This document shows, piece after piece, positions 1 through 64,000 of a stretch of 64,000 nt of DNA. Where the stretch lies: NCBI RefSeq assembly GCF_000244895.1, contig NZ_CM001441.1, positions 5,174,198 to 5,238,197 of the forward strand. The letters are read 5' to 3'. Both the position numbers and the translations under genes were made by a program. Position 1 is the stretch's first letter; the number at the start of each line of letters is the position of its first letter. Source of the stretch: Desulfosporosinus youngiae DSM 17734. Its GTDB lineage: Bacteria; Bacillota; Desulfitobacteriia; Desulfitobacteriales; Desulfitobacteriaceae. The notes below the pieces were generated by a model, which saw only the letters and a list, made by a program, of their open reading frames with translations, made no database searches and was not told the DNA's origin.

Positions 1-418
1 CAATTTGAAGAGGTTTCTCTGCTTTGGCGCCAAGGGTTACCTTCATATCGACTGGAAAATGGGCCTCTTTAGGAAGACGGGCCATTTGGCCGGGTACAAA
101 CATCAGGGTATCGTAATGAGGCAGGGGTTTTGCCGAGCCTAAGGGCCGCTGAATAAGCTTTCCTTCTTCTGCCCGCAAACTGATTTCCAAGATAGTTTGC
201 AGGGAGGTCCGGCGAACCGCACTCCAAAGCTCCATTAGATTTTCGTGATATTTGTCTCGCAGGAGTCTTTCTAAAACCAATCCAAAAATCCGTTGGACGG
301 TGGTCCGGAAGGAGCGTCTGCCAACAAAGTAAGCGACATTAAAAAGGATTCCGGCGGCAATCATCGTTCCTACGACTGAAAGCACAACAATGAGCAGGGC
401 ATCCTCTTTTAACAACAA
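1..418 (-). CDS. FMN-binding glutamate-synthase-like protein, N-terminal part
   Basis: The reverse strand is open from a TTG near 418 to the window edge, about 139 residues. A GGGGGA ribosome site lies 6 bases before this TTG; a second in-frame TTG sits at 424. Residues about 6-28 form one membrane segment, followed by a basic stretch. The later part, with 'FVPGQMARLPKE' and then 'GAKAEKPLQI', resembles the start of the FMN-binding domain of the membrane-anchored, stand-alone glutamate synthase-related family. In that family an N-terminal helix precedes the FMN barrel. The catalytic part lies outside the window, so activity cannot be judged. It is divergent from the surface-protein gene at 713. 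Confidence 0.6.
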   Translation of the reverse strand, partial: MLLKEDALLIVVLSVVGTMIAAGILFNVAYFVGRRSFRTTVQRIFGLVLERLLRDKYHENLMELWSAVRRTSLQTILEISLRAEEGKLIQRPLGSAKPLPHYDTLMFVPGQMARLPKEAHFPVDMKVTLGAKAEKPLQI

Positions 419-424
419 GTTCAA

Positions 425-712
425 TCCCCCATCTTTCACTCACGTTCGATATACCACTGATCAATGTGGTAAGACAATCTTAATAGACGTAGTCTATGCG
501 AGTTAACCGATATTATTCTCAGACGGATTTGATGGGTTTTTTCCCTAATATTACTCTTATGTATTTAAATACCATTTGTAAAAAAAAGGATTTTCCCTTT
601 TTTAGCGAATGATTGTTATGTGTACTCATACTTCAGCTTTAATCATGAGTTTCGTTTCCAAAAGCTCTTTTCAAAAAAAAAATATTTCAAAAACGAGGAG
701 GAACTTCATTCA
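425..712. promoter_or_regulatory. divergent intergenic region upstream of the CWB2 protein
   Basis: AT-rich 288-base stretch between divergent genes. It holds short inverted repeats (CCAC..GTGG around 451-466 and TAGAC-GTA-GTCTA around 484-496) and a long A/T-rich leader before the AGGAGG ribosome site at 697-702. An upstream in-frame start exists at 620, but it would add 31 residues in front of a normal signal peptide and has no ribosome site, so this region is read as untranslated leader. No clear promoter pair was found. Confidence 0.4.
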
Positions 713-2419
713 ATGAGAAAGACTAAAAAAGCCTTAGCAACCTTAGCCATCGCAGGTATGACTTTAAGCATGCTTCCTTTCAATGCCTTTGCTGCGGTTA
801 CAGTTCCTGAACGCTTAGCAGGAGTAACAGCTGAACAAACTGCCGTAAAAATTGCTGAACGTACTGGTTGGACAGGCTCTGCTATTCTCGCTTCTTCCGC
901 TTCTTATGGCATGGTTGATGCTTTGACTGCCGGCCCGCTCGCTTCCGTCCTTGAGGCTCCTATTCTTCTGCAAGGGGCTGGAGATGAACTGAACAAAGAC
1001 ACTAAAGCTGAACTTGAACGACTTGAAGTTGAAACGGTTTATGTTACCAGCGGAACTGCGGTGATCAGTCAGGCCGTTCTGGATCAGCTTGAAGATATGG
1101 ATATCACAGTGGTTTCCCTTGGCGGAAACGATCGATTCGACACCTCTGTTAATATTGCTAAGCAAATGATCGAACTGGAAGCTCCAGTGAGCAAGGTTGC
1201 TGTTGCTTACGGCTGGAAGAACCAGGACGCCCTCTCCATCGCCTCTATTGCTGCTGCTCAGACTCAGCCGATTCTCCTGACCGAGGCGGCGTCAATTCCT
1301 GAAAGTGTCCAGGAGTTCCTGTCTGAGAATGAGGATATTGTTTCAACCGATATTATTGGCGGAACCGCCGTAATCAGTGACGATATCGCAGATGAGTTTC
1401 CTGACGCCACCCGCCACTTTGGCATGACAGCTTATGACACCAATGTTGAAGTGCTTAAGGCTTTTGAGGATATTATAGAGTATGATCATGTTTTCGTAGC
1501 TAATGGGGAAACTGCCATTGATGCTTTAGCCGGGGCACCTCTTGCCGCTCAATATAACGCAGGCATCATTCTTACAGACGGTTCTGCCAATGAAGGCACA
1601 GCCTATGTGAGCGGCAAATTGTCGGCTGACAGTGTGGTAACTGCTTTAGGTGGTACGGCGGTTGTTCCGGACAGCGCCCTTAAAGACTTGATTGAAGCTC
1701 AAGCTGCAGCAGCCGCAAAATTAGCGGCGATCGAGAAGATTGACGGTATCGAACTGGATGGAGATGCCTCTGAGATAACTGCTCAGGATCTTATTGCTGC
1801 CGGTGTCGCTGAGGCCGACGTCATTGAAGCCAACCTGGAAGCTTACCAAACGGCTATTTCCGCAGCAGCGGACGAGGGTCTTAACTCCGCGGAAAAAATT
1901 CAGGCTATGGTTACCGCGGTAAATGCCGCTAAGGCTGCCGAGGCTGCTATTGCAAAAATTGACGGTATTGAACTTGATGGGGATGCCTCTGAAATAACCG
2001 CTCAGGATCTTATTGATGCCGGTGTCGCCGCGGACGATGTTATTGAAGCCAACCTGGAAGCTTACCAAACCGCTATTTCCGCAGCGGAAGACGAAGCCCT
2101 TGACTCCACTGAGAAAATTCAGGCTATGGTTACTGCCGTGAACACAGCTGCAGCCGAGGAACAAGCTGCAGCGGCAAAAGCAGCAGCCATCGCGAAGATT
2201 GACGGTATCGCTAAAGATGGGGATGCTGCCGGCGTGACCCTTCAAGATCTGATTGACGCCGGTGTAGCAGAAGCTGACGTTCTTGCAGCCAATCTGGAAG
2301 CTTATCAAACCGCTATTTCCGCAGCAGAAGACGAGGCCCTTGACTCCACTGAGGAAATTCAAGCTATGGTTGCCAGCGTAAACGAGGCTTCCGCTGAAGA
2401 TGAAGACCAAGCTGAATAA
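713..2419 (+). CDS. secreted cell-wall-binding (CWB2) protein with three helical C-terminal repeats
   Basis: The start is ATG 713 with AGGAGG about 10 bases upstream; the product is 568 residues. Residues 1-27 form a signal peptide (basic start, hydrophobic core, AFA cleavage site). Residues about 30-340 hold three CWB2-type repeats, recognisable by recurring 'ILL', 'GGTAVIS' and 'A..RF/YDTNV' segments; this family anchors Firmicute surface proteins to cell-wall polymer. The rest is three near-identical repeats of about 65 residues, each with 'KIDGI..DGDA' and 'NLEAYQTAISAA', predicted helical, acidic and alanine-rich. No catalytic domain is visible. The likely role is an S-layer or surface component. 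A hairpin terminator follows at 2455. Confidence 0.85.
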   Translation: MRKTKKALATLAIAGMTLSMLPFNAFAAVTVPERLAGVTAEQTAVKIAERTGWTGSAILASSASYGMVDALTAGPLASVLEAPILLQGAGDELNKDTKAELERLEVETVYVTSGTAVISQAVLDQLEDMDITVVSLGGNDRFDTSVNIAKQMIELEAPVSKVAVAYGWKNQDALSIASIAAAQTQPILLTEAASIPESVQEFLSENEDIVSTDIIGGTAVISDDIADEFPDATRHFGMTAYDTNVEVLKAFEDIIEYDHVFVANGETAIDALAGAPLAAQYNAGIILTDGSANEGTAYVSGKLSADSVVTALGGTAVVPDSALKDLIEAQAAAAAKLAAIEKIDGIELDGDASEITAQDLIAAGVAEADVIEANLEAYQTAISAAADEGLNSAEKIQAMVTAVNAAKAAEAAIAKIDGIELDGDASEITAQDLIDAGVAADDVIEANLEAYQTAISAAEDEALDSTEKIQAMVTAVNTAAAEEQAAAAKAAAIAKIDGIAKDGDAAGVTLQDLIDAGVAEADVLAANLEAYQTAISAAEDEALDSTEEIQAMVASVNEASAEDEDQAE

Positions 2420-2454
2420 GCATAGTCATTGCCTGACTAATTGAGGTAATCAAA

Positions 2455-2495
2455 GGCGGTTCTTTCTTGCCAAGCAAGTAAAGAACCGCCCTTTT
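2455..2495 (+). terminator. rho-independent terminator of the CWB2 gene
   Basis: GC-rich stem starting GGCGGTTCTTT pairs with AAAGAACCGCC across a short loop and is followed by CTTTT. It sits 35 bases after the stop codon. Confidence 0.8.
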
Positions 2496-2534
2496 CATTA
2501 AAAGCTATGGACTTTTCCCGTCATATTGAAACCC

Positions 2535-3065
2535 TTAGGCTTGGCCCCATTTTCCTTTGAAAACAATTTCCGACATAGCCTTGCGCGGACGCGGACGCCG
2601 TTCTTCGGCAGCATACCCTAAGGGAGTCATAGCCACAACCCGAACATCATCCGGAGCATTGATAGCTGTACGGACTTTTTCCTCTGTAAACAAGCCTTGC
2701 CAGCATGTCCCCAAGCCTTGTTCCGTGGCGGCCAGAATCAAGTGTTCCATGGCAAGCCCGGCATCAAGCATCATATTGTCTTTGCCTTCCCATACTTCGG
2801 ATTCCTTGGGCACCGCACAGAGCACAATAACGATTGGAGCCGAGGTCAAGGCCTTGCGACCGGGATTGCTTTCCCCCATGCTGTCAGCTATGGCTGCTCG
2901 CCCTGCGGCATCTTCAACCACAATAAAGCGCCAGCACTGCATGTTCTTCCAGGATGGCGCCAGCCGTGCGCATTCTAAAATATACTCGAGTTTCTCCGGT
3001 TCAACCGGCTTATCCAAATAAGTACGTAAACTCCGACGGGTCTGGGCTAATTCTAGAAACGTCAT
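2535..3065 (-). CDS. nitroreductase family protein (FMN flavoprotein)
   Basis: 176 residues, usual for the nitroreductase family. The N-terminal 'RRSLRTY' phosphate-binding arginines, 'ARLAPSWKNMQCWRFIVV' and the 'GLGTCWQG' segment are the expected FMN-binding and dimer features. Family members reduce nitro groups, quinones or flavins with NAD(P)H in the cytoplasm; the substrate cannot be told from sequence. It is a single gene convergent with the CWB2 gene; the start ATG 3065 has an AGGGAGGAAC ribosome site. About 200 AT-rich bases with no gene (3066-3267) separate it from the next gene. Confidence 0.85.
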   Translation of the reverse strand: MTFLELAQTRRSLRTYLDKPVEPEKLEYILECARLAPSWKNMQCWRFIVVEDAAGRAAIADSMGESNPGRKALTSAPIVIVLCAVPKESEVWEGKDNMMLDAGLAMEHLILAATEQGLGTCWQGLFTEEKVRTAINAPDDVRVVAMTPLGYAAEERRPRPRKAMSEIVFKGKWGQA

Positions 3066-3267
3066 TTTTAGTTCCTCCCTTTTTCTGATATCTTAATATT
3101 AATTTTGAAAATTTTCTTTAATAATTCTTTCTATAATCTATCCTTAATTTCGGCAAATATTCCCAGATTGTTTGAAACTTCATTCATTTTTATAAATAAC
3201 TATTCTCTCTCTAAAGCCTAAATCCTCCCCTTTCTAAATTTTCTAATTAATTAATTGTTATAATCTG

Positions 3268-4023
3268 CTATTCTTCCCACCAAGGCTTTGGGGGTTCCTC
3301 CTGTTTATCCCAGGCAACTAAGTCATTCTGCACTTGTTTAGGCTCCCTTGTGATGATTTTGTTCTTAGTTTTTCTGTCCCATGGCCACTCTACCACATCG
3401 TTTTCCGCCATATCCCTTTTTATCTCCCGGCTTTCCTCAAACTCGTCTTCAGAGCTCTCCAGCCAATTTTGCCTGGCGGCATTTGTCTTAGGTACAAATT
3501 CTTCCGTATCCCATTCGAAAGCACCGCTATCGCGTTCATTCTTATCAAACCCTACATAAGATGGAGTAAAATGGGATTGAGAGACAACGCTCTTTTTCCC
3601 GGCTCCAAATACCCCTGCCACTAATCCGATCAGTGTACCTTCAATAAGAACCTGGATAAAACCCACGCCCCGGATCGGCAAAAATAAGGCCAGCAATAGC
3701 GTTCCTACGATGACATAGCCGGCCCCGGCCGCTCCGCCCATAAACCATAGTTTGCTTTCCTTAGCAGTACGGTATCCGCCGATCAGGCAGCTTGCCAGAA
3801 GCCCTATATCTAACAGTTGAGAAATACTTGGACCGCCAAGCTCCAGGGCACTCCATAAGATTCCGGCAAAAAGGGTCAAAACTGTAACAAACAAGGCGGT
3901 TGTGATTCCTTTTAAAACATATGAGCCCACTCTTATAAGCCTCCTCTTGATAGATTTATTAATAACTACGTTGTACTCGTCCAATACATTCCAGTCTTTC
4001 ACCCCATTATTATCCATTATCAT
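3268..4023 (-). CDS. TIGR04086-type four-helix membrane protein with long cytoplasmic tail
   Basis: ATG 4023 is chosen because AAGGAG stands 7 bases before it; the longer reading to 4098 has no ribosome site and would run into the divergent gene. 251 residues. A short N-terminal tail is followed by four hydrophobic segments (about residues 35-150) rich in glycine, like the YrzE/TIGR04086 membrane family of Firmicutes. The final about 100 residues are hydrophilic and acidic, with several tryptophans, and are longer than the family norm. The function is unknown. It is divergent from the LysM-ferritin gene. Confidence 0.6.
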   Translation of the reverse strand: MIMDNNGVKDWNVLDEYNVVINKSIKRRLIRVGSYVLKGITTALFVTVLTLFAGILWSALELGGPSISQLLDIGLLASCLIGGYRTAKESKLWFMGGAAGAGYVIVGTLLLALFLPIRGVGFIQVLIEGTLIGLVAGVFGAGKKSVVSQSHFTPSYVGFDKNERDSGAFEWDTEEFVPKTNAARQNWLESSEDEFEESREIKRDMAENDVVEWPWDRKTKNKIITREPKQVQNDLVAWDKQEEPPKPWWEE

Positions 4024-4085
4024 GTCTCCGCTCCTTCGAATATAGTGTGCTATGACACTGTCTAAGATCAAAAGGAGGAATCCTG

Positions 4086-4856
4086 ATGAAGCATGCACGA
4101 TATATCGTAAATCCAGGAGATTCCATTTTTAAAATTGCCAAGGCCTATAATGTGGAAATGGCCGAAATTATTCAATTAAATCATTTAAAGCATCCTGACC
4201 GGATTTATGCGGGTCAGGTTCTGCTTCTTCCCTTCCCCGAATCCTGTGAACCGCCCTCCGGACCTCCGGCCGGACCAACACCTATTCAAATTCCCGAGCC
4301 CACCTATACATATGCCATGTGGCTCTACGAGGCCTATGCGGGAAAGGATTCGGAGTTGACGGCGATTACCACATACCTTTATCAAGCGGTACTCTTGGAC
4401 CGCCCGGAATTCGATGCTTTGTTGAGACCGATTGCTTATGATGAAATGCAACACCTTGAAAAATTAGCCTTGGCTTTACGTCATCTGGGAGTTGACCCCA
4501 AATACGGTTCCTTAAGCAATGGACATTGGGTGGATTGGAGGTCTCGTTATGTGAATTATACGAGCGATCTATGTTCACTTCTGGAATCGAACATGGAGGG
4601 CGAGGCCAGAGACCACCGGGAGTATCTGGAGCTGGCTCAAAAAATACCGATTCCGGAAATTCAATGCATCCTGACAGAAATGGCTGCTGATGAAGAACGG
4701 CATTACCATCTGTTCTGCCAAGCTAAGCAGCAATATTGCAGTGAAGGATCGGCTTGTCCTCCCCCGCCCTGTTCTCCGCCGCCCCTCTATACACCCATGG
4801 ATGAGCCGGAACCGGTCATTGTTTTACCGGGGCCTCACGAAGGAGGAAAAGGTTAA
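4086..4856 (+). CDS. LysM domain fused to a ferritin-like di-iron domain
   Basis: ATG 4086 follows an AAGGAGGA site; 256 residues. Residues 4-50 form a LysM module ('YIVNPGDSIFKIAKAYNV' and 'IYAGQVLLLP') that usually binds peptidoglycan. After a proline linker, residues about 75-220 are a four-helix ferritin-like fold with the metal pattern E (in 'KDSELTAI'), 'DEMQHLE', E ('MEGEARDH') and 'DEERHYH'. A proline/cysteine-rich tail follows. There is no signal peptide, so in a spore former it could be deposited in the spore coat from the mother cell; that is inference. A possible activity is iron or peroxide handling at a wall-bound site. Confidence 0.75.
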   Translation: MKHARYIVNPGDSIFKIAKAYNVEMAEIIQLNHLKHPDRIYAGQVLLLPFPESCEPPSGPPAGPTPIQIPEPTYTYAMWLYEAYAGKDSELTAITTYLYQAVLLDRPEFDALLRPIAYDEMQHLEKLALALRHLGVDPKYGSLSNGHWVDWRSRYVNYTSDLCSLLESNMEGEARDHREYLELAQKIPIPEIQCILTEMAADEERHYHLFCQAKQQYCSEGSACPPPPCSPPPLYTPMDEPEPVIVLPGPHEGGKG

Positions 4857-4955
4857 AAATTTTCTCTTTTCAGCCGGGATTTGATCCGTTATACTAGTAC
4901 TATCGTAATCCAGTGCCACAACCCTGCTTTCTGTCCTTGTATAAGTATCAGAAAA

Positions 4956-4993
4956 GGTCGTTGCGTATCCTTACGCAGCGACCTCGTTTTTTT
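4956..4993 (+). terminator. rho-independent terminator
   Basis: Stem GGTCGTTGCGTA / TACGCAGCGACC (one G-U pair), loop TCCT, then CGTTTTTTT. It ends the LysM-ferritin transcript about 100 bases after its stop and before the EamA gene. Confidence 0.85.
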
Positions 4994-5022
4994 AAGTATT
5001 ATTTTGAAAGGAAGTTATCGGA

Positions 5023-5901
5023 TTGAAGCTGAATAAAAGCCACTGGGCTGATCTCTCGTTGCTTTTGGTTACCTTTGTTTGGGGTTCGACCTTTGTCATC
5101 GTCAAATGGGCTATCGAGGATCTTCCGCCGTTCCCATTTTTAACCATTCGTTTTGCTATCGCATTTGTGAGTTTATTACCATTTCTCTGGTTCCAAAGGA
5201 CTCATATCAACTTAGGAACTTTACTCCGCGGAGCAGGTGCAGGGATCTTTCTTTTCTCAGGCTATGCCTGGCAGACCATCGGCTTGCAATATACAACCGC
5301 TTCTAACGCAGGCTTTATAACAGGGCTCTCTATTGTCTTTGTCCCGGCATTAGTCGGGATAACGACACGGAAACTCCCTAGTCCCAGCCTGATCCTCGGC
5401 ATTCTATGTGCCTTAATCGGTCTTGCTTTACTCTCCTTAGGTGATAACCTGCAGCTGAATAATGGCGACCTCATGATTCTTCTTTGTGCCGTAAGCTTTG
5501 CCTTACATATTTTTTTGGTCGGGCGATATGCACCTCAAACAAACGCTACAGTCTTAGCCAGTATCCAAATCCTTACTGTGAGCATCCTAAGCGGTTTTTT
5601 CTCCCTGCTTCTACCTCAGCCCACTCTGAACTTCAGCTCAACCGCTTGGTTTGGTTTACTGGTTACCGCCGTTCCTGCAACATCGCTGGCCTTCTTTGTG
5701 CAGACTAAAATGCAGCAATTCACCAGTTCTACTCATACCGCTCTTATTTTTTCCATGGAACCCGTCTTCGCAGCCCTCTCTGCCTTTTTACTGGTTGGCG
5801 AGTTATTGACTCCTAAAGGATATCTGGGCGCAGTACTCGTCTTAACGGGCATGCTTGTTGCAGAGTTTATTGGGTCGAAAAACGAATCACCGTCACAATA
5901 A
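5023..5901 (+). CDS. DMT-superfamily (EamA) permease
   Basis: TTG 5023 with AAAGGAAG upstream; 292 residues. Ten hydrophobic helices in two EamA repeats, the first with 'LLLVTFVWGSTFVIVKWAI' and the second ending in 'FSMEPVFAALSAFLLVGE', the classic family signature. These inner-membrane carriers export or import metabolites such as amino acids or drugs; the substrate is not predictable here. Its last 35 bases overlap the convergent antiporter gene. Confidence 0.85.
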   Translation: MKLNKSHWADLSLLLVTFVWGSTFVIVKWAIEDLPPFPFLTIRFAIAFVSLLPFLWFQRTHINLGTLLRGAGAGIFLFSGYAWQTIGLQYTTASNAGFITGLSIVFVPALVGITTRKLPSPSLILGILCALIGLALLSLGDNLQLNNGDLMILLCAVSFALHIFLVGRYAPQTNATVLASIQILTVSILSGFFSLLLPQPTLNFSSTAWFGLLVTAVPATSLAFFVQTKMQQFTSSTHTALIFSMEPVFAALSAFLLVGELLTPKGYLGAVLVLTGMLVAEFIGSKNESPSQ

Positions 5902-6862
5902 AGAGCAGGTAAAAGGCCCCTCCCGCCAGAAGAGTCGTAGGAAGGATCACTCCTTTGCGGCGCAGAGAAAGGTACGGAAACAGCGCTGCTCCTAAAGCCA
6001 GAAGTGCGCTCAGCAAAGCCAAAGTATCCAGCTTCCAGGGTGTAAGCGCAATCCCGATCGCGGGAATGACAGAACTTTGAAACACCATTGCTCCGGTCAG
6101 GTTCCCCATAGCTAAGGTGTCTTTACCCTTGCGAATCCAGAGAACGCTGTTGAATTTCTCCGGTAACTCTGTGGCAATGGGAGTTATAATTAAAGAAAGC
6201 ACAAAGACCGGGACTCCTATAGCTACAGCGATGGGGTGCACTGCATTAACGAAGCGATCCGCTCCAAAAACAATAGCGACCAAAGCCAAGGTAATTTGCA
6301 GCAGAATCATCGTCAGCGAAGGGTTAGGGCTGCTCCGGTCCATATAGAGCGGCGCTAACTTTTCATGGGTACAAACATCCTTACAATCGCGGATTGTCTG
6401 GTAGACATAAATCCCATAGGCTCCAACCAGGGTCAATGCCGCACCATTTTTAAGAGTTTCAGTGGGCAAAAAGGAGGCTAAGATCGCCAGCGAATAAACG
6501 ATGAGGAAAAACTTCAGGTCATGGTTCACAACCTTAGCATCCAGACGCAAAGGGACATTTTTCCGTCTGAATACCAGTGCAGAAGCCCCCGTTATAAAGA
6601 ATGCTACCGTGGCTAACATAAAGGGGGCACCCAGGATAGCTCCTATGCCGATTTCCGCCCCTTCCGGGCCCACTCCGCCGACAATGGCCATAATCGGAAC
6701 CATGGTTTCAGGCAAGGCCGTCCCAACTGCCGCGAAAATACTCCCGACAGCTCCCGCTCCAAGTTTAAGCCGTTTTCCCAGCCACTCAATCCCGTTCGTG
6801 AACGCTTCGGCCCCAATTAAGATAATCCCTAAACTCATAATCAGCATGCCAATATCTCTCAA
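5867..6862 (-). CDS. sodium/calcium exchanger family antiporter (CaCA, YrbG type)
   Basis: TTG 6862 has a GGGGGG site 5 bases upstream; an ATG at 6889 would add nine basic residues and has a poor site. 331 residues with about ten membrane helices in two inverted halves. The two alpha-repeat ion-binding motifs are visible: 'GSIFAAVGTALPETMVP' in the first half and 'TPIATELPEKFNSVLW' in the second, each with the expected acidic residue. Family members exchange Ca2+ (or other cations) for Na+ or H+ across the membrane. It is divergent from the signal peptidase gene. Confidence 0.8.
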   Translation of the reverse strand: MRDIGMLIMSLGIILIGAEAFTNGIEWLGKRLKLGAGAVGSIFAAVGTALPETMVPIMAIVGGVGPEGAEIGIGAILGAPFMLATVAFFITGASALVFRRKNVPLRLDAKVVNHDLKFFLIVYSLAILASFLPTETLKNGAALTLVGAYGIYVYQTIRDCKDVCTHEKLAPLYMDRSSPNPSLTMILLQITLALVAIVFGADRFVNAVHPIAVAIGVPVFVLSLIITPIATELPEKFNSVLWIRKGKDTLAMGNLTGAMVFQSSVIPAIGIALTPWKLDTLALLSALLALGAALFPYLSLRRKGVILPTTLLAGGAFYLLFIVTVIRFSTQ

Positions 6863-6973
6863 CCGTTCCCCCCCTTTTCTCTTATTCATTCCCGAGGGTT
6901 TCTCTCATACAGGTTTAAAGCAGATAGTTCTCACTCTATAACTATACGGGGCTGAGATTTTTTTATGACAGTA

Positions 6974-6998
6974 TGACGGGAAGACGGTCCTTTCGTCA
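6974..6998 (+). repeat. REP-like hairpin with GACGGTCCTT core
   Basis: TGACG...CGTCA stem around GACGGTCCTT. The same core and ends occur in reverse orientation at 8393-8419. Such short hairpins with a GACGGT core resemble REP elements mobilised by REP-associated tyrosine transposases; no transposase lies in the window. Confidence 0.45.
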
Positions 6999-7039
6999 CA
7001 CGTTTTGTGATACTGATTTTGCATCTAAAAATAGCTGTA

Positions 7040-7093
7040 GACACCTAAAAGGATCGGAATCCATTTAAATGGATTCCGATCCTTTTAGGTGTC
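7040..7093. repeat. perfect 54-bp palindrome upstream of the signal peptidase promoter
   Basis: Each 27-base arm (GACACCTAAAAGGATCGGAA... towards the centre TTTAAA) is an exact reverse complement of the other. It sits between two divergent genes, 20 bases upstream of the signal peptidase -35 box. It is longer than a usual operator and lacks a clear T-run for a terminator. Confidence 0.85.
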
Positions 7094-7113
7094 TTGTCTG
7101 TCTGAGGCGAAAC

Positions 7114-7142
7114 ATGACACACTTTAGCTGCTGATATATAAT
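7114..7142 (+). promoter_or_regulatory. sigma-A-type promoter for signal peptidase I
   Basis: ATGACA, 17-base spacer, TATAAT, with the TTG start about 47 bases downstream. Spacing is ideal and only one base of the -35 box departs from consensus. Confidence 0.6.
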
Positions 7143-7188
7143 TACATTAAGACATTGTACCTAGATTAGTTTGAGGGGGATTAACGTA

Positions 7189-7713
7189 TTGAATGCAACA
7201 GTCAAAAAGCTGCTCGAATGGGCTCTGATCATAGCCCTGGGATTTATTTTATCATTTGTCATCAGAACATTCCTTTTAGATCCGAGGATTGTCCCTACAG
7301 GCTCCATGCTGCCGACAATTCGTCTGCAGGACCGATTGCTTGTTGATAAATTAATATTTAAATTCAGCCCTATTGAACGCGGCGATATTATCGTATTCCA
7401 TGCTCCTCCGGAGTCAGGTGAGAAGGATGACCTTGTGAAGAGAGTTATTGGATTACCCGGAGAGCAAATTGAGGTTAAGGATGGGAATGTATTGGTCAAT
7501 GGGAACATACTCCAGGAGAATTATCTGCTTGAAAAACCTGATTATCAGTACGGTCCTGCCACAGTTCCGGAGGATGCTTACTTTGTCTTAGGCGATAACC
7601 GCCGGCATAGCAATGACAGCCACATGTGGGGCTTTTTACCTGAGCAGACCATAAAGGGAAAGGTTTGGATTCGGTATTGGCCTCCTAGTATGACTGGACC
7701 GTTAAATCCTTAA
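7189..7713 (+). CDS. lepB: signal peptidase I (S26 family)
   Basis: TTG 7189 is chosen for the GAGGGGGA site 8 bases before it; the earlier TTG at 7171 overlaps that site. 174 residues. One N-terminal membrane helix (about 10-28) is followed by box B with the catalytic serine S39 ('PTGSMLPT'), box D with the catalytic lysine K84 ('DLVKRVIGLPGE') and box E ('LGDNRRHSNDS'). It removes signal peptides from secreted proteins on the outer face of the membrane, including presumably the CWB2 proteins in this window. It converges on ysxC with a 29-base overlap. Confidence 0.93.
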   Translation: MNATVKKLLEWALIIALGFILSFVIRTFLLDPRIVPTGSMLPTIRLQDRLLVDKLIFKFSPIERGDIIVFHAPPESGEKDDLVKRVIGLPGEQIEVKDGNVLVNGNILQENYLLEKPDYQYGPATVPEDAYFVLGDNRRHSNDSHMWGFLPEQTIKGKVWIRYWPPSMTGPLNP

Positions 7714-8311
7714 GCTCCTGATTCAACCCTAAGATTTCCTCGATTGCCTCATTTAACTCTTCGTTCCCGACGCCTGTCTGAGCCGAAAAAGGAAGGATCA
7801 GCGAAACATCCGGAAGTTCCAGGTCTCTGGCGATAACGTTCAAGTGTTTTTGCCACTGTCCCCGCGAAATCTTATCCACTTTGGTGGCCACAACCATGGT
7901 GGGAACCTGCATACTGCGCAGCCATTGCTGCATTTCAATATCTTCCGCGCTCGGTGCATGCCGGATGTCGACAATTTGAATGACTGCGCGCAACGGTTCA
8001 CGCTTTTTGAGATAATTCTCCATCATAGGACCCCATTGTGCATTGACGGTCTTGGCGACTTTGGCATAGCCATAACCCGGTAAGTCAACAAAGAACCAGG
8101 CATCATTGACACGATAAAAATTCAACGTTTGGGTCTTCCCTGGTGTGTTTCCCGTCCGGGCCAGGTTGCGCCGCCCTAAGAAACGGTTAATCAGAGATGA
8201 CTTGCCCACATTTGATCGCCCGGCCATCGCTATCTCCGGCAATCCGTCGGTTGGGTATTGCTCATATTTTACGGCAGAGGCTGCGTACTCTGCCTTTTTT
8301 ATGACTATCAA
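7685..8311 (-). CDS. ysxC: ribosome biogenesis GTPase YsxC/EngB
   Basis: 208 residues, usual length. TTG 8311 follows AGGAAGAGG. The GTPase motifs are G1 'GRSNVGKS' at 31-38, G3 'DLPGYGYA', G4 'TKVD' and an 'SAQTG' G5. It binds GTP and helps assemble the large ribosomal subunit. It is the last gene of the tig-clpX-lonB-lonA-ysxC series, an order common in Firmicutes, which supports the identification. Confidence 0.95.
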   Translation of the reverse strand: MIVIKKAEYAASAVKYEQYPTDGLPEIAMAGRSNVGKSSLINRFLGRRNLARTGNTPGKTQTLNFYRVNDAWFFVDLPGYGYAKVAKTVNAQWGPMMENYLKKREPLRAVIQIVDIRHAPSAEDIEMQQWLRSMQVPTMVVATKVDKISRGQWQKHLNVIARDLELPDVSLILPFSAQTGVGNEELNEAIEEILGLNQELKDLTVQSY

Positions 8312-8392
8312 GGTATCCTCTTCCTTTCGGGGACTGTTTGCTTCTTTGCTGATGAGTTTGAAACGAGAGAACCATCCTTTTGCCCTTCAAGA

Positions 8393-8419
8393 GTGTCAGA
8401 AGGACCGTCCCCCTGACAC
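8393..8419 (-). repeat. REP-like hairpin (GACGGTCCTT core)
   Basis: GTGTCAG...CTGACAC stem enclosing the reverse complement of GACGGTCCTT, between lonA and ysxC. It matches the element at 6974-6998 in core and stem ends. Confidence 0.5.
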
Positions 8420-8459
8420 GCCTCCGACACAGGGAAGTTCTCCCGTTTCCCGTCCTGGT

Positions 8460-10877
8460 TTAGCAGGTCGTCGGTCGTTCTTCTCTTCTTAGTTCGTCGG
8501 TTGGTATTCCGCTTGATGAGTACAAATTCATGGGAGCATCTTCATGGACTTTATCGGAATGAGCCAGCGGTAAGAGCGCAAGCTTCAGGACTTCTTCAAT
8601 TCGGCTGACAAAGTGGAATTCCAGGACTTTGCGAACATTTTCCGGGATGTCTTCCAGGTCCTTGCGGTTTTCCTCGGGGAGGAGTACGACTTTGATTCCT
8701 GCCCGGTGGGCTGCCAGAACCTTTTCTTTGACACCGCCGATGGGTAATACATTGCCGCGCAAGGTTATTTCACCGGTCATAGCCAGATCCGAACGGGCTG
8801 CACGCTTGGCTATGGCTGAAGCCATTGCGGTGGCCATCGTGACTCCGGCCGAAGGACCGTCTTTAGGCGTTGCACCTTCCGGCACGTGGATGTGCAGGTC
8901 GGTCCGATCGTAAAAATCTTCTTCGATGCCAAGCTGACGGGCATAGGCCCGGATAAAGGTCCAGGCGGCTTGGGCCGATTCTTTCATAACGTCCCCTAAT
9001 TGCCCGGTCAGGGTTAACCTGCCTTTTCCGGGCAGCGGGGTTACTTCAACCGTAAGCACAACCCCGCCAACCTCCGTATAGGCTAAGCCTGTGACTGCTC
9101 CGATTTCAGGTGCCTTCGCTGCTCCTTGGAAATGATAACGCGGAGCGCCTAAGGCAGAATGCAAATCTTCAACCGTTACGGTATGAGGTTCCCATTCTTT
9201 CTTCACCCAGCGAACGGCTATTTTCCGGCAAAGGTTTGCTACCTGCCGTTCAAGCCCCCGGACGCCGGATTCCCTGGTATACCCTTGAACCAGTTTAAGC
9301 AGGACGTCCTCCTCCAGGGTAAAGATATCCTTGTTAAGCCCGTGGGCTTCCATTTGCTTCGGCACCAGATAACGGCTGGCGATATTGACCTTTTCATCTT
9401 CTGTATACCCGCTCAGAGTAATAACTTCCATCCGGTCCAGGAGCGGACGGGGAATCGTGTGCAGGGTATTAGCTGTCAGGACAAACAGGGATTGAGACAG
9501 GTCAAAGGGAACCTCCAGATAGTGATCCGTGAATGTATTGTTTTGCTCGGGATCAAGCACTTCTAAAAGCGCCGATGCAGGGTCCCCGCGAAAATCCGAG
9601 GCCATTTTATCGATTTCATCGAGAAGAAATACCGGATTACGGGTTCCGGCCGTTCGCATTCCCTGAATGATCCGCCCAGGCAGGGCTCCGATATAGGTGC
9701 GCCGGTGTCCTCTGATCTCAGCCTCATCACGCAGTCCCCCCAAGGACATGCGCACAAATTTGCGATTTAAGGATCTGGAGATTGATTTGGCTAAAGAGGT
9801 TTTGCCAACCCCCGGAGGGCCGACAAGGCATAGAATCGGACTTTTCATTTTTGGGGTCAGCTTGCGGATTGCTAAAAACTCCAAAATCCGCTCTTTAATT
9901 TTCTCAAGTCCGTAGTGATCTTCATTTAAAATTTCTTCAGACCGTACTAAATCAATTTTGTCCCTGGAGGTCTTCGTCCAAGGGAGCACTAATAACCAGT
10001 CCAGATAAGTACGAACCACGGTGCCTTCCGCTGAATGGGGAGGCATTTTTTCTAAGCGGTCAATTTCTTTAAAGGCTTTTTCTTCAACCTCTTTGGGAAT
10101 TTTAGCCTTGGCTACTTTCTCCCGGTATTCGTCCGCTTCAGCTTGACGCTCGTCTTTATCTCCGAGTTCCTTCTGAATGGCTTTCATTTGTTCCCGCAGG
10201 TAATATTCCTTTTGGGCTTTATCCATCTGCTTACGCACTCTCTGACCGATACGCCGTTCTAATTCCAGGAGTTCAATTTCCCGCATAATCAGTTCAGTTA
10301 AACGTTCTACCCGCAACTCGATGGATATGGCTTCTAAGATCGTTTGTTTGTCCGGTACCTTAAGGCTGAGATGGGACGCTGCGATATCGGCTAATTGACC
10401 CGGTTCTTCAACAGCCAGGACAGTCCCGATGGTTTCTAAGGGAATTCGTTTGCCTAATTTGGCATATTCCTCAAATTGATGGGTCATTCCCCGTACTAAG
10501 GTTTCTAACTCAGGTGTCATTGCTTTCTTGTCTTCAGCGATTTCTTCAATGCGCACTCGAAAATAATTGTCTTCCTCAATGTATTCAAGGATTCGTCCCC
10601 GGGAAATCCCTTCGACTAAGACCCGCATCGTACCGCCCGGGAGTTTTAAGAGCTGCTTGATTTCTGCGATTGTACCCATTTCATATAAGTCATCGGGATT
10701 GGGCGTATCAATCTCGGTCTCTTTCTGGGATGTTAAAAGAATGATTCGGTCATCAAGCATGGCTTCCTCAATAGCAGCCATCGATCGTTCTCTGCCTACG
10801 TCCAGATGAATAACCATATACGGAAAAACAAGAATCCCACGTAACGGGAGTAATGGCAATTCACGTTCTTTTGTCAA
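8460..10877 (-). CDS. lon: ATP-dependent protease LonA
   Basis: TTG 10877 is chosen for a GGGGGG site 7 bases upstream; upstream codons to 10922 lack one. About 805 residues. An N-terminal substrate-binding LAN domain ('[26 protein letters not shown]') is followed by a coiled coil, an AAA+ module with 'GPPGVGKTS' and 'FLLDEIDK', and a C-terminal protease domain with serine in '[13 protein letters not shown]' and lysine in '[14 protein letters not shown]'. It degrades misfolded and regulatory proteins in the cytoplasm. It lies 96 bases downstream of lonB. Confidence 0.96.
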
Positions 10878-10973
10878 TGAATATCCCCCCATTTGCAAAA
10901 AAATCCTGTGAAAAAAAGACACACTACAGCTAGTGTGCCAAACTTACCATGAACTATTCTAACATGTTTTGCC

Positions 10974-12707
10974 CTATTCAGGCAAATTAGCAGCGATATT
11001 CGTTAAGGCTTTATTAACGGCTTTAAAATCCAAGCGGCTCAAAACTTCTTCAAGTGGAGGGCGCGTCTCGATTTTCTCAAGATTGACCTCAGGAATTAAG
11101 GCCATTTCTAAAACTTGGGAGAGTTCTTCCACAGCAATAATTTCAATCTCATCCTTTAACTCGGCAAAACGCTCCTGCCAGTTCTCCTTAGGAATGAGAA
11201 CCCGCTTGCATCCGGCTTGCTTAGCCGCTTCAATTTTAGCTGCAACCCCTCCAATCGGATTAACCCGCCCTCGGATTGAGAGTTCTCCGGTCATGGCCAG
11301 AAGATGATCGATCTTTTGCTGACGAATTGCCGAGATTGCAGCGGTCGCAATGGCAATCCCGGCCGAAGGGCCATCAACCGGTCCGCCCCCTGGAAAGTTG
11401 ACGTGAATATCATAGTTTTTGGGTTCTATCCCCAGTTGCCGTCTTATAACTGTCAGCACATTTTCCACGGAACTGCGGGCCATACTTTTACGCCGGTATT
11501 TTGTTCCCCCGCCCCCTTGTTCTTCTTCCTCTACGATCCCGGTCACCAGTAATTCCCCTGTACCCGGAGCTACGGGGAGAGCCGTCACTTCAAGCTCCAG
11601 GAGTCTTCCCATATTCGGTCCATAAACAGCCAGACCATTGACCACCCCGACACTCGGTTCGGCGGGCACCTTTTTATCCGGGCGGGGCGCATATTGCCCT
11701 GTTGATACAACCCATTCGACGATTTCCACATTGATTTCCGGCAATTGCTCCGTCAGAGCTACTCCGGCAGCAAGTTGGACCATATTGACAGCTTCACGTC
11801 CATTGCCGGCAAACTGTTTGATGACCTTAACGGCTCCGGCCGTAATGGGAATTTCCATCTTTGCTGCAGCCACACGGGCAATTTCCGCGATCTCATCCGG
11901 CAGCAAGCTTCGGAAGTAAACCTCCATGCAGCGTGAACGGATTGCCGGCGGAATTTGTTCCGGGCTTCGTGTGGTCGCCCCGACAAGGCGGAAATCCGCC
12001 GGTAAACCGTTTTGAAAGATATCATGGATATGCTGGGGAATATTCAAATCTTCCGAACTGTAATAAGCACTCTCTAAAGTGACCTTACGATCCTCAAGAA
12101 CCTTAAGCAGCTTGTTAATTTGAATGGGATGAAGCTCCCCTATTTCATCGATAAACAGAATCCCGCCGTGTGCTTTGGTGACGGCCCCCTGCTTGGGCTG
12201 AGGTATTCCCGCTAATCCCATGGCGCCGGCTCCTTGATAAATCGGATCATGAACTGATCCGATTAAGGGATCTGCGATCCCCCGCTCATCAAAACGTGCG
12301 GTTGCACCATCGATTTCTGTAAAATTGGCATTGCTTTTAAAGGGTGAAAGGGGATTTTTCTTGGCCTCTTCCAGGATTAAGCGGGCTGCGGCCGTTTTTC
12401 CAACGCCTGGAGCGCCATAAACTAAGACATGCTGGGGATTTGGGCCGCATAAAGCAGCTCTCAAGGCCTTAATGCCCTCTTTTTGCCCGATAATCTCCTC
12501 AAAGTGTACCGGCCGGGTCTTTTCAGATAAAGGAGTGGTTAAAGCAATCTTCCGCATAGTTTGCAGTTTTTCCAGTTCCTTACGTGATTCCCGTTCGACT
12601 GAAATTTTATTTCCTTGTTGAGATTTGAGCATCCCCCAAAAGTAAAGCCCGATTACAACGGCAAAGATTAACTGAACCATCATGACTATTCCACTGAGTC
12701 CATTCAT
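10974..12707 (-). CDS. lonB: membrane-anchored ATP-dependent protease LonB
   Basis: 577 residues. Unlike LonA it lacks the LAN domain and starts with one membrane helix (about residues 7-26). Walker A 'GAPGVGKT' is at 98-105 and 'GILFIDEIGELH' is Walker B. The C-terminal protease domain has the serine of 'DGPSAGIAIATAAISA' and lysine of 'GGVAAKIEAAKQAG'. In Bacillus LonB is forespore-associated during sporulation; here that role is inferred. ATG 12707 is preceded by AGGAGGG. A hairpin terminator separates it from clpX, so it may have its own promoter. Confidence 0.93.
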   Translation of the reverse strand: MNGLSGIVMMVQLIFAVVIGLYFWGMLKSQQGNKISVERESRKELEKLQTMRKIALTTPLSEKTRPVHFEEIIGQKEGIKALRAALCGPNPQHVLVYGAPGVGKTAAARLILEEAKKNPLSPFKSNANFTEIDGATARFDERGIADPLIGSVHDPIYQGAGAMGLAGIPQPKQGAVTKAHGGILFIDEIGELHPIQINKLLKVLEDRKVTLESAYYSSEDLNIPQHIHDIFQNGLPADFRLVGATTRSPEQIPPAIRSRCMEVYFRSLLPDEIAEIARVAAAKMEIPITAGAVKVIKQFAGNGREAVNMVQLAAGVALTEQLPEINVEIVEWVVSTGQYAPRPDKKVPAEPSVGVVNGLAVYGPNMGRLLELEVTALPVAPGTGELLVTGIVEEEEQGGGGTKYRRKSMARSSVENVLTVIRRQLGIEPKNYDIHVNFPGGGPVDGPSAGIAIATAAISAIRQQKIDHLLAMTGELSIRGRVNPIGGVAAKIEAAKQAGCKRVLIPKENWQERFAELKDEIEIIAVEELSQVLEMALIPEVNLEKIETRPPLEEVLSRLDFKAVNKALTNIAANLPE

Positions 12708-12795
12708 GCAATAATTTCCCTCCTAGCAATCTCTTCTTTTAGTATTGCCACAAAGTGGGAAAAAAACCCTGAGAAAGAGCTGATAATCAACAAAA

Positions 12796-12832
12796 AACAC
12801 CGGTGAAGCTCCAGTGCTTCCCGGTGTTTTTT
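12796..12832 (-). terminator. hairpin terminator between clpX and lonB
   Basis: AACACCGG...CCGGTGTT stem with an inner GAAGC/GCTTC pairing; A-run on one side and T-run on the other make it usable in both directions. It lies about 90 bases after the clpX stop. Confidence 0.75.
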
Positions 12833-12920
12833 AGTTATTACTTTTATTGAGCGTGCCTGGAAACCTTAGTCCGAACTTTGAACTATGTTCCAACTTCGAA
12901 CCTCGTGCTTCGCACTTCGC

Positions 12921-14186
12921 TTAAGCCGATTCTTCCTTCTTACCCTTCTTAGCCTTTTCCGCCATAACAAGCAGAGGCTCTTCTTTCTTTAAGACCACTT
13001 CCGGCGTCACGACACATTTTGAAACATCATTACGTGATGGTAGATCGTACATGACGTTCATCATCAGATCCTCAAGAATTGATCTGAGTCCCCGTGCTCC
13101 GGTATTTCTGCGAATGGCTTCAGCCGCGATGGAGGTGAGGGCCGCATCTTTGAACTCCAGCGTGACACCGTCAAGCTCCATCAGCTTCTGGTACTGCTTA
13201 ACGAGAGCATTCTTAGGCTCGGTCAGAATGCGGACTAAGGCAGCCTCATCCAGAGCCTCAAGAGTTACGATGACGGGCAAACGTCCGACAAACTCCGGAA
13301 TCAAGCCAAATTTTTGAAGGTCAATGGGCAGGATATCCTTCAGAACTTCACCGACATTCAAATTGACCTTATTGGGAATGGACGCCCCAAAACCCATGGT
13401 CTTTTCTCCTGCCCGGTTTTGAATAATTTTTTCAATCCCATCAAAGGCCCCACCGACAATGAATAAGATATTTGTCGTATCCAACTGAATAAATTCCTGG
13501 TGAGGGTGTTTACGGCCTCCCTGCGGGGGCACGCTGGCAACCGTTCCTTCAAGAATCTTCAGCAGGGCCTGTTGAACTCCTTCTCCTGAGACGTCCCTTG
13601 TAATAGAGGGATTTTCTGATTTGCGGGCAATCTTATCGATTTCATCGATATACACGATACCTTTTTCCGCTTTCTCGACATCGTAGTCAGCAGCCTGGAT
13701 TAATTTTAAAAGGATATTCTCGACATCCTCGCCCACATAGCCTGCCTCTGTCAGGGATGTGGCATCTGCGATTGCAAAGGGAACATTAAGGACTTTGGCT
13801 AGCGTTGAGGCCAACAAAGTTTTTCCTGAACCCGTGGGTCCCAACATAATGATGTTCGATTTCTGCAATTCGACATCATCAATTTTCATGCCCAAATTAA
13901 TCCGTTTGTAGTGGTTGTAAACGGCTACGGAAAGTGCTTTTTTGGCTTGCTCCTGCCCTATAACATACTGATCAATGATTGCGCGGATTTCTTTAGGCTT
14001 TAGAATATCCCCGATCTCAACCCCCAAGTCATCGGTAAGCTCTTCCTCAATGATCTCATTACATAGTTCAATGCACTCATCACAAATGTAAACGCCCGGA
14101 CCTGCCACCAACTTTTTGACTTGCTCCTGGGTCTTGCCGCAAAACGAACACTTGAGTTGATTTTTGTCTTCGGTGTACTTTGCCAT
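12921..14186 (-). CDS. clpX: ATP-dependent Clp protease ATP-binding subunit ClpX
   Basis: 421 residues. The N-terminal zinc-binding domain has C13, C16, C35 and C38. AAA+ motifs are Walker A 'GPTGSGKT' at 116-123 and Walker B 'GIVYIDEID' near 177-185. The ClpP-docking loop is present as 'MGFGA' at 264-268 (IGF in many species), which implies that a ClpP partner still exists. It unfolds tagged proteins and feeds them to ClpP. Tig lies 42 bases upstream; clpP, usually between them, is absent. Confidence 0.96.
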
Positions 14187-14228
14187 CCTCTCACCTCTAT
14201 ACCTCAGAATTCCCCCAAGGCGTCGGGT

Positions 14229-15512
14229 TTAAGTGTTCTGTTCTACTAAAAAGTTGACCGTTTTCTGATTGACCATGCTTTCTTTGTAGAACGAGAGTTC
14301 CCCACGCGCAATAAGGGTCTGTTTTAGTAATGCAGCGTCTTGGCCATGACGCTCACTAGCTTTCTTAATTTCTTCATCTACTTCGTCTTCAGTGACCTCA
14401 ATTCCTTCTACCTTGGCAATAGTTTCTAAAACTAAATCTGTTTTGACGCCTTCGGCTGCTTGAGGGCGCAGTTGCTCCTGCATAGCTTCCTTAGTGGTGT
14501 TGGTGAACTGATAATACTGTTCAAGGGTTAAGCCTTGTTGGGAAAGATTACGACTTAAATCATCCATCATTGCGCCGATTCTTTCGTTAATCATAACTTC
14601 AGGGATTTCGACACTGGCATTATCGGCCACTTTAGAGATGATCGCTTTGAGATGTTCGTCTTTAACTCTCATTTCTGTGGTCTTCATTAATTTATTCCGT
14701 AAATCATTTTTCAATTCATCCAGAGTCTCAAATTCGCTGACATCTTTTGCAAATTCATCATCTAAAGCAGAAAGTTCTTTACGCTGGACTTTTTTGACAA
14801 GGGTTTTGAAGACGGCGTCTTTACCAGCCAGTTCTGCACTATGATATTCAGCTGGGAAGGTAACGTTGACATCAAGAGGTTGTCCGATTTCAGCGCCAAT
14901 TAAACCTTCTTCAAAGCCCGGGATAAATGTGCCCGATCCGATAACCAACTGATAGTTCTCAGCTTTACCGCCCACAAAAGGAACTCCGTCGGTAAATCCT
15001 TCAAAGTCTAAGGTGATGGTATCGTCGTCTTCTACTTTTCCCTCTTCAAAGGTTATGAGACGAGCGTGCTGCTGCTGCTTGCTTTTCAGTGCTTCCGCCA
15101 CTTCTTCTTCTGTGATAATAGCCGCACTTTGTTCAATTTTAAGTCCTTTATATTCTCCAAGTTCAACTTCCGGTTTAACCATGACTTTCGCTTTAAAAAT
15201 CAGATCTTTTCCTTCTTCGATTTGGACAAGATCAACTTCAGGCCGGTCAACGGGATCGATGCCACTTTCGATAACTGCTTCTGCGTAGGCCGGTCCGATC
15301 AAACGATCCAAAGCTTCATCATAGAGAGCTTGTTTTCCTACATATTGTTCAACCATACGACGTGGAGCTTTCCCTTTACGGAATCCTGGAACATTCACTT
15401 TTTTAGCTAGGGTCTTGGCAGCTTGATTGACCGCATCAACAAATTTATCGGCTTCAACGGCAACTTCCAAAGCTACAACATTTTTTTCTAATTTTTCTAC
15501 TGAGACTGACAT
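14229..15512 (-). CDS. tig: trigger factor (ribosome-bound chaperone and prolyl isomerase)
   Basis: 427 residues, full length. The ribosome-binding loop 'GFRKGKAP' is at 43-50, an FKBP-type isomerase domain at about 160-245 ('DDTITLDFEGFTDGVPF'), and a long helical C-terminal domain follows. It folds nascent chains at the ribosome exit. The leader is about 190 bases from a good promoter and carries a sequence motif shared with the 20.5 kb region (see findings). It is first in the quality-control series. Confidence 0.96.
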   Translation of the reverse strand: MSVSVEKLEKNVVALEVAVEADKFVDAVNQAAKTLAKKVNVPGFRKGKAPRRMVEQYVGKQALYDEALDRLIGPAYAEAVIESGIDPVDRPEVDLVQIEEGKDLIFKAKVMVKPEVELGEYKGLKIEQSAAIITEEEVAEALKSKQQQHARLITFEEGKVEDDDTITLDFEGFTDGVPFVGGKAENYQLVIGSGTFIPGFEEGLIGAEIGQPLDVNVTFPAEYHSAELAGKDAVFKTLVKKVQRKELSALDDEFAKDVSEFETLDELKNDLRNKLMKTTEMRVKDEHLKAIISKVADNASVEIPEVMINERIGAMMDDLSRNLSQQGLTLEQYYQFTNTTKEAMQEQLRPQAAEGVKTDLVLETIAKVEGIEVTEDEVDEEIKKASERHGQDAALLKQTLIARGELSFYKESMVNQKTVNFLVEQNT

Positions 15513-15711
15513 ATGTTCTCCCCCTTAAACACTTGTTAGTATATGTGCAAGGCAGCTTGGATACTTCGTTAGTCTTACCGTTTTTTTAAGACTACAAACC
15601 CCCGCTTAAGCCAAATACATCTAAAGAAAACTTGACCGGCGCCAAACCGCAGGTGCGGCGGCGGCCTTAGTTGCCCTTATGCTTTCTAAAGTACAAAAAA
15701 TTTACTAATCA

Positions 15712-15740
15712 ATTATAACAGACTTACTTCTCGTAATCAA
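15712..15740 (-). promoter_or_regulatory. sigma-A-type promoter of tig
   Basis: On the minus strand TTGATT, 17-base spacer, TATAAT. It places the tig transcript start near 15705, leaving a leader of about 190 bases in the 330-base gap before tig. Confidence 0.55.
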
Positions 15741-15842
15741 ATAGCTGAAGCCCTTCGGAGTAAGCCACGGATAACTCTTATCTTTAAGGGCAAACTAGCG
15801 TTTACGAAGGAGAATCTGTATTTATAAGAAAGGGGATTAAGC

Positions 15843-16520
15843 ATGCTTGTTGTTGTCGTCAGAACCCTCATTCTATACGTCGTAGTCATTATCGCCCTGC
15901 GTCTCATGGGAAAACGGGAAATCGGCCAATTGCAGCCTTTTGAGCTGGTGGTTATTCTCATGATTTCTGAACTCGCGGCCGTTCCAAGTGAAAACGTCGG
16001 GGTTCCGCTCCTCAGTGGCATTATACCCATTCTGGTTCTCCTAGCCGCAAGTCTGACCTTTGCCTATGCTTCCTTAAAAAGTGAAAAGGCCCGGGATATT
16101 ATTTGTGGCAGGCCAAGTATCCTCATCGATCGGGGAAAGATTTTGGAAAAGGAACTCAGGAAAAATTGCTATAACATCAGCGATCTATTAGAAGAACTTC
16201 GTCTCAATAACATTCCCAATATCGCCGACGTTGAATTTGCTATACTGGAAAATAACGGACAAATCAGCGTCTTTCCGAAATCAAATAAACGGCCGGCTAT
16301 CCCGGAGGATTTTAATATATCACCCCCATACGAAGGACTGCCGCTCCCGATTATCATGGATGGCAAGCTTAAAACGGACTATTTGAAGCAACGTGAGAAA
16401 GATCTGAACTGGTTAAAAAGTGAACTGAAAAAATATGATATTGATCGAATTGAAGATGTTCTCTTAGCAAGCCTTGATTCCTCTGGAAATCTTTACGTCC
16501 AGCCCAAAACAAGGAGGTGA
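15843..16520 (+). CDS. DUF421 membrane protein (YetF-like)
   Basis: 225 residues; ATG 15843 follows AAAGGGGA. The N-terminal half has three hydrophobic helices with 'LRLMGKREIGQLQPFELVVILMISELAA', the hallmark of the DUF421 family. The C-terminal half is a soluble alpha/beta domain with 'GRPSILIDRGKI' and 'NNIPNIADVEFAILENNGQISVFPK'. Family members occur in spore formers; the function is not established. It overlaps in ribosome-site spacing with the following DUF4363 gene (6-base gap), and this pair is commonly adjacent, suggesting joint work at the membrane. Confidence 0.85.
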   Translation: MLVVVVRTLILYVVVIIALRLMGKREIGQLQPFELVVILMISELAAVPSENVGVPLLSGIIPILVLLAASLTFAYASLKSEKARDIICGRPSILIDRGKILEKELRKNCYNISDLLEELRLNNIPNIADVEFAILENNGQISVFPKSNKRPAIPEDFNISPPYEGLPLPIIMDGKLKTDYLKQREKDLNWLKSELKKYDIDRIEDVLLASLDSSGNLYVQPKTRR

Positions 16521-16526
16521 ATCCTG

Positions 16527-16907
16527 TTGCGCGCCCTTTCAACCATTATTATTATTGTCTTCCTATTAATGGGAGGTTCTTTTGCTTCCTACCGGTATAT
16601 TGAAACCACGACTCATACTACAGGGGAGCATCTGGAGATCGTCCAACAATCCATATCAAACCAAAAATGGGAGGGAGCTCAAAAGGAGCTGAACACCGTT
16701 CGAGAGAATTGGGATCAAAACAATACCTGGTGGAGCATTCTCCTGGATCACCAAGAAATAGACACGATTAATATCAGCATGAAGCGGTTAGAAAGACTCA
16801 TCGAGAACCAAGATGTTACGCTTTCTCTCAGTGAAGTTTCAGCCTTAAAACTTTTATTTGAGAACATTTTTGATAAAGAAAAATTCAACCTAAAGAATAT
16901 ATTATAG
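16527..16907 (+). CDS. DUF4363 family protein
   Basis: 126 residues; TTG 16527 follows a strong AAGGAGGTGA located at the end of the preceding gene, so the two are translationally linked. One N-terminal membrane helix (about 5-24) is followed by a helical extracytoplasmic domain with the family's 'WWSILLDHQEID' motif. The function is unknown. It forms an operon with the DUF421 gene. Confidence 0.8.
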   Translation: MRALSTIIIIVFLLMGGSFASYRYIETTTHTTGEHLEIVQQSISNQKWEGAQKELNTVRENWDQNNTWWSILLDHQEIDTINISMKRLERLIENQDVTLSLSEVSALKLLFENIFDKEKFNLKNIL

Positions 16908-16966
16908 GTTACTTCACTCTTAATTCATTGACATCTACCTAGTAAAAATTGCAAAAACAATAGTAC

Positions 16967-16995
16967 TTGTCATATCTTGAAAATTATGATAGAAT
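16967..16995 (+). promoter_or_regulatory. promoter of tRNA-Leu
   Basis: TTGTCA, 17-base spacer, TAGAAT, 25 bases before the tRNA. Confidence 0.6.
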
Positions 16996-17020
16996 TCTCT
17001 CTGTTGCAGCAGCAATTTTT

Positions 17021-17103
17021 GCGAGAGTGGCGGAACTGGCAGACGCACTGGATTTAGGTTCCAGCGGGAAACCGTGGGGGTTCGAGTCCCTTCTCTCGCA
17101 CCA
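17021..17103 (+). tRNA. tRNA-Leu (TAG)
   Basis: Acceptor GCGAGAG pairs with CTCTCGC and CCA is encoded. The anticodon arm CTGGA-TTTAGGT-TCCAG gives anticodon TAG. The long variable arm and the GGTTCGAGTCC T-arm fit a class II leucine tRNA. Confidence 0.95.
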
Positions 17104-17117
17104 ATTATGCAAGTTAA

Positions 17118-17154
17118 AGGCAGTCGACCTCTAAGAGGGCGAACTGCCTTTTTT
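17118..17154 (+). terminator. terminator after tRNA-Leu
   Basis: AGGCAGT...ACTGCCT stem with inner CGACCTC/GAGGGCG pairing, then TTTTTT. Confidence 0.85.
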
Positions 17155-17259
17155 GTGTTTTACGCGCTGGAATCTTGGCAAAGCCAAGAAAGATATTGTT
17201 GGTATCCCGCCAGCATTGGAAATCCGAGTTGCCGGAGCAAAACCCTCCCTGCTTGGATC

Positions 17260-17299
17260 AGCAAGTAAAAGGGCACCAGAGGGTACCCTTTTACTTGCT
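17260..17299. repeat. perfect 14-bp-stem hairpin
   Basis: AGCAAGTAAAAGGG and its exact complement surround a short loop, just upstream of the structured repeat at 17324. It may belong to the same element. Confidence 0.6.
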
Positions 17300-17323
17300 G
17301 CGCTGAAAAAAGACCCGCAAGCA

Positions 17324-17556
17324 GGGCAGCTTCTCCCACAGGAGTAAACTCATCGCATGGAGAGGCAATAAAAGCCCACAAGCCGGTGCGGGGACACGGA
17401 GCCACAGGTTCACAAGGTACTACCCGGAGGTTTGGCGTAGTCCCGCACCGGCGGGTGGGCGAGCCTCGGAGTGCTGAGTTAACGGATGTGGGAGAAGCTG
17501 CCCGACCCGGGAGTACTCCCGTTTTCATCCTTTGCTGACGCTGTGACAGCGGCATG
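17324..17556 (+). ncRNA. structured interspersed element, copy A (possible non-coding RNA)
   Basis: The outer stem 17324-17340 pairs perfectly over 17 bases with 17487-17503. Nested inside are GAGGC/GCCTC, GCCCAC/GTGGGC and CCGGTGCGGG/CCCGCACCGG, giving a long rod. The apical part holds GGTTCACA, CCCGGAGGTTTGG and, after the rod, CGAGCC. A short hairpin module ending CAGCGGCATG follows (17524-17556). A diverged copy lies inverted at 48.0 kb with a compensatory change in the outer stem. No open frame with protein-like content covers it. Architecture and isolated GC-rich context recall ORF-less HEARO/omega-RNA-like elements, but that assignment is a guess. Confidence 0.55.
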
Positions 17557-17570
17557 AGTCTAAAATATTA

Positions 17571-17606
17571 GAGGAGGCTGCCTCAATTTTTGAGACAGCC
17601 CCCTCT
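17571..17606 (-). terminator. terminator of the DUF5667 gene
   Basis: GAGG-GGCTGYCTCAA stem with complementary arm on the minus strand, 44 bases beyond the stop of the gene at 17650. Confidence 0.6.
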
Positions 17607-17649
17607 CATTTATGTTAAGGAGGAGTGGGCAAGTTCACTGTGAATCATT

Positions 17650-18768
17650 CTAACGATGGTCATATTTAGAATCCCACTTGTTATCCTGTTTTTTATCTTT
17701 ATACCTATCTCCGCTTTTTTCATTCTTTTGATTCCAAGCTTTCTTCTCCTGTTCATAGGTTTGAGTTTTCTTTAATTCAGACTGAACTTTTGCCGGAGCA
17801 ACAGTAACAGACGTTGGCTGACCAATGGTCATAGCTGGATTCTGTTTAACTACCGCATCATTCTTTTTATCTCTATCTCTATCTTGGTCGCGATCCTTTT
17901 TATCATCCCCGTCCAGATGAATTTTCCCTTTTTGGTTAAGTGAGTTTTTAAATTCTTTCAAAGCTTCTCTAGCTTGCTTCTTCAAAACCTTTTTCTCATC
18001 TGCAGGAGTTGTTTTCGAGTCACTTACAGGCGTCGTCGTTTCCGGCACCGTTGCTTCAGCAAGCTTAGCTTCTTGTTTTTCTAGTTTAGTGACAGCCTTT
18101 TCCATGGAGCGAACGACATTAACCGCTAATTTCTGGGCAGCCTGCGGCGGAAGTTTATCCAACAAATTGCCTAAAACTTCAATGTTATTCTGGTTAACAT
18201 TTGTGAGGGCAACCGTGAGCTTTTGAGCTTTTTCGGATTCAGCATCTTCAACTTTCTCAAGAAATTCTTGTGCCTTAGTGATCTTATTGGAGTATTCGTT
18301 AAAAGCAAGCTGGCATTTTTCAGTTTTTCCTTCGGTCATCAGTTTATGAGCTTTTGCTAACTTGGCGAGGGCCAGTTGTTCACTTAATTCACTTTTTCGG
18401 ACCGGATCAAAGGACAAGGCTAGTTTGAGTTTAACGATTAAATCAGATAACCAAGTTCCCGGATCAACTTTATTGCCATCAGCATCAACAACCGTATTTT
18501 CATTGTCTGCGTCTTCATTCGCTGTGTTTGTCGTATCTGGGTTAGCAGTATCAATGCTTGTGGTATCCGTACTGCTGGCAGTATCCGTACCCGCGGTATC
18601 CGTGCCTGTGTTGTCAGAGCTCGTAGTTTCTGGGCTTGCAGCAGTTGTAACTTCAACCGGTGCATTTGTATCTGCAAGAGCCAGTGTTGTTCCAAGCGGA
18701 AGTGCTAATAGTGCAGCTGTTACCGCAACTGCTAATAGTTTCTTAATCTTTTTTAATGTTTTTGTCAT
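17650..18768 (-). CDS. secreted DUF5667 domain protein
   Basis: 372 residues. A signal peptide (about 1-32, ending ALA) is followed by a threonine/aspartate-rich low-complexity stretch with repeated TDTA/TDTT units (about 33-95). A helical DUF5667 domain follows (about 100-245, 'DPVRKSELSEQLALAKLAKAHKLM' and 'ALTNVNQNNIEVL'), then a very charged tail with KDRDQDRDRDKK. It is exported; the function is unknown. The region is AT-rich with repetitive codons. A hairpin follows the stop. Confidence 0.7.
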   Translation of the reverse strand: MTKTLKKIKKLLAVAVTAALLALPLGTTLALADTNAPVEVTTAASPETTSSDNTGTDTAGTDTASSTDTTSIDTANPDTTNTANEDADNENTVVDADGNKVDPGTWLSDLIVKLKLALSFDPVRKSELSEQLALAKLAKAHKLMTEGKTEKCQLAFNEYSNKITKAQEFLEKVEDAESEKAQKLTVALTNVNQNNIEVLGNLLDKLPPQAAQKLAVNVVRSMEKAVTKLEKQEAKLAEATVPETTTPVSDSKTTPADEKKVLKKQAREALKEFKNSLNQKGKIHLDGDDKKDRDQDRDRDKKNDAVVKQNPAMTIGQPTSVTVAPAKVQSELKKTQTYEQEKKAWNQKNEKSGDRYKDKKQDNKWDSKYDHR

Positions 18769-19093
18769 TAATACCCCTCTTTCTTAAGTACAGGTTTGGC
18801 TTAGTAATAATTAGATTTAACTTAGACAGTCTTTTTCCCCGCTTTGCCCGGCTCCACACGCCCTACACAGTATCATTACGAACCCAAAACAATTTTTGAG
18901 GGGGGTCTAAAGAAACTAATAGATCTATTGTTGAACATTAAACTAAAGCCATTTATAATTCCGGTTCGTTATTTCGCTAAATTATAGATTAAAGGGGTTA
19001 AACAAATTAAAGGTGATTCTAAAAAACAAAAAACACCGGGAATAAATTCCCGATGCAAAATTTGGGTGAAACACATCAAAGAGACCTTTCAGC
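18769..19093. other. intergenic region upstream of the DUF5667 gene
   Basis: 325 bases between two minus-strand genes. It holds the leader of the DUF5667 gene, a GC-rich patch near 18840-18870 and, at its far end, the terminator of the upstream pseudogene (19028-19054). No frame or clear promoter was recognised. Confidence 0.4.
19028..19054 (-). terminator. terminator after the hydantoinase pseudogene
   Basis: CGGGAAT-AAA-ATTCCCG stem with T-run on the minus strand. Its sequence is nearly identical to the terminator after the tRNA cluster at 20573-20601. Confidence 0.7.
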
Positions 19094-20394
19094 TCAGTTG
19101 CCTTGACAGTAGCCCGAGGCAATTATTTCGATAAACTCTTCAATGAATACCGTGCCGAAATCGGTTTCGCTCTTCACTTTATCTTGGTTTACCGTGACCT
19201 CAGGGGCCATGATACCCGCTTGCCTGGCATTTTCCAAGACGATTTCTTTTCCCTTTACCAGGACTTTTTTAAGAGCTTCTTCATAATCCATAAATTTTTC
19301 ATATCCCCAAGGGGCATGAACTGTAAAGCCGGGTTTGATCAGGGCCGTGACCTTTTCACTCACTTTTCCCATCGCAGCCCCGATAGCACAAGCGACTTCA
19401 CTGTGTTCAGGGATGATCACCTGAGTCCCCAGCAGGTCGCCCACTGCCGGCAAATAGCCTTCAACAGGAGCGCCGATGGCCACAATAGGGTAATTTAAAC
19501 GGATTGGCACCTGGATATCTGAATCTTGGTTAGACCGTTTGAAAAAGGGCTCCAGGAAAAACTTCAGGTTGGGATCGTTTACATCGAGGAAATAGCCTTG
19601 TTTGGCAGAGACACTTTGTAAGATGGACAGCGCCAAGGATTGAGTCATATTCTCCAGGCAAAGTGTGAGAAAGGTCTCCTGAGGGCAGCCATACGTATTG
19701 GCGAGGACCCTGGCTCCTTCCCGGGCAGCTTCTCTATTCCATTTTTTCAGACGTCCAAGACAATGAAGAGCATCGGTTGGAGTAAAGGATATTCGTCCAA
19801 TAATCCCCGCCTGCTCAAGAGATTTCAGGGCAAAAGGACTTACATATTTCCCAAGTCGTTGTTTAATAATCAGAACATTATGGGGTCCGTCTGCCAGGGC
19901 TTCGAGGACTAACTGTTCATCACGGCTTAAGCTCTCCAACGTCTGAGGTGGCTTAATGATCTTCCAGCAATCTAAGGTTTGACTTTTAAAGATTCTCTCC
20001 GTGCTGAGTGTTTCAGATCTCCGAATCTGGCTGATTTCCTCAACTAACTTCGGATAGGTTGTTCCAACCACACTTAAGGGAATGACACGCGTTGGGCCAA
20101 TTTTCAGCTGTCCTTTCGCCGGAATAGTTATGTAACTATCTCCACCAAGGCCAAAGGTACTGATCCCCGCAGTATCAATATGAGTTTTCCAGCCGGCGAC
20201 GATGGCCCCATCTTCATTCCTAAGTTATCAATGCATTCCCGAATCCCAATCGTCAGATCTTGCCGGGTTGTGAAAGCTTTCGCTTTTTTGACGACAGTCC
20301 TGCCCTCGAAATCTAAGAGCACTCCATCTGTGTATGTACCTCCGGTATCAATGCCTAGGACATAAGGCACTGGTTTCACGCTCCCTTCAGACAT
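19094..20394 (-). pseudogene. hydantoinase/oxoprolinase family protein, disrupted
   Basis: The N-terminal fragment (start 20394) has the ASKHA phosphate motif 'GIDTGGTYTD' and 'AFTTRQDLTIGIRE', then shifts frame and stops at 20128. The other frame continues with 'NEDGAIVAGWKTH', the diagnostic 'GLGGDS' and 'GPTRVIPLSV', down to 19094. In intact relatives about 200 residues separate these blocks; here they are joined directly, so an internal deletion plus frameshift has occurred. The family hydrolyses hydantoins or 5-oxoproline with ATP. The C-terminal fragment alone (325 residues) lacks the ATP-binding start and is unlikely to work. Confidence 0.8.
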
Positions 20395-20572
20395 GGTTTA
20401 ATCCTGAATCTATAGCTCTGATTCATTAAATCCCAATAGTTGAGCAATTCAATTCAAAATAATTTCGTTTCATATAAAGAAAACTTGGCTGGCACCCCAA
20501 GACACTGTCTTCGCACGGGTTAAACCTTCATGCAGTATATAACGCAAGTTTATACTTTCTAAAATAGTAAAA

Positions 20573-20601
20573 CAAAAACACCGGGAATAAATTCCCGGTG
20601 T
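20573..20601 (-). terminator. terminator of the tRNA cluster
   Basis: ACACCGGGAAT-AA-ATTCCCGGTGT hairpin; the minus strand reads into TTTTTG. It lies 14 bases after tRNA-His. Confidence 0.85.
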
Positions 20602-20614
20602 ATCGTTTGCGTTA

Positions 20615-20691
20615 TGGGGTGGGTGATGGGGTTTGAACCCACGAATGCCGGAACCACAACCCGGTGCGTTAACCACTTCGCCACACCCACC
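20615..20691 (-). tRNA. tRNA-His (GTG)
   Basis: The minus strand folds as a cloverleaf with GTGGGTG/CACCCAC acceptor, the extra G at -1 opposite C73 typical of histidine tRNA, anticodon loop TTGTGGT and encoded CCA. Confidence 0.95.
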
Positions 20692-20707
20692 ATACGGTTT
20701 GTAATAT

Positions 20708-20784
20708 TGGTGCGCCTGGAGAGACTCGAACCCCCGACAACCTGCTTAGAAGGCAGATGCTCTATCCAACTGAGCTACAGGCGC
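20708..20784 (-). tRNA. tRNA-Arg (TCT)
   Basis: Acceptor GCGCCTG/CAGGCGC, D-arm TAGCTCAGTTGGATAGAGCA, anticodon loop CTTCTAA, encoded CCA. Confidence 0.95.
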
Positions 20785-20845
20785 AGTTTCAAGGATACGA
20801 TTTTTTCACCCAGGTTACCAACTACAAGGAAAGCTGGGATCTAAA

Positions 20846-20922
20846 TGGTCGGGGCAGAGGGATTCGAACCCCCGGCCTCCTGCTCCCAAGGCAGGCGCGC
20901 TACCAAGCTGCGCTATACCCCG
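20846..20922 (-). tRNA. tRNA-Pro (TGG)
   Basis: Acceptor CGGGGTA/TGCCCCG, anticodon loop CTTGGGA, T-arm GGTTCGAATCC, encoded CCA. It is the first of three tRNAs on the minus strand. Confidence 0.95.
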
Positions 20923-21034
20923 TCCGTTTGGTGACTTGATTAGTATAGCTCATCTTTTCCTATTCGTCAAGGGAAAGCAAAGAAAAAATTAAGTGGAAAA
21001 TTCACCACATTTATGTGGTTACTTCTAAGGTATC

Positions 21035-21634
21035 TTAGCTTTGACGTTTAAGGCCTTGAAGAATCGGAATCGCCTGGCGAAAGGCTTGCGCGCGATGACT
21101 GAGCTTATTCTTCTCAGCCAGAGTTAGTTCGGCCATTGTCCGTGCATACTCCGGCACAAAAAAGAGCGGGTCATAACCGAATCCAGCCGATCCACGCCGT
21201 TCTGTTAAGATTTGTCCTTCGACAGTCCCCTCGGTGAGATATTCTTCTCCCGCAGGGGTTGCCACAACTAAGGCACAACGAAAACGAGCCTGCCTTTTGT
21301 CCTCCGGGACGATTTCCAATAATTGCAGCAGCTTGTCATTATTTCGTTCATCATTTTTCGGCTCACCTGCAAAACGAGCAGAATAAACCCCCGGCGCACC
21401 ATTTAAGGCATCAACTTCTAACCCGGAATCATCCGCCAGGGCAATTAACCCTGTTTTCTTAACCGCTTCCCTAGCTTTAAGGGCAGCATTCTCCGCGAAG
21501 GTTTCACCATTCTCCTCGACGTCTTCCCAGTCCTCGATATCATTCAGGGATAAAACTTCAATAGTTTCATCCGCCAGGAGGTCCTGAAGTTCCCGAAGTT
21601 TCCCTTGGTTTTGGGTCGCAAGGATTATTTTCAT
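21035..21634 (-). CDS. rdgB: XTP/dITP diphosphatase (Ham1/RdgB)
   Basis: 199 residues, normal length. The N-terminal '[11 protein letters not shown]' nucleotide-binding start, '[24 protein letters not shown]' catalytic loop and '[15 protein letters not shown]' are the family motifs. It hydrolyses non-canonical purine triphosphates (ITP, XTP) to monophosphates, keeping them out of DNA and RNA. ATG 21634 overlaps the rph stop by four bases, so the two are translated together. Confidence 0.95.
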
Positions 21635-22356
21635 GATGTCCTCTCCAAGGAAGATTTCTGCACTTCCATTAAGGAGCGAATTCCCTGCTCAGCAAGTTCC
21701 AGGAAGCGATCTAAATCTGTACGATCGAAAGGAATATCTTCGGCCGTTCCTTGAATTTCCACAAACTTACCCGCACCTGTCATGACAACGTTCATATCGA
21801 CTTCTGCTTGAGAGTCTTCTTCATATTCTAAATCCAGAACCACATTTCCCCGGACCTTGCCTACAGAAACTGCGGCCAGGGTATCTTGAACCGGGTTTGT
21901 TCGAACAAGTTTCTTCTCCATCAGGAACTGAATTGCATCAATCATAGCTACATAAGCACCTGTAATCGCTGCCGTACGGGTTCCTCCGTCCGCCTGGAGG
22001 ACATCGCAGTCCAGCCAGATGGTACGCTCACCAAGCTTTTTTAAATCAACGACTGAACGTAAGGCCCGGCCAATCAAACGCTGAATTTCCATTGTCCGTC
22101 CAGTAAGCTTGCCTTTACTTGCCTCACGCTGAGTCCGGGTTTGAGTTGCCCGCGGAATCATAGCATACTCGGCGGTCACCCATCCCTTGCCTGACCCTTT
22201 CTGAAATGGAGGTACTTTTTCTTCCACACTGGCTGTACACAAAACCCTGGTTTGTCCGATCTCTATGAGAACTGAGCCCTCCGGTATGTTTGTAAACTGC
22301 CGTGAAATTTTTACAGGACGTAATTCATTAGTTGCCCGGCCATTTGAACGTTCCAT
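21631..22356 (-). CDS. rph: ribonuclease PH
   Basis: 241 residues. Shows the RNase PH landmarks: '[14 protein letters not shown]'-like N-terminus, '[20 protein letters not shown]', '[14 protein letters not shown]', the phosphate-site '[19 protein letters not shown]' and '[22 protein letters not shown]'. A phosphate-dependent 3'-5' exonuclease that trims tRNA 3' ends. Paired with rdgB, a common arrangement. Confidence 0.95.
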
Positions 22357-22448
22357 CTTGATAACCTTACCTTTCTTTTATAACCATCTTTTTCAAAATT
22401 TAGTTTACCAGAATCGACAGTGAAACACCAATGACTGGCAATGACCCG

Positions 22449-23381
22449 CTAAATATTAGCATTCCGCCCACCGAATAAATCAAGTGAACGAGCCGGCGTC
22501 ATTTCCTCCCCGACAATTCCGGCGATCGTATAGAGCTGGGCGATAGGATCAAAGCGGAATTCCTTCAGCAAGTGAAACCCTTTAATCTCACTTGAACGCC
22601 GGATGTGAATACGAGGACCTGTGCATGGATAAAGGATTTCTCCCACTCGTATGTGATCATCACTGGCAAAACAGATGGGTAAATCCGCTCTGATTAAATC
22701 CAGAACCCGCTGCTCCACTAAATCCAAGTCGATGTCCGGTTTTTCCGGAAACTCCAAGACGAAACCATGCTTAATATCGCTATGCACCTCAGGCCTTGCC
22801 AAACCCATTTCCTCCAGAATCATGGAGGTAATGTCCTCGGCACTGTGGGCCATGCGCCGATACTTTATTGAATCGAAAACAATATCTGCAATACTCTGTG
22901 GTTCCGGGCCGAATACAGTCGGCCGGGTTACAATCACTTCTTCCCCTACCCCGATCAAAACTTCGGCATTGACCCCAAGCTGAGGATAGACCAGGTCAAA
23001 GTGCTCGACAACAACCCGGTGTCCTTTGCTGATCGCTTTATTAATAGCTTCAGCGATTTTCCACGGTTGAGTAAAAGCGGATTCGAAGCGGACATCCAAA
23101 TGATAAGTATGATAGCGGAAATGCCCGCGGTCTGCATCCTCCATTAAAGGCAAGGGCCGGATATTGATTCCATCATCATCATTGGTGAGTTCCAGCCCCG
23201 GAAACATACCCCGGATCAGCAAGGACTTCCCGGCCCCCGCATCTCCCACAAACCCGATCAGCTTATCCTCCGGGCTCAAATAACGCTGAGAAATATTGGT
23301 TCCTAAAAAAAGAAGACGCTTCTTCCCACGGGGAGCAAAGTAAACCGCTTGCATTAAATGTTCATGAACAAACATAGCCAA
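22449..23381 (-). CDS. P-loop ATPase of unknown function ('alanine-tRNA synthetase second additional domain' type)
   Basis: About 310 residues; TTG 23381 is preferred because AGAGGTGG lies 8 bases upstream, but GTG 23393 is possible. Walker A 'GFVGDAGAGKSLLIRGMFPGL' is near residue 45, later 'HRVVVEHFDLVYPQLG'; the second half has 'KHGFVLEFPEKPDIDLDLVEQRVLDLI' and ends with a 'FRFDPIAQLYTIAG' segment. I recall relatives in Desulfosporosinus-type genomes named as carrying the second additional domain of alanyl-tRNA synthetase, but cannot verify it. It may be cytoplasmic and linked to RNA metabolism, since rph follows 92 bases downstream. Confidence 0.5.
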   Translation of the reverse strand: MAMFVHEHLMQAVYFAPRGKKRLLFLGTNISQRYLSPEDKLIGFVGDAGAGKSLLIRGMFPGLELTNDDDGINIRPLPLMEDADRGHFRYHTYHLDVRFESAFTQPWKIAEAINKAISKGHRVVVEHFDLVYPQLGVNAEVLIGVGEEVIVTRPTVFGPEPQSIADIVFDSIKYRRMAHSAEDITSMILEEMGLARPEVHSDIKHGFVLEFPEKPDIDLDLVEQRVLDLIRADLPICFASDDHIRVGEILYPCTGPRIHIRRSSEIKGFHLLKEFRFDPIAQLYTIAGIVGEEMTPARSLDLFGGRNANI

Positions 23382-23457
23382 AGCTATAGCCACCTCTCTG
23401 TATTATCTCACATTTACCCTTACAATAATACCCAGATGATATTTCTGCCGGAAAAAG

Positions 23458-24144
23458 TCAGGAAAATCTTATACCAAAGATAATGAGAAGTATGATGGGC
23501 TGATGAACCAGATAAATCGCTAACGAATTCCTGCTCAACCAGAGGACAGGCTTAAAGTTCAGCCGAAATGCCAACAAAGGTTCCGACCTCTGAGCGTAAA
23601 AATACCGATATGCCAGAATCCCCAGGAAGGTCACGCTTATGTACGGAAAAAGGGGATAATAATCCATGGAGCCAAACTCTTTATACATTAGGCCAAAGGG
23701 CAGCAATAAACTTGTTTCAAGCACAAATCCTTTAAACCAAAACCCCAGCAAGGCGGAAGCGCCTGCAAGGGCCCACAGCATTCGCGAAGATAAAGAGGAT
23801 ATGAAGGCCGATAAGATCATAGTTACACCAAGGAAATGCAAAATTCCAAAACGAACATACATGTCTTTCATGGCTAGGTAGGTTACTGCTGTGATTACCA
23901 TTCCATAAGACAATACCTTTACCCCCCGTTTCACCGGGGATCTGCTGAAGCCGCCGGCGAGCCCGGAAATGAAGATAAAGAGCAGAGCTGAAGTCTTTCC
24001 TATCACAAACCAAAAAGGATCCTGATAGTTGATATTGATTCCGGCAAATTCTCTTAAATCATAGACCAGATGGAAAAGCACCATCAGCACAATCGCTATA
24101 GCCCTCAGTACATCAATTTCTCCGTAACGCCCTTCAGATCTCAT
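23458..24144 (-). CDS. DUF1624 / heparan-alpha-glucosaminide N-acetyltransferase-like membrane protein
   Basis: 228 residues with about seven membrane helices. The start 'RYGEIDVLRAIAIVLMVLFHLVYDL' carries the R.xxxDxlRg...l.H signature of the acyltransferase-3/HGSNAT superfamily; 'GILHFLGV' is another family motif. Members move acyl groups across the membrane to sugars; the real substrate is unknown. ATG 24144 overlaps the upstream O-methyltransferase stop by four bases. Confidence 0.75.
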   Translation of the reverse strand: MRSEGRYGEIDVLRAIAIVLMVLFHLVYDLREFAGININYQDPFWFVIGKTSALLFIFISGLAGGFSRSPVKRGVKVLSYGMVITAVTYLAMKDMYVRFGILHFLGVTMILSAFISSLSSRMLWALAGASALLGFWFKGFVLETSLLLPFGLMYKEFGSMDYYPLFPYISVTFLGILAYRYFYAQRSEPLLAFRLNFKPVLWLSRNSLAIYLVHQPIILLIIFGIRFS

Positions 24145-24794
24145 AGGCCGATCCGCCGGCTAATCGACACTCCGTCCCCGAAGGGCAAAACCGTCGTAGA
24201 AAAGCTTGAATTCCGGGCAAGGTCCTCAAGGAATTGGCGCAAACCACCCACCATGCGGTCATATTTAGGAGCAAAAGTGCTTCCCGGAACCACCCAGCCG
24301 CGGAAGAGCACATTATCTACAACCAACAGGCCCCCCGGTGCAATTAAGGGATAAATCAGACTTAGATACTCCAGGTATTCTCCTTTTGCGGCGTCGATAA
24401 AGACAAAGTCAAAGGATGAATCAAGTGTGGTCAGGATTTTACGGGCATCCCCTTCCAGCGCCGTGACTTGATCACTTAACTGAGCGCGTTCTATATATTC
24501 CCGGGCCCGAGCCAAACGATCTTTGTTCATATCAATGGTGGTAACGTGCCCGCCGGTCTCTTGCGCTGCACGCGCCAGCCAGATCGTCGAATATCCAATG
24601 GCCGTCCCGATTTCCAGAACAGCCTGCGCATTAGATGTCTGGACAAGCAAGTTAAGAAAGTTCCCAACCATAGGCGTCACGACTGGGATCGTTTCTTTAA
24701 GAGCTTGTTCTTCCATTTCACTGAGCAGCGGATCCCGTTCACCCAATAAGCTTTCCAGATAGCGCTCCATTTCAAAGGGGTAAAACAAGGTCAA
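24141..24794 (-). CDS. class I SAM-dependent O-methyltransferase (COMT type)
   Basis: 217 residues. The SAM motif is 'AVLEIGTAIGYSTIWLARA', followed by acidic 'TTIDMNKDRLARAREYI', 'VTALEGDARKIL' and the metal-binding 'FDFVFIDAAKGEYLEYL' and 'PGGLLVVDNVLFRGWV'. This fits the YrrM/caffeoyl-CoA O-methyltransferase family. In Bacillus the YrrM-type enzyme is TrmR, which methylates 5-hydroxyuridine in tRNA; that role here is inferred and not proven. Translationally coupled with the DUF1624 gene. Confidence 0.85.
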   Translation of the reverse strand: MTLFYPFEMERYLESLLGERDPLLSEMEEQALKETIPVVTPMVGNFLNLLVQTSNAQAVLEIGTAIGYSTIWLARAAQETGGHVTTIDMNKDRLARAREYIERAQLSDQVTALEGDARKILTTLDSSFDFVFIDAAKGEYLEYLSLIYPLIAPGGLLVVDNVLFRGWVVPGSTFAPKYDRMVGGLRQFLEDLARNSSFSTTVLPFGDGVSISRRIGL

Positions 24795-24907
24795 TCTCCC
24801 TTTCTTTCCAGTTGATTCCCAATAGTTTGGTTTTCCTTTAACTTTATCACAAATAGTTTTAGAATGCTAAACAATAGGGCACAGGACACGGCAAGGCCAA
24901 TAAAATC

Positions 24908-26131
24908 TCAGGCAAGCAGCCCTTTGGCCAGGGCAACCAAACCCGGGTCAAACACGGTCCCGGCCCTTTTCTCAATTAGAGCCAATGCTGCCTCTGAACT
25001 CATCGCCCGGCGATAGGGGCGGTCTTCAATCAAGGCCGCATAAACATCGGCGATCGCCATCAAACGAGAGCCCTCATTCAGATCTTTCCCCGCCAAGGCA
25101 AAGGGATATCCTCCGCCATTTAAGAATTCATGATGATGAGCGGCCCATTCCACCAAACGTGTCGGAAAGCCAGCCTCTATCAGTAAGCGGTGAGTATAGT
25201 AGGTATGGGTTCGAATTATTTCGATTTCATCGGGTTCGAGCGGGCTTTGTTTGTCTAAGATATTTTTCGGTATAGCCAGCTTGCCTAAATCATGCAGCAA
25301 ACCTGCCACATAGATTTCGTGTAGCCGGTCATCTTCCCAGCCAAGCTCCCGGGCCAATCCTTCTGCGATCTCGGCCACTAAACGAGAATGACGCGCCGTA
25401 AACTCACTTTTTTGGTCAATTAGATCGGCAAATGTCGCCGCCAAATTATCCGTAAATCCCTTTTCCAGTTCACGGGCCGCAGGGAGCTGCCATTGTCCGA
25501 ACAAAAGCCCCAAAGCAATCTGAAGCAAATCCTTTTGTTCAATATCCAGCCAAAATGCCTCTTTTTGAGCGACTCGTTTGAACGCCGCAGCAACTTCCGG
25601 GTAAAATAATCTCCCGGTTTCCGCCGTGACCCACTCCAAAATCTCGTCTCTCTCCCGCCGGCTGCACAGCCTCCGCTTCAACCTAAGATCAATTCGATCC
25701 GCTAGGGACAAAATCCGGGCCATTAACGGAACTTCATCGGCAGGGGCACCCAAGACAGCGTACCGGGGATCAGGCGTTTCATGGTGATATTTAATCGCAG
25801 GGGCGAGAATTTCCCCGGCCGGAAATCGCTCGACGATTGAGGCTCCCGTATAACAATGCTTCTCCCGGATACGCGAATCACCATGATATTCACAGAAACA
25901 GCCGAGCGCTCCGATATCATGCAGCAGCCCTGCAACCGTCATATGAACTAAAGCTCCTTTTCTGAATCCCAGTAAACGTCCCACACGCATGGCAATATAA
26001 GCGACACGTTCTCCATGCCGCTCTCCTAATGAATACTGCAAGCCTCTTTCGATTTCCTCGTCAACCAAACCAAGATCGAGCGCACGGGAAAAGCTCCACA
26101 TCTGCCGGATGTAGAAAGCGTCTTCAAACAA
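24908..26131 (-). CDS. double HD-domain signalling protein (HD + HD-GYP), copy 1
   Basis: TTG 26131 is chosen because GGAGGA lies 7 bases before it and it aligns with the start of the tandem copy; both proteins are then exactly 407 residues. The N-terminal HD domain has 'HMTVAGLLHDIGALG' and 'KYHHETPD'; the C-terminal HD-GYP domain has 'KSEFTARHSRLVAEIAEGLA', 'YVAGLLHDLGKLAIP', 'HTYYTHRLL', 'AAHHHEFLNGGGYPF' and 'IADVYAALIEDRPYR'. HD-GYP enzymes hydrolyse cyclic di-GMP; the first HD domain's role is unknown. No sensor domain is present. The next gene is a close paralogue. Confidence 0.88.
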   Translation of the reverse strand: MFEDAFYIRQMWSFSRALDLGLVDEEIERGLQYSLGERHGERVAYIAMRVGRLLGFRKGALVHMTVAGLLHDIGALGCFCEYHGDSRIREKHCYTGASIVERFPAGEILAPAIKYHHETPDPRYAVLGAPADEVPLMARILSLADRIDLRLKRRLCSRRERDEILEWVTAETGRLFYPEVAAAFKRVAQKEAFWLDIEQKDLLQIALGLLFGQWQLPAARELEKGFTDNLAATFADLIDQKSEFTARHSRLVAEIAEGLARELGWEDDRLHEIYVAGLLHDLGKLAIPKNILDKQSPLEPDEIEIIRTHTYYTHRLLIEAGFPTRLVEWAAHHHEFLNGGGYPFALAGKDLNEGSRLMAIADVYAALIEDRPYRRAMSSEAALALIEKRAGTVFDPGLVALAKGLLA

Positions 26132-26204
26132 TTTCCATTCCTCCAACTTCAATGAAATCTATAACCTTTGCTGAGAATATAGTGCCTTCGCAGGTGTGGA
26201 AAAA

Positions 26205-26237
26205 CGGCAGCAGGGACGATTCCCGTTCCTGTTGCCG
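26205..26237 (-). terminator. terminator between the two HD genes
   Basis: CGGCARCAGGRACG stem with complementary arm; the minus strand runs into TTTTT. It ends the upstream gene at 26287, so the paralogues are separately transcribed or attenuated. Confidence 0.8.
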
Positions 26238-26286
26238 TTAATTGAATAAATATACTTCTTTTAGAACAGGGAACCTGTCCATTCCC

Positions 26287-27510
26287 CTATACCAGCGTCC
26301 GTTTTGCCAGATCAATTAAACCCGGGTCTAACATGGTTCCTGCCCCGCGTTGGATTAGGGCCAGGGCCTCACCGGTACTCATCGCTCCCCGATATGGACG
26401 GTCCTCGGTTAAGGCAGCAAAAATATCGGCTATGGCCATCAATCGGGCGCCCTCATCAAGGTCTTTATCTCCTAAGGCAAAAGGATACCCTCTGCCGTCA
26501 AGACGTTCATGATGATGAGCGGCCCATTCTACCATGCGCGTAGGAAAGCCGGCCTCTGTCAACAGGCGGTGTGTGTAGTATGTATGCGTTCGGATTATTT
26601 CAACCTCGGCAGAATTAAGGGGTCCCGGTTTATCCAGAATTTTCCTGGGCACAGAGAGTTTACCCAAGTCATGAAGCAAACCTGCCACATAAATTTCGTG
26701 CAGCCGGTCATCTTCCCAGCCAAGCCCCCGGGCCAGATGTTCAACGGTTTCAGCCACAGACCGGGAGTGACGGGCCGTAAATTTACTTTTCTGGTCAATT
26801 AAATCAGCGAAGGTTGCCGCCAGATCGTCGGTAAATCCGCTTTCTAACTCCCGCGCCGATGGGAGCTGCCACTGTCCGCACAGAAGCCCTAAAGCAATCT
26901 GAAGCAAATCGGGCTGTTCAATATCCAGCCAAAACGCCTCTTTTTGAGCTGCTTCTTTAAAGGCTGCTGCAACTTCCGGATAAAACAGCGTTCCGGTTTC
27001 CATGGTGACCCATTCCAGAATCTCCTCCCTCTCCCGGCGGCTGGATAATCTCCGCTTCAAGCGAAGATCGATTTGATCGGCTAAGGACAGAATACGAGCT
27101 ATTAATGGGACTTCTTCGGCAGGGGCACCCAAGGCACTCCGGCTGGGATCAGGAGTTTCATGGTGATATTGAATTGCGGGGGCAAGAATTGCTCCATCAG
27201 GGAAACGCTTGACTATGGTTGCTCCCGTAGTGCAATGTTTTTCAAGAATACGCGGAGCTCCTTTATAATCAGTAAAATTACCCAGCGCGCCAATGTCATG
27301 CAGCAATCCGGCAACCGTGACATGAACCAGGGTTTCCTTGCTCAGACCGAGAGCCCGTCCCAGACGCATGGCAATATAAGCAACACGTTCTCCATGCCGC
27401 TCTCCCAATGAAATCTGCAAACCTCTTTCAACTTCCTCATCAATTAAACCCAAATCCAGGGCTCGGGAAAAACTCCACATCTGCCGAATATAAAAAGCAT
27501 CTCCAGCCAA
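26287..27510 (-). CDS. double HD-domain signalling protein (HD + HD-GYP), copy 2
   Basis: 407 residues from TTG 27510 behind GGGGAGGAA. Same two-domain plan as the downstream copy and roughly three quarters identical over the whole length, so a recent tandem duplication. The GYP motif is complete ('HHERLDGRGYPFAL'), closer to consensus than copy 1. The N-terminal HD keeps 'HVTVAGLLHDIGALG'. It follows the globin-coupled transducer by 14 bases and probably shares its transcript, hinting that cyclic di-GMP turnover is linked to gas sensing. Confidence 0.88.
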   Translation of the reverse strand: MAGDAFYIRQMWSFSRALDLGLIDEEVERGLQISLGERHGERVAYIAMRLGRALGLSKETLVHVTVAGLLHDIGALGNFTDYKGAPRILEKHCTTGATIVKRFPDGAILAPAIQYHHETPDPSRSALGAPAEEVPLIARILSLADQIDLRLKRRLSSRREREEILEWVTMETGTLFYPEVAAAFKEAAQKEAFWLDIEQPDLLQIALGLLCGQWQLPSARELESGFTDDLAATFADLIDQKSKFTARHSRSVAETVEHLARGLGWEDDRLHEIYVAGLLHDLGKLSVPRKILDKPGPLNSAEVEIIRTHTYYTHRLLTEAGFPTRMVEWAAHHHERLDGRGYPFALGDKDLDEGARLMAIADIFAALTEDRPYRGAMSTGEALALIQRGAGTMLDPGLIDLAKRTLV

Positions 27511-27524
27511 GGTTTATTCCTCCC

Positions 27525-28772
27525 CTACTCCCGCAATCCCATTTGGGCCAGAGATGTAGCCGAATTGGCTACATCCTCAGATGCTGACCCTATTTGGCCG
27601 GCCGTCAAGGATAAGGCATCAATCTGTTGGGCAATTCCTCGAACTTGTTGGATACTGGCATCTATTGCGGCCATAATCTCTCCAAAGCGGTTCACCACTT
27701 CCCGGGCTTCCGCTGCCGCACCCTGCATAGCCTCAGTTGTTTGGGCAATCGAGTAGTTCACCGCAACTGTATTTTGCTTCGTAATCGTAATCAGTTCGCT
27801 GATTTCTTTAACCGACTGCCCGGAATGGCTGGCCAGCTTCTTCACTTCTTCTGCCACCACTCCGAAACCTCTTCCGCTGTCTCCGGCACGGGCAGCTTCG
27901 ATGGCCGCATTTAGGGCCAGGAGATTGGTTTGGGCGGCAATTTCTTTGATCACATCCGTGACCGAAGCTATACGCCCGGAGCTTCTATCAAGCTCCGCCA
28001 TTTTTCCTTGCATCTCCGAGGTCATACCGGCTAAGTTCAGCATCGTCTCTGAGATCATTTGAATCCTTCGTGCACCCTCTTGAGCTAAAGCATCTACTTG
28101 CCGGGAGAATTCAGCGGCCTCAGAAGCATTGCCCGATATTTGAGCAGTCGCCTCATTCATCTCTGCCGCAGAGGCTGCCGTTTCTTCTGATGTTGCAGCC
28201 AGTGCCTGACTGGCTTCACTAACCCTGCGCTGCAAGCTGTCAATCTCAGTTAAGGCCCTCTCTAATTCAGCTTTTTTATCGATTTCCGTCATATAGGATT
28301 GAATATAACTAGCCATGACGACTTGCTGGTCCAGGCTTAAAAGCCTCTGAACTGCCAAACCGGCACGAACAGCCTGGTCTGGCTTTCTGCGATAGTGTTT
28401 GAAAATCCTGGGTATAATTTCATCGCAAAAGAACTGGTTAGCACTCAGATAATAAAATGGCGGCAAGTCAATCCTCTTATGAACCTCCCCGATCTTAACA
28501 CGCCACTGGATAAACTCTTCATCAATTTTATCCGGGAAGAGTGAAAATAAGTACTTTTTCATAGTAACTTTCAGCTTTTCCACTGAGGAAAAGCGATCAA
28601 TGATTGCCTTAAGATCTGGAAAAGCAGTTACATGCGCATAAAAATTCCGGATGATTTCCTCAGCATCCCGCTCAATGACTGGTCGAACCTCTTTAAGCAG
28701 GGCCAACTGCCCCTCATCCATCCTCAGTAATTTAACAGCCTCATCTAAGCTAAACTGATGCAGTTGAATCAA
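27525..28772 (-). CDS. globin-coupled methyl-accepting chemotaxis transducer (HemAT-like)
   Basis: 415 residues, soluble, no membrane helix. The N-terminal about 170 residues are a sensor globin with proximal histidine H98 in '[20 protein letters not shown]'. A short coiled coil leads to the MCP signalling domain with the conserved hairpin '[38 protein letters not shown]'. In HemAT the haem binds oxygen and controls CheA. In an anaerobe it would be an oxygen- or NO-avoidance sensor. TTG 28772 follows AGGATGAAGG. Confidence 0.9.
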
Positions 28773-29143
28773 TAACCTTCATCCTCTCTTATTAGCATCA
28801 TTGCCTATCACACTACACCCAATTTCCCTGTCGTTATCTGTAACCCGCTCTTTTCCTTCCGGATAAAATTCCTAAGGCAGCAAGCACCACATTTACCGTA
28901 CAATAAAAGTCATGCTCATCCTTGGCACAATGATCACAGATACAGCCCTATTTGAAATAATTCTTAATCTATAGTTCGATACTATAGTTCTATAATGTGC
29001 CAATGAAATCCTGCACAAATTATTAAAACTTTACCATTCTGTTGCCGCTTTAGTAAGATGATGCGTGAGTCCCGGCCATTACTGGAGCGCATAAAAAGAG
29101 AGCCGGCGGCTCTCTTTTTATGCGCTCTAGTTACTATGGATCT
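28773..29143. other. intergenic region upstream of the globin-coupled transducer
   Basis: 371 bases without a gene. It contains two copies of CTATAGTTC near 28970-28990, a run of AT-rich sequence and, at its far end, the 43-base hairpin described separately. No promoter of convincing spacing was found. Confidence 0.4.
29085..29127 (-). terminator. 21-bp-stem terminator after the zinc-ribbon gene
   Basis: GAGCGCATAAAAAGAGAGCC and its exact complement form an almost uninterrupted stem; T-runs lie inside the stem, and the hairpin sits 17 bases past the stop codon. Confidence 0.7.
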
Positions 29144-29356
29144 CTAGCCTGCACGACGTCTGGTAACTTGACGGGATAAGGGAAGTTGAAAAGACTCGGA
29201 TTTCGTTTCTAATCGCACCACGGTCCCATCCGACAATACCTCGTAAATCTTTACAACCCCATCCCCTTTCGTCCATTCATGGCAGCACTCTCTGCAATAA
29301 TAACGTTCACGGCCAATGCGGCCAATATCACGCGCTTCACACAGCGGGCAGTTCAT
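29144..29356 (-). CDS. small zinc-ribbon protein
   Basis: ATG 29356 is chosen for the AGGAG about 10 bases upstream; a longer version from 29407 is possible. 70 residues. 'MNCPLCEARDIGRIGRERYYCRECCHEW' forms a two-knuckle CxxC...CxxC zinc ribbon, followed by a short beta segment ('KIYEVLSDGTVVRLE'). The function is unknown; such proteins often bind nucleic acid or protein partners. Divergent from the CZB chemoreceptor. Confidence 0.65.
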   Translation of the reverse strand: MNCPLCEARDIGRIGRERYYCRECCHEWTKGDGVVKIYEVLSDGTVVRLETKSESFQLPLSRQVTRRRAG

Positions 29357-29666
29357 CTTACAGCAACTCCTATCAAGGATATTTAGGATATCCTTATTAT
29401 ACCTCACAATCCAGTTGTTTTTCCTTAAGAAATTGTGAAGCTTTTGTGTCTATTTACACTTAATATTTATTACTTTCCAGACATTCAGGCCGAGTAGAAT
29501 CCTGTCCATTCTTGATGAATAATAAAAAATATTTTTTCTTAAAGGCAGATATAGGCAGGATTTAAAGATTTTTAAAAGAAAATTGTATAATGTATATCCT
29601 TTTTTTCAAAACCCTTACACTATTCTGACTTTAATTATTTTTTATAAAAAGAAAGGCGGCGAATCA
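29357..29666. promoter_or_regulatory. divergent promoter region of the zinc-ribbon and CZB chemoreceptor genes
   Basis: 310 AT-rich bases. A TATAAT at 29586-29591 is a good -10 for the chemoreceptor but its -35 is weak. The long frame that opens at 29583 is ignored because the GTG at 29667 has the ribosome site. Confidence 0.4.
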
Positions 29667-31049
29667 GTGTTTACATTTAAACGGAATTCTGAGAATAACT
29701 CTACTCAGACTTCTCTTGATCTGGACGAGCTAAACAAATTAACAGAATGTCTGAAAAACTGTGATCTCAGCAAACCATTTGAGCTAGGGCTTTCTCCCTC
29801 CAGCTCCCTTTCCGGTGTCGTTAAGGTTATTAACGAAATCATCGAAGCTCGACAAGATGCAGCCGCCCGTACTATGCTCGATATTAATGGAGCGGTTGGG
29901 AAAATGACAGGTATGACCTCCATCCGGGAAATGCTGCAAAGAATTCAGGAACAGACACCTCAGATTGCCAATATGTCTGCACAGGCTGAAGAAATGGGCG
30001 CAGCCGCCAATGAAACAGCCTCCTCCGCTTCCAATGCCGCATCCTTTGTCGAACAATCTTTAAGTATGGCAACCTCCGGGGCGGATAAGATTCAACAAGC
30101 CGTTGGTTTTGTGGAAAACTCCTTTACCCAATTTGAGCAAGTAAGCAAACAAGTGCAGGATGTTTTGGATTCTATGGGCGAAATTGAACAAATTGTCGGT
30201 GTTATTGCCGGAGTTGCGGATCAGACAAACCTTTTAGCCTTAAATGCAGCCATCGAGGCCGCTCGGGCCGGGGAGCAAGGAAGAGGGTTTTCAGTTGTTG
30301 CAGATGAGGTACGCAAGTTAGCAGAGCACACCAAGACTTCCGTAACAGATATCAGGCAAAAGATCGACGATCTCAGCCATAATTCAAAGCGCACGGCGGA
30401 AGATATTCTCTCTCTCTCCCATATGATGAGCCAGGGAAAGTCGGTCATGCAAGGAGCCGGGCAAGAAGTTGAGCAAATCCTCCAACATGTAGTTACGATT
30501 TCACAAGATATCCAGCGTATTGCCTCCGGGAGTCAGGAACAGAGCGCCGTTGTCGAAGAGTTCGCGCAAATTATCAGTTCTATCAGCGAGTCCGCCAATA
30601 AAACCGAACGCGTCGCCCATCAAACCGGTGAAGGAATTTATGCGATCAGCCAACAACTGGGAGAACTTCGGACCAAACAAATTTCGAGCGTCCCAGCCAT
30701 TAATACTCACCAGGCCTTAGAGCTTTCCAAGACTGACCACCTCCTCTGGACCTGGCGAATCTATAATATGCTCTTAGGATATGAACATATTGATCCAAAC
30801 AGCGTAGGAACTCACCACGACTGCCGTTTAGGAAAATGGGCAGATGGACCGGAAACTAAAGCACTGCATCAAAATCCAACCTTCTCAAAACTTGCCTCTC
30901 CTCACGAACGCGTTCACGAACTCGCGCGCCAAGCCGCCTTTGCTTATAATCAAGGCAATATCCATCAGGCCAGCAGTCTTTTGGCTGAGATGTCTGAAGC
31001 ATCCCAGGAAGTCGTAAAAATTCTTGAAGAATTACAGGATCTTATTTAG
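29667..31049 (+). CDS. soluble methyl-accepting chemotaxis protein with C-terminal CZB domain
   Basis: GTG 29667 behind AAAGGCGG; 460 residues. No membrane helix. The signalling domain holds '[37 protein letters not shown]'. The C-terminal about 110 residues form a chemoreceptor zinc-binding (CZB) domain with the H...C...H...H pattern ('[15 protein letters not shown]', '[12 protein letters not shown]', 'HERVHELA'). CZB domains sense zinc or oxidants such as hypochlorous acid through the zinc-bound cysteine. The cytoplasmic location suggests sensing of internal state. Confidence 0.9.
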
Positions 31050-31110
31050 TTAGAGGATATTCATTCATCAGTGGTGCCGCACAGCGGCATGGGAGTCTGA
31101 TAATAGAACA

Positions 31111-31156
31111 AAAGGGTCTGCACCAAACTTGTAAATAAGTTTGGTGCAGACCCTTT
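31111..31156. terminator. bidirectional terminator
   Basis: A perfect 20-base stem, AAAGGGTCTGCACCAAACTT and its complement, sits between two convergent genes (chemoreceptor and hydratase beta subunit). Confidence 0.85.
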
Positions 31157-31167
31157 CCTATGTTTTT

Positions 31168-31725
31168 CTAAGCTCTTCTGTATTGGGCTTTACCAATTTC
31201 ATAAAGATTATTTCCTTCATGATCAATGATCACCATCACCGGGAAATCTTTGACGACCAAACGTCGTACCGCTTCCGGTCCCAGCTCCGGATAAGCAATA
31301 ACTTCGGCTGAAACAATCCGTTTGGCAATGAGGGCGCCTGCTCCGCCGATTGCCCCAAAGTAGACGGCCCCGTATGTCTTCATGGCGTCAATCACCTCCG
31401 GAGCACGAAGTCCTTTGCCGATCATGCCTGTTAATCCTTTGGCAATCAGCTTTGGGGAATAGGCATCCATTCGCCCGCTGGTTGTTGGCCCGGCTGAACC
31501 GATCACCTGCCCTTCCTTGGCTGGTGTCGGCCCGACAAAATAGATGATTTGTTCATTCATTTCAAAAGGAAGGTCTTCCCCCCGCTCAAGAGCCTCAAGC
31601 ATTTTCTTATGAGCAGCATCCCGCCCGGTATAAATTACGCCGTTAATCAGAACATTGTCCCCGACTTTCAGAGCTTTAAGCTTCTCTTGGGTAAGCGGGG
31701 TTTCTATGCGGATAACCTCACTCAT
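31168..31725 (-). CDS. class I fumarase-type hydratase, beta subunit (fumarase or mesaconase)
   Basis: 185 residues; ATG 31725 follows GGGAGGGAAGG and overlaps the alpha-subunit stop by four bases. 'VGPTTSGRMDAYSPKLIAKG' and 'AVYFGAIGGAGALIAKRI' are the beta-subunit motifs of two-subunit class I fumarases and L-tartrate dehydratases. With the alpha subunit it forms an oxygen-sensitive iron-sulfur hydratase. Because it closes a cluster with glutamate mutase and methylaspartate ammonia-lyase, hydration of mesaconate to (S)-citramalate is a likely job; fumarate/malate remains possible. Confidence 0.85.
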   Translation of the reverse strand: MSEVIRIETPLTQEKLKALKVGDNVLINGVIYTGRDAAHKKMLEALERGEDLPFEMNEQIIYFVGPTPAKEGQVIGSAGPTTSGRMDAYSPKLIAKGLTGMIGKGLRAPEVIDAMKTYGAVYFGAIGGAGALIAKRIVSAEVIAYPELGPEAVRRLVVKDFPVMVIIDHEGNNLYEIGKAQYRRA

Positions 31726-32582
31726 TTGCCTTCCCTCCCTTGCAGCGTGATTTCCTTGTGACGTGTTGCATGACAATTAATGTTCACCGCAACCGGCATT
31801 CCGGCAATATGGGTGGGATATACCTCCAAATTGACCGCCAGGGCAGTTGTAAGTCCTCCAAAACCTTGAGGACCAATTCCTAACCGATTAATGCGGTCTA
31901 ATAACTCTTCCTCAATTTTAGCCAGCCGCTCCTCAGGATTATGGTTTCCCACTTCCCGCAATAAGGCCTTTTTAGCCAAGAACGTCGCTTTTTCCATGGT
32001 TCCGCCTATACCAACGCCGACAATAATGGGAGGACATGGGTTTCCACCCGCCCGGTCAACCGTGTCCACGACAAATTGCATGGCACCCTCAAGGCCCTCA
32101 GATGGTTTGCACATTTTAAGGCCTCCCATATTCTCACTGCCAAAACCTTTGGGTGCCACAACCAAATGCAGAGCGTCTCCGGGGACAATATCATAATGAA
32201 TCACCGCCGGTGTATTATCCCCCGTATTGACCCGCTCAAAGGGATCTTTCACAACGGATTTGCGCAAATATCCTTTATCATAACCACGGCGTACTCCCTC
32301 ATTAATTGCCTCAGTGAGACTCCCGCCGACGACATGCAGGTCCTGACCGATACTTACAAAAAGGACCGCCATTCCAGTGTCCTGACACATTGGAACCTGT
32401 TCCGTCCGGGCTATTTCAGCATTCTCAATCAGCCGTTCCAGCACCTCCCGGCCTAAGGGTGAAGGCTCATCCTTCAAAGCTTGGTGAAACCCTGTCATGA
32501 TATCCGAACCCAAGTTATAATTGGCGTCAATACAGAGCTTTTCAACGGCTGAACTAATTTCTTCCGCCATTATTTCTTTCAT
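31722..32582 (-). CDS. class I fumarase-type hydratase, alpha subunit (fumarase or mesaconase)
   Basis: 286 residues; ATG 32582 is preferred for GGAGG 6 bases ahead. Three cysteines expected to hold the 4Fe-4S cluster are visible: 'VPMCQDTG', 'GGLKMCKPSEG' and 'GGNPCPPIIVGVGIGG'. It is the catalytic-cluster half of the two-subunit class I fumarase family. Family members act on fumarate, mesaconate or tartrate, so the substrate must be taken from context, which here favours mesaconate. It lies 136 bases after the citXG gene. Confidence 0.88.
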   Translation of the reverse strand: MKEIMAEEISSAVEKLCIDANYNLGSDIMTGFHQALKDEPSPLGREVLERLIENAEIARTEQVPMCQDTGMAVLFVSIGQDLHVVGGSLTEAINEGVRRGYDKGYLRKSVVKDPFERVNTGDNTPAVIHYDIVPGDALHLVVAPKGFGSENMGGLKMCKPSEGLEGAMQFVVDTVDRAGGNPCPPIIVGVGIGGTMEKATFLAKKALLREVGNHNPEERLAKIEEELLDRINRLGIGPQGFGGLTTALAVNLEVYPTHIAGMPVAVNINCHATRHKEITLQGREGK

Positions 32583-32717
32583 TGGCTGCCTCCTATCCAA
32601 GTTTGTTTTCTAATTCCTTTGAACTCCTTACTCTGCACGGAGCAGGTATTCCGAATATTCTTACAGGTTGTTCTCATTTTACTCCACTGCCAACCTCAGA
32701 ACAAGGCATTCGAAATT

Positions 32718-34106
32718 CTATATCTTGGAAACATTCTTACTTTCCATATATTCTTCTAATAAATACAGAAAAACCGTTACCCCTAATAAATCCGCACTGC
32801 CTCCGGGACTGATATTACGTTTGCAGAAATCCTCGTTCATAGCTTCGATCCCTTTCAGCCCTTGAAGAGTCTTTACGCCCCCGATGGAAAGAATATAGCC
32901 GGCCTTATCCTGAACTTCCTTTAATGTCTCAAAGGAATGCCGATGCAGAATAGTTGAATCCTCGCAATGCTGCATAATAGCGAGAAGGGTTTGGATTAAC
33001 CTGGAATTTTGGCTTAACCCTTGATTTTCTTTGTAAAACCCCAGCGAAAAATCGAACACCGTGGGCAGTCCTCTCTCAACCTCTCCTCGTATTCCTTCAA
33101 CCTTATGGTTTAAGAACAGTCTCTCTCCATGGGTCAGCGCGAAAACATCCACCTGTTCTCCTATTCTGAACCCGCTGTATCTTGACCTCAGCTCTCTCTC
33201 GACCAAACCCTTGGTCATCTCTTTAATCAGACCTTGTAAGGACGAGAAGTTTAAGCCGCTGTAGAGTGCTTTTCCTCCGGCGGCACAGCAAATACCCAGT
33301 AAAAAAAACATTCCCTTACAGGTATTTACGCCTGAGGTTTTTTGAAGCATTTGCTGTTCACCCACTTGTCCGATTCGCCTTATTTCCAGGAAAATATCCT
33401 CCGGGGACTTTGGGGAAAACCCGGCCTTTGCACAATGTATTAAGGGTTTTATCAGAGAAGCGGCACTATCCAGGAACGTAAAGTAATCCATATCTTGATG
33501 AGCACCCCTGGATTCTTTGGATACCAGCCCGGGAGACGGACTGCAGGAGACCTCGTAGAGCATGGCTTGAACCGCAAGACCAGCTATATCCAGTGAGTAG
33601 GTTTCCTTCTTATAATTCTGATAGGTATCCTTAATGTATTGAATGACCTCAGACTCCCTATGCCGTCTTGACCTTACACAATGATGAGCATCCTCAGCAC
33701 ACAGATAGCATTTCCGGCTTGGATATCCGAGTTCTTGCCGGCTTAAGCTTTTGCCCAAAGAATCATAGACATCAATATCTAAACATCGTCCCAGACTATG
33801 GTCTTCCTCCAGGCCAATGGCTATCTTTTTCAAACTGGCAGCTTCTTGATTGACCGCCGCGTAGAAAATTGGTCCTTCTGCGCCTTGAAGCACACTCTTG
33901 CTCCAAATCTTATTCTGCAGCAGAGTGCAAATTACCGGTGTCATGTCCTTTATGAGGTTAACCGTTAGATCATTGGTTTTCTTCAGTCCCGGATAATTGA
34001 CTCTCATCACTAAGAGCGGGGTATTATAACGTTTCAAAAGGCTTTCAATGAGCGCAGCCCTTTTCTCCCTGGCTTCCAGGAGATCCCCGGCAGTATATTC
34101 CTTCAT
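32718..34106 (-). CDS. citXG: CitX-CitG fusion: lyase prosthetic-group synthesis and transfer
   Basis: 462 residues, the length of known CitXG fusions. The N-terminal about 170 residues match CitX ('REKRAALIESLLKRYNTPLLVMRVNYPG' and 'GRCLDIDVYDSLGKSLSRQELGYPSRKCYLC'), which transfers the triphosphoribosyl-dephospho-CoA group to the acyl-carrier subunit. The rest matches CitG ('EVSCSPSPGLVSKESRGAHQDMDYFTF', 'SGVNTCKGMFFLLGI' and 'SPGGSADLLGVT'), which makes that prosthetic group from dephospho-CoA and ATP. Only citrate-lyase-type enzymes need it. It starts three bases after citC. Confidence 0.9.
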   Translation of the reverse strand: MKEYTAGDLLEAREKRAALIESLLKRYNTPLLVMRVNYPGLKKTNDLTVNLIKDMTPVICTLLQNKIWSKSVLQGAEGPIFYAAVNQEAASLKKIAIGLEEDHSLGRCLDIDVYDSLGKSLSRQELGYPSRKCYLCAEDAHHCVRSRRHRESEVIQYIKDTYQNYKKETYSLDIAGLAVQAMLYEVSCSPSPGLVSKESRGAHQDMDYFTFLDSAASLIKPLIHCAKAGFSPKSPEDIFLEIRRIGQVGEQQMLQKTSGVNTCKGMFFLLGICCAAGGKALYSGLNFSSLQGLIKEMTKGLVERELRSRYSGFRIGEQVDVFALTHGERLFLNHKVEGIRGEVERGLPTVFDFSLGFYKENQGLSQNSRLIQTLLAIMQHCEDSTILHRHSFETLKEVQDKAGYILSIGGVKTLQGLKGIEAMNEDFCKRNISPGGSADLLGVTVFLYLLEEYMESKNVSKI

Positions 34107-34109
34107 CGT

Positions 34110-35174
34110 TCAGTGCGGAGAATCACTTCTTTTTATTTTCTCCGCAATCTCCCTTCCCTGGCATGTCTTTAAAAATTCTAAGGTAACTTCCGGCAGAAGA
34201 CCGCTTAGATCAGGAATCGTCTCCTTCTTCAGCAGGCTTCTGACCAGCGAAGCACTGATCGCCGTCTCACCAAAAGCCTTTCTCTTAATTTCAATCAGTT
34301 CAACCCCATAGGCAGGCAGCACCCTTTTTAAGGTCTCATTATAGACCTTCGTAGCCGGACAATAGGGTTCCTCTCCCACATATCTCTTCATGATGTTAAA
34401 GGCTTTACCAAAATACTTCCCGAAAATGGAGGAATCTAAGTCTGCATAAACCTTTAGTCTTTCCCCCTCTTCCCTTAGAAAGTAAGAAGGAAAGGTAGTG
34501 GCTGAGATCATATACTCCCCACTTGGCAGGACCTTAACATTCTTCAAATGTGCAGCTCCCCGGGAAACCAGTTCAAGCCTGGTTGCAAAGGGAAAGAGTG
34601 ATTTATCCTCCTCAACAATGAACACCAGAAGCTCTGCATTATCTTTAGAAGCTTCTTCAATTAAGAATTGATGGCCGAGGGTGAATGGATTACAGTTCAT
34701 TACCAAAGCCGCCTTTTCCCCATCCCCAATCCCATAATTCCTTTTCATTTCCTCTAACGCCTGACGGATATGATAAGCTCCATTTTCTAAAAGTGCGGCT
34801 TCCCCATTGCAATGGATCAGTTTGAAATTTAACGATGAAAAGATAGGAACCTGGGCGGGCTTGGTAAATACAAAAAAATGGCAGATCCCTTGACGAAAGA
34901 GTTTATCGATTAAAGCGGAAACCAAGGCAGAGGCTATTCCCTCCCCCCTCAGTTCATCTTTAACCGCAAAACACTTTAGAACATTTTTTGCCGTCGAACA
35001 GGTTGCGACAATAGCAGAACCTTGCGCCGACGGATTCCACGCCCCGTCTCTTATGACGAGCGTATAGTCCGCATCCTGATCCAGGACTAAGCCAAACTCC
35101 CGGAGAAAGGCGTCTACCTCTTCCCTTTCGTTCCGATTCCTGAGATTTACCTTTTCCATATGAGCGCCGTACAT
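34110..35174 (-). CDS. citC: lyase acetyl ligase CitC ([citrate (pro-3S)-lyase] ligase)
   Basis: 354 residues; ATG 35174 with AAGGAG. The N-terminal GNAT-like part ('FAVKDELRGEGIASALVSALID') and a nucleotidyl-transferase part with 'NCNPFTLGHQFLIEEA' and 'ISASLVRSLL' match CitC. It acetylates the thiol of the lyase prosthetic group with acetate and ATP, switching the enzyme on. Citramalate lyase of clostridia needs the same activation, so the gene does not decide the substrate. Confidence 0.9.
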   Translation of the reverse strand: MYGAHMEKVNLRNRNEREEVDAFLREFGLVLDQDADYTLVIRDGAWNPSAQGSAIVATCSTAKNVLKCFAVKDELRGEGIASALVSALIDKLFRQGICHFFVFTKPAQVPIFSSLNFKLIHCNGEAALLENGAYHIRQALEEMKRNYGIGDGEKAALVMNCNPFTLGHQFLIEEASKDNAELLVFIVEEDKSLFPFATRLELVSRGAAHLKNVKVLPSGEYMISATTFPSYFLREEGERLKVYADLDSSIFGKYFGKAFNIMKRYVGEEPYCPATKVYNETLKRVLPAYGVELIEIKRKAFGETAISASLVRSLLKKETIPDLSGLLPEVTLEFLKTCQGREIAEKIKRSDSPH

Positions 35175-35229
35175 ACTTATTCTCTCCTTGCTTCCCCTTA
35201 ATAGGACTTTGCGTCAAAGACGCAAAGGT

Positions 35230-36768
35230 CTACTTCACCTTCCTCACAACATCAATAACACTGCCATCCCGATACTCTACGACAGCGACAATCTCATCAG
35301 AGGGTTCAATAGCCTTCGGAATCCCGGTGATTGTTTCGGCCAATCCCTTCAATTCCTTGATCGTCATCAGGGGAAGCTTTGTCCTTCTTAATCTCTCAAG
35401 CAAATCGGTTCGTTGCGGATTGACAGCGATTCCCCGTTCTGTAACCAAAACATCAACACTTTCTCCCGGGGTTGTAACTGTCATCACCTTATCTTTGATG
35501 ATGGGGAGTCTGGCCTTCATTAAATTCGTTACCACAATTGCCAGCTTAGACCCTGCGGCTGTATCGCTGTGCCCGCCGGAGCCGCCCATGATGACTCCAT
35601 CCGAGCCTGTTGTAACATTTACATTAAAGTCTGTGTCGATTTCAGTCGCTCCCAGAATCATGATATCCAGATGGTTAACGACTGCTCCTTTAGTATGAGG
35701 GTTGCCGTACATAGAAGCCGACATGAATTGGTGGGCCGGATTGTCTCTATAAGACTGTATGGCTTTTAAGTCAAAGCATTGGACATCAAAGAGAGTTCTA
35801 AAAAGCCCTTCTTCCAGCATTTCTACAAGATATCCTGTAATTCCGCCGGAAGCGAAACTGCCAACCACTCCTTCCTGCCGCATGATCGTTTTCAGCTCCG
35901 CTGCCACCGCCAGAGAGGTTCCGCCTGCTCCGGTCTGAAAGGACATTCCTTCCCGGACTAAACCGGAGGCTTTAATCACTTCAGCTGCTCTTTTGGCGAT
36001 AATCAGCGCTACCGGATCCCTGGTGATTTTTGTAGTCCCTGAAACAATACCCTTAGGGTCCCCGATAGAGTCAACCTCCACCACGTAATCTATGAAAACC
36101 TGGCTGATTTCAATAGGGCAGGCGGGGTAGGGCACTAAATTATCCGTAATAGCGATGGTTCTATCGGCATACTCCGCATCCGCTGCCGCGTAGCCTAAGG
36201 ACCCACAAGCAGACTTACCATAAATCCCATTAATATTTCCGTAAGTATCCGCCGTAGGTGCCGCCAGAAAGGCGACATCGATATGCAGATCTCCGCTTTC
36301 TATAGCCCTTGCTCGTCCGCCATGGGTTTGCATGACCGCCGGTTTCTTCAATTTACCCTTGGATACAGCTTCCGCTACAGGACCGGACATATAATTTGTA
36401 ACCAGACCGGTTACCACTCCCTTTTCCATATGCTCAACCAGGGGAGCATGAACCGGGAAAATCGAGCTAGCCGCAACAGTCAGGTCCTTAATCCCTCTTG
36501 CGGCCAAGCTTTCCATAACCTTATTTAAGATAAAATCTCCATTTCTTAAATGATGGTGAAAGGAAATCGTCATTCCATCGGTGATGCCTAGTTTATCTAA
36601 AGCTTCATCCAGACCGGGCAGAACCTTTTCATGATTAGGGATTACACTGGTCAGCTTTGCTGCGGTCCGGGTTTTCGTCCCCACATCACTAAAGGCCCCT
36701 TGAAAAGGCTTAACCGGCCCATAACCCTGGATATAATCGGGAATTTCTCTGCCTGATATACTTGTCAT
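35230..36768 (-). CDS. citF: citrate- or citramalate-lyase alpha subunit (CoA-transferase type)
   Basis: 512 residues, normal length. 'GMTISFHHHLRNGDFILNKVMESLA', 'TGAGGTSLAVAAELKTIM' and 'GGSGGHSDTAAGSKLAIV' are CitF motifs. The subunit swaps the acetyl group on the carrier for the substrate, giving the acyl-thioester. ATG 36768 overlaps the citE stop. Close neighbours (mutase, ammonia-lyase) suggest that citramalate is the real substrate; no citrate carrier is present. Confidence 0.92.
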   Translation of the reverse strand: MTSISGREIPDYIQGYGPVKPFQGAFSDVGTKTRTAAKLTSVIPNHEKVLPGLDEALDKLGITDGMTISFHHHLRNGDFILNKVMESLAARGIKDLTVAASSIFPVHAPLVEHMEKGVVTGLVTNYMSGPVAEAVSKGKLKKPAVMQTHGGRARAIESGDLHIDVAFLAAPTADTYGNINGIYGKSACGSLGYAAADAEYADRTIAITDNLVPYPACPIEISQVFIDYVVEVDSIGDPKGIVSGTTKITRDPVALIIAKRAAEVIKASGLVREGMSFQTGAGGTSLAVAAELKTIMRQEGVVGSFASGGITGYLVEMLEEGLFRTLFDVQCFDLKAIQSYRDNPAHQFMSASMYGNPHTKGAVVNHLDIMILGATEIDTDFNVNVTTGSDGVIMGGSGGHSDTAAGSKLAIVVTNLMKARLPIIKDKVMTVTTPGESVDVLVTERGIAVNPQRTDLLERLRRTKLPLMTIKELKGLAETITGIPKAIEPSDEIVAVVEYRDGSVIDVVRKVK

Positions 36769-37658
36769 CTTGCTACTACCTCGTCACTGATAAGTCCCAG
36801 TCTGATGCCCTGACCGACCATGCAGGTTGCTCTCTGGATGACCGGAGCATCGATCATTTTTCCATCCAGGGAGCAGCATCCTTTGCCTTCCTTTTCCGCT
36901 TCCTCCATAGCATCCAATATTCTCAAAGCCTGTTTTAGCTCGGCTTTTGTGGGGGCGAAGACGGAATGAATCGTCTCAATCTGTCTTGGATTAATCGCCG
37001 CTTTACCGGTTAGACCCAAACCCTTTGCTTTAGCCGTATCCTTTTCCAGACCTTCATAATCGTTGATGTCTGTAAACGGAGTATCGATAGCATCCACCTT
37101 TAAAGCCCGGCACACGGTTGCTACTTTATTACGGGCATAAAAGATTTCTTGTCCCTCTTTGGTGCGTTCTATGCCCAGATCCGCCGTCAAATCTTCTCCT
37201 CCCAGCAGCACCCCAACCACTCGGCTGGAGGCCTTAATGATGTTATAAACATTTTCCAGACCCAGCGCGGTTTCTATCAGCGCCATGATTTTAATGCTCC
37301 CGGTCGTAAATCCTTCTTCTTTTTCTATTTTGTCGAGCAGTTGGGCCACCAGGCCAATACCTTCTTCATTGGCTTTAGGAATCAATAAGGTGTCCGGTTT
37401 TACCCGGGCAATCATCTCCACATCCTGAGGTCCAAATTCCGTATCTAAGGGATTTACTCTAACCACCACTTCCACCTGTGAGTAATCGATGGCTTTAATC
37501 CCTTCCCGGACTAATATTCGGGCACTATCTTTCTCCGTCAGACTTACTGCATCCTCTAAATCTAAAATGATGGAATCTGCTCCGAGGATCCCTGCATTTT
37601 GAAGCATTCCCGGGTTATTTCCCGGCATAAATAACATCGTTCTTCTCAACGTTTCCAC
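36765..37658 (-). CDS. citE: citrate- or citramalate-lyase beta subunit (CitE)
   Basis: 297 residues; GTG 37658 with AAGGTGG. TIM-barrel HpcH/HpaI-type lyase: 'LRRTMLFMPGNNPGML', 'ILDLEDAVSLTEKDSAR', 'IKIMALIETALGLENVYNI', 'LLGGEDLTADLGIERT' and 'KAAINPRQIE'. It cleaves the substrate-thioester into acetyl-carrier plus oxaloacetate (from citrate) or pyruvate (from citramalate). It overlaps citF by four bases; a 155-base gap separates it from citD, more than usual. Confidence 0.92.
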   Translation of the reverse strand: METLRRTMLFMPGNNPGMLQNAGILGADSIILDLEDAVSLTEKDSARILVREGIKAIDYSQVEVVVRVNPLDTEFGPQDVEMIARVKPDTLLIPKANEEGIGLVAQLLDKIEKEEGFTTGSIKIMALIETALGLENVYNIIKASSRVVGVLLGGEDLTADLGIERTKEGQEIFYARNKVATVCRALKVDAIDTPFTDINDYEGLEKDTAKAKGLGLTGKAAINPRQIETIHSVFAPTKAELKQALRILDAMEEAEKEGKGCCSLDGKMIDAPVIQRATCMVGQGIRLGLISDEVVAR

Positions 37659-37813
37659 ATTTAAACCACCTTAAGTAAGATACTTTATAATACTTCATTC
37701 TATAGCTTAACCCTGCCGTTTACACCAGAAACAACTTAACTTTGAATCTCACTATAGCATTTAACCTATTGCAATCGGTTTATTATGCTTGGCAATTCAT
37801 TTTGACAATTATG

Positions 37814-38089
37814 TTAAATCGCTCTGCTAATCGCAGTTTCGACCCGGGCGGCTATGGTATAATCTAAAGCTCCCTTGTCCTGGGCCTTAATCCATATGCC
37901 CTCAACGCCCATTTCCCGCACCTTATGTAAAATCACTTGCTCGATGACATCCCCGAATTGCTTCATAACGATACTTTCAAGTTCGAGTTCGATTTTTCCG
38001 CCCTCATTAGGCCGAACCATTATCAAAATATCATTCGACTCCAGGGTCCCCGCTTTAGCCGCTTTCGTTATGTTTATGTTCATGTTCAT
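37814..38089 (-). CDS. citD: citrate- or citramalate-lyase acyl-carrier (gamma) subunit
   Basis: About 91 residues; ATG 38089 behind GAGG. 'KAAKAGTLESNDILIMVRP' holds the serine (S18) that takes the phosphoribosyl-dephospho-CoA arm. The family's acyl-carrier fold length fits. It is first of the cit series (D, E, F, C, XG). Confidence 0.9.
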   Translation of the reverse strand: MNMNINITKAAKAGTLESNDILIMVRPNEGGKIELELESIVMKQFGDVIEQVILHKVREMGVEGIWIKAQDKGALDYTIAARVETAISRAI

Positions 38090-38146
38090 ACTCACCTCAA
38101 ATTCTAAGGATTGTTGGGGGCAGCCTATTTAGCCTGCCCAAAAAAT

Positions 38147-38190
38147 ATTCCGAACTCTCGTCATTATATCAAATGACAAGGGTTCGGAAT
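38147..38190 (-). terminator. terminator after carbonic anhydrase
   Basis: ATTCCGAAC...GTTCGGAAT stem with an inner GTCATT/AATGAC pairing; the minus strand continues ATTTTTTGG. It separates carbonic anhydrase from the cit genes, so citD should have its own promoter. Confidence 0.75.
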
Positions 38191-38248
38191 ACTCTGCGGA
38201 TCGCGTGATGCGAGCCTTTTCTAATATTTTCTGAATTTAGTCAGATAA

Positions 38249-38878
38249 TTAGTTAGATAATTCAAAGGCTCCATTTTCATAGTTAAAAATAAAAACCTCT
38301 CCCGTTTCAATCATGTAATAGAAGCCATATATATTCAGCTCTTTTTTTAGATACTTCTCTTTAATATAAGGGTAGGTTAAGAGATGTTTAATTTGTTCCA
38401 GTATGTTTATTTGCTCGGTTAACCATTCCTTCATGTATTTGTCGTTTTCGTCTTTTAAATGGATCATAACCCTCTTCTTAACATTCTCCGCCAATTCAAG
38501 CCATTTTTTAGTATCTGGCAGCGTATTGAGAATATCCTCGGAGTAATAAATTGCCGCACACCCTCCACAATTAGAGTGGCCGCAGACAACAATATTTTCT
38601 ACTTTCAGAGCCTTAACAGCATACTCAATCGCAGAGGTCGTCGCTACATATTCCTGATGGGTTTCCCGATAAGGGGGAACAAGGTTGGCGACATTTCGAA
38701 CCACAAACAATTCTCCCGGTAAGGATTTCGTGATCATTTCCGGCATGACACGCGAATCGGAGCAGGCAATGAATAACGTATGGGGTTCCTGTTTTCGTTT
38801 TAATTTGCTAAACAGCGTTTTATGCTTTTCATAATCCTCTTGTCGAAATTTAATCAGCCCATCCAGTAATCTCTGCAT
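38249..38878 (-). CDS. beta-class carbonic anhydrase
   Basis: 209 residues. Zinc ligands C39 ('FIACSDSRV'), H101 and C104 ('VCGHSNCGGC') and the D41-R43 dyad are present. It interconverts CO2 and bicarbonate in the cytoplasm. ATG 38878 follows GGAGG. It lies between two halves of the fermentation cluster and could serve CO2 handling after pyruvate oxidation. Confidence 0.92.
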   Translation of the reverse strand: MQRLLDGLIKFRQEDYEKHKTLFSKLKRKQEPHTLFIACSDSRVMPEMITKSLPGELFVVRNVANLVPPYRETHQEYVATTSAIEYAVKALKVENIVVCGHSNCGGCAAIYYSEDILNTLPDTKKWLELAENVKKRVMIHLKDENDKYMKEWLTEQINILEQIKHLLTYPYIKEKYLKKELNIYGFYYMIETGEVFIFNYENGAFELSN

Positions 38879-39320
38879 ATGAGTCGACCTCCAAAAAATT
38901 TCTGCATAATTCTTAATTTGTTACATCTTGCACTAACTCAATTATAAGGCCTCTTTACTGAAAATGGGAGTCTTTTTTAAGGGTTTGTTATTATGTTTTC
39001 TTATTATGGTGATTTTATTTCCAAATCTCTTTCTTACTTATCGTGGTTTTTTATATCTATCTTTATAGAAATCTCTCTTTTCCCAGCTCTTTGCCTTATC
39101 CGGTTATTTCCCTCAGGCATGATAAGTTCCACATTATAAAGGTTAGGATATTGCCATCATTAACACCTCTTATGTTAATTACTGGCAAGTCCGGCGGGTA
39201 TACCTGAAATCTCTTGATTGCTCAACCTGCACAACACCGCGCCGCGCGCTGGGAGCGCGCGCCTCAGGGATTAGGCTTCCTGTTTGAGGATGGACAGCGT
39301 CTTATGACAAAATCCTTCGT
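38879..39320. other. 442-base gap inside the fermentation cluster
   Basis: Very AT-rich and T-rich on the plus strand from 38960 to 39180; then a small GC-rich hairpin GCGCGC-TGGGA-GCGCGC at 39244-39260 near the end of the activase gene. I see no frame, tRNA or recognised riboswitch. Confidence 0.4.
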
Positions 39321-40118
39321 TCAGTCTTGAGCCGCGTAGGCGCAGCATCCGATAGCTCCATTGAACTGGGGCTCCTGAGGTATCACGATCCTTCGGCCTG
39401 ACCCCTTCTCCAAAAGCCTGCCTACTGCACGATTGTGCGCAACACCGCCGGTAAAGACAATGACCTCTCCCGGGAATGAACGCAAAAGCGGCAAAATCCG
39501 TTTGACAATGGTTGTGTTAACCCCAGCCGCCAGTTCAGCCAGCGGAAACCCTTCGACAATTTTACCGATCAGCTCACTTTCACCGAACACGGCGCATGTA
39601 GAATTCAGCTCCACGGGAGCATCGGTATATCCCCCCAGCTCCTGGAGAGGCAGATCAAGGATCGTCGCCATATTCTCCAAATAACGTCCGGAAGAAGCCG
39701 CACACTTATCGTTGGTCAAAAAGTCGATCATTCTGCCCTTGCGGACTTGAATAATTTTACTGTCCTGCCCGCCCAGATCAACCAAGGTAAAATCCTTGAG
39801 ACCCGTCTGATAAATCGCACCCAAAACATGGGCCTTAAGCTCAGGAATCGCCTCACCGCCGGCTAATTCCAAGGTGTTGCGGCCATATCCTGTGGAAATT
39901 AAGCTGTCGACTGCAGGTAAGCCCAGAGCCTCGAAATTTACGGCTAGTTTATCTCCCTGCTTTCGTCCGTACTCCCGGTAGAAACGGATGGTATCCAGAC
40001 TCTCCAGCCGCAGGATTTCCAGACCCCCATCCTCTCCCTCCGCCTTTCGCCCCATGAGAGCAATTTTCACACTCCGGCTCCCCAGATCAATCCCGCAAAT
40101 GGTTTGTTGTCCTGACAT
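39321..40118 (-). CDS. 2-hydroxyacyl-CoA dehydratase activase (ASKHA, 4Fe-4S)
   Basis: 265 residues. ASKHA nucleotide motifs 'CGIDLGSRSVKIALM' and 'TLVDLGGQDSKII'; the two cluster cysteines are in 'TNDKCAASSGRYLENMA' and 'NSTCAVFGESELIGKI'. The dimer holds one 4Fe-4S cluster and uses ATP to push one electron into a partner dehydratase. The partner is the next gene upstream at 40179. Related pairs also serve benzoyl-CoA reductases and double-cubane-cluster proteins. Confidence 0.9.
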   Translation of the reverse strand: MSGQQTICGIDLGSRSVKIALMGRKAEGEDGGLEILRLESLDTIRFYREYGRKQGDKLAVNFEALGLPAVDSLISTGYGRNTLELAGGEAIPELKAHVLGAIYQTGLKDFTLVDLGGQDSKIIQVRKGRMIDFLTNDKCAASSGRYLENMATILDLPLQELGGYTDAPVELNSTCAVFGESELIGKIVEGFPLAELAAGVNTTIVKRILPLLRSFPGEVIVFTGGVAHNRAVGRLLEKGSGRRIVIPQEPQFNGAIGCCAYAAQD

Positions 40119-40178
40119 GATATCCCAATCCTTCCGATCTTGTTTCCTTTATTGCTGCCTTCACACTAAAGACCTCTC

Positions 40179-41192
40179 TTAATCCCCAATCATACTTAAG
40201 AAAGACTCCAACCTCATTTTATTCCGGGCATCGAGTCCCGTCGGATTTTCCCCTTCCAACGTAAGAATCGGGAAGTCCAACCTTTTTCTGATAATCTGAT
40301 CTTCTATCTGACGATAGCAAAAGCTTTGGGTATAGTGGATGATTCCGTCCAGATGACGAAGCTCAGCTTCTCTGGCGATATCCTCCAGACGTAAAAACAC
40401 CTTATAAGGATAGGTGTATAAGCGATACTGTTCCACTATATCATCCGTCTTAAAAGGCATCGCAAACTGCCTCTGCACTTCATTAAAGACAACTCTGGCT
40501 CCGTGGTCTTCCAGAAAATCGTAGAGCTCGGGAAAAATCGGCGGAACCCCAATATATCCAAGGCGTATTTCCCGCTTTTTCCTGCGCGTTCCGGGCCGGG
40601 AGCGCTCTGAAAAAGGCTCCCGTGCAACCGCTTTCTGAATAAATTCCTCCATCTCGCGGGCAAAGCCCTCAGGATCACCATTAAAATCGGAACACGAGAC
40701 CAGGTAGAGGTGGTTTTCAAAACCGCTTACCTTATTTTCCTCCCAAGTCAGTCGATCAATTTCCCAGGCTAAGGCCCGAACCTGATCGAGGCGTTTCTTT
40801 TGAACCTGCACATCCTCCCAATTTGTACCTAACACATTAATTAGCTTATCCATCTGGAGACGAAGCATGTCCGGATCACGGTCATAAGGAAAAGCAAAGG
40901 GGATGATTTCGATCCCCTCTACTTCCCAAGTCTCCATTAAAGCATGGGTGTTGCTGCAATCCCCTTGAGTTACGGCAACTATGTGCTGAATCTCTGGATT
41001 TTGCAGGGCCGTCGAATACAATCCCTTAATCCAACCGCACACATTTCGTGGAAAGCCTGCCAGTTCTGCTTCTTCCAAGCGACGCATTGCTTCCGGACTC
41101 GTAATAAATATATTGTTTAAATCAACCGGCCTATCTCCTGCTGCATAAATCACTTCAACCGGGACCGTGGTTGTTAAACCGATTTTTCTCAT
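40179..41192 (-). CDS. 2-hydroxyacyl-CoA dehydratase / double-cubane protein family member
   Basis: 337 residues; HgdB/FldC-like fold with 'FPRNVCGWIKGLYSTAL', 'VTQGDCSNTHALMETWE', a lone 'VSCSDFNGDPEGF' and 'GIIHYTQSFCYRQIEDQIIRKRLDFPILTLEGE'. The cysteines suit an iron-sulfur cluster. It appears as a single subunit where true dehydratases have two, so it may be a double-cubane-type reductase or a partner acting elsewhere. The starting 'MRKIGLTTTVPVEVIYAAGDRPVDLNN' is typical of this stand-alone subgroup. It sits 60 bases from mal and from the activase. Confidence 0.8.
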   Translation of the reverse strand: MRKIGLTTTVPVEVIYAAGDRPVDLNNIFITSPEAMRRLEEAELAGFPRNVCGWIKGLYSTALQNPEIQHIVAVTQGDCSNTHALMETWEVEGIEIIPFAFPYDRDPDMLRLQMDKLINVLGTNWEDVQVQKKRLDQVRALAWEIDRLTWEENKVSGFENHLYLVSCSDFNGDPEGFAREMEEFIQKAVAREPFSERSRPGTRRKKREIRLGYIGVPPIFPELYDFLEDHGARVVFNEVQRQFAMPFKTDDIVEQYRLYTYPYKVFLRLEDIAREAELRHLDGIIHYTQSFCYRQIEDQIIRKRLDFPILTLEGENPTGLDARNKMRLESFLSMIGD

Positions 41193-41252
41193 GTTCTTGT
41201 CTGCTCCTTTAGCCGTCTGCTTTGTTGGTGTCCTCTTATTCCAACGAGTCTG

Positions 41253-42497
41253 TTATCTCACACCCCTTTTCAACACAGCCAGCGTCCTATTCATCTCATT
41301 GTGTACGATCATATACCCTTCATCCACTCCCATACCGGGCTTGGCAAGCATTTGATCCGGACGGGCAGCCAGGGCTACATGGACTGCTGTTCGGCCGCCG
41401 GAATCCGTTTCATTGCAGGATCCGCCCACATAAGCTCCTACTCCGTATTTCCTGGCGTAGATAACTGCTTCAATTGTGTTTTGAATCCCGCCCAGATCAG
41501 GGGTTTTAATTTGAACCATATCGGCAGCTTGAGCATCAACAAACTTGACAATATCTTCATAAGTATTACACCACTCATCGGCCACGATTTCCACCTTGAC
41601 TCCCCACGCCTTCAAGGCAGCCCGCAAGGCTTTAAGCTGTTCAATTTGTCCTTTAAGGCTCCCGGCATCCATCGGACCTTCAATCCGTAAATGCAAGGGA
41701 GCCGCCGCTTTTTCCAGCTTCACAAAGTATTCGACCATCCGCTCCACATCATCCTCAAAAGCCAAGCCAATCGTACCGTAGACATCAATGTGCAGGACAG
41801 GCCGGTAATCATCCCCGCCCAAAGTCATAATCCTGTTGCGCAGCCACTCTACATAGTCTAAGAGCAATTCCCCATTTTTGCCCAGCTTTGTCTCCACATT
41901 ATTGATCAAAGCGTGGGGCAGAACCCCGGCACGTTTTATAATTGCCTTATCGGCATTTTCATAGCGGTCATCTCCGGTTTGAGTAAAAATCGGAACAGGC
42001 TCAAGAATCAGCGGAAGCTCATATTCCTCCAGGATCACTTCGGTCATGGTCTTTCTCTGAGCTTTTGCCACTCCATCAAGAATCGCCTGACTCACCCCAT
42101 AGCGAATCGCCGTATGATAAGGTTCCCCATTCTGCCGCTTTAAGTTTTCAACCAGACCCGCCAGACTGCGGAACGAATCCAGTTCCCGGCCTATCAGCTT
42201 AGGTGCAATTTCTTCAAGAATGATTGGAATAAAATCTTCAGCTAAAAAAAGCGGATCCCGGCCGCCGGCTCCTGAGTATTGAACAGCCGCACAATCCCCC
42301 GAGGCGACTTGCCCATCTTCTAAAATAAGCATCACTGAAATCGACTCGCCCCGTTGACGAACCGCCTTAAATCCCGCTGTTTTAGGTTCTCCGAGATAAG
42401 TAAAACCATCATGACCAACGCCTGATTTAATGGCAAGCTGGTCATCGAAATAAAAACCCGTAAGCCCCGGTGAAGCAATAACGTCAATAATTTTCAT
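41253..42497 (-). CDS. mal: methylaspartate ammonia-lyase
   Basis: 414 residues, enolase superfamily. Metal ligands fall exactly at D238, E273 and D307 with catalytic K331 ('QIKTPDLGG'), the same numbering as the clostridial enzyme as I recall it; a histidine in 'LPHALIN' (195) fits the partner base. It removes ammonia from (2S,3S)-3-methylaspartate to give mesaconate. It lies 29 bases after mutE in the glutamate mutase operon. Confidence 0.95.
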   Translation of the reverse strand: MKIIDVIASPGLTGFYFDDQLAIKSGVGHDGFTYLGEPKTAGFKAVRQRGESISVMLILEDGQVASGDCAAVQYSGAGGRDPLFLAEDFIPIILEEIAPKLIGRELDSFRSLAGLVENLKRQNGEPYHTAIRYGVSQAILDGVAKAQRKTMTEVILEEYELPLILEPVPIFTQTGDDRYENADKAIIKRAGVLPHALINNVETKLGKNGELLLDYVEWLRNRIMTLGGDDYRPVLHIDVYGTIGLAFEDDVERMVEYFVKLEKAAAPLHLRIEGPMDAGSLKGQIEQLKALRAALKAWGVKVEIVADEWCNTYEDIVKFVDAQAADMVQIKTPDLGGIQNTIEAVIYARKYGVGAYVGGSCNETDSGGRTAVHVALAARPDQMLAKPGMGVDEGYMIVHNEMNRTLAVLKRGVR

Positions 42498-42526
42498 TAT
42501 ACATTCCCTCCTTTGTTAGAACAGCT

Positions 42527-43981
42527 TCACCCTCTTGGGCGGCCAACAAGCATTCCTTTGCCTATGGCGTAGATGTCATCGATCACCATTTGGAAGGAAG
42601 GATCGCGGTCTTCATCCCGTCCGCGCTGGGCGATGCGTTCTTGATGAAACTCCTTGATTTTTTCATCGAAGGGGATATTTCCGAAATCCAATAAGCGTAC
42701 AGCTCCTGCGGAGTCACGGGCCGGGAGGATTTTACCGGCATTATACCGGCTTGGGGCAAACGGGACATCAATGACCCCGGCCTGAAAGGCCCGAACTGTG
42801 CCGACAGCGGCATCTCCTTCTCCTAATTCGAGGACCCGGTCAAGAATTAACCTCGTTTCCGCTAAGATCATTTCCTCTTCTAAGGCAAGCTCTGCAGTCA
42901 TAGGCAGAGTTTGGTCTTTCAACATGGTTAGTATCTGTTTCGTAGCACGAATTCCTGCTGCATTAGCTTCCTTAGTAGGGATCCCTAAGGCTTCATGAGG
43001 GGATTTTACGATGACTTTGGAGGCCTTGCCTAAGGCTGCCGTCGCCGCTCCCCAGGATATGACTCCAAAAGCTTTGGCCTCATCCTGGGGGAAACCGCCC
43101 ATCCATTGATGAAAGACTGTCGTAATCATAACCTTTGGCAAGCCTAACTTGGCTAAATATTCTTCCGCCAGAACCGGCAAGGTATGCAGTGCCGCAACAT
43201 CCTGAATAAGATTGCCGCATTGTCCGTACCCGAGGGTCATACTGCGGACACCCTGAGCGGCTGCGAGAATCCCTTCAATAACCGCAACAGCATGAGAAAT
43301 AGCCGGCGGAACCAGCGTCCCGGTCAAGGGACCGAAGGGTTCGCGGTTGATCTTTACCCCTTGTTCTTCATAAAGCCCGATCAGACGGTCCACGTACTGC
43401 CAATACTTAATCGTACTTTCAATCGAAACATCTTTAGAATAGGGAATATTGTAGGAAATCCCGCCGCCTTCGTAATCCGTAAATCCTCCGGCAAGGGTAA
43501 TTTCGGCCAGCAAACGGGCATCCGGAGTGCCGTGGCGAACCTGAACCGGCACCTGAACACTTTCTACCACTTGACGACAAGCCGCTACTCCATGATTGAC
43601 CGCCGGAAATCCATTGAGCATGGAGCGGCCAATGGCAGCACTTTCTTCAATTCCTGCCTGCGCTTCCGGGTAACGATTTTGCCGGGTATACGAATCGATG
43701 GTGGACGGCAGGAAATCAGCCCCGCCTTCATCTTGAAGAAAACGCAGCAGCTCAATATGCTCACTGAGGAGGGCAACACCTGCACGCGGCTGAGCAAAGG
43801 TGATCCCTTTTGCTTTGCCCTGGGCGAGTTTTTCGGCAAATATTTTGCTTTTGGGCAGAGATTTATGGTACGCCACTGCTTCCTCAAAGACCACATCTTT
43901 ACCGGTCTGCCATTGCCCCAAGACTTCCTGCCGCTGGCGCTGAAATTCTTCGGCGTCCATTTGTCGGACTGTTAATTCCAT
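42527..43981 (-). CDS. mutE: glutamate mutase catalytic subunit E (methylaspartate mutase epsilon)
   Basis: 484 residues, normal length, TIM-barrel. '[36 protein letters not shown]' and '[42 protein letters not shown]' are strongly conserved. With MutS and coenzyme B12 it rearranges L-glutamate to 3-methylaspartate. Operon position: 13 bases after mutL. Confidence 0.96.
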
Positions 43982-43994
43982 CTGCTAAACCCTC

Positions 43995-45380
43995 CTAAAG
44001 TTTTACAATATATTTTTTCATGATTCGAAGTGCGGCCTGCGGAGATACTTCCCGAAGCAGACCCATAGCTGCTAAAATATACTCTTTATCCAAGTAGAAA
44101 ACAGGGTTTTGCGGTTTAAGAACCGCAGGCTCCCCGGAATTAAAAACCGCTCCCCGTAAGATTTCCAAAGGATCCGGGTGATGAAGCAGGACCCCTCCCG
44201 TTCCGATCACCACTCCCAGGGGCGTCAAATCCTTTCCGTTTTGAATATAGCTTGCTCCGAAGGGAGTATAAACCACTTCAATGGTTCCCACATGGCGATC
44301 CGCCGCCAACCCTACGGCCATCCGCCCCATGGCCACATCAAACCTCGCTTCTTCTGCGGTTTGAGGAATTCGCCAGGGATCTTCTTTATAGAGCTTTAGT
44401 TGTTGTTGAATTTGATCATCAGTCCAGCCCAGATAGTCCCTCAAGCGTTTCCCCGCTGTTTCTACCAAAGCCTCTGAGCTATAGCGCATCCCCAGATCCC
44501 CTTCAACCGTCCGTTTAGCATAAGGTTCCGGCAAGCCTTTCAGGGTTACGCTGGGTTTACTGGGGTCACCCTTAGCAATGGAATGCACATCCGTCGTGGC
44601 GCCGCCAACGTCCACAATCAGCAGCTCTCCCAATCCCGGTTCGGAACCGTGACCCTGGGCCAGAAGTTCTGCCGCGGAGAGCACTGCCGAGGGAGTGGGC
44701 ATCATAATCCTCTCCAGGTACTCCTCCGCCTTGTCTAACCCTTTGGCTTGGATGATATGGGTTAAAAAGACTTCCCGAATCGCTAACCGTGCGGATTCTA
44801 CCGCTAAAACGCCCAGCTCCGGCATCACATTCTCTGCCATAACGACAGGGCTGTGCCGTTTTCTCAGACACTCGGCGGCTGCGGCCGCTGCGGTTTTATT
44901 GCCCGCTATCACCACCGGAAGACTGACAGGAAGCCGGCTGAGCATGTCTGAATTTTTGAGAATGATTTCCTTATTTCCGCCGTCCGTTCCCCCGGCTAAC
45001 AAAAGAATATCCGGTTTCAATTGAACAATTCTCTCAAGATCCTGCTCTGTCAGCTCATAACTAAAGACTTCCAGGACCCGTGCCCCCGCACCCAGCGCTG
45101 CACGCCTCGCCGCCTCTGCCGTCAACTCTTTTACCAACCCGCTGGCAATCATTTTTAAACCGCCGGCGGCACTGCTGCAGGCGAGCTTGCGGACAAACTT
45201 CCAGCCTCCCGCAGGCTCAGGAATTTGTGCCAAAGCTGCCTTCAATCCGTCCATTATGTTCGTTTCAATGGTTGTACCTGCCCGGGCCGTCCCCACGATC
45301 TCCTCACTATCGAGGTCTACGATCGTCACTTTTGTGTACGTACTGCCAAAATCAATGAGAAGGACTGCCTGCATGTCCAT
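43995..45380 (-). CDS. mutL: MutL, glutamate mutase accessory (ASKHA-fold reactivation) protein
   Basis: 461 residues. 'VLLIDFGSTYTKVTIVDLD' and 'LLIVDVGGATTDVHSIAKG' are ASKHA ATP-binding motifs. MutL/GlmL proteins always sit between the two mutase subunits and are thought to repair or reload the B12 enzyme. Seven bases from mutS. Confidence 0.93.
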   Translation of the reverse strand: MDMQAVLLIDFGSTYTKVTIVDLDSEEIVGTARAGTTIETNIMDGLKAALAQIPEPAGGWKFVRKLACSSAAGGLKMIASGLVKELTAEAARRAALGAGARVLEVFSYELTEQDLERIVQLKPDILLLAGGTDGGNKEIILKNSDMLSRLPVSLPVVIAGNKTAAAAAAECLRKRHSPVVMAENVMPELGVLAVESARLAIREVFLTHIIQAKGLDKAEEYLERIMMPTPSAVLSAAELLAQGHGSEPGLGELLIVDVGGATTDVHSIAKGDPSKPSVTLKGLPEPYAKRTVEGDLGMRYSSEALVETAGKRLRDYLGWTDDQIQQQLKLYKEDPWRIPQTAEEARFDVAMGRMAVGLAADRHVGTIEVVYTPFGASYIQNGKDLTPLGVVIGTGGVLLHHPDPLEILRGAVFNSGEPAVLKPQNPVFYLDKEYILAAMGLLREVSPQAALRIMKKYIVKL

Positions 45381-45387
45381 CCCCCCT

Positions 45388-45807
45388 TTAATCCATCCTC
45401 AGACCTAAATCCTTCTTCAAATCGTCAATGGGACCTTCCGGCAGGGTTCCGGGGGGATAAACACGATCAAAACCCATCGCTGAGAACCGCTCTCTCACCG
45501 ACTCAAAATCCTGTTTCCCGACCACCAGATTGCCGCCTACATACATGATAATGCTGCCGATTCCTGTTTCCTGACACTTCTCACGCAGACCCCGGCAATC
45601 CATTTCCCCGTGACCGTACAAGGACGAGACTAACAGGGCGTCCGCATTCGTCTCAATGGCCGCATGAATAAATTCCTCCTGAGTTGCAAGGACCCCGATG
45701 TTGATCACTTTAAAACCGGCTTGGCTAAAGGCATAGTCCAAGATCCGGTTCCCTACCGCATGAACATCGGCTCCAATAACCCCTAATACTACGGTCTTTT
45801 GTTCCAC
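45388..45807 (-). CDS. mutS: glutamate mutase B12-binding subunit S (sigma)
   Basis: 139 residues. The base-off B12 motif DxHxxG is D14-V-H16-A-V-G19 in '[12 protein letters not shown]', followed by '[14 protein letters not shown]' and '[10 protein letters not shown]' loops. It binds coenzyme B12 and docks on MutE. Also called glmS; not DNA mismatch-repair MutS. Confidence 0.95.
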
Positions 45808-45837
45808 ACTAAATTCCCCCCTTAGCTTTAAAACTGC

Positions 45838-46737
45838 TTACTCACCCAGTATTATTTGTTCGACATGGCCTATGGGTTCCTGGAGAAGAGTATTTCCGAC
45901 TTGCTTAAAAAGCTCCGGGTCCCCGCTGACATAATACCGGGCCCGCCATGGTTTTTTGGTCAGAGCCGAAGAAGGCGAACCGATCAGCCCCGATCGTTCC
46001 CACTCATCCAAATGCTTAAGCAATCCCTCAAGTTCTTTCACCACCGCTAAAGCCGGGTCAACAATCAACACATCCTCTCCTAAGATTTCCCGAAGGACCG
46101 GCTCAAGAAAGGGGTAATGGGTGCACCCCAAGATAAGGGTATCTACACCGGCTGCCCGGAGAGGGTTAAGATAAGTTCGGGCAATTCCTCTTGCTTCGGC
46201 AGAATTGGCCAGCCCCGCCTCAATTAAGGGCACAAAAAGCGGGCACCCCTGAGCTTTAATTAAAGTAATCGGCTGTTCGCCATGCTGCCAGGCCTCCCGG
46301 AGCGCTGAATCTTCAGGTAAACATCCCTTAGCCAAAGCACGACTCACCGCGGAGGAATACGCTTTGCTGCGCACCGTGGTTTCTGTGGCGATCAGCCCAA
46401 TCCTGCCCGCTATGGTTTTCTCGACAGATAAACGGGCCCCTGGTTCTACCATGCCAATCATCGGGACATCAAACCGATCTCTGAGAACCGGCAGCGCAGT
46501 GGCTGAACTGGTGTTACAGGCTACGACGATCACCTCGGCCCCTTGCCCGATCAAAAACGTGACAATCTCTTCGCCAAAACGAATGAGCTCCTCACGAGAA
46601 CGGTTTCCATAAGGAACCCGTGCCGTATCTCCAAAATAAACGATTCGAACATCAAACAGCCTCTCTAATATCTCTTTCATGACTGTGAGTCCACCGACTC
46701 CGGAGTCAAACATACCAATAATGCGTTGTTTCTTCAA
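45838..46737 (-). CDS. murI: glutamate racemase
   Basis: 299 residues. Catalytic cysteines in 'VVACNTSSATALP' (C74) and 'LILGCTHYPFLEP'; the start 'GMFDSGVGGLTVM' is typical. It interconverts L- and D-glutamate, normally for peptidoglycan. Placed inside the glutamate mutase operon, overlapping the regulator by four bases, it may also make D-glutamate available for fermentation; whether another murI exists elsewhere is unknown. Confidence 0.93.
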   Translation of the reverse strand: MKKQRIIGMFDSGVGGLTVMKEILERLFDVRIVYFGDTARVPYGNRSREELIRFGEEIVTFLIGQGAEVIVVACNTSSATALPVLRDRFDVPMIGMVEPGARLSVEKTIAGRIGLIATETTVRSKAYSSAVSRALAKGCLPEDSALREAWQHGEQPITLIKAQGCPLFVPLIEAGLANSAEARGIARTYLNPLRAAGVDTLILGCTHYPFLEPVLREILGEDVLIVDPALAVVKELEGLLKHLDEWERSGLIGSPSSALTKKPWRARYYVSGDPELFKQVGNTLLQEPIGHVEQIILGE

Positions 46738-47690
46738 GATTTCTCCCCCTTTAATTCCAACAAAGCCCCTCTGAGTAAATTAAGGCTCCCAGCATCCGGT
46801 TCAAAACGAAACTCAATACACTCCATATTTTCCGGAAGCACTTTTTCAACCCCAAAACGAAGCCTGGAAGCTAAAATCACAGCCCCGCATTCCGGCAAAA
46901 CCTCCCGCAAACTCGCTTCATTTGGCTGAATCAGGGTTTTGAAAGACGGGTATAATCCGGCTTGCCTCAGTGCCAGCTTTATCTTTTCTGCATACTGGCT
47001 GCTTTCACACACTAAAGCCAGGTCACGGCCCACGGTTAATTTGGCAATACGCACAAGGGTGTCAAGCTTAGGCTGGAGCGAAATTCCCAGGATAGGGATA
47101 TGAAGCTTTCCTAAAAGAATCTTCACTTCGGGGAGATGAGCCATACCAGTGATCGCCATATCCATCCCGGCTAAGCCTTCCTGGGCCCGAGGGGATTCCT
47201 GAAGCTCGGAGAGCAGTAAGGGCAGCAGACTTACCCCCGGCCCAAGATTCCAATTGACATCCGCCAACTGCTCAGGGTTAGTTACGAGAAAGGCTACTTT
47301 CATCCGCGAAAGGAGATCTTTCTTCTCCATGCCGCGGACATGGACGAAAGAGACAAAGTCATCGATTGAGAAACCAAGCCCCACTGCTTCCTCCATAGCT
47401 AAATCGACAATGCGTAAGACCTTCTCTTTACGACTCTCCTGCTGCATGATCAGTGAAGTATCCTCAACAAAGGTTCCTTTCCCCCGAACCGAGCATAAAA
47501 TCCCTTCGCTTTCCAGTTCTTTGTAAGCCTGGCTAACGGTATTCCGGCTGACAGCTAAGCTTTTAGCTAACTCCCGTTCCGTTGGCAGCTTAGTTCCCGC
47601 CGGCCAAATCCCTTGGGTAATCCGCCGCCGGATCTGCTCCTTAAGCTGGATGTAATAGGGCACACCGCTTTTCCGATCTAACTCCATCAT
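46734..47690 (-). CDS. GntR-family transcriptional regulator, first gene of the glutamate mutase operon
   Basis: 318 residues from ATG 47690 (AAAGG five bases before; ATG 47687 also possible). Residues about 8-75 form the winged helix with 'KLPTERELAKSLAVSRNTVSQAYKELESEGILCSVRGKGTFV'. The C-terminal about 210 residues are an alpha/beta domain not typical of FadR, HutC or MocR groups, likely a small-molecule sensor. It probably regulates its own operon; the candidate operator is at 47756-47775. Confidence 0.85.
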   Translation of the reverse strand: MMELDRKSGVPYYIQLKEQIRRRITQGIWPAGTKLPTERELAKSLAVSRNTVSQAYKELESEGILCSVRGKGTFVEDTSLIMQQESRKEKVLRIVDLAMEEAVGLGFSIDDFVSFVHVRGMEKKDLLSRMKVAFLVTNPEQLADVNWNLGPGVSLLPLLLSELQESPRAQEGLAGMDMAITGMAHLPEVKILLGKLHIPILGISLQPKLDTLVRIAKLTVGRDLALVCESSQYAEKIKLALRQAGLYPSFKTLIQPNEASLREVLPECGAVILASRLRFGVEKVLPENMECIEFRFEPDAGSLNLLRGALLELKGEKS

Positions 47691-47755
47691 AATCACCTTT
47701 CTGATCTCAACAACCTACTGACCCCATCTATTGTATGCTTGGTTTAATCCTTTGA

Positions 47756-47775
47756 TGGACTGGTGGACTAGTCCA
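47756..47775 (-). promoter_or_regulatory. candidate GntR operator
   Basis: A 12-base perfect palindrome TGGACTAGTCCA with a third half-site TGGACT next to it, 66 bases before the regulator gene. Repeated half-sites at a regulator's own promoter suggest autoregulation. Confidence 0.5.
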
Positions 47776-47889
47776 ATAAAAATATAGTTCTCCATTGCTT
47801 TAGCTATTCCCTGCTTTATATAAGTCTTATGATAGTTTTTTAGGCTATTAATTCTGAGAGAAGAATTGCTGCGTCTTAAAAAGCGCCAA

Positions 47890-47926
47890 GCCCTGTTAGC
47901 AGATTGGAATAATCCGTTAACAGGGC
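47890..47926. terminator. hairpin, possible terminator
   Basis: GCCCTGTTA pairs with TAACAGGGC across an 18-base loop; the minus strand continues toward GCGCTTTTTAAG. Confidence 0.4.
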
Positions 47927-47999
47927 ATTAATAGATCGCTTGGAGCGGGCAGGCCTAGGGGTCCTTCTGCATGTTTTTAAGCCTTTTTCAGGGTAAAAG

Positions 48000-48240
48000 C
48001 CCCCCCATGCTGCTGTCGCAGCCACCGGCAGAGGATGAAAATAGGTCGCCTGGGTCAGGCAGCTTCATCCACATCCGCTTACCGCAGCATTCCGAGGCTC
48101 GCCCACTCGCCGGTGCGGGACTTCGCCAAACCTCCGGGTAATACCTGATGTGAACCCGTGGCTCCGTTTCCCCGCACCGTCTTGTGGGCTTTTACCGCCT
48201 CTCCATGCAATGGGTTCGCTTCTGTGGACGAAGCTGCCCT
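48000..48240 (-). ncRNA. structured interspersed element, copy B (inverted relative to copy A)
   Basis: Outer arms 48058-48073 and 48223-48238 pair over 16 bases with one G-U. Nested stems and the GGTTCACA, CCCGGAGGTTTGG and CGAGCC signatures match copy A at 17324. Compared with A, position 11 of the outer stem changes C-G to U-A and position 10 changes U-A to G-U, so pairing is kept. A hairpin module with GCTG-CGA-CAGC at 48005-48042 also matches A. Confidence 0.55.
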
Positions 48241-48295
48241 GCTCACGGGTCTGGGGATCCTCTGCATGTCTATTGGGTCTTTAATTTTTCAGGTT

Positions 48296-48339
48296 AGCTG
48301 TCCATGCCGCTGCCGCGGCACCAGCAGAGGATGAAAAAG
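48296..48339 (-). repeat. third copy of the short hairpin module
   Basis: CATGCCGCTG...CAGCAGAGGATGAAAA repeats the module at 48005-48042 and, in reverse, at 17524-17556. The bases before it (48250-48295) also align with 47952-48000, so the 300-base unit appears tandemly repeated. Confidence 0.55.
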
Positions 48340-48349
48340 ATTCCACAAA

Positions 48350-48700
48350 GCCTTAGCAGACCCCCAAAGTTCTGCTTACATTCCCAACAAACTGGCTGAA
48401 GGAGCGCTTGTCTGCTAAGCGGATGCGTCGGTGGAGCCGCGCTAAGGCGAGCGCAGATGATTCGCGTCCCCGTAGCGCGCCGCAGGTTCACATGCGACGG
48501 AACACGATGTTCCTAGTGCCGCATGCGCCATGGATGGTATAGCATGCGGCCAGAAATATCCAGAGGTTCGTACGCGCTCGCGAACCGTCCAGCGAGCCAG
48601 CGGCGGAACTCGCAGACGCGTGCAGATCGAAGACACCGTCGACCCACGGGTTAACACAGCTGAAAAGCGCTCTGCCCCAGAGCCGGATAGCAGAACTGGC
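48350..48700 (+). ncRNA. GC-rich structured region, diverged element C
   Basis: Contains GGTTCACATGC (48489), CCAGAGGTTCG (near 48557) and GTCCAGCGAGCCAGCGG (near 48577), the same motifs in the same order as the element at 53.6 kb. A 10-base inverted repeat CTTAGCAGAC/GTCTGCTAAG lies at 48352/48410. Composition is far more GC-rich than the neighbours. Open frames here look like translated repeat, not protein. Confidence 0.4.
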
Positions 48701-48742
48701 CCCCTGTCTAATCCAGAATGCTTTTTCAGGATAGGTGCTGTT

Positions 48743-50569
48743 TTATTGTTTAAGATGATAGGGCACGATAGTAACCACCACATTTCTTCTATAGAGCAGG
48801 AATGTGCGGATCAGCAGGCTTGACTGGTTATGAAGAATATTATGCCAGCCTTTCTTAGGAATAAATTCCGGGATAAGCACGGTGACTTGATAATTGGATT
48901 CAATTGCTTTCCGCTCAACCGTATCAATAAACTTAGTCAGAGGCTGAATAATGCTGCGATGCAGTGATTTCAAGGTCACCAAGCGCACACCTGTCTGCCA
49001 GTTCTCCCATTTCTCTTGAAACCTTTTCTCATCTTCTTTTTCAAAGGATACATTAACAGCAATGATCTGGTTGGCCGATAAGGATTTTGCGTAATTTAAC
49101 GAATTTTCCACAACCCGAGTAATCCCGGCGACAGGTATTATAATCACATTCCCCGCTATTGGTATGGTACACTCACAGCTCGATACCCTCAACTGATCCG
49201 CTATTTGATCATAATGCTTACGAATTCTGTGAAACATGTAGATAATCAGGGGAAGGAAGATCAAAACCGACCAGACTTGCGTAAATTTAGTGATGAAAAA
49301 GATCACAGTAACCAGGAAGCAGATCAGGGCACCAAGTGAATTAATCGTCAGCTTAGGAATCCACCCTTTAGGCTTTTCCCGAATCCATTTCACCATCATC
49401 CCGGTTTGGGCTAAAGTGAAGGGGATAAATACACCCACGGCATAAAGGGGAATAAGGTGTTCGGCCTTGCCTTCGAAGGCAATGATTAAGATGATCGATA
49501 AGAATCCCAGGATTATAATCCCGTTCGAATAGCCCAGCCGATCTCCGCGAATGGTGAACATTCTGGGGATGAACTTGTCTTTGGCCAAATTGACTGCTAA
49601 CAAGGGGAAGGCAGTATAACCTGTGTTTGCCGCAAGGATCAGGATTAAAGCGGTTGTTCCTTGAATAAAGTAATATATTAGGTTCCGACCAAATGTCAGC
49701 TCAGCGATTTGAGAGACAACAGTTACCTCTTCACTGGGAGAAACCCCATAATAGTAGGCTAAAAAAACAATTCCGGAAAATAGCAGGGCAAGCAATATAC
49801 CCATCGCTACCAGAGTCCTGGCCGCATTGTTCGGGGCAGGTGTTTTAAAATTTGGTATGGCATTGGAAATCGCTTCAACGCCTGTTAAAGCGGAACTTCC
49901 AGAGGCGAATGCCCTCATGAGCAAAAATAAGCTCAAGCCTGCTACCGGAGTACCGATCGGCGCGTGGAGGTCAGGGGAAACCTGACCTGTGATGACATTG
50001 TAAAGACCTACACTAATCAAGATAAATAAGGCCCCTACAAACAAGTAAACAGGGTAGGCTAAAATCGAAGCTGATTCTGTTACCCCTCTTAGGTTAAGAA
50101 TGGTTAGAAAGATGACGAATATAATCGCTATCAGCACATTGTGATCATGCAAGCTGGGAAAAGCGGAGGTTATAGCATCCGTACCTGCCGAAACACTAAC
50201 CGCCACCGTCAATATATAATCCACCAGCAGTGAGCCCCCTGCAATCAAGCCGGGGTTGATACCTAAATTTTCTTTGGATACTACATACGCTCCTCCACCT
50301 TGTGAATAAGCATAGATGATTTGCCGGTAGGATAAAATCAAGACGATTAATAGAACCAGTACTCCCACTGCGATCGGAATCGAATACCAAAAAGCGGCTA
50401 TTCCCAGGGTAACCAGGATAATCAAAATTTGCTCCGGGCCATAAGCGACAGAAGATAAGGCATCTGAGGAGAGAATGGCCAAAGCCTTCCTTTTGTTAAG
50501 CTTTTGCTCGCCCAACTCAGTTGATTTTAAAGGGCGACCAATTAAAAACCGCTTAATGGATGACACCAT
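48743..50569 (-). CDS. kimA: KimA-type potassium importer (APC superfamily)
   Basis: 608 residues, as in Bacillus KimA (607). The N-terminus 'SIKRFLIGRPLKSTELGEQKL', 'LSSDALSSVAYGPEQILIILVTLG', 'GGAYVVSKENLG' and 'GTDAITSAFPSLHD' match closely. About twelve membrane helices precede a cytoplasmic UspA-like domain from about residue 455. KimA is a high-affinity K+/H+ symporter inhibited by cyclic di-AMP. The start follows AGGTGG. Bacillus kimA has a ydaO riboswitch, but none is visible in the leader here. Confidence 0.9.
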   Translation of the reverse strand: MVSSIKRFLIGRPLKSTELGEQKLNKRKALAILSSDALSSVAYGPEQILIILVTLGIAAFWYSIPIAVGVLVLLIVLILSYRQIIYAYSQGGGAYVVSKENLGINPGLIAGGSLLVDYILTVAVSVSAGTDAITSAFPSLHDHNVLIAIIFVIFLTILNLRGVTESASILAYPVYLFVGALFILISVGLYNVITGQVSPDLHAPIGTPVAGLSLFLLMRAFASGSSALTGVEAISNAIPNFKTPAPNNAARTLVAMGILLALLFSGIVFLAYYYGVSPSEEVTVVSQIAELTFGRNLIYYFIQGTTALILILAANTGYTAFPLLAVNLAKDKFIPRMFTIRGDRLGYSNGIIILGFLSIILIIAFEGKAEHLIPLYAVGVFIPFTLAQTGMMVKWIREKPKGWIPKLTINSLGALICFLVTVIFFITKFTQVWSVLIFLPLIIYMFHRIRKHYDQIADQLRVSSCECTIPIAGNVIIIPVAGITRVVENSLNYAKSLSANQIIAVNVSFEKEDEKRFQEKWENWQTGVRLVTLKSLHRSIIQPLTKFIDTVERKAIESNYQVTVLIPEFIPKKGWHNILHNQSSLLIRTFLLYRRNVVVTIVPYHLKQ

Positions 50570-50842
50570 TAATTTTCACCACCTGATTATTCTAGAATAT
50601 TATATAGTTCCGCGCCCCTCTCTAAGTTATAGCACCAATCATATAAAAACAGGATCAAGATTTGCTGCTTTCCAATAAAGATTATATAAAGATTTCAATA
50701 TGAGCTTCTTGCTTATTGACAACAAAGCCGCAAAAAACACAGCTGATATTCGAATATCAGCTGTCTCTTTGATAAATTTTATTCTTTTATAATGTTACAC
50801 TCGATTCTTAAATCAAAAACATCATTAACATTCTTAATTCCC
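50570..50842. other. region upstream of kimA
   Basis: 273 bases. Holds the terminator of the upstream gene (50731-50764) and a leader of about 160 bases with a short GC patch (GGGGCGCGG). The conserved ydaO/c-di-AMP riboswitch core was looked for and not seen. Confidence 0.4.
50731..50764 (-). terminator. terminator after the TauE/SafE gene
   Basis: ACAGCTGATATTCGAATATCAGCTGT is a perfect palindrome; on the minus strand it runs into GTTTTTTG. Confidence 0.8.
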
Positions 50843-51556
50843 TTACAGGGTTGTGAGCAACAAATACAGACCCGTACAAAAAAGTAAGAAATAGATTATT
50901 ATTTGTAAACGATGTTGATCAAGTCGGTCAAATAGCCACTGGCCCAAAAATACCCCCAGCCAAAGGAAGGGAATGGACCACAAGGTTGCTGTCCAAACAC
51001 CCGTTGAAATATGATACATGGAAAGTTGAAGCAGCAGACTAATCGGAGAAACGAACACAAAATAAGCGATTGTTGTCCCTCGTATTGTCGCCTTATCCGC
51101 TTTTGCTCCGGCAAAATAAATCATCAGGGGCGGACCGGGCAAACCTATGCTTGTGGTGAGTAAGCCTGAAAATGCTCCAACGATCAGCTCCTTAAGTTTA
51201 CTCTGTTGGAACTTGATTTTAGCAACCAATAAAGCGGTTATGACCAGGATTAAGATACTCACCAATAATTTTAAGGGCCGCACGTCTAAAAAGATAAAAA
51301 GCCCAAGTCCCGGCAAAATTCCTATTATACCGCCCTTGATCAAACGTATGAGAATCTCCCGGTTGATTTCACGGCGGATTTTGTAAACCATTATGAGAGA
51401 GATTAAAAAACAAAGTATAATATTCAACTGAATCGCATCGCGGGGATCAAATAAGAGGAGCAGAAACGGAATGGCCATAATCGCAAATCCGAATCCTGTT
51501 GCAGCCTGCAAGGTAGACGCCATTAATACTATTAAAATCAAAGCAACTATATTCAA
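50843..51556 (-). CDS. TauE/SafE family sulfite/anion exporter
   Basis: 237 residues, about eight membrane helices. 'AATGFGFAIMAIPFLLLLFDPRDAIQLN' in the first half and 'GAFSGLLTTSIGLPGPPLMIYFAGAKADKATIRGT' in the second are the two family repeats with their GxGxG and GPP motifs. The family exports sulfite, sulfoacetate or similar anions, which would suit a sulfur-metabolising anaerobe, but the substrate is not known. Confidence 0.82.
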   Translation of the reverse strand: MNIVALILIVLMASTLQAATGFGFAIMAIPFLLLLFDPRDAIQLNIILCFLISLIMVYKIRREINREILIRLIKGGIIGILPGLGLFIFLDVRPLKLLVSILILVITALLVAKIKFQQSKLKELIVGAFSGLLTTSIGLPGPPLMIYFAGAKADKATIRGTTIAYFVFVSPISLLLQLSMYHISTGVWTATLWSIPFLWLGVFLGQWLFDRLDQHRLQIIIYFLLFCTGLYLLLTTL

Positions 51557-51592
51557 TAAAAACCCTTCTGTCTGTTAAAAATCCGGCTGAAA

Positions 51593-51620
51593 ACAGCTTA
51601 CCTGTATACAGGTAAGCTGT
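51593..51620 (-). terminator. palindrome, possible terminator of the second CWB2 gene
   Basis: ACAGCTTACCTGTATACAGGTAAGCTGT is a perfect palindrome; the minus strand continues TTTTC. It sits between the CWB2 and TauE genes. Confidence 0.55.
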
Positions 51621-51677
51621 CAATAGCCCGAAACTTTTCGAATTCGTTTCCCAAGCTTTAATCACTAAAACACAGTT

Positions 51678-51755
51678 TATCCGATGACTACCAGCCGTAA
51701 AACTTCCATCTTCTATAAGAGGGAGATAACGGCTGCTACGTCCCTGGATAAGTTC
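51678..51755 (+). repeat. 78-nt structured repeat, family 2, copy 1
   Basis: Begins TATCCGATGACTA and ends GTCCCTGGATAAGTTC, both identical to the copy at 60851. Between them a stem CAGCCGT/ACGGCTG encloses a second hairpin. TATCC and GGATA can pair to close the whole unit. Confidence 0.6.
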
Positions 51756-51812
51756 TTCTACAGCAACCAATACATAACAAGCGCGACTATCAGTCATCCA
51801 TCAGATTTCCCG

Positions 51813-53432
51813 TTAATGCTTCAGCATTTGCTGAAGTTGTTGCTCCAGATTATAGGAGACGCCGCTGTTATACCCCACGACAGATGACTTAGGAATATAC
51901 CCTTTATTGAATAACAAAAAGTAGCTGAGACCGGATGGGAGCGCATTCGGCTCAGTCATTGCCACAAATCCCCCGTTTTTAGCTGCCAATGCAGCGGTTA
52001 ATAAGGCATCTGCATAGGGTTTTCCTGAACTGACATCATCCTGGCGAACTAACCCCGATGTAAAATAAAGGGGAGATTGGGGCGCTTCTTTATTCAGGAG
52101 ATTTTGAAAAATAATGCCTTGAGTATCATAACGATCGTAGCCTCCCCAGCGTTTGACCATATACTTAGAACTTAATTCATTTTCCACAGAACTGCCGATA
52201 ACAGCTGTTCCTCCAAGCAAGACGACATTACTCGCCTGAAGATCTGCCAAAGCCTGACCTGTCGAAGCCGGTAATGTATCCCGATCTGTCAGTAAAATCG
52301 GATTCCCCTGGGCCCCGGCAAAGGCGCTGATCGCAATGGCATCAGGAATAGCGTTCCCATTGGCCAGATAGACAGTTCGAGTAGGATCAGCCCCCACATG
52401 GGAAGAAATCAAGGCAGCAGTATCATAGCCTTGTTGTCCGGCAATCCGGGTTACCGTAAAATTCTCACTCAAGGTATCTTCAATGCTTTGGGAGATAGCC
52501 ACTGTACCGCCAACGATATATATGTTCCGGGCACCCAGCTCACGAATCCCTGCTAACGTCCGGGAATCTAAGACAGATGAGCCTGTCATAAGAATCGGAG
52601 CATCCAGCTTTTTGGAAAGCGGAGCCGCGGCCAGAGAATCTGAAAACTGATCATCCCTCGCCAAAATCACATTCGCTGCACTCGGCCAACCTTGTTTAGC
52701 GACCTCAACCGAGAGGGAAACATTATCAATCGCTTGGGAACCGATGCGGCTACCCGCTTCGTAAGCAGATTTAACAGGAATGGTTCCAATAATTCTGCCT
52801 GCAAAGACAATATCCACATTCCCTTCTTTTTCCGGAGTTATGTTAAGGAGAAATGTTCCATCATTTAACGTCGTGTAATTTTGGGTTGCCGGACTGGCAT
52901 CAACATCCGTTCCATCAACTGTCACTGATCTCTGATCCAAACTATTCCCTTCTGAATCTGTTAACTTTACACTTAACGAGTTATTGACGTTGGTCACAAG
53001 AGATCCCGATACGGTTGCAACGGCATCCAAGACCTTTATAATCCCGGTTGCCGAGCCTTTATTCGGCGAAACTGCACTTACCTTAAGAGTGTATTCCCCA
53101 GGGGTATCTAAGGTAAGATTGGAAATATTATAATAACCGCCGCCTCCGGATACGGAGTAGTAGGTCACTTTTCCATCAGGATCTGTTAAAGTCGCATTGA
53201 CCGCACCTGTAAAAAGCTTACTCACAGGAATCCGGTTTAATCTCAACTTAACCGTCTCCGCTTCCCCGATAATCAGAGTGGAATCTTCCTCAGACACAAA
53301 CTCAAGCCCTCTCAAGGTAGTGTATTCGCCCTCTTCCTCAGCAGCACTCAACACCCCGGGCACCATACCAATCAACAAAAAAACCATCATCAGAAGACTT
53401 AACACTTTCTGAGTCCGTTTCATTTTTATCAC
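51813..53432 (-). CDS. secreted CWB2 protein with N-terminal Ig-like region
   Basis: 539 residues; GTG 53432 behind AGGAAGG. Signal peptide 1-31. Residues about 35-230 are beta-rich and look like two Ig-type modules ('KVTYYSVSGGGGYYNISNLTLDTPGEYTLKVSA'). Residues about 245-530 are three CWB2 repeats ('NVILARDDQFSDSLAAAPLSKKLDAPILMTG', 'NIYIVGGTVAIS', 'VVLLGGTAVIG', 'GYDRYDT'). It is the reverse layout of the CWB2 protein at 713, where the anchor is N-terminal. Role: wall-anchored surface protein. Confidence 0.85.
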   Translation of the reverse strand: MIKMKRTQKVLSLLMMVFLLIGMVPGVLSAAEEEGEYTTLRGLEFVSEEDSTLIIGEAETVKLRLNRIPVSKLFTGAVNATLTDPDGKVTYYSVSGGGGYYNISNLTLDTPGEYTLKVSAVSPNKGSATGIIKVLDAVATVSGSLVTNVNNSLSVKLTDSEGNSLDQRSVTVDGTDVDASPATQNYTTLNDGTFLLNITPEKEGNVDIVFAGRIIGTIPVKSAYEAGSRIGSQAIDNVSLSVEVAKQGWPSAANVILARDDQFSDSLAAAPLSKKLDAPILMTGSSVLDSRTLAGIRELGARNIYIVGGTVAISQSIEDTLSENFTVTRIAGQQGYDTAALISSHVGADPTRTVYLANGNAIPDAIAISAFAGAQGNPILLTDRDTLPASTGQALADLQASNVVLLGGTAVIGSSVENELSSKYMVKRWGGYDRYDTQGIIFQNLLNKEAPQSPLYFTSGLVRQDDVSSGKPYADALLTAALAAKNGGFVAMTEPNALPSGLSYFLLFNKGYIPKSSVVGYNSGVSYNLEQQLQQMLKH

Positions 53433-53492
53433 GTAATTCCTTCCTTTCTACGATGCAAGTTTACGGTCGAAATTTTTCAGTACACATCCAGC

Positions 53493-53752
53493 TTTCACAA
53501 GACCCCAAATGAATTCCTAACCTACCCTCATTCTCATCCTCAACGACGACCAGAAATTAAGGGGTAATTGCTAAGTGAACACTTTAGTGGAGTTCACGAT
53601 ACAGCGAGTGCCGATGCTGAAGGGTTATTACGCTCGGGTTCACATGCAGAACAACCCAGAGGTTAGCGTAATACCTTCAGCATCCAACGAGCCAGTGAAC
53701 GGGAACGTGTGTGAACGTGCAATTCCCCCTTAATTTCACAAGACCCCAAATG
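53493..53752 (+). mobile_element. MITE-like structured element (copy D) between 19-bp direct repeats
   Basis: Direct repeats TTTCACAAGACCCCAAATG at 53493-53511 and 53734-53752. Inside, near-perfect inverted ends AATTAAGGGGTAATTGC (53555-53571) and GCAATTCCCCCTTAATT (53719-53735). The core has a 20-bp stem (GATGCTGAAGG..TATTACGCT) around CGGGTTCACATGCAGAA, CCCAGAGGTT and, after the stem, CAACGAGCCAGTG, the motifs of elements A-C. No coding capacity; it fills the 323-base gap between the CWB2 and ABC genes. Confidence 0.55.
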
Positions 53753-53755
53753 GAT

Positions 53756-54973
53756 TTACTCAAATCTCAGAGCATCAATCGGATCCATGGCTGCAGCCTT
53801 CCTGGCCGGAAAGACCCCGAAGATAATGCCGATAGCCGCCGAGAAGCCGAAAGCCATAAATACTGAAGTCACAGAAATACTGGTATCCATTGCTAAGACT
53901 TTTCCAGCCAAGTTAGCTCCTCCATAACCGAGGGCAATGCCTATGCCGCCTCCTAAGATACTGAGCACAACGGCCTCGATAAGGAACTGCAGTAAAATAT
54001 CCCTGCCTTTCGCCCCGATCGCTTTGCGGATTCCGATCTCACGAGTCCGTTCTGTGACCGAAACCAGCATGATATTCATGATTCCGATGCCGCCCACCAG
54101 CAGCGAAATCCCGGCGATTCCGCCAAGGAGCATGGTCATGGTTTGAGTAACGCTTTGCATGGTTTCCAGCATGTCGGCCTGATTCTGAATCCTGAAGTCG
54201 TTCTCTTTGCCATCCTGGATCTTATGTGCTTTGCGCAAAGCTGCTGTGATCTCATCTTGGGCCGTTTGCATCAGATCCTCGGAAGTCGCTGAAACCAGAA
54301 TACTGCGCACGGTCTTCTTTCCTATTAAACGTGCCTGAATCGTAGAGATCGGAGCGGTAATCAAGTCATCATTGCTCTGAAAGCCTGTCGAACCTGTAGC
54401 TGTTGTCACTCCAATGACTTGAAAGGGGACATTATTGATTTTAATATTTTTCCCGACGATATCAGCGTTGGCATCTCCCATTAGAGCTTCCACAACGTTC
54501 GGTCCAAGAACAGCGACTCTGGCGCTGCTATTCACGTCCTCCTGGGTAATAAAACGTCCCCTGGCCATTGTGACATTTCTAATAATCTCATAGTCGGCAG
54601 TGGTTCCATTAATACTTGCGGAGGTGTTGCCGGACCCCAAGACCACTTGGGCATTTGTACTTGTCAGCGGCGCGACGGCTTTCACTGCCCCTCCGACTTT
54701 AATCTTGGAAACATCCGTCATGGTTAAGCTGGCTGAGCTGCCTGCTCCCCCATTAACCCCTCCGGTATTGGTTTGCCCCGGGCTGATCGTAAGCAGGTTA
54801 GACCCCATTCCCTGAATCTGGGAAGTGATCGAAGCGGTTGCTCCATTTCCGATACCTACCATGGCAATGACCGCAGCCACTCCAATAATAATCCCCAGCA
54901 TCGTCAAGGCGGACCGCAGTTTGTTCGCCCGCAAAGCCCTGAGAGAGACCCGGATACTTTCTAAAAAGTTCAC
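53756..54973 (-). CDS. MacB-type ABC transporter permease
   Basis: 405 residues. One N-terminal helix ('[30 protein letters not shown]'), an extracytoplasmic MacB_PCD domain (about 45-250) and three C-terminal FtsX helices ('[42 protein letters not shown]'). It forms a mechanotransmission-type exporter with the ATPase next to it (four-base overlap) and the adaptor upstream. Likely exports a peptide, antibiotic or signal. Confidence 0.93.
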
Positions 54974-55698
54974 TCTGCAACTCCTTCCTCCTCAACGACT
55001 TGGGCATGAGCCTTGCGTGGATTTTCGACAAGTTCGTCTCCTTCAATATGACCATCCCGGAAACGTACAATCCGCTCGGTAAATTCGGCAATATCCGGTT
55101 CATGGGTGACAATAATTATGGTATTGCCCTGGGCGTGCAATCGCTGAAAGATAGCCATAACCTCTTCGCTTGACCGGCTGTCCAGGTTCCCCGTAGGCTC
55201 ATCCGCCAAGATAATTGAAGGGTTTGTAACCAGTGCCCGGGCAATAGCTACCCGTTGCTGCTGCCCGCCGGATAATTCTTTGGGACGATGATGAATCCGT
55301 GAACCTAGTCCGACAGATTCCAATGCTGCAATAGCCCTGGTTCGTCGTTCTTTTCCTCCCATTCCCGCATAAAGCATGGGAAGCTCCACATTTTCTACCG
55401 CCATCGTCCGGGGAAGGAGATTAAAGCCTTGAAAGACAAAACCGATTTTCCGATTGCGAATTACGGATAACTCATCTCCGCTGGCCTTGGCCACATCCGT
55501 TCCATCCAGATAATACTCCCCCTCTGTCGGGGTATCTAAGCAGCCTAAAATATTCATCATGGTTGACTTGCCGGAACCGGATGGCCCCATTATAGCGACG
55601 AACTCACCCGCTCCTACGTGCAGATCAACTCCGCCCAAAGCTGCGACCTGAATATCACCGTTGGCATATATCTTTTTGATCCCTTTGAGAGTGATCAA
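54970..55698 (-). CDS. ABC transporter ATP-binding protein (MacB/LolD type)
   Basis: 242 residues. Walker A '[13 protein letters not shown]', signature '[15 protein letters not shown]', Walker B '[13 protein letters not shown]' and the H-loop '[10 protein letters not shown]'. It powers the permease encoded next; the stop overlaps its start. Confidence 0.95.
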
Positions 55699-55710
55699 CT
55701 ATCTTCCCTC

Positions 55711-57231
55711 CTATCTAACAACCCTTACGGCACCAGGAGCCGGGCCGGCAGCTCCGCCCGGTGCTCTGCCGGAATTTCCGCCGCCCATACCAAAGCCCCC
55801 TGCAGCACCATTATTTGTGGCGGCTGTACCAATTACGGTAATGACATCCTGCCCCTCTTTCAGACCGCTTTTGACTTCCACATTATTTCCGTCATCTAAG
55901 CCGAATTCTACTGGAATGAATTTTAAATTCACACCAGCCTGTCGACTGCCTGACTTGGTCACAACCTTAGGCTGATCCCCAGCCTGAGGGTCTGAACCGT
56001 CTTTTCCGGTACTATTATCTCCTGAAGCCAGAGGAACCATAACACCTTTTTCTGTCCCTTGTGTTTTAATCGCCTCGCTGGGTATGGTTAAAACCCCCTT
56101 GGCCTCTGCCACTATGATGTCCAGGTTGGCATTCATTCCGGAAAGCAGTTTATCACTGGCCTGATCAACCGTCACTGTGACTTTAAAGGTTGTAACATTC
56201 GAAGTCGTAGTCCCCTCAATGGCAACAAAGCTTACGGTTCCGCTGCTATGTTCATCCGGATATGCGTCCAGAGTAATATCCACTTTTTGTCCTACTTTAA
56301 CCTGGGAAATATCCGCCTGATCAATCATCGCATCAACTTGAAGATTACTTCCGGTAGGAGTCAGTGTAATGATAGAGTTATCATTGGTATATTCATAGAG
56401 TTGAAGAGGAGAACTGACAATGATTGCGTCCGTAGGGGCAATGATGGTTGCATTTGCCAAATCTGTTTGAGCACTGGCCAGCTGAGCTTCAGCTATTGCA
56501 ATACTGGCTTGAGCGGATTGAAGATCCCCTGATTTGGGGCCATCCGCTTCCTTATCCACTTGAAACTGGGCCGATGTTACTTCTGCCTGAGCAGCTGTTA
56601 CAGCTTGCGCTGCTCCTCCATTTTGCGCATTTTCAGCTGTCTTTAAAGCGTTAAGCGCATTGTTCAAAGCATTTTGAGCTGATTGGATGGAGGCCGTATT
56701 TCCGCTTTGCTGAGCCTTAGCCAGATCATCACTCGCCTGACTTACCGTCTGATTCGCCAGGAAGACTTGATTAGCCAAATAGCTTGGATCGGCATTTTGC
56801 TGGGCAGCTGCTAAGTTTTGTTTTGCTTTAGCTAAAGACCCTTCGGCCTGAGCCTTTGTTTGAGCATTAAACCCATCCTTGAGGATTTGAAGTTTGGATT
56901 GGGCGGACATTAAATTGGCCTGTTGCTGTAAAACAGCTGTCTGAAGCTTGCTATCATCCATCCTGGCCAAAACTTGCCCTTCTATCACTGTATCACCGGG
57001 CTGAATATTGAGTTCCACGATCCGTCCCTTATCCGGGAAGGTTAAGGGGATTGTATGAGGGAAGTTTACGGTTCCGGTTGCGGTAATAACCTTTTTAACA
57101 TCTCCGATTTTCGCCTGGGCCGTGATGTTCGCTGCTGCTACCGGTTTAGCTTTGAACTTTGTAAAACCCCAATACCCTCCTCCCAAAACCAAAACGCTTA
57201 TAACCCCTATGGTCACCCATTTTTTCTTCAT
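55711..57231 (-). CDS. HlyD/MacA-type efflux adaptor protein
   Basis: 506 residues. N-terminal helix (7-23), then barrel-sandwich halves ('TATGTVNFPHTIPLTFPDKGRIVELNIQPGDTVIEGQVLARMD' and 'ATIIAPTDAIIVSS') flanking a long coiled coil (about 95-250, Ala/Gln-rich), a beta-barrel and a C-terminal membrane-proximal part. It ends in a glycine-rich tail. In a Gram-positive it acts outside the membrane to hand substrate to or from the MacB-type permease, 12 bases downstream. Confidence 0.9.
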   Translation of the reverse strand: MKKKWVTIGVISVLVLGGGYWGFTKFKAKPVAAANITAQAKIGDVKKVITATGTVNFPHTIPLTFPDKGRIVELNIQPGDTVIEGQVLARMDDSKLQTAVLQQQANLMSAQSKLQILKDGFNAQTKAQAEGSLAKAKQNLAAAQQNADPSYLANQVFLANQTVSQASDDLAKAQQSGNTASIQSAQNALNNALNALKTAENAQNGGAAQAVTAAQAEVTSAQFQVDKEADGPKSGDLQSAQASIAIAEAQLASAQTDLANATIIAPTDAIIVSSPLQLYEYTNDNSIITLTPTGSNLQVDAMIDQADISQVKVGQKVDITLDAYPDEHSSGTVSFVAIEGTTTSNVTTFKVTVTVDQASDKLLSGMNANLDIIVAEAKGVLTIPSEAIKTQGTEKGVMVPLASGDNSTGKDGSDPQAGDQPKVVTKSGSRQAGVNLKFIPVEFGLDDGNNVEVKSGLKEGQDVITVIGTAATNNGAAGGFGMGGGNSGRAPGGAAGPAPGAVRVVR

Positions 57232-57372
57232 CGTCTCTCTCCTTTTTATGTACTTAGGGTTTGTTCCTTAGAGCTTTAACAAAAACTTATTAGGACTGGA
57301 TAATATTCCTAGTAAAGAATACCACAGCAATATGGTTAAACAACGATAAACTTCTTAAGATGTTGTCAAGGC

Positions 57373-59046
57373 TTAATTCCCAGTCACATTTGGTTTGCCG
57401 GGCAACAAAATTTTAAAACAACTTCCTGACCCCAGTTCGCTGGTTACCTGAATTGAACCGCCATGGGCCTGGATAAACTCTTTAGCAATGGCGAGACCCA
57501 AACCCGTTCCGCCGCTTTCCCGCTCCCGAGCTTTATCCACCCGATAAAAGCGATCAAAGATATGCTCAAGTTCTTCTTTGGGAATCCCCTCTCCGGAATC
57601 CTCAACTGTCACCTGTACCCAATCAACCGATCTTAAATCAGTACTGCTCTTAGAAACTTCTCTGTGATTTACTTCGTTTGATTGTCTGACTTCGTTTTCG
57701 TCTGCAAGTCTTTCGGTCTTGTCAAGCTTGTCTGCCCTTTGCGCTTTACGCCGGAAAACATCCCGCAAGCGATGGGTATTCCCGTCGTTAACCATCCCGT
57801 CTTCTGCTAAACGCTCTGCCTCCGACAAGACCAGACGAAGAGATCCTCCCGGCGGAGTATGTAAAAGAGCATTCCCAATCAAGTTGACAAAGACTTGGGT
57901 CAGACGGTCCGGGTCACCAATAATTTCCGGCACCTCTCCCAGAATCTCGGCGTGCAGCTCCCGTTCTTCAATTTCAATGGCAAATTGCTCAATAATCCGT
58001 TCCACTAACTGGCGAAGATTAACCGGTTTTAGAGCCATTGGCAATTTACCCGCTTCCGCGAGATTTAATTGCTGGAGATCCCGAACTAAGCGAATGAGTC
58101 TGAGGGTTTCATCCTGAATCGGAAGAATTGTTTCCGGAGTGGACGGCAATACTCCCTCCTGAATCGATTCCAGTTTGCCAAGGATGACCGCAAGTGGAGT
58201 TCGCAATTCATGGGCAATATCTGCCACCATGTTGCGCCTGACTTCCTCATTGCGTGCTAATTGTTCCGTCATTCGGTTAAAGTCCTGAGCCAGGATCGCA
58301 ATATCTCCGTTTCCCTTCACATGCACCCGTGAGGTCAAATCTCCATTCCCCACCTTGCGGACAGCTTCCATGAGATGGTTCAGGGGCTTTGTAAAATGCC
58401 GGGTTAATAACATTCCTAAAAGTAAGGCAACGATCGAGGTGAGAATTAAGCCAATAAGCATGGATTGAATAATTGAAATTCCAATGGTTTTCGCAAGCCG
58501 ATCCTTATCAGCGAGTAAAGGATTTTCTTGCCAATAGAATCCTACCGTTTGGTCTTTCACTTTAATTTCTTCCCACTGTTTCGTAATTTTGTTATTGGCA
58601 GGAAATTGAACAAGGTTCTTGCCCAAGTCTTGATTCAACGAGTCACCTACGACTTTATTTTCCAAGTCAAATACCCGGAACCGCGGGCTTTCCCGACGAG
58701 ACCGGTCCATATTCAGGTTCGGATCAGGCATAATCCGAAGCATAGGTCCTTCTTTAATAAAGATCCCATATCTCCTTCCTCCTCCAGTTCCCTCCACAAA
58801 AGGACCGAACCTCCGTTCTGCCTCAGTGATCTTCGTAACGTAGACCTGGACTCCGTTCCAGCCACCGCGGGACTCATAATAGCCGCTCAAAAGCCGCTTC
58901 CAACTCTCGCCATACGCTTGTTGTACATAACTTTCGGCATGTCCAAGTAAAGCCCGGGAGGATGTGAGAGCTATTCCTGTGAAAAAAATGGCCATGAAAA
59001 CGACCATCCCAATAAGACCTAAAACAAATTTTCGTCGTAAGGTCAC
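57373..59046 (-). CDS. HAMP-domain sensor histidine kinase with an insert in the ATPase domain
   Basis: 557 residues. Two membrane helices (about 9-29 and 188-210) bound an extracytoplasmic sensor; then HAMP, H-box 'VADIAHELRTPLAVILGKLESI' with the phosphorylated histidine near 284, N-box 'VNLIGNALLHTPPGG' and G-boxes 'VEDSGEGIPKEELEHIFDRFYRVD' and 'GGTGLGLAIAKEFIQAHGG'. About 70 charged residues lie between the N-box strand and the first G-box, where about 15 are normal. It should phosphorylate the regulator just upstream (four-base overlap) and control the efflux genes. Confidence 0.92.
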   Translation of the reverse strand: MTLRRKFVLGLIGMVVFMAIFFTGIALTSSRALLGHAESYVQQAYGESWKRLLSGYYESRGGWNGVQVYVTKITEAERRFGPFVEGTGGGRRYGIFIKEGPMLRIMPDPNLNMDRSRRESPRFRVFDLENKVVGDSLNQDLGKNLVQFPANNKITKQWEEIKVKDQTVGFYWQENPLLADKDRLAKTIGISIIQSMLIGLILTSIVALLLGMLLTRHFTKPLNHLMEAVRKVGNGDLTSRVHVKGNGDIAILAQDFNRMTEQLARNEEVRRNMVADIAHELRTPLAVILGKLESIQEGVLPSTPETILPIQDETLRLIRLVRDLQQLNLAEAGKLPMALKPVNLRQLVERIIEQFAIEIEERELHAEILGEVPEIIGDPDRLTQVFVNLIGNALLHTPPGGSLRLVLSEAERLAEDGMVNDGNTHRLRDVFRRKAQRADKLDKTERLADENEVRQSNEVNHREVSKSSTDLRSVDWVQVTVEDSGEGIPKEELEHIFDRFYRVDKARERESGGTGLGLAIAKEFIQAHGGSIQVTSELGSGSCFKILLPGKPNVTGN

Positions 59047-59729
59047 AAGCCTTCACCAAACCGATACCCTACACCAAACACCGTCTCAATATACTTTGGT
59101 TCACTGGGGTTGTCCTCAATTTTTTTGCGCAGGTTTGAGACATGGGTGTCAATTGAGCGCTCATAGTAAATGTATTCTTCTCCCATGGCCTGACGTAAAA
59201 GCTGGAGGCGGCTGTACACCGTACCAGGGCGGGTTGCAAGCAAATGGAGAATATTAAACTCCGTCGGGGTCAGTAAAACTTCCTGCCCTCGTTTCGTAAC
59301 TTTATGGCTTGAAACGTCCAGGCTTAGCTCTCCCCGGGTTATGACCGCAGGGACAGTTTCCTGAGACCCCCCGGCTGAACGCCGGAGTACGGTTTTGACT
59401 CTGGCCGCCAATTCCCGAAGGCTAAAGGGCTTGACAATATAATCGTCGGCTCCGAACTCCAGGCCAAGAACCCGGTCGATCTCTTCCGATTTTGCCGTAA
59501 GCATGATAATTGGGATTGTACTTGTTTCCCGCAGACGTTTGCACATCTCCAGCCCACTGATCCCCGGAAGCATCCAATCCAATAGAACCAGGTCCGGTTT
59601 TTCACGTTCGATGAGTTCCATGCCTTCATGTCCATTGATTGCTGTTACAACCGTATACCCTTCCCTCGTTAGGTAATCTCTGACAAGGGTAAGGATTTCC
59701 GGTTCATCATCAACTAATATCAGTTTCAT
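59043..59729 (-). CDS. OmpR-family response regulator
   Basis: 228 residues. Receiver domain with acceptor D51 ('LVLLDWMLPG') and acidic 'DDE' start, then a winged-helix C-terminus ('LTPTEFNILHLLATRPGTVYSRLQLLRQAMG' and 'DTHVSNLRKKIEDNPSEPKYIETVFGVGYRF'). It is transcribed before its kinase; the efflux genes follow 141 bases further on. Confidence 0.95.
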   Translation of the reverse strand: MKLILVDDEPEILTLVRDYLTREGYTVVTAINGHEGMELIEREKPDLVLLDWMLPGISGLEMCKRLRETSTIPIIMLTAKSEEIDRVLGLEFGADDYIVKPFSLRELAARVKTVLRRSAGGSQETVPAVITRGELSLDVSSHKVTKRGQEVLLTPTEFNILHLLATRPGTVYSRLQLLRQAMGEEYIYYERSIDTHVSNLRKKIEDNPSEPKYIETVFGVGYRFGEGL

Positions 59730-59840
59730 GCTCTGCCACCACTTTTCCCCTTTATCTTTGCTTATAAGTATAGCGTTTATATTTGAGATGTATCTAGGGA
59801 AGATCTGAAGATTTTATGAAGATTTGGGGGCACGCTTTAG

Positions 59841-59862
59841 CGTGAACTCCACTAAAGTGTTC
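59841..59862 (-). repeat. 22-bp inverted copy of part of the 53.6-kb element
   Basis: Exact reverse complement of 53577-53598 (starts CGTGAACTCCACTAAAGTG), the first hairpin of element D. It is all that remains of that element here. Confidence 0.75.
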
Positions 59863-59896
59863 TTGGGGCATTTTAGGTTGCTCTGAATAGTATAAA

Positions 59897-59932
59897 GATG
59901 CCCTCGTTTAAGATTTCTTAAACGAGGGCATC
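59897..59932 (-). terminator. terminator of the GerMN lipoprotein gene
   Basis: 16-bp perfect stem GATGCCCTCGTTTAAG and its complement, 73 bases past the stop codon. Confidence 0.75.
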
Positions 59933-60004
59933 CGAATATCATAGCTGCATCCGCCCATTTAGAAGTACCAGATAACTCCAGGTATTCCCAACCATCAATT
60001 CTTC

Positions 60005-60748
60005 TCAGGTGGAACTGGGGGGATAATTGAATAGGTTGATTGAACTCGGCGAGGCGGGAAGTGCTCCGCCGCTCTTGGTATCGCTTGATGCCGGAGGAAC
60101 AACTCCCAGACCGGTCTTCCCGGTTTCTGTATTAGGAAGTGTTGGTGTTTGGGCGGCGGCCTCTTTAACTAAACTTGCTTTGTAGATCAGATTTGCCGCA
60201 TCGACTGTTCCATACTTAGTGATCGGTTTCCCCTCGACCCGAATCTGGACTTGTTTGATCGTGGAAAACTGGGTCAAGGTATTGACTAACCCATACAAAG
60301 CAGCTTCAGGCGAAACTTTTGAATTAGGCTGCAGAAATTCTTTGCTGAGATCTACAATGACCAGGTTATTTTCTTTAATTGCAATATCTCTTAGGGTTGT
60401 AACCGGGGAGACAGGGTTCTGCATACTATTAGTCTGAGTGGGCCCTTTCAGCCATTGATTGACCGTCTCTCTGGCCATGCTCACTGTCTTAGGCAACATT
60501 CGATTTTCTTTTAATAAATATTTACCACTCGTATCCGGAAAATAAAGCGCAACCGATATCCCCTCTCCAGGGGTTGTTGCAGCGGTTTGTGCGGGCTCAT
60601 TATTTCCGCTTGATCCTATCCAATCTGCTAGTGGCGTTGACGCTCCATCCTTTTTCACTAATGTCTCCAGTGTTCCACAGCCGGTCAAAAGAATTAAACT
60701 GAGGAAAACAATCCCAATGAGTAAATAATTTCGTGCTCGTAATTTCAT
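60005..60748 (-). CDS. GerMN-domain lipoprotein
   Basis: 247 residues; ATG 60748 with GGGGAAGGGG. Lipobox 'LILLTGC' with lipid-bearing C24. A GerMN (sporulation/germination) domain spans about 65-195 ('VALYFPDTSGKYLLKENRMLPK', 'VSPEAALYGLVNTLTQFSTIKQVQIRVEGK'). In Bacillus GerM helps spore cortex formation and engulfment. A proline/serine-rich tail follows. It stands alone. Confidence 0.87.
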   Translation of the reverse strand: MKLRARNYLLIGIVFLSLILLTGCGTLETLVKKDGASTPLADWIGSSGNNEPAQTAATTPGEGISVALYFPDTSGKYLLKENRMLPKTVSMARETVNQWLKGPTQTNSMQNPVSPVTTLRDIAIKENNLVIVDLSKEFLQPNSKVSPEAALYGLVNTLTQFSTIKQVQIRVEGKPITKYGTVDAANLIYKASLVKEAAAQTPTLPNTETGKTGLGVVPPASSDTKSGGALPASPSSINLFNYPPSST

Positions 60749-60795
60749 TCTCTTTGCCCCTTCCCCCAGACGAATTTTTCAGGTCCTCCTTATTT

Positions 60796-60975
60796 GGATA
60801 AGTTCAACTAAACGTTTATGAAGTGGTACTTCATAAACGTAAGTTTCCTATATCCGATGACTAACCGCCACTAATCTCCCGCTTCTTCAAAGCGCTCTAT
60901 AAGTGGCGCTAAGTCCCTGGATAAGTTCAACTAAACGTTTATGAAGTGGTACTTCATAAACGTAAGTTTCCTATA
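60796..60975 (+). repeat. 57-bp direct repeats flanking a family-2 element
   Basis: 60796-60852 and 60919-60975 are identical 57-base sequences. Each holds ACGTTTATGAAGT-GGT-ACTTCATAAACGT, a perfect 13-bp hairpin. They overlap the ends of the 78-nt element at 60851-60928, so the locus is a 123-base unit present about one and a half times. Confidence 0.8.
60851..60928 (+). repeat. 78-nt structured repeat, family 2, copy 2
   Basis: Same 13-base start and 16-base end as the copy at 51678. The inner stem here is CGCCACT/AGTGGCG instead of CAGCCGT/ACGGCTG: both strands of the stem changed and pairing is kept. Confidence 0.6.
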
Positions 60976-61153
60976 CCCTCTCTTAAACTTATGGCTTTGT
61001 CCCAAGAAATAGTACAGGTTTCTGGCATTAAAAATCTTGACTGGCGCTGGATCGATCTTAGTCAAAGATGGCGTGATTACTCTAATTCTCTTCTTTTTAA
61101 ACTATATTTATGAAAAGTTTATTTTTAACAGGGCTTTAGGCAACAAGCGGCAA

Positions 61154-61193
61154 AGCAGAAGGACCCCTAACTAAAATCAGAGGTCCTTCTGCT
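61154..61193 (-). terminator. terminator after spoIIR
   Basis: AGCAGAAGGACC pairs with GGTCCTTCTGCT across a 16-base loop, ten bases past the spoIIR stop. Confidence 0.6.
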
Positions 61194-61202
61194 TAAATCT
61201 TT

Positions 61203-61814
61203 CTAACCAAAGATCACTTTAAGTTTCTCCCAAAAGTAAAAGCGAACTTTCGGCTTGCCCTTGATAGCATAGTCCGTTTGCTTCTTCCCATCCACTTGAA
61301 CCGCTGTGGAATGCTCAATGTCCACGAAACAAAGCGCCGGAAAAAGCACACACCACCAGTTTGATCCTTGTCCCTCGCCGATTACGACGCGTAACGCCTC
61401 ATATTGTCCGGCGGGCAGCACCAGGGTCCCATAGGATTTAGTCGGGAAGGAAAAATTCCCATAGTCGGTGCGGACGGTATAGTTTTTATCCCAAGCCTGA
61501 ATTTCCTCCAAAGCGACAGCCTCCATCTCTGGTCTGATCTGCTCCACAATTTTACGAGATTCCTCTAAGGACTTAGAAACAGCCAGCTTTGGGGCAACCT
61601 CTTTTAGAATCGCATCTCTAACCGCTCGCTTCAGGGCTTGATCTTCGTCACTATCTGAATTGGCCAGGACATGAAAACGGATCATTTGATCCGGTCTTTG
61701 CGCCAGTGCTGCTTCGCTCACGTTTTTCACCGGAATAGGCTCCCGGAAAGCCCCCAAGGCCGAAATCCCGATGATGCTTATAATAATTGCTCCTATAATC
61801 ACACGAACCTTCAT
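61203..61814 (-). CDS. spoIIR: stage II sporulation protein R
   Basis: 203 residues; ATG 61814 is chosen for GAGGGG upstream. N-terminal hydrophobic segment, then 'IRFHVLANSDSDEDQALKRAVRDAILKEV' and 'GQGSNWWCVLFPALCFVD', the clear SpoIIR signature. It is exported from the forespore and triggers SpoIIGA to activate sigma-E in the mother cell, so this organism makes endospores. It is divergent from the ZIP gene. Confidence 0.95.
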   Translation of the reverse strand: MKVRVIIGAIIISIIGISALGAFREPIPVKNVSEAALAQRPDQMIRFHVLANSDSDEDQALKRAVRDAILKEVAPKLAVSKSLEESRKIVEQIRPEMEAVALEEIQAWDKNYTVRTDYGNFSFPTKSYGTLVLPAGQYEALRVVIGEGQGSNWWCVLFPALCFVDIEHSTAVQVDGKKQTDYAIKGKPKVRFYFWEKLKVIFG

Positions 61815-62011
61815 GTTGTTTAAACCCCTCTTCCGAAAACATCTCTCTAATACAAGCTTTTCCAAGAATGTGAAGGTTTAAACAAGGCCGCTTTGGTTCA
61901 GACAAATATTATTCCTCAGGGACAACTCCTTTTCTTGTATAAAGCATGCCTTCCAGCCATAAATATGGGTATTACAATATTTTTGGAAAACAGGGCTGAA
62001 AGGAGTCCCTT

Positions 62012-62752
62012 ATGCACGATAGTTTCGAAATCGTCTGGATTAGTATGATAGCCGGACTGGCCACAACCCTTGGCAGCCTGCTTGTCCTCTTGTTTGGCAA
62101 ACCAAAGGAGCGCGTTCTTGCTTTTCTTTTAGCCGGCGCGGGAGGGGTCATGCTGGCGGTTGTGAGTGTTGATTTACTCCCCGAGGCCTGGGAGGTCGGG
62201 CCACCGCTTCAAGTAGGGCTGGGATTTATTCTAGGGCTGCTCTTTATGTACCTGGCCGACCTTCGCCTCAACACCTCTCATAACACGCTCCCCCTGTCAC
62301 GACGCCAGCGTTTGAAAAGAACCGGGCTTCTCGTTGCCACAGGAATTGCCTTACACGACATACCTGAAGGAATGGCCATTGCTGTCAGCCAGGAAGCAGC
62401 TCCCGGACTGGGTTTCCTGATTGCTTTTGGCATTACATTACATAATCTCCCTGAAGGGATGGCTACAACCGCCCCCTTAAAAATGGCTCAAATCCGCTGG
62501 TGGAAGATTCTTCTTCTTAATATGGGAATTGCCTTTTTCACACCATTTGGTGCCCTACTCGGGCTTCTGGCTCTGGAAGGTGTACAGAACTCCCTCGCCT
62601 TCTTTCTGGCCTTTGCCGCAGGCGCAATGACCTTTCTCGTTTTTGCTGAGTTAATACCCCTCTCCCGGGAGCGGCACCCGCGTTATGCATTGCTCGGAGG
62701 AACAGTCGGGTTTATTTTGTTTGCTTTAATCAGTCTGCTGCTTCCGGTATAA
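62012..62752 (+). CDS. ZIP-family metal transporter
   Basis: 246 residues; ATG 62012 behind AAAGGAG. Eight membrane helices with the metal-site motifs 'GIALHDIPEGMAIAV' and 'ITLHNLPEGMATT' in helices 4 and 5. Imports Zn2+ or another divalent metal across the cytoplasmic membrane. A hairpin follows. Confidence 0.9.
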   Translation: MHDSFEIVWISMIAGLATTLGSLLVLLFGKPKERVLAFLLAGAGGVMLAVVSVDLLPEAWEVGPPLQVGLGFILGLLFMYLADLRLNTSHNTLPLSRRQRLKRTGLLVATGIALHDIPEGMAIAVSQEAAPGLGFLIAFGITLHNLPEGMATTAPLKMAQIRWWKILLLNMGIAFFTPFGALLGLLALEGVQNSLAFFLAFAAGAMTFLVFAELIPLSRERHPRYALLGGTVGFILFALISLLLPV

Positions 62753-62810
62753 ATCTCACCAGTCATGATCATTAATTTCCTAATCAATACGAAATTTACT
62801 AATAAAAAGG

Positions 62811-62845
62811 AAAGGCATAACGAATCTCAACTTCGTTACGCCTTT
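62811..62845. terminator. bidirectional terminator
   Basis: AAAGGC.TAACGAA pairs with TTCGTTA.GCCTTT over a 7-base loop; it lies between the convergent ZIP and SGNH genes. Confidence 0.8.
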
Positions 62846-62949
62846 TCTAGTTCGTTGACCTTGTCCAGTTTCAAGTAAGGTTAGCCTCAATCAGTTCCAA
62901 ATAACTTCAGTTAATGCATTCAGAACAAAGCTTCCTCACCCATTAGGCT

Positions 62950-63633
62950 TTACTTCAATACTTTAGCAACATAATCCCCCATCACTTCATACCCCTTGGC
63001 ATTCGGATACTTCTCATCAATGGTTAAGCCGTCCAGATATTTCCCCTCCGTATTTAACAATACGGTCGCAAAATCCAAGGTTAAAATGTCTTCCTGCTGA
63101 GCGTAACTAATCTCCCACTCCCGTAACACCTTGATCTTATCCCGAACTCCGGGATATTCAAAGGGCAGGGCAAGGATAGGAATAATGTCGTTGGATTTGG
63201 CCTTTTCTACCAGAGCCTCAATATTAGGCTGAAACTCTTCAAGAGTCACATCCTGAAGCACATCTCCAATTCCGGCAAATATAATAACCCGGCCCGGATC
63301 TTCAGCAACCACGTCCTCAGCAAAACGATCAAGCAAGTCTTTGGCAGTCTGCCTTGATTTTCCCTTATTAATGACGGGGACCTCAAGAACCTTCTCCGCA
63401 CGGACAGTCCAGGAATACTTGGGGTCCAAAGGATATCCCAGCGTAAAAGAATCCCCTAAAGCGACAATCTTCAGGTTGCTTAGGGCGGGTTTCGTTGCCG
63501 TCGAATCCGGATTTGCAGGGCCTGCCGGTGCTTTTCCGCCTTCCCACAATCCCGCAAACCCCGCAATCAAAACGATAAGGGCCAGTCCAACTGCAACTTG
63601 AATTAAGCGTATCTCCAATCGATATGTACGCAT
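62950..63633 (-). CDS. SGNH/GDSL-hydrolase-fold lipoprotein-like secreted protein, active site incomplete
   Basis: 227 residues. N-terminal signal/anchor helix (about 10-28), then the nucleophile block 'IVALGDSFTLGYPLDP'. Block III reads 'GIGD' where the family has GxND, and the C-terminal block reads 'DEKYPNAKGYEVM' where D-x-x-H is expected, so the oxyanion asparagine and catalytic histidine are both replaced. Either a diverged enzyme or a binding protein. It is divergent from the YlbF-family gene. Confidence 0.7.
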   Translation of the reverse strand: MRTYRLEIRLIQVAVGLALIVLIAGFAGLWEGGKAPAGPANPDSTATKPALSNLKIVALGDSFTLGYPLDPKYSWTVRAEKVLEVPVINKGKSRQTAKDLLDRFAEDVVAEDPGRVIIFAGIGDVLQDVTLEEFQPNIEALVEKAKSNDIIPILALPFEYPGVRDKIKVLREWEISYAQQEDILTLDFATVLLNTEGKYLDGLTIDEKYPNAKGYEVMGDYVAKVLK

Positions 63634-63782
63634 AACGATCCCTCCTTCCTTAATTAATATTCTACATCATCAACTACTTTCCTCCTTCGTTCTACATCCA
63701 TTGTTATTGATCTTCTAAACGCATCATACACCAGTATGCACTTTAACGCATATTTTGTATAAGGAAAAAAGGAGGTAGCCTT

Positions 63783-64000
63783 ATGAATTACATTACCAAG
63801 GCCCGCGAATTAGGGGAAGCCTTGTCCCAAACGCCTGAGATTCAGGGATTAAAAGCTGCTGAAGCCGCTATTATGGCCGATCCCGGCAGCAAAGATGCGT
63901 TTGCCGAATACCAAGAAAAAGAACGCGGGATTGTCACAACCCAAATGATTAGTAAAGTCGTTCCCGAAAAAGAGACCATAGCCCTTCTTGATCTAAAAGT
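63783..64000 (+). CDS. YlbF/YmcA-family regulator, N-terminal part
   Basis: ATG 63783 follows AAGGAGGTAG; 72 residues run off the window edge. 'YITKARELGEALSQTPEIQGLKAAEAAIMADPGSKDAFAEYQEKER' fits the helical DUF964/YlbF family, which in Bacillus affects RNase Y, competence and sporulation. The truncation is due to the window only. Confidence 0.75.
   Translation, partial: MNYITKARELGEALSQTPEIQGLKAAEAAIMADPGSKDAFAEYQEKERGIVTTQMISKVVPEKETIALLDLK

What the first reader, a model, noticed from the sequence alone, without database searches (positions are those of the whole stretch)
17324..17556. Structured repeat family with covariation: candidate non-coding RNA (copies at 17.3 and 48.0 kb)
Two elements about 30 kb apart in inverted orientation share a nested rod of stems. 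The outer 16-17 bp stem differs between copies by a compensatory C-G to U-A change and a U-A to G-U change, while the loop motifs GGTTCACA, GGAGGTTTGG and CGAGCC stay fixed. Pairing kept despite sequence change argues for selection on RNA structure. HEARO/omega-RNA-like elements without their nuclease gene are one idea, not shown.
Basis: partly seen in the sequence, partly recalled or inferred. Interest (0 to 1): 0.72.

Follow-up and report, generated by a model that had tools for sequence, protein, structure and literature searches.

The report
Clade-wide dispersed structured-RNA repeat family
A roughly 180-letter DNA element that folds into one long, evolutionarily protected RNA-like rod is scattered in about a hundred copies through this Desulfosporosinus genome and recurs in much of its bacterial class, behaving like a mobile element that carries no gene of its own and whose copying machinery is unknown.

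Summary
The window copies (rods 17324-17503 + and 48057-48239 -) fold far better than shuffles (z -10.1, -8.0). Their family has at least 102 places in this 5.66-Mb genome and occurs in 55 of 82 genomes of the class; outside it, 1 of about 380 sampled genomes of the phylum matched, weakly. In 50 sequences from two families 53 of 61 pairs show changes on both sides while 90.5% of cells stay paired, and an apical motif stays nearly invariant. G-U exceeds A-C 115 to 47: one strand's fold matters. No Rfam match; HEARO is excluded, with a positive control.
Copies lie either way round relative to genes, sit mostly at different sites in a related species, gain or lose two cassettes, and often stand just 3' of another right end. 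Best reading: a non-autonomous mobile element recognised through its folded single strand, mobiliser unknown. Y1, TnpB, IS110, IscB and (one draft genome only) reverse transcriptase are each missing from some copy-rich genome. Transcription is untested; a host regulatory RNA is the main rival.

The parts
17324..17503 (+). rod, copy 1 (180 nt; 17-bp outer stem, nested helices, apical motif GGTTCACA..AGGTACTACCCGGAGGTTTGG)
   Evidence: fold; R1 195 bits; R2 167.5 bits
17303..17323 (+). short leader of copy 1, CTGAAAAAAGACCCGCAAGCA (in many other copies the leader is about 45-66 nt)
17504..17562 (+). right trailer of copy 1: GACCC motif, TTTTCATCCTTTGC, hairpin ending GCGGCATG, degenerate CTAYTC end
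48057..48239 (-). rod, copy 2 (183 nt)
   Evidence: fold; R1 212.2 bits
48240..48292 (-). leader of copy 2 (CTGAAAAATTAAAGACCC...CAGACCCGTGAGCA)
47992..48056 (-). right trailer of copy 2 (outer end approximate)
48293..48338 (-). right-end module directly 5' of copy 2 (TTTTTCATCCTCTGCTGGTGCCGCGGCAGCGGCATGGACAGCTAAC): copy 2 stands immediately 3' of another right end
   Evidence: same arrangement by pattern in 29 of 75 copies with a recognisable leader
48399..48639 (+). divergent, inverted partner rod (E type, with an internal insert), upstream of and divergent from copy 2
   Evidence: R2 34.6 bits, E=3e-6; 10 further E-plus-rod pairs in the genome in the same arrangement
53555..53735 (+). third, divergent member of the family (apical variant GGTTCACATGCAGAACAACCCAGAGGTT)
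   Evidence: R2 75.4 bits, E=2.6e-15; 19-nt terminal inverted repeat, 95% complementary
53493..53515 (+). 23-nt direct repeat left of the third member
53734..53756 (+). 23-nt direct repeat right of the third member (96% identical to the left one)

Best explanation
The elements are members of an old, non-coding, non-autonomous mobile family confined almost wholly to the class of Desulfosporosinus. The conserved unit is one ~175-185-nt rod: an outer stem of almost any sequence, nested helices separated by purine-rich 3x3 and tandem G-A internal loops, and a nearly invariant apical domain. In the main subfamily of the host's family (Desulfosporosinus, and several copies in G061 and G034) the unit has also an A-rich leader starting YTAYYC|TGAAAAA and a trailer ending in a small hairpin plus CTACTC, so one copy's end resembles the landing site of the next. 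SHOWN: structure, covariation, one-strand asymmetry, copy number, distribution, mostly different positions in two species, even orientation, modular cassettes, absence of a gene. INFERRED: copies spread because an enzyme acting in trans recognises the folded strand (transcript or single-stranded DNA) through the apical domain and internal loops rather than a fixed terminal sequence. Which kind of strand and which enzyme are unknown.
For: Copies: 103 model matches at E<=0.001 in the genome, only 150 of 999 candidates scored, so a lower bound. Class: 55 of 82 genomes. Phylum sample: 11 of 398, ten inside the class and one outside with 3 weak matches. Covariation. Outer stem: all 17 pairs change on both sides while 94% of cells stay paired, so the termini are kept as a pairing, not as a sequence. 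One strand: G-U 115 against A-C 47 in pairs that are mostly Watson-Crick, binomial p 9e-8 ignoring relatedness. Mobility: of 20 fetched G003 loci I compared 8 that share a neighbour gene with an element locus of G000. In two the G000 copy is absent at the matching G003 place; in two the elements lie on different sides of a shared flank or gene; in one they have opposite orientation; in two their distances from the shared gene differ by several hundred bases or more; one is unresolved. The site of window copy 1 has no match in G003, although the tRNA-Leu neighbour is kept, nor in the loci of 12 other relatives. Orientation against neighbours: same/same 35, opposite/opposite 31, 14 and 11 (n=91). 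Cassettes: none 57, I only 9, II only 8, both 18 of 92 rods. Protein: the overlapping 131-codon ORF has no Pfam match; rods of this genome range from 180 to 188 nt by my end-finding, not in steps of three.
Against: No mobiliser is identified and no copy examined carries a gene. No copy-specific duplication at the rod edges: own left/right flanks score 5.47, 5.38, 5.36 and 5.27 against 5.86, 5.52, 5.09 and 5.03 for flanks of different copies in four groups (65 rows). The outer ends of leader and trailer were not tested systematically. Only the third window member has a 23-nt direct repeat. Among 57 plain copies of this genome rare states at paired positions are 33 broken, 28 one-side but still paired, 13 compensated: many single copies decay, so selection seems to act mainly on master copies. 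One copy sits between near-identical flanks in two genomes (L343, L344), so some copies persist at a site. No copy was found in the viral contigs by one exact pattern or in plasmids by blastn, so no vehicle is known.
Confidence: 0.55

Rival explanations
1. A host non-coding RNA (for example a protein-binding or decoy RNA, or an mRNA processing/stability element) that has been duplicated many times and is kept for its function.
For: Nearly invariant apical loop and strong covariation across genera and two families; some genomes carry one or few copies (G037 1, G039 2); one copy in near-identical flanks in two genomes; rare states in single copies keep a pair in 41 of 74 cases, more than the 36% or 18% expected of single random changes with or without transition bias.
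Against: About 100 copies in even orientation to genes, mostly different sites in two species of one genus, no match in 2 of 29 genomes of the genus (G016, G023, both drafts) and in several other genera of the class, no shared promoter or terminator visible by eye next to the rods of L087, L089 and L092-L094.
Confidence: 0.22
2. An IS200/IS605- or REP-like element moved as single-stranded DNA by a Y1 transposase acting in trans.
For: Right-end hairpin followed by CTACTC, target-like YTAYYC at the left end, copies directly 3' of other right ends, no target duplication at the one clear empty site; similar leader and trailer also beside several G061 and G034 copies; one-strand asymmetry fits folded ssDNA too. 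The anatomy of these known elements is recalled.
Against: No Y1_Tnp match in copy-rich single-contig genomes G003 and G034; the hairpin and CTACTC are not seen beside the rods of family f3 (L087, L089, L092-L094) or in the 40 nt shown beside those; no strand bias between chromosome halves (24/22 and 21/25 of 92 rods; the halves assume an origin near coordinate 1).
Confidence: 0.12
3. A DNA transposon-derived MITE whose terminal inverted repeats are bound as duplex DNA by an IS transposase.
For: Terminal inverted pairs of ~17-19 nt, mostly intergenic, short, high copy; BOX and similar repeats in other bacteria are discussed this way (passages of PMC3049150).
Against: The terminal stem changes sequence freely while staying paired (17 of 17 pairs with changes on both sides), the reverse of what a duplex-binding transposase needs; no duplications at the rod edges; one-strand asymmetry.
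Confidence: 0.07
4. HEARO/omega-RNA elements that have lost their nuclease gene, or bridge-RNA elements of IS110.
For: Length ~180 nt, structured, dispersed.
Against: No HEARO match with a positive control in the same clade; no IscB domain in the genome; IS110 transposase absent from copy-rich G007, G032 and G066 (the last two are drafts); loops are constant between copies, not guide-like.
Confidence: 0.04

Closest known systems
BOX elements of Streptococcus (boxA-boxB-boxC)
   Same: Short multi-copy interspersed repeats with a predicted RNA fold, a middle module that may be absent or repeated, and no established mobiliser (passages of PMC3049150).
   Different: Here the fold is kept by compensatory change across genera and two families of a class, with a nearly invariant apical loop. 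Sequence was not compared directly with BOX; only the Rfam scan was done.
ERIC sequences
   Same: Single long stem-loop, interspersed; said to affect expression of neighbouring genes through RNA hairpins in Yersinia (passages of PMC2267715).
   Different: ERIC is ~127 bp, reported there from E. coli, Yersinia pestis and Vibrio cholerae; not compared directly with this family.
HEARO / IscB omega-RNA (RF02033)
   Same: Dispersed structured RNA of ~200 nt tied to mobile elements.
   Different: Model does not match; no IscB partner; control loci do match.
IS200/IS605-type and REP elements
   Same: Hairpin near the right end, target-like sequence at both ends, tandem arrangement (in the leader/trailer subfamily).
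   Different: No Y1 transposase in G003 and G034; the unit conserved over the class is the rod, not the end hairpin.

Membership tests
HEARO RNA (RF02033) | match to the covariance model | tested here: not met
   L065, L284 and L331 also without a HEARO match, where the controls L329 (118 bits) and L330 (72 bits) did match
HEARO RNA (RF02033) | IscB/IsrB gene (RRXRR domain) in the same genome | tested here: not met
   0 matches in G000; 3 of 23 genomes positive
IS200/IS605 or REP (Y1-mobilised) | Y1 transposase available in the host | tested here: not met
   3 matches in G000, but 0 in copy-rich single-contig genomes G003 and G034; recent loss not excluded
IS200/IS605 or REP (Y1-mobilised) | subterminal hairpin, target-like flank, no target duplication | tested here: inconclusive
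   seen in many host-family copies, not in family f3; duplications tested only at rod edges and one empty site
TnpB reRNA element | TnpB gene available in the host | tested here: not met
   0 matches in G003, G034, G061, G032, G066, G077
IS110 bridge RNA | IS110 transposase available in the host | tested here: not met
   0 matches in G007 (single contig), G032 and G066 (drafts), which have 24-35 rod matches
retroelement using a group II-type reverse transcriptase | RT gene available in the host | tested here: inconclusive
   19 of 23 genomes have RVT_1; G077 (25 rod matches, draft of ~70 contigs) has none
MITE | terminal inverted repeats of conserved sequence | tested here: not met
   stem pairing kept, sequence not
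MITE | target-site duplication | tested here: inconclusive
   none specific to a copy at rod edges (65 rows); outer ends not tested systematically; the third window member has a 23-nt direct repeat
BOX/ERIC-like small interspersed repeats (as a kind) | short, non-coding, intergenic, multi-copy, foldable | tested here: met
   but 21 of 91 rods overlap an ORF of >=90 codons by a crude caller, some or many of which may be spurious
functional non-coding RNA | transcript detected | not testable with these tools
   no expression data

The most novel reading that the evidence does not exclude
A class-specific mobile RNA: a bacterial analogue of a SINE, whose only heritable content is a folded RNA rod with an invariant protein-binding tip, copied into new sites by an unrecognised machinery that reads RNA structure rather than a DNA end sequence.
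Probability: 0.25. Interest if true: 0.88.

Novelty: new variant of a known kind. Interest (0 to 1): 0.68.

Why it matters
Small interspersed repeats of bacteria are often treated as decaying MITEs. This family keeps its fold by compensatory change over much of a class, with a near-invariant tip, which implies that something recognises the folded strand. No Rfam 15 model matches it, it is easy to score with the models built here, and copy-rich against copy-poor genomes in one genus offer a system for finding that partner.

Tried and rejected
HEARO/omega-RNA: rejected. Protein-coding: the 131-codon ORF over copy 1 has no Pfam match and rod lengths range from 180 to 188 nt. Partner hunt: Y1 (73 genomes), RVT_1, TnpB, IS110 and IscB (23 genomes each) gave no family present in every copy-rich genome; I chose the 23 as copy-rich or copy-poor, and several are drafts. 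Target-site duplications: none specific to a copy at the rod edges. Cis-regulation of neighbours: no orientation preference. Plasmids: none. Viral contigs: none by one exact pattern. Genome contigs: one pattern gave 0 contigs, a looser one 29. Literature: eight searches listed no report of this family; the library holds open-licence PMC papers only. I saw passages of PMC2267715, PMC3049150 and PMC9755519, otherwise search listings only. The first helix register near the tip (GAGCC/GGTTT) was replaced by GCCA/TGGC; models R1 and R2 carry the older one. Rows dropped before counts: one of the 103 matches (opposite-strand duplicate) when making the list of 102; the 10 E-type rods left out of the cassette count (92 rods); one rod whose match starts inside the stem also left out (91 rods); helix 4 and pairs whose majority is G-U left out of the 115:47 count. 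The listing was cut in the middle, so further shared neighbours may have been missed. L216/L124 and L231/L182 rest on one shared gene each, far from the element.

Full report
OBSERVATION. Copy 1 is a rod at 17324-17503 (+), copy 2 at 48057-48239 (-). Each folds into one nested rod closed by a 17-bp stem, z -10.1 and -8.0, 0 of 200 shuffles as good. The reverse strand of copy 1 folds almost as well (z -9.9), as any near-palindrome would, so strand was judged by other means below.

FAMILY SIZE. The host genus is Desulfosporosinus. A pattern scan of named genomes returned 29 contigs: 27 Desulfosporosinus (one a MAG), one Paradesulfitobacterium and one Clostridiales MAG. Several have the same length as contigs of genomes ranked 'same genus' as the window (for example 175531, 118452 and 146524 bases). 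From the length of 5,660,978 bases I recall D. youngiae; no call shows that. A DNA search gave 48 matches in the genome, a covariance model 103 at E<=0.001 with only 150 of 999 candidates scored, so ~100 is a lower bound. Order: 46 of 73 genomes. Class: 55 of 82, including a family labelled f4 with up to 29 matches per genome. A sample of 398 genomes of the phylum gave 11, ten of them in the class; the one outside (G284) has three weak matches, best E=1.8e-7. From contig lengths I recall that G003 is D. orientis and G076 Heliobacterium modesticaldum; the handles themselves are unnamed.

STRUCTURE AND COVARIATION. On an alignment not fitted to the structure (A1, 23 sequences) 28 of 61 pairs have both-side changes against 12.5 in shuffles. 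On A4 (50 sequences from families f1 and f3, fitted to the model, which favours it) it is 53 of 61 against 40.8, covariation score 0.547 against 0.199, and slid controls of 0.058-0.119. In A4 the apical columns GGUU-n-AC-n-UCAGGUA-n-UACC are 94-100% conserved. f4 members and the third window member carry a variant tip, GGUUCACAUGCAGAA..CCCAGAGGUU, with some f4 rods departing from it. Internal loops are purine 3x3 (GGA/GGA type) and tandem G-A by inspection; the motif names are recalled. In pairs with a Watson-Crick majority, G-U outnumbers A-C 115 to 47. Of 55 pairs looked at, 37 show some G-U and 21 some A-C, pairs with a G-U majority skipped. The model scores copy 1 at 195 bits on + and 55 on -. 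These facts point to one folded strand, but do not separate RNA from single-stranded DNA.

ANATOMY IN THIS GENOME. Around the rod lie an A-rich leader beginning YTAYYC|TGAAAAA and a trailer with a small hairpin (..GCCGCnnnnGCGGCATG..) and a CTACTC end. Similar leaders or trailers stand beside several G061 and G034 copies, but not beside L087, L089 and L092-L094 of family f3. In 29 of 75 copies with a recognisable leader another right end stands directly upstream; 17 of 92 had no leader anchor. GACC lies on both sides of the rod in 12 of 15 Desulfosporosinus rows and 14 of 24 rows from G034, G061, G062 and G032. It does so in 0 of 11 rows of the divergent set L084-L094 (six f1, four of them of the window's genus, and five f3) and 0 of 15 of L331-L346. 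Two cassettes come and go at fixed sites: cassette I (~65 nt) after GGTTTGGC and cassette II (~41 nt) before GGATGTGG: none 57, I only 9, II only 8, both 18 of 92; they co-occur more than expected (Fisher p 4.5e-7). Ten rods of a divergent type (E) lie 130-190 bases upstream of an ordinary rod and point away from it, 10 of 10; the window adds an eleventh at 48399-48639. Model matches in the same arrangement appear in G006, G011 and G021.

MOBILITY. Orientation against neighbouring genes is even (35/31/14/11 of 91; crude ORF caller; 21 of 91 overlap a predicted ORF), as is strand by chromosome half (24/22, 21/25 of 92). Twenty G003 loci were fetched out of 36 scored G003 matches. I compared eight that share a neighbour gene with a G000 element locus. 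In two (L221/L114, L222/L131) the G000 copy is absent at the corresponding G003 place. In L220/L120 and L217/L154 the elements lie on different sides of a shared flank or gene, in L226/L174 in opposite orientation. In L231/L182 and L216/L124 they lie at different distances from the shared gene. L234/L164 is on the same side and in the same orientation, without recognisable shared sequence at its edges, and stays unresolved. At L131/L222 the junctions fit insertion between a CCTTTACACT-like left and a TACTTAATAA-like right flank, with a few unalignable bases. The place of window copy 1 is empty in G003 although the tRNA-Leu(tag) neighbour is kept; none of the 13 relatives' loci searched has a match (they reach ~1.5 kb beyond the gene where the contig allows, and not all keep the neighbour). 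Against constant movement: L343 and L344, from two genomes, hold a copy in near-identical flanks. No copy-specific duplications were found at rod edges.

WHAT MOVES IT. Unknown. Y1 transposase has no match in G003 and G034, TnpB none in G003, G034, G061, G032, G066 and G077, IS110 none in G007, G032 and G066, IscB none in 20 of 23, and reverse transcriptase none in G077, a draft. Loss after spread cannot be excluded for any of them, nor can different mobilisers in different hosts. Within this genome, rare states at paired positions are 33 broken, 28 one-side and 13 compensated over 57 copies. So 41 of 74 keep a pair, against 36% (transitions weighted 4:1) or 18% (no bias) for random single changes. 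There is some constraint on single copies, but the covariation is best read as selection mainly on master copies.

KNOWN OR NOT. No Rfam family matches the rods tested; the HEARO model works in this clade. Eight paper searches list no description. BOX elements are the closest parallel in behaviour among what I saw (passages).

VERDICT. A genuine, large, structured, dispersed family; ordinary in kind (interspersed repeat), unusual in depth of structural conservation and in having no identifiable mobiliser.

Noticed in passing
window 53493-53756: Third, divergent member of the family flanked by 23-nt direct repeats (96% identical), the only member seen with a duplication-like flank.
   Followed up: partly
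window 48399-48639: Divergent inverted partner rod upstream of copy 2; the same composite occurs at ten other places of the genome, and model matches in the same arrangement in three related genomes.
   Followed up: partly
L236 (G003), about 1304-1370: Cassette-II-like repeats (ACACTGTCTTCG...TCTTGCAG, twice) occur in a locus without any rod match, so the cassettes may be a second repeat family that nests in the rods.
   Followed up: no
L065:451-637 (-): A 6S RNA (Rfam RF00013, 64 bits) lies about 0.9 kb from one of the rods; no sign of a link.
   Followed up: no
window 31722-43981: Genes matching Fe-S fumarate hydratase, citrate lyase ligase and alpha subunit, an acyl-CoA dehydratase activase and methylaspartate mutase E.
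   Followed up: no
L343 and L344 (two genomes, one genus): Low-copy members in near-identical flanks, a possible ancestral or domesticated locus.
   Followed up: no
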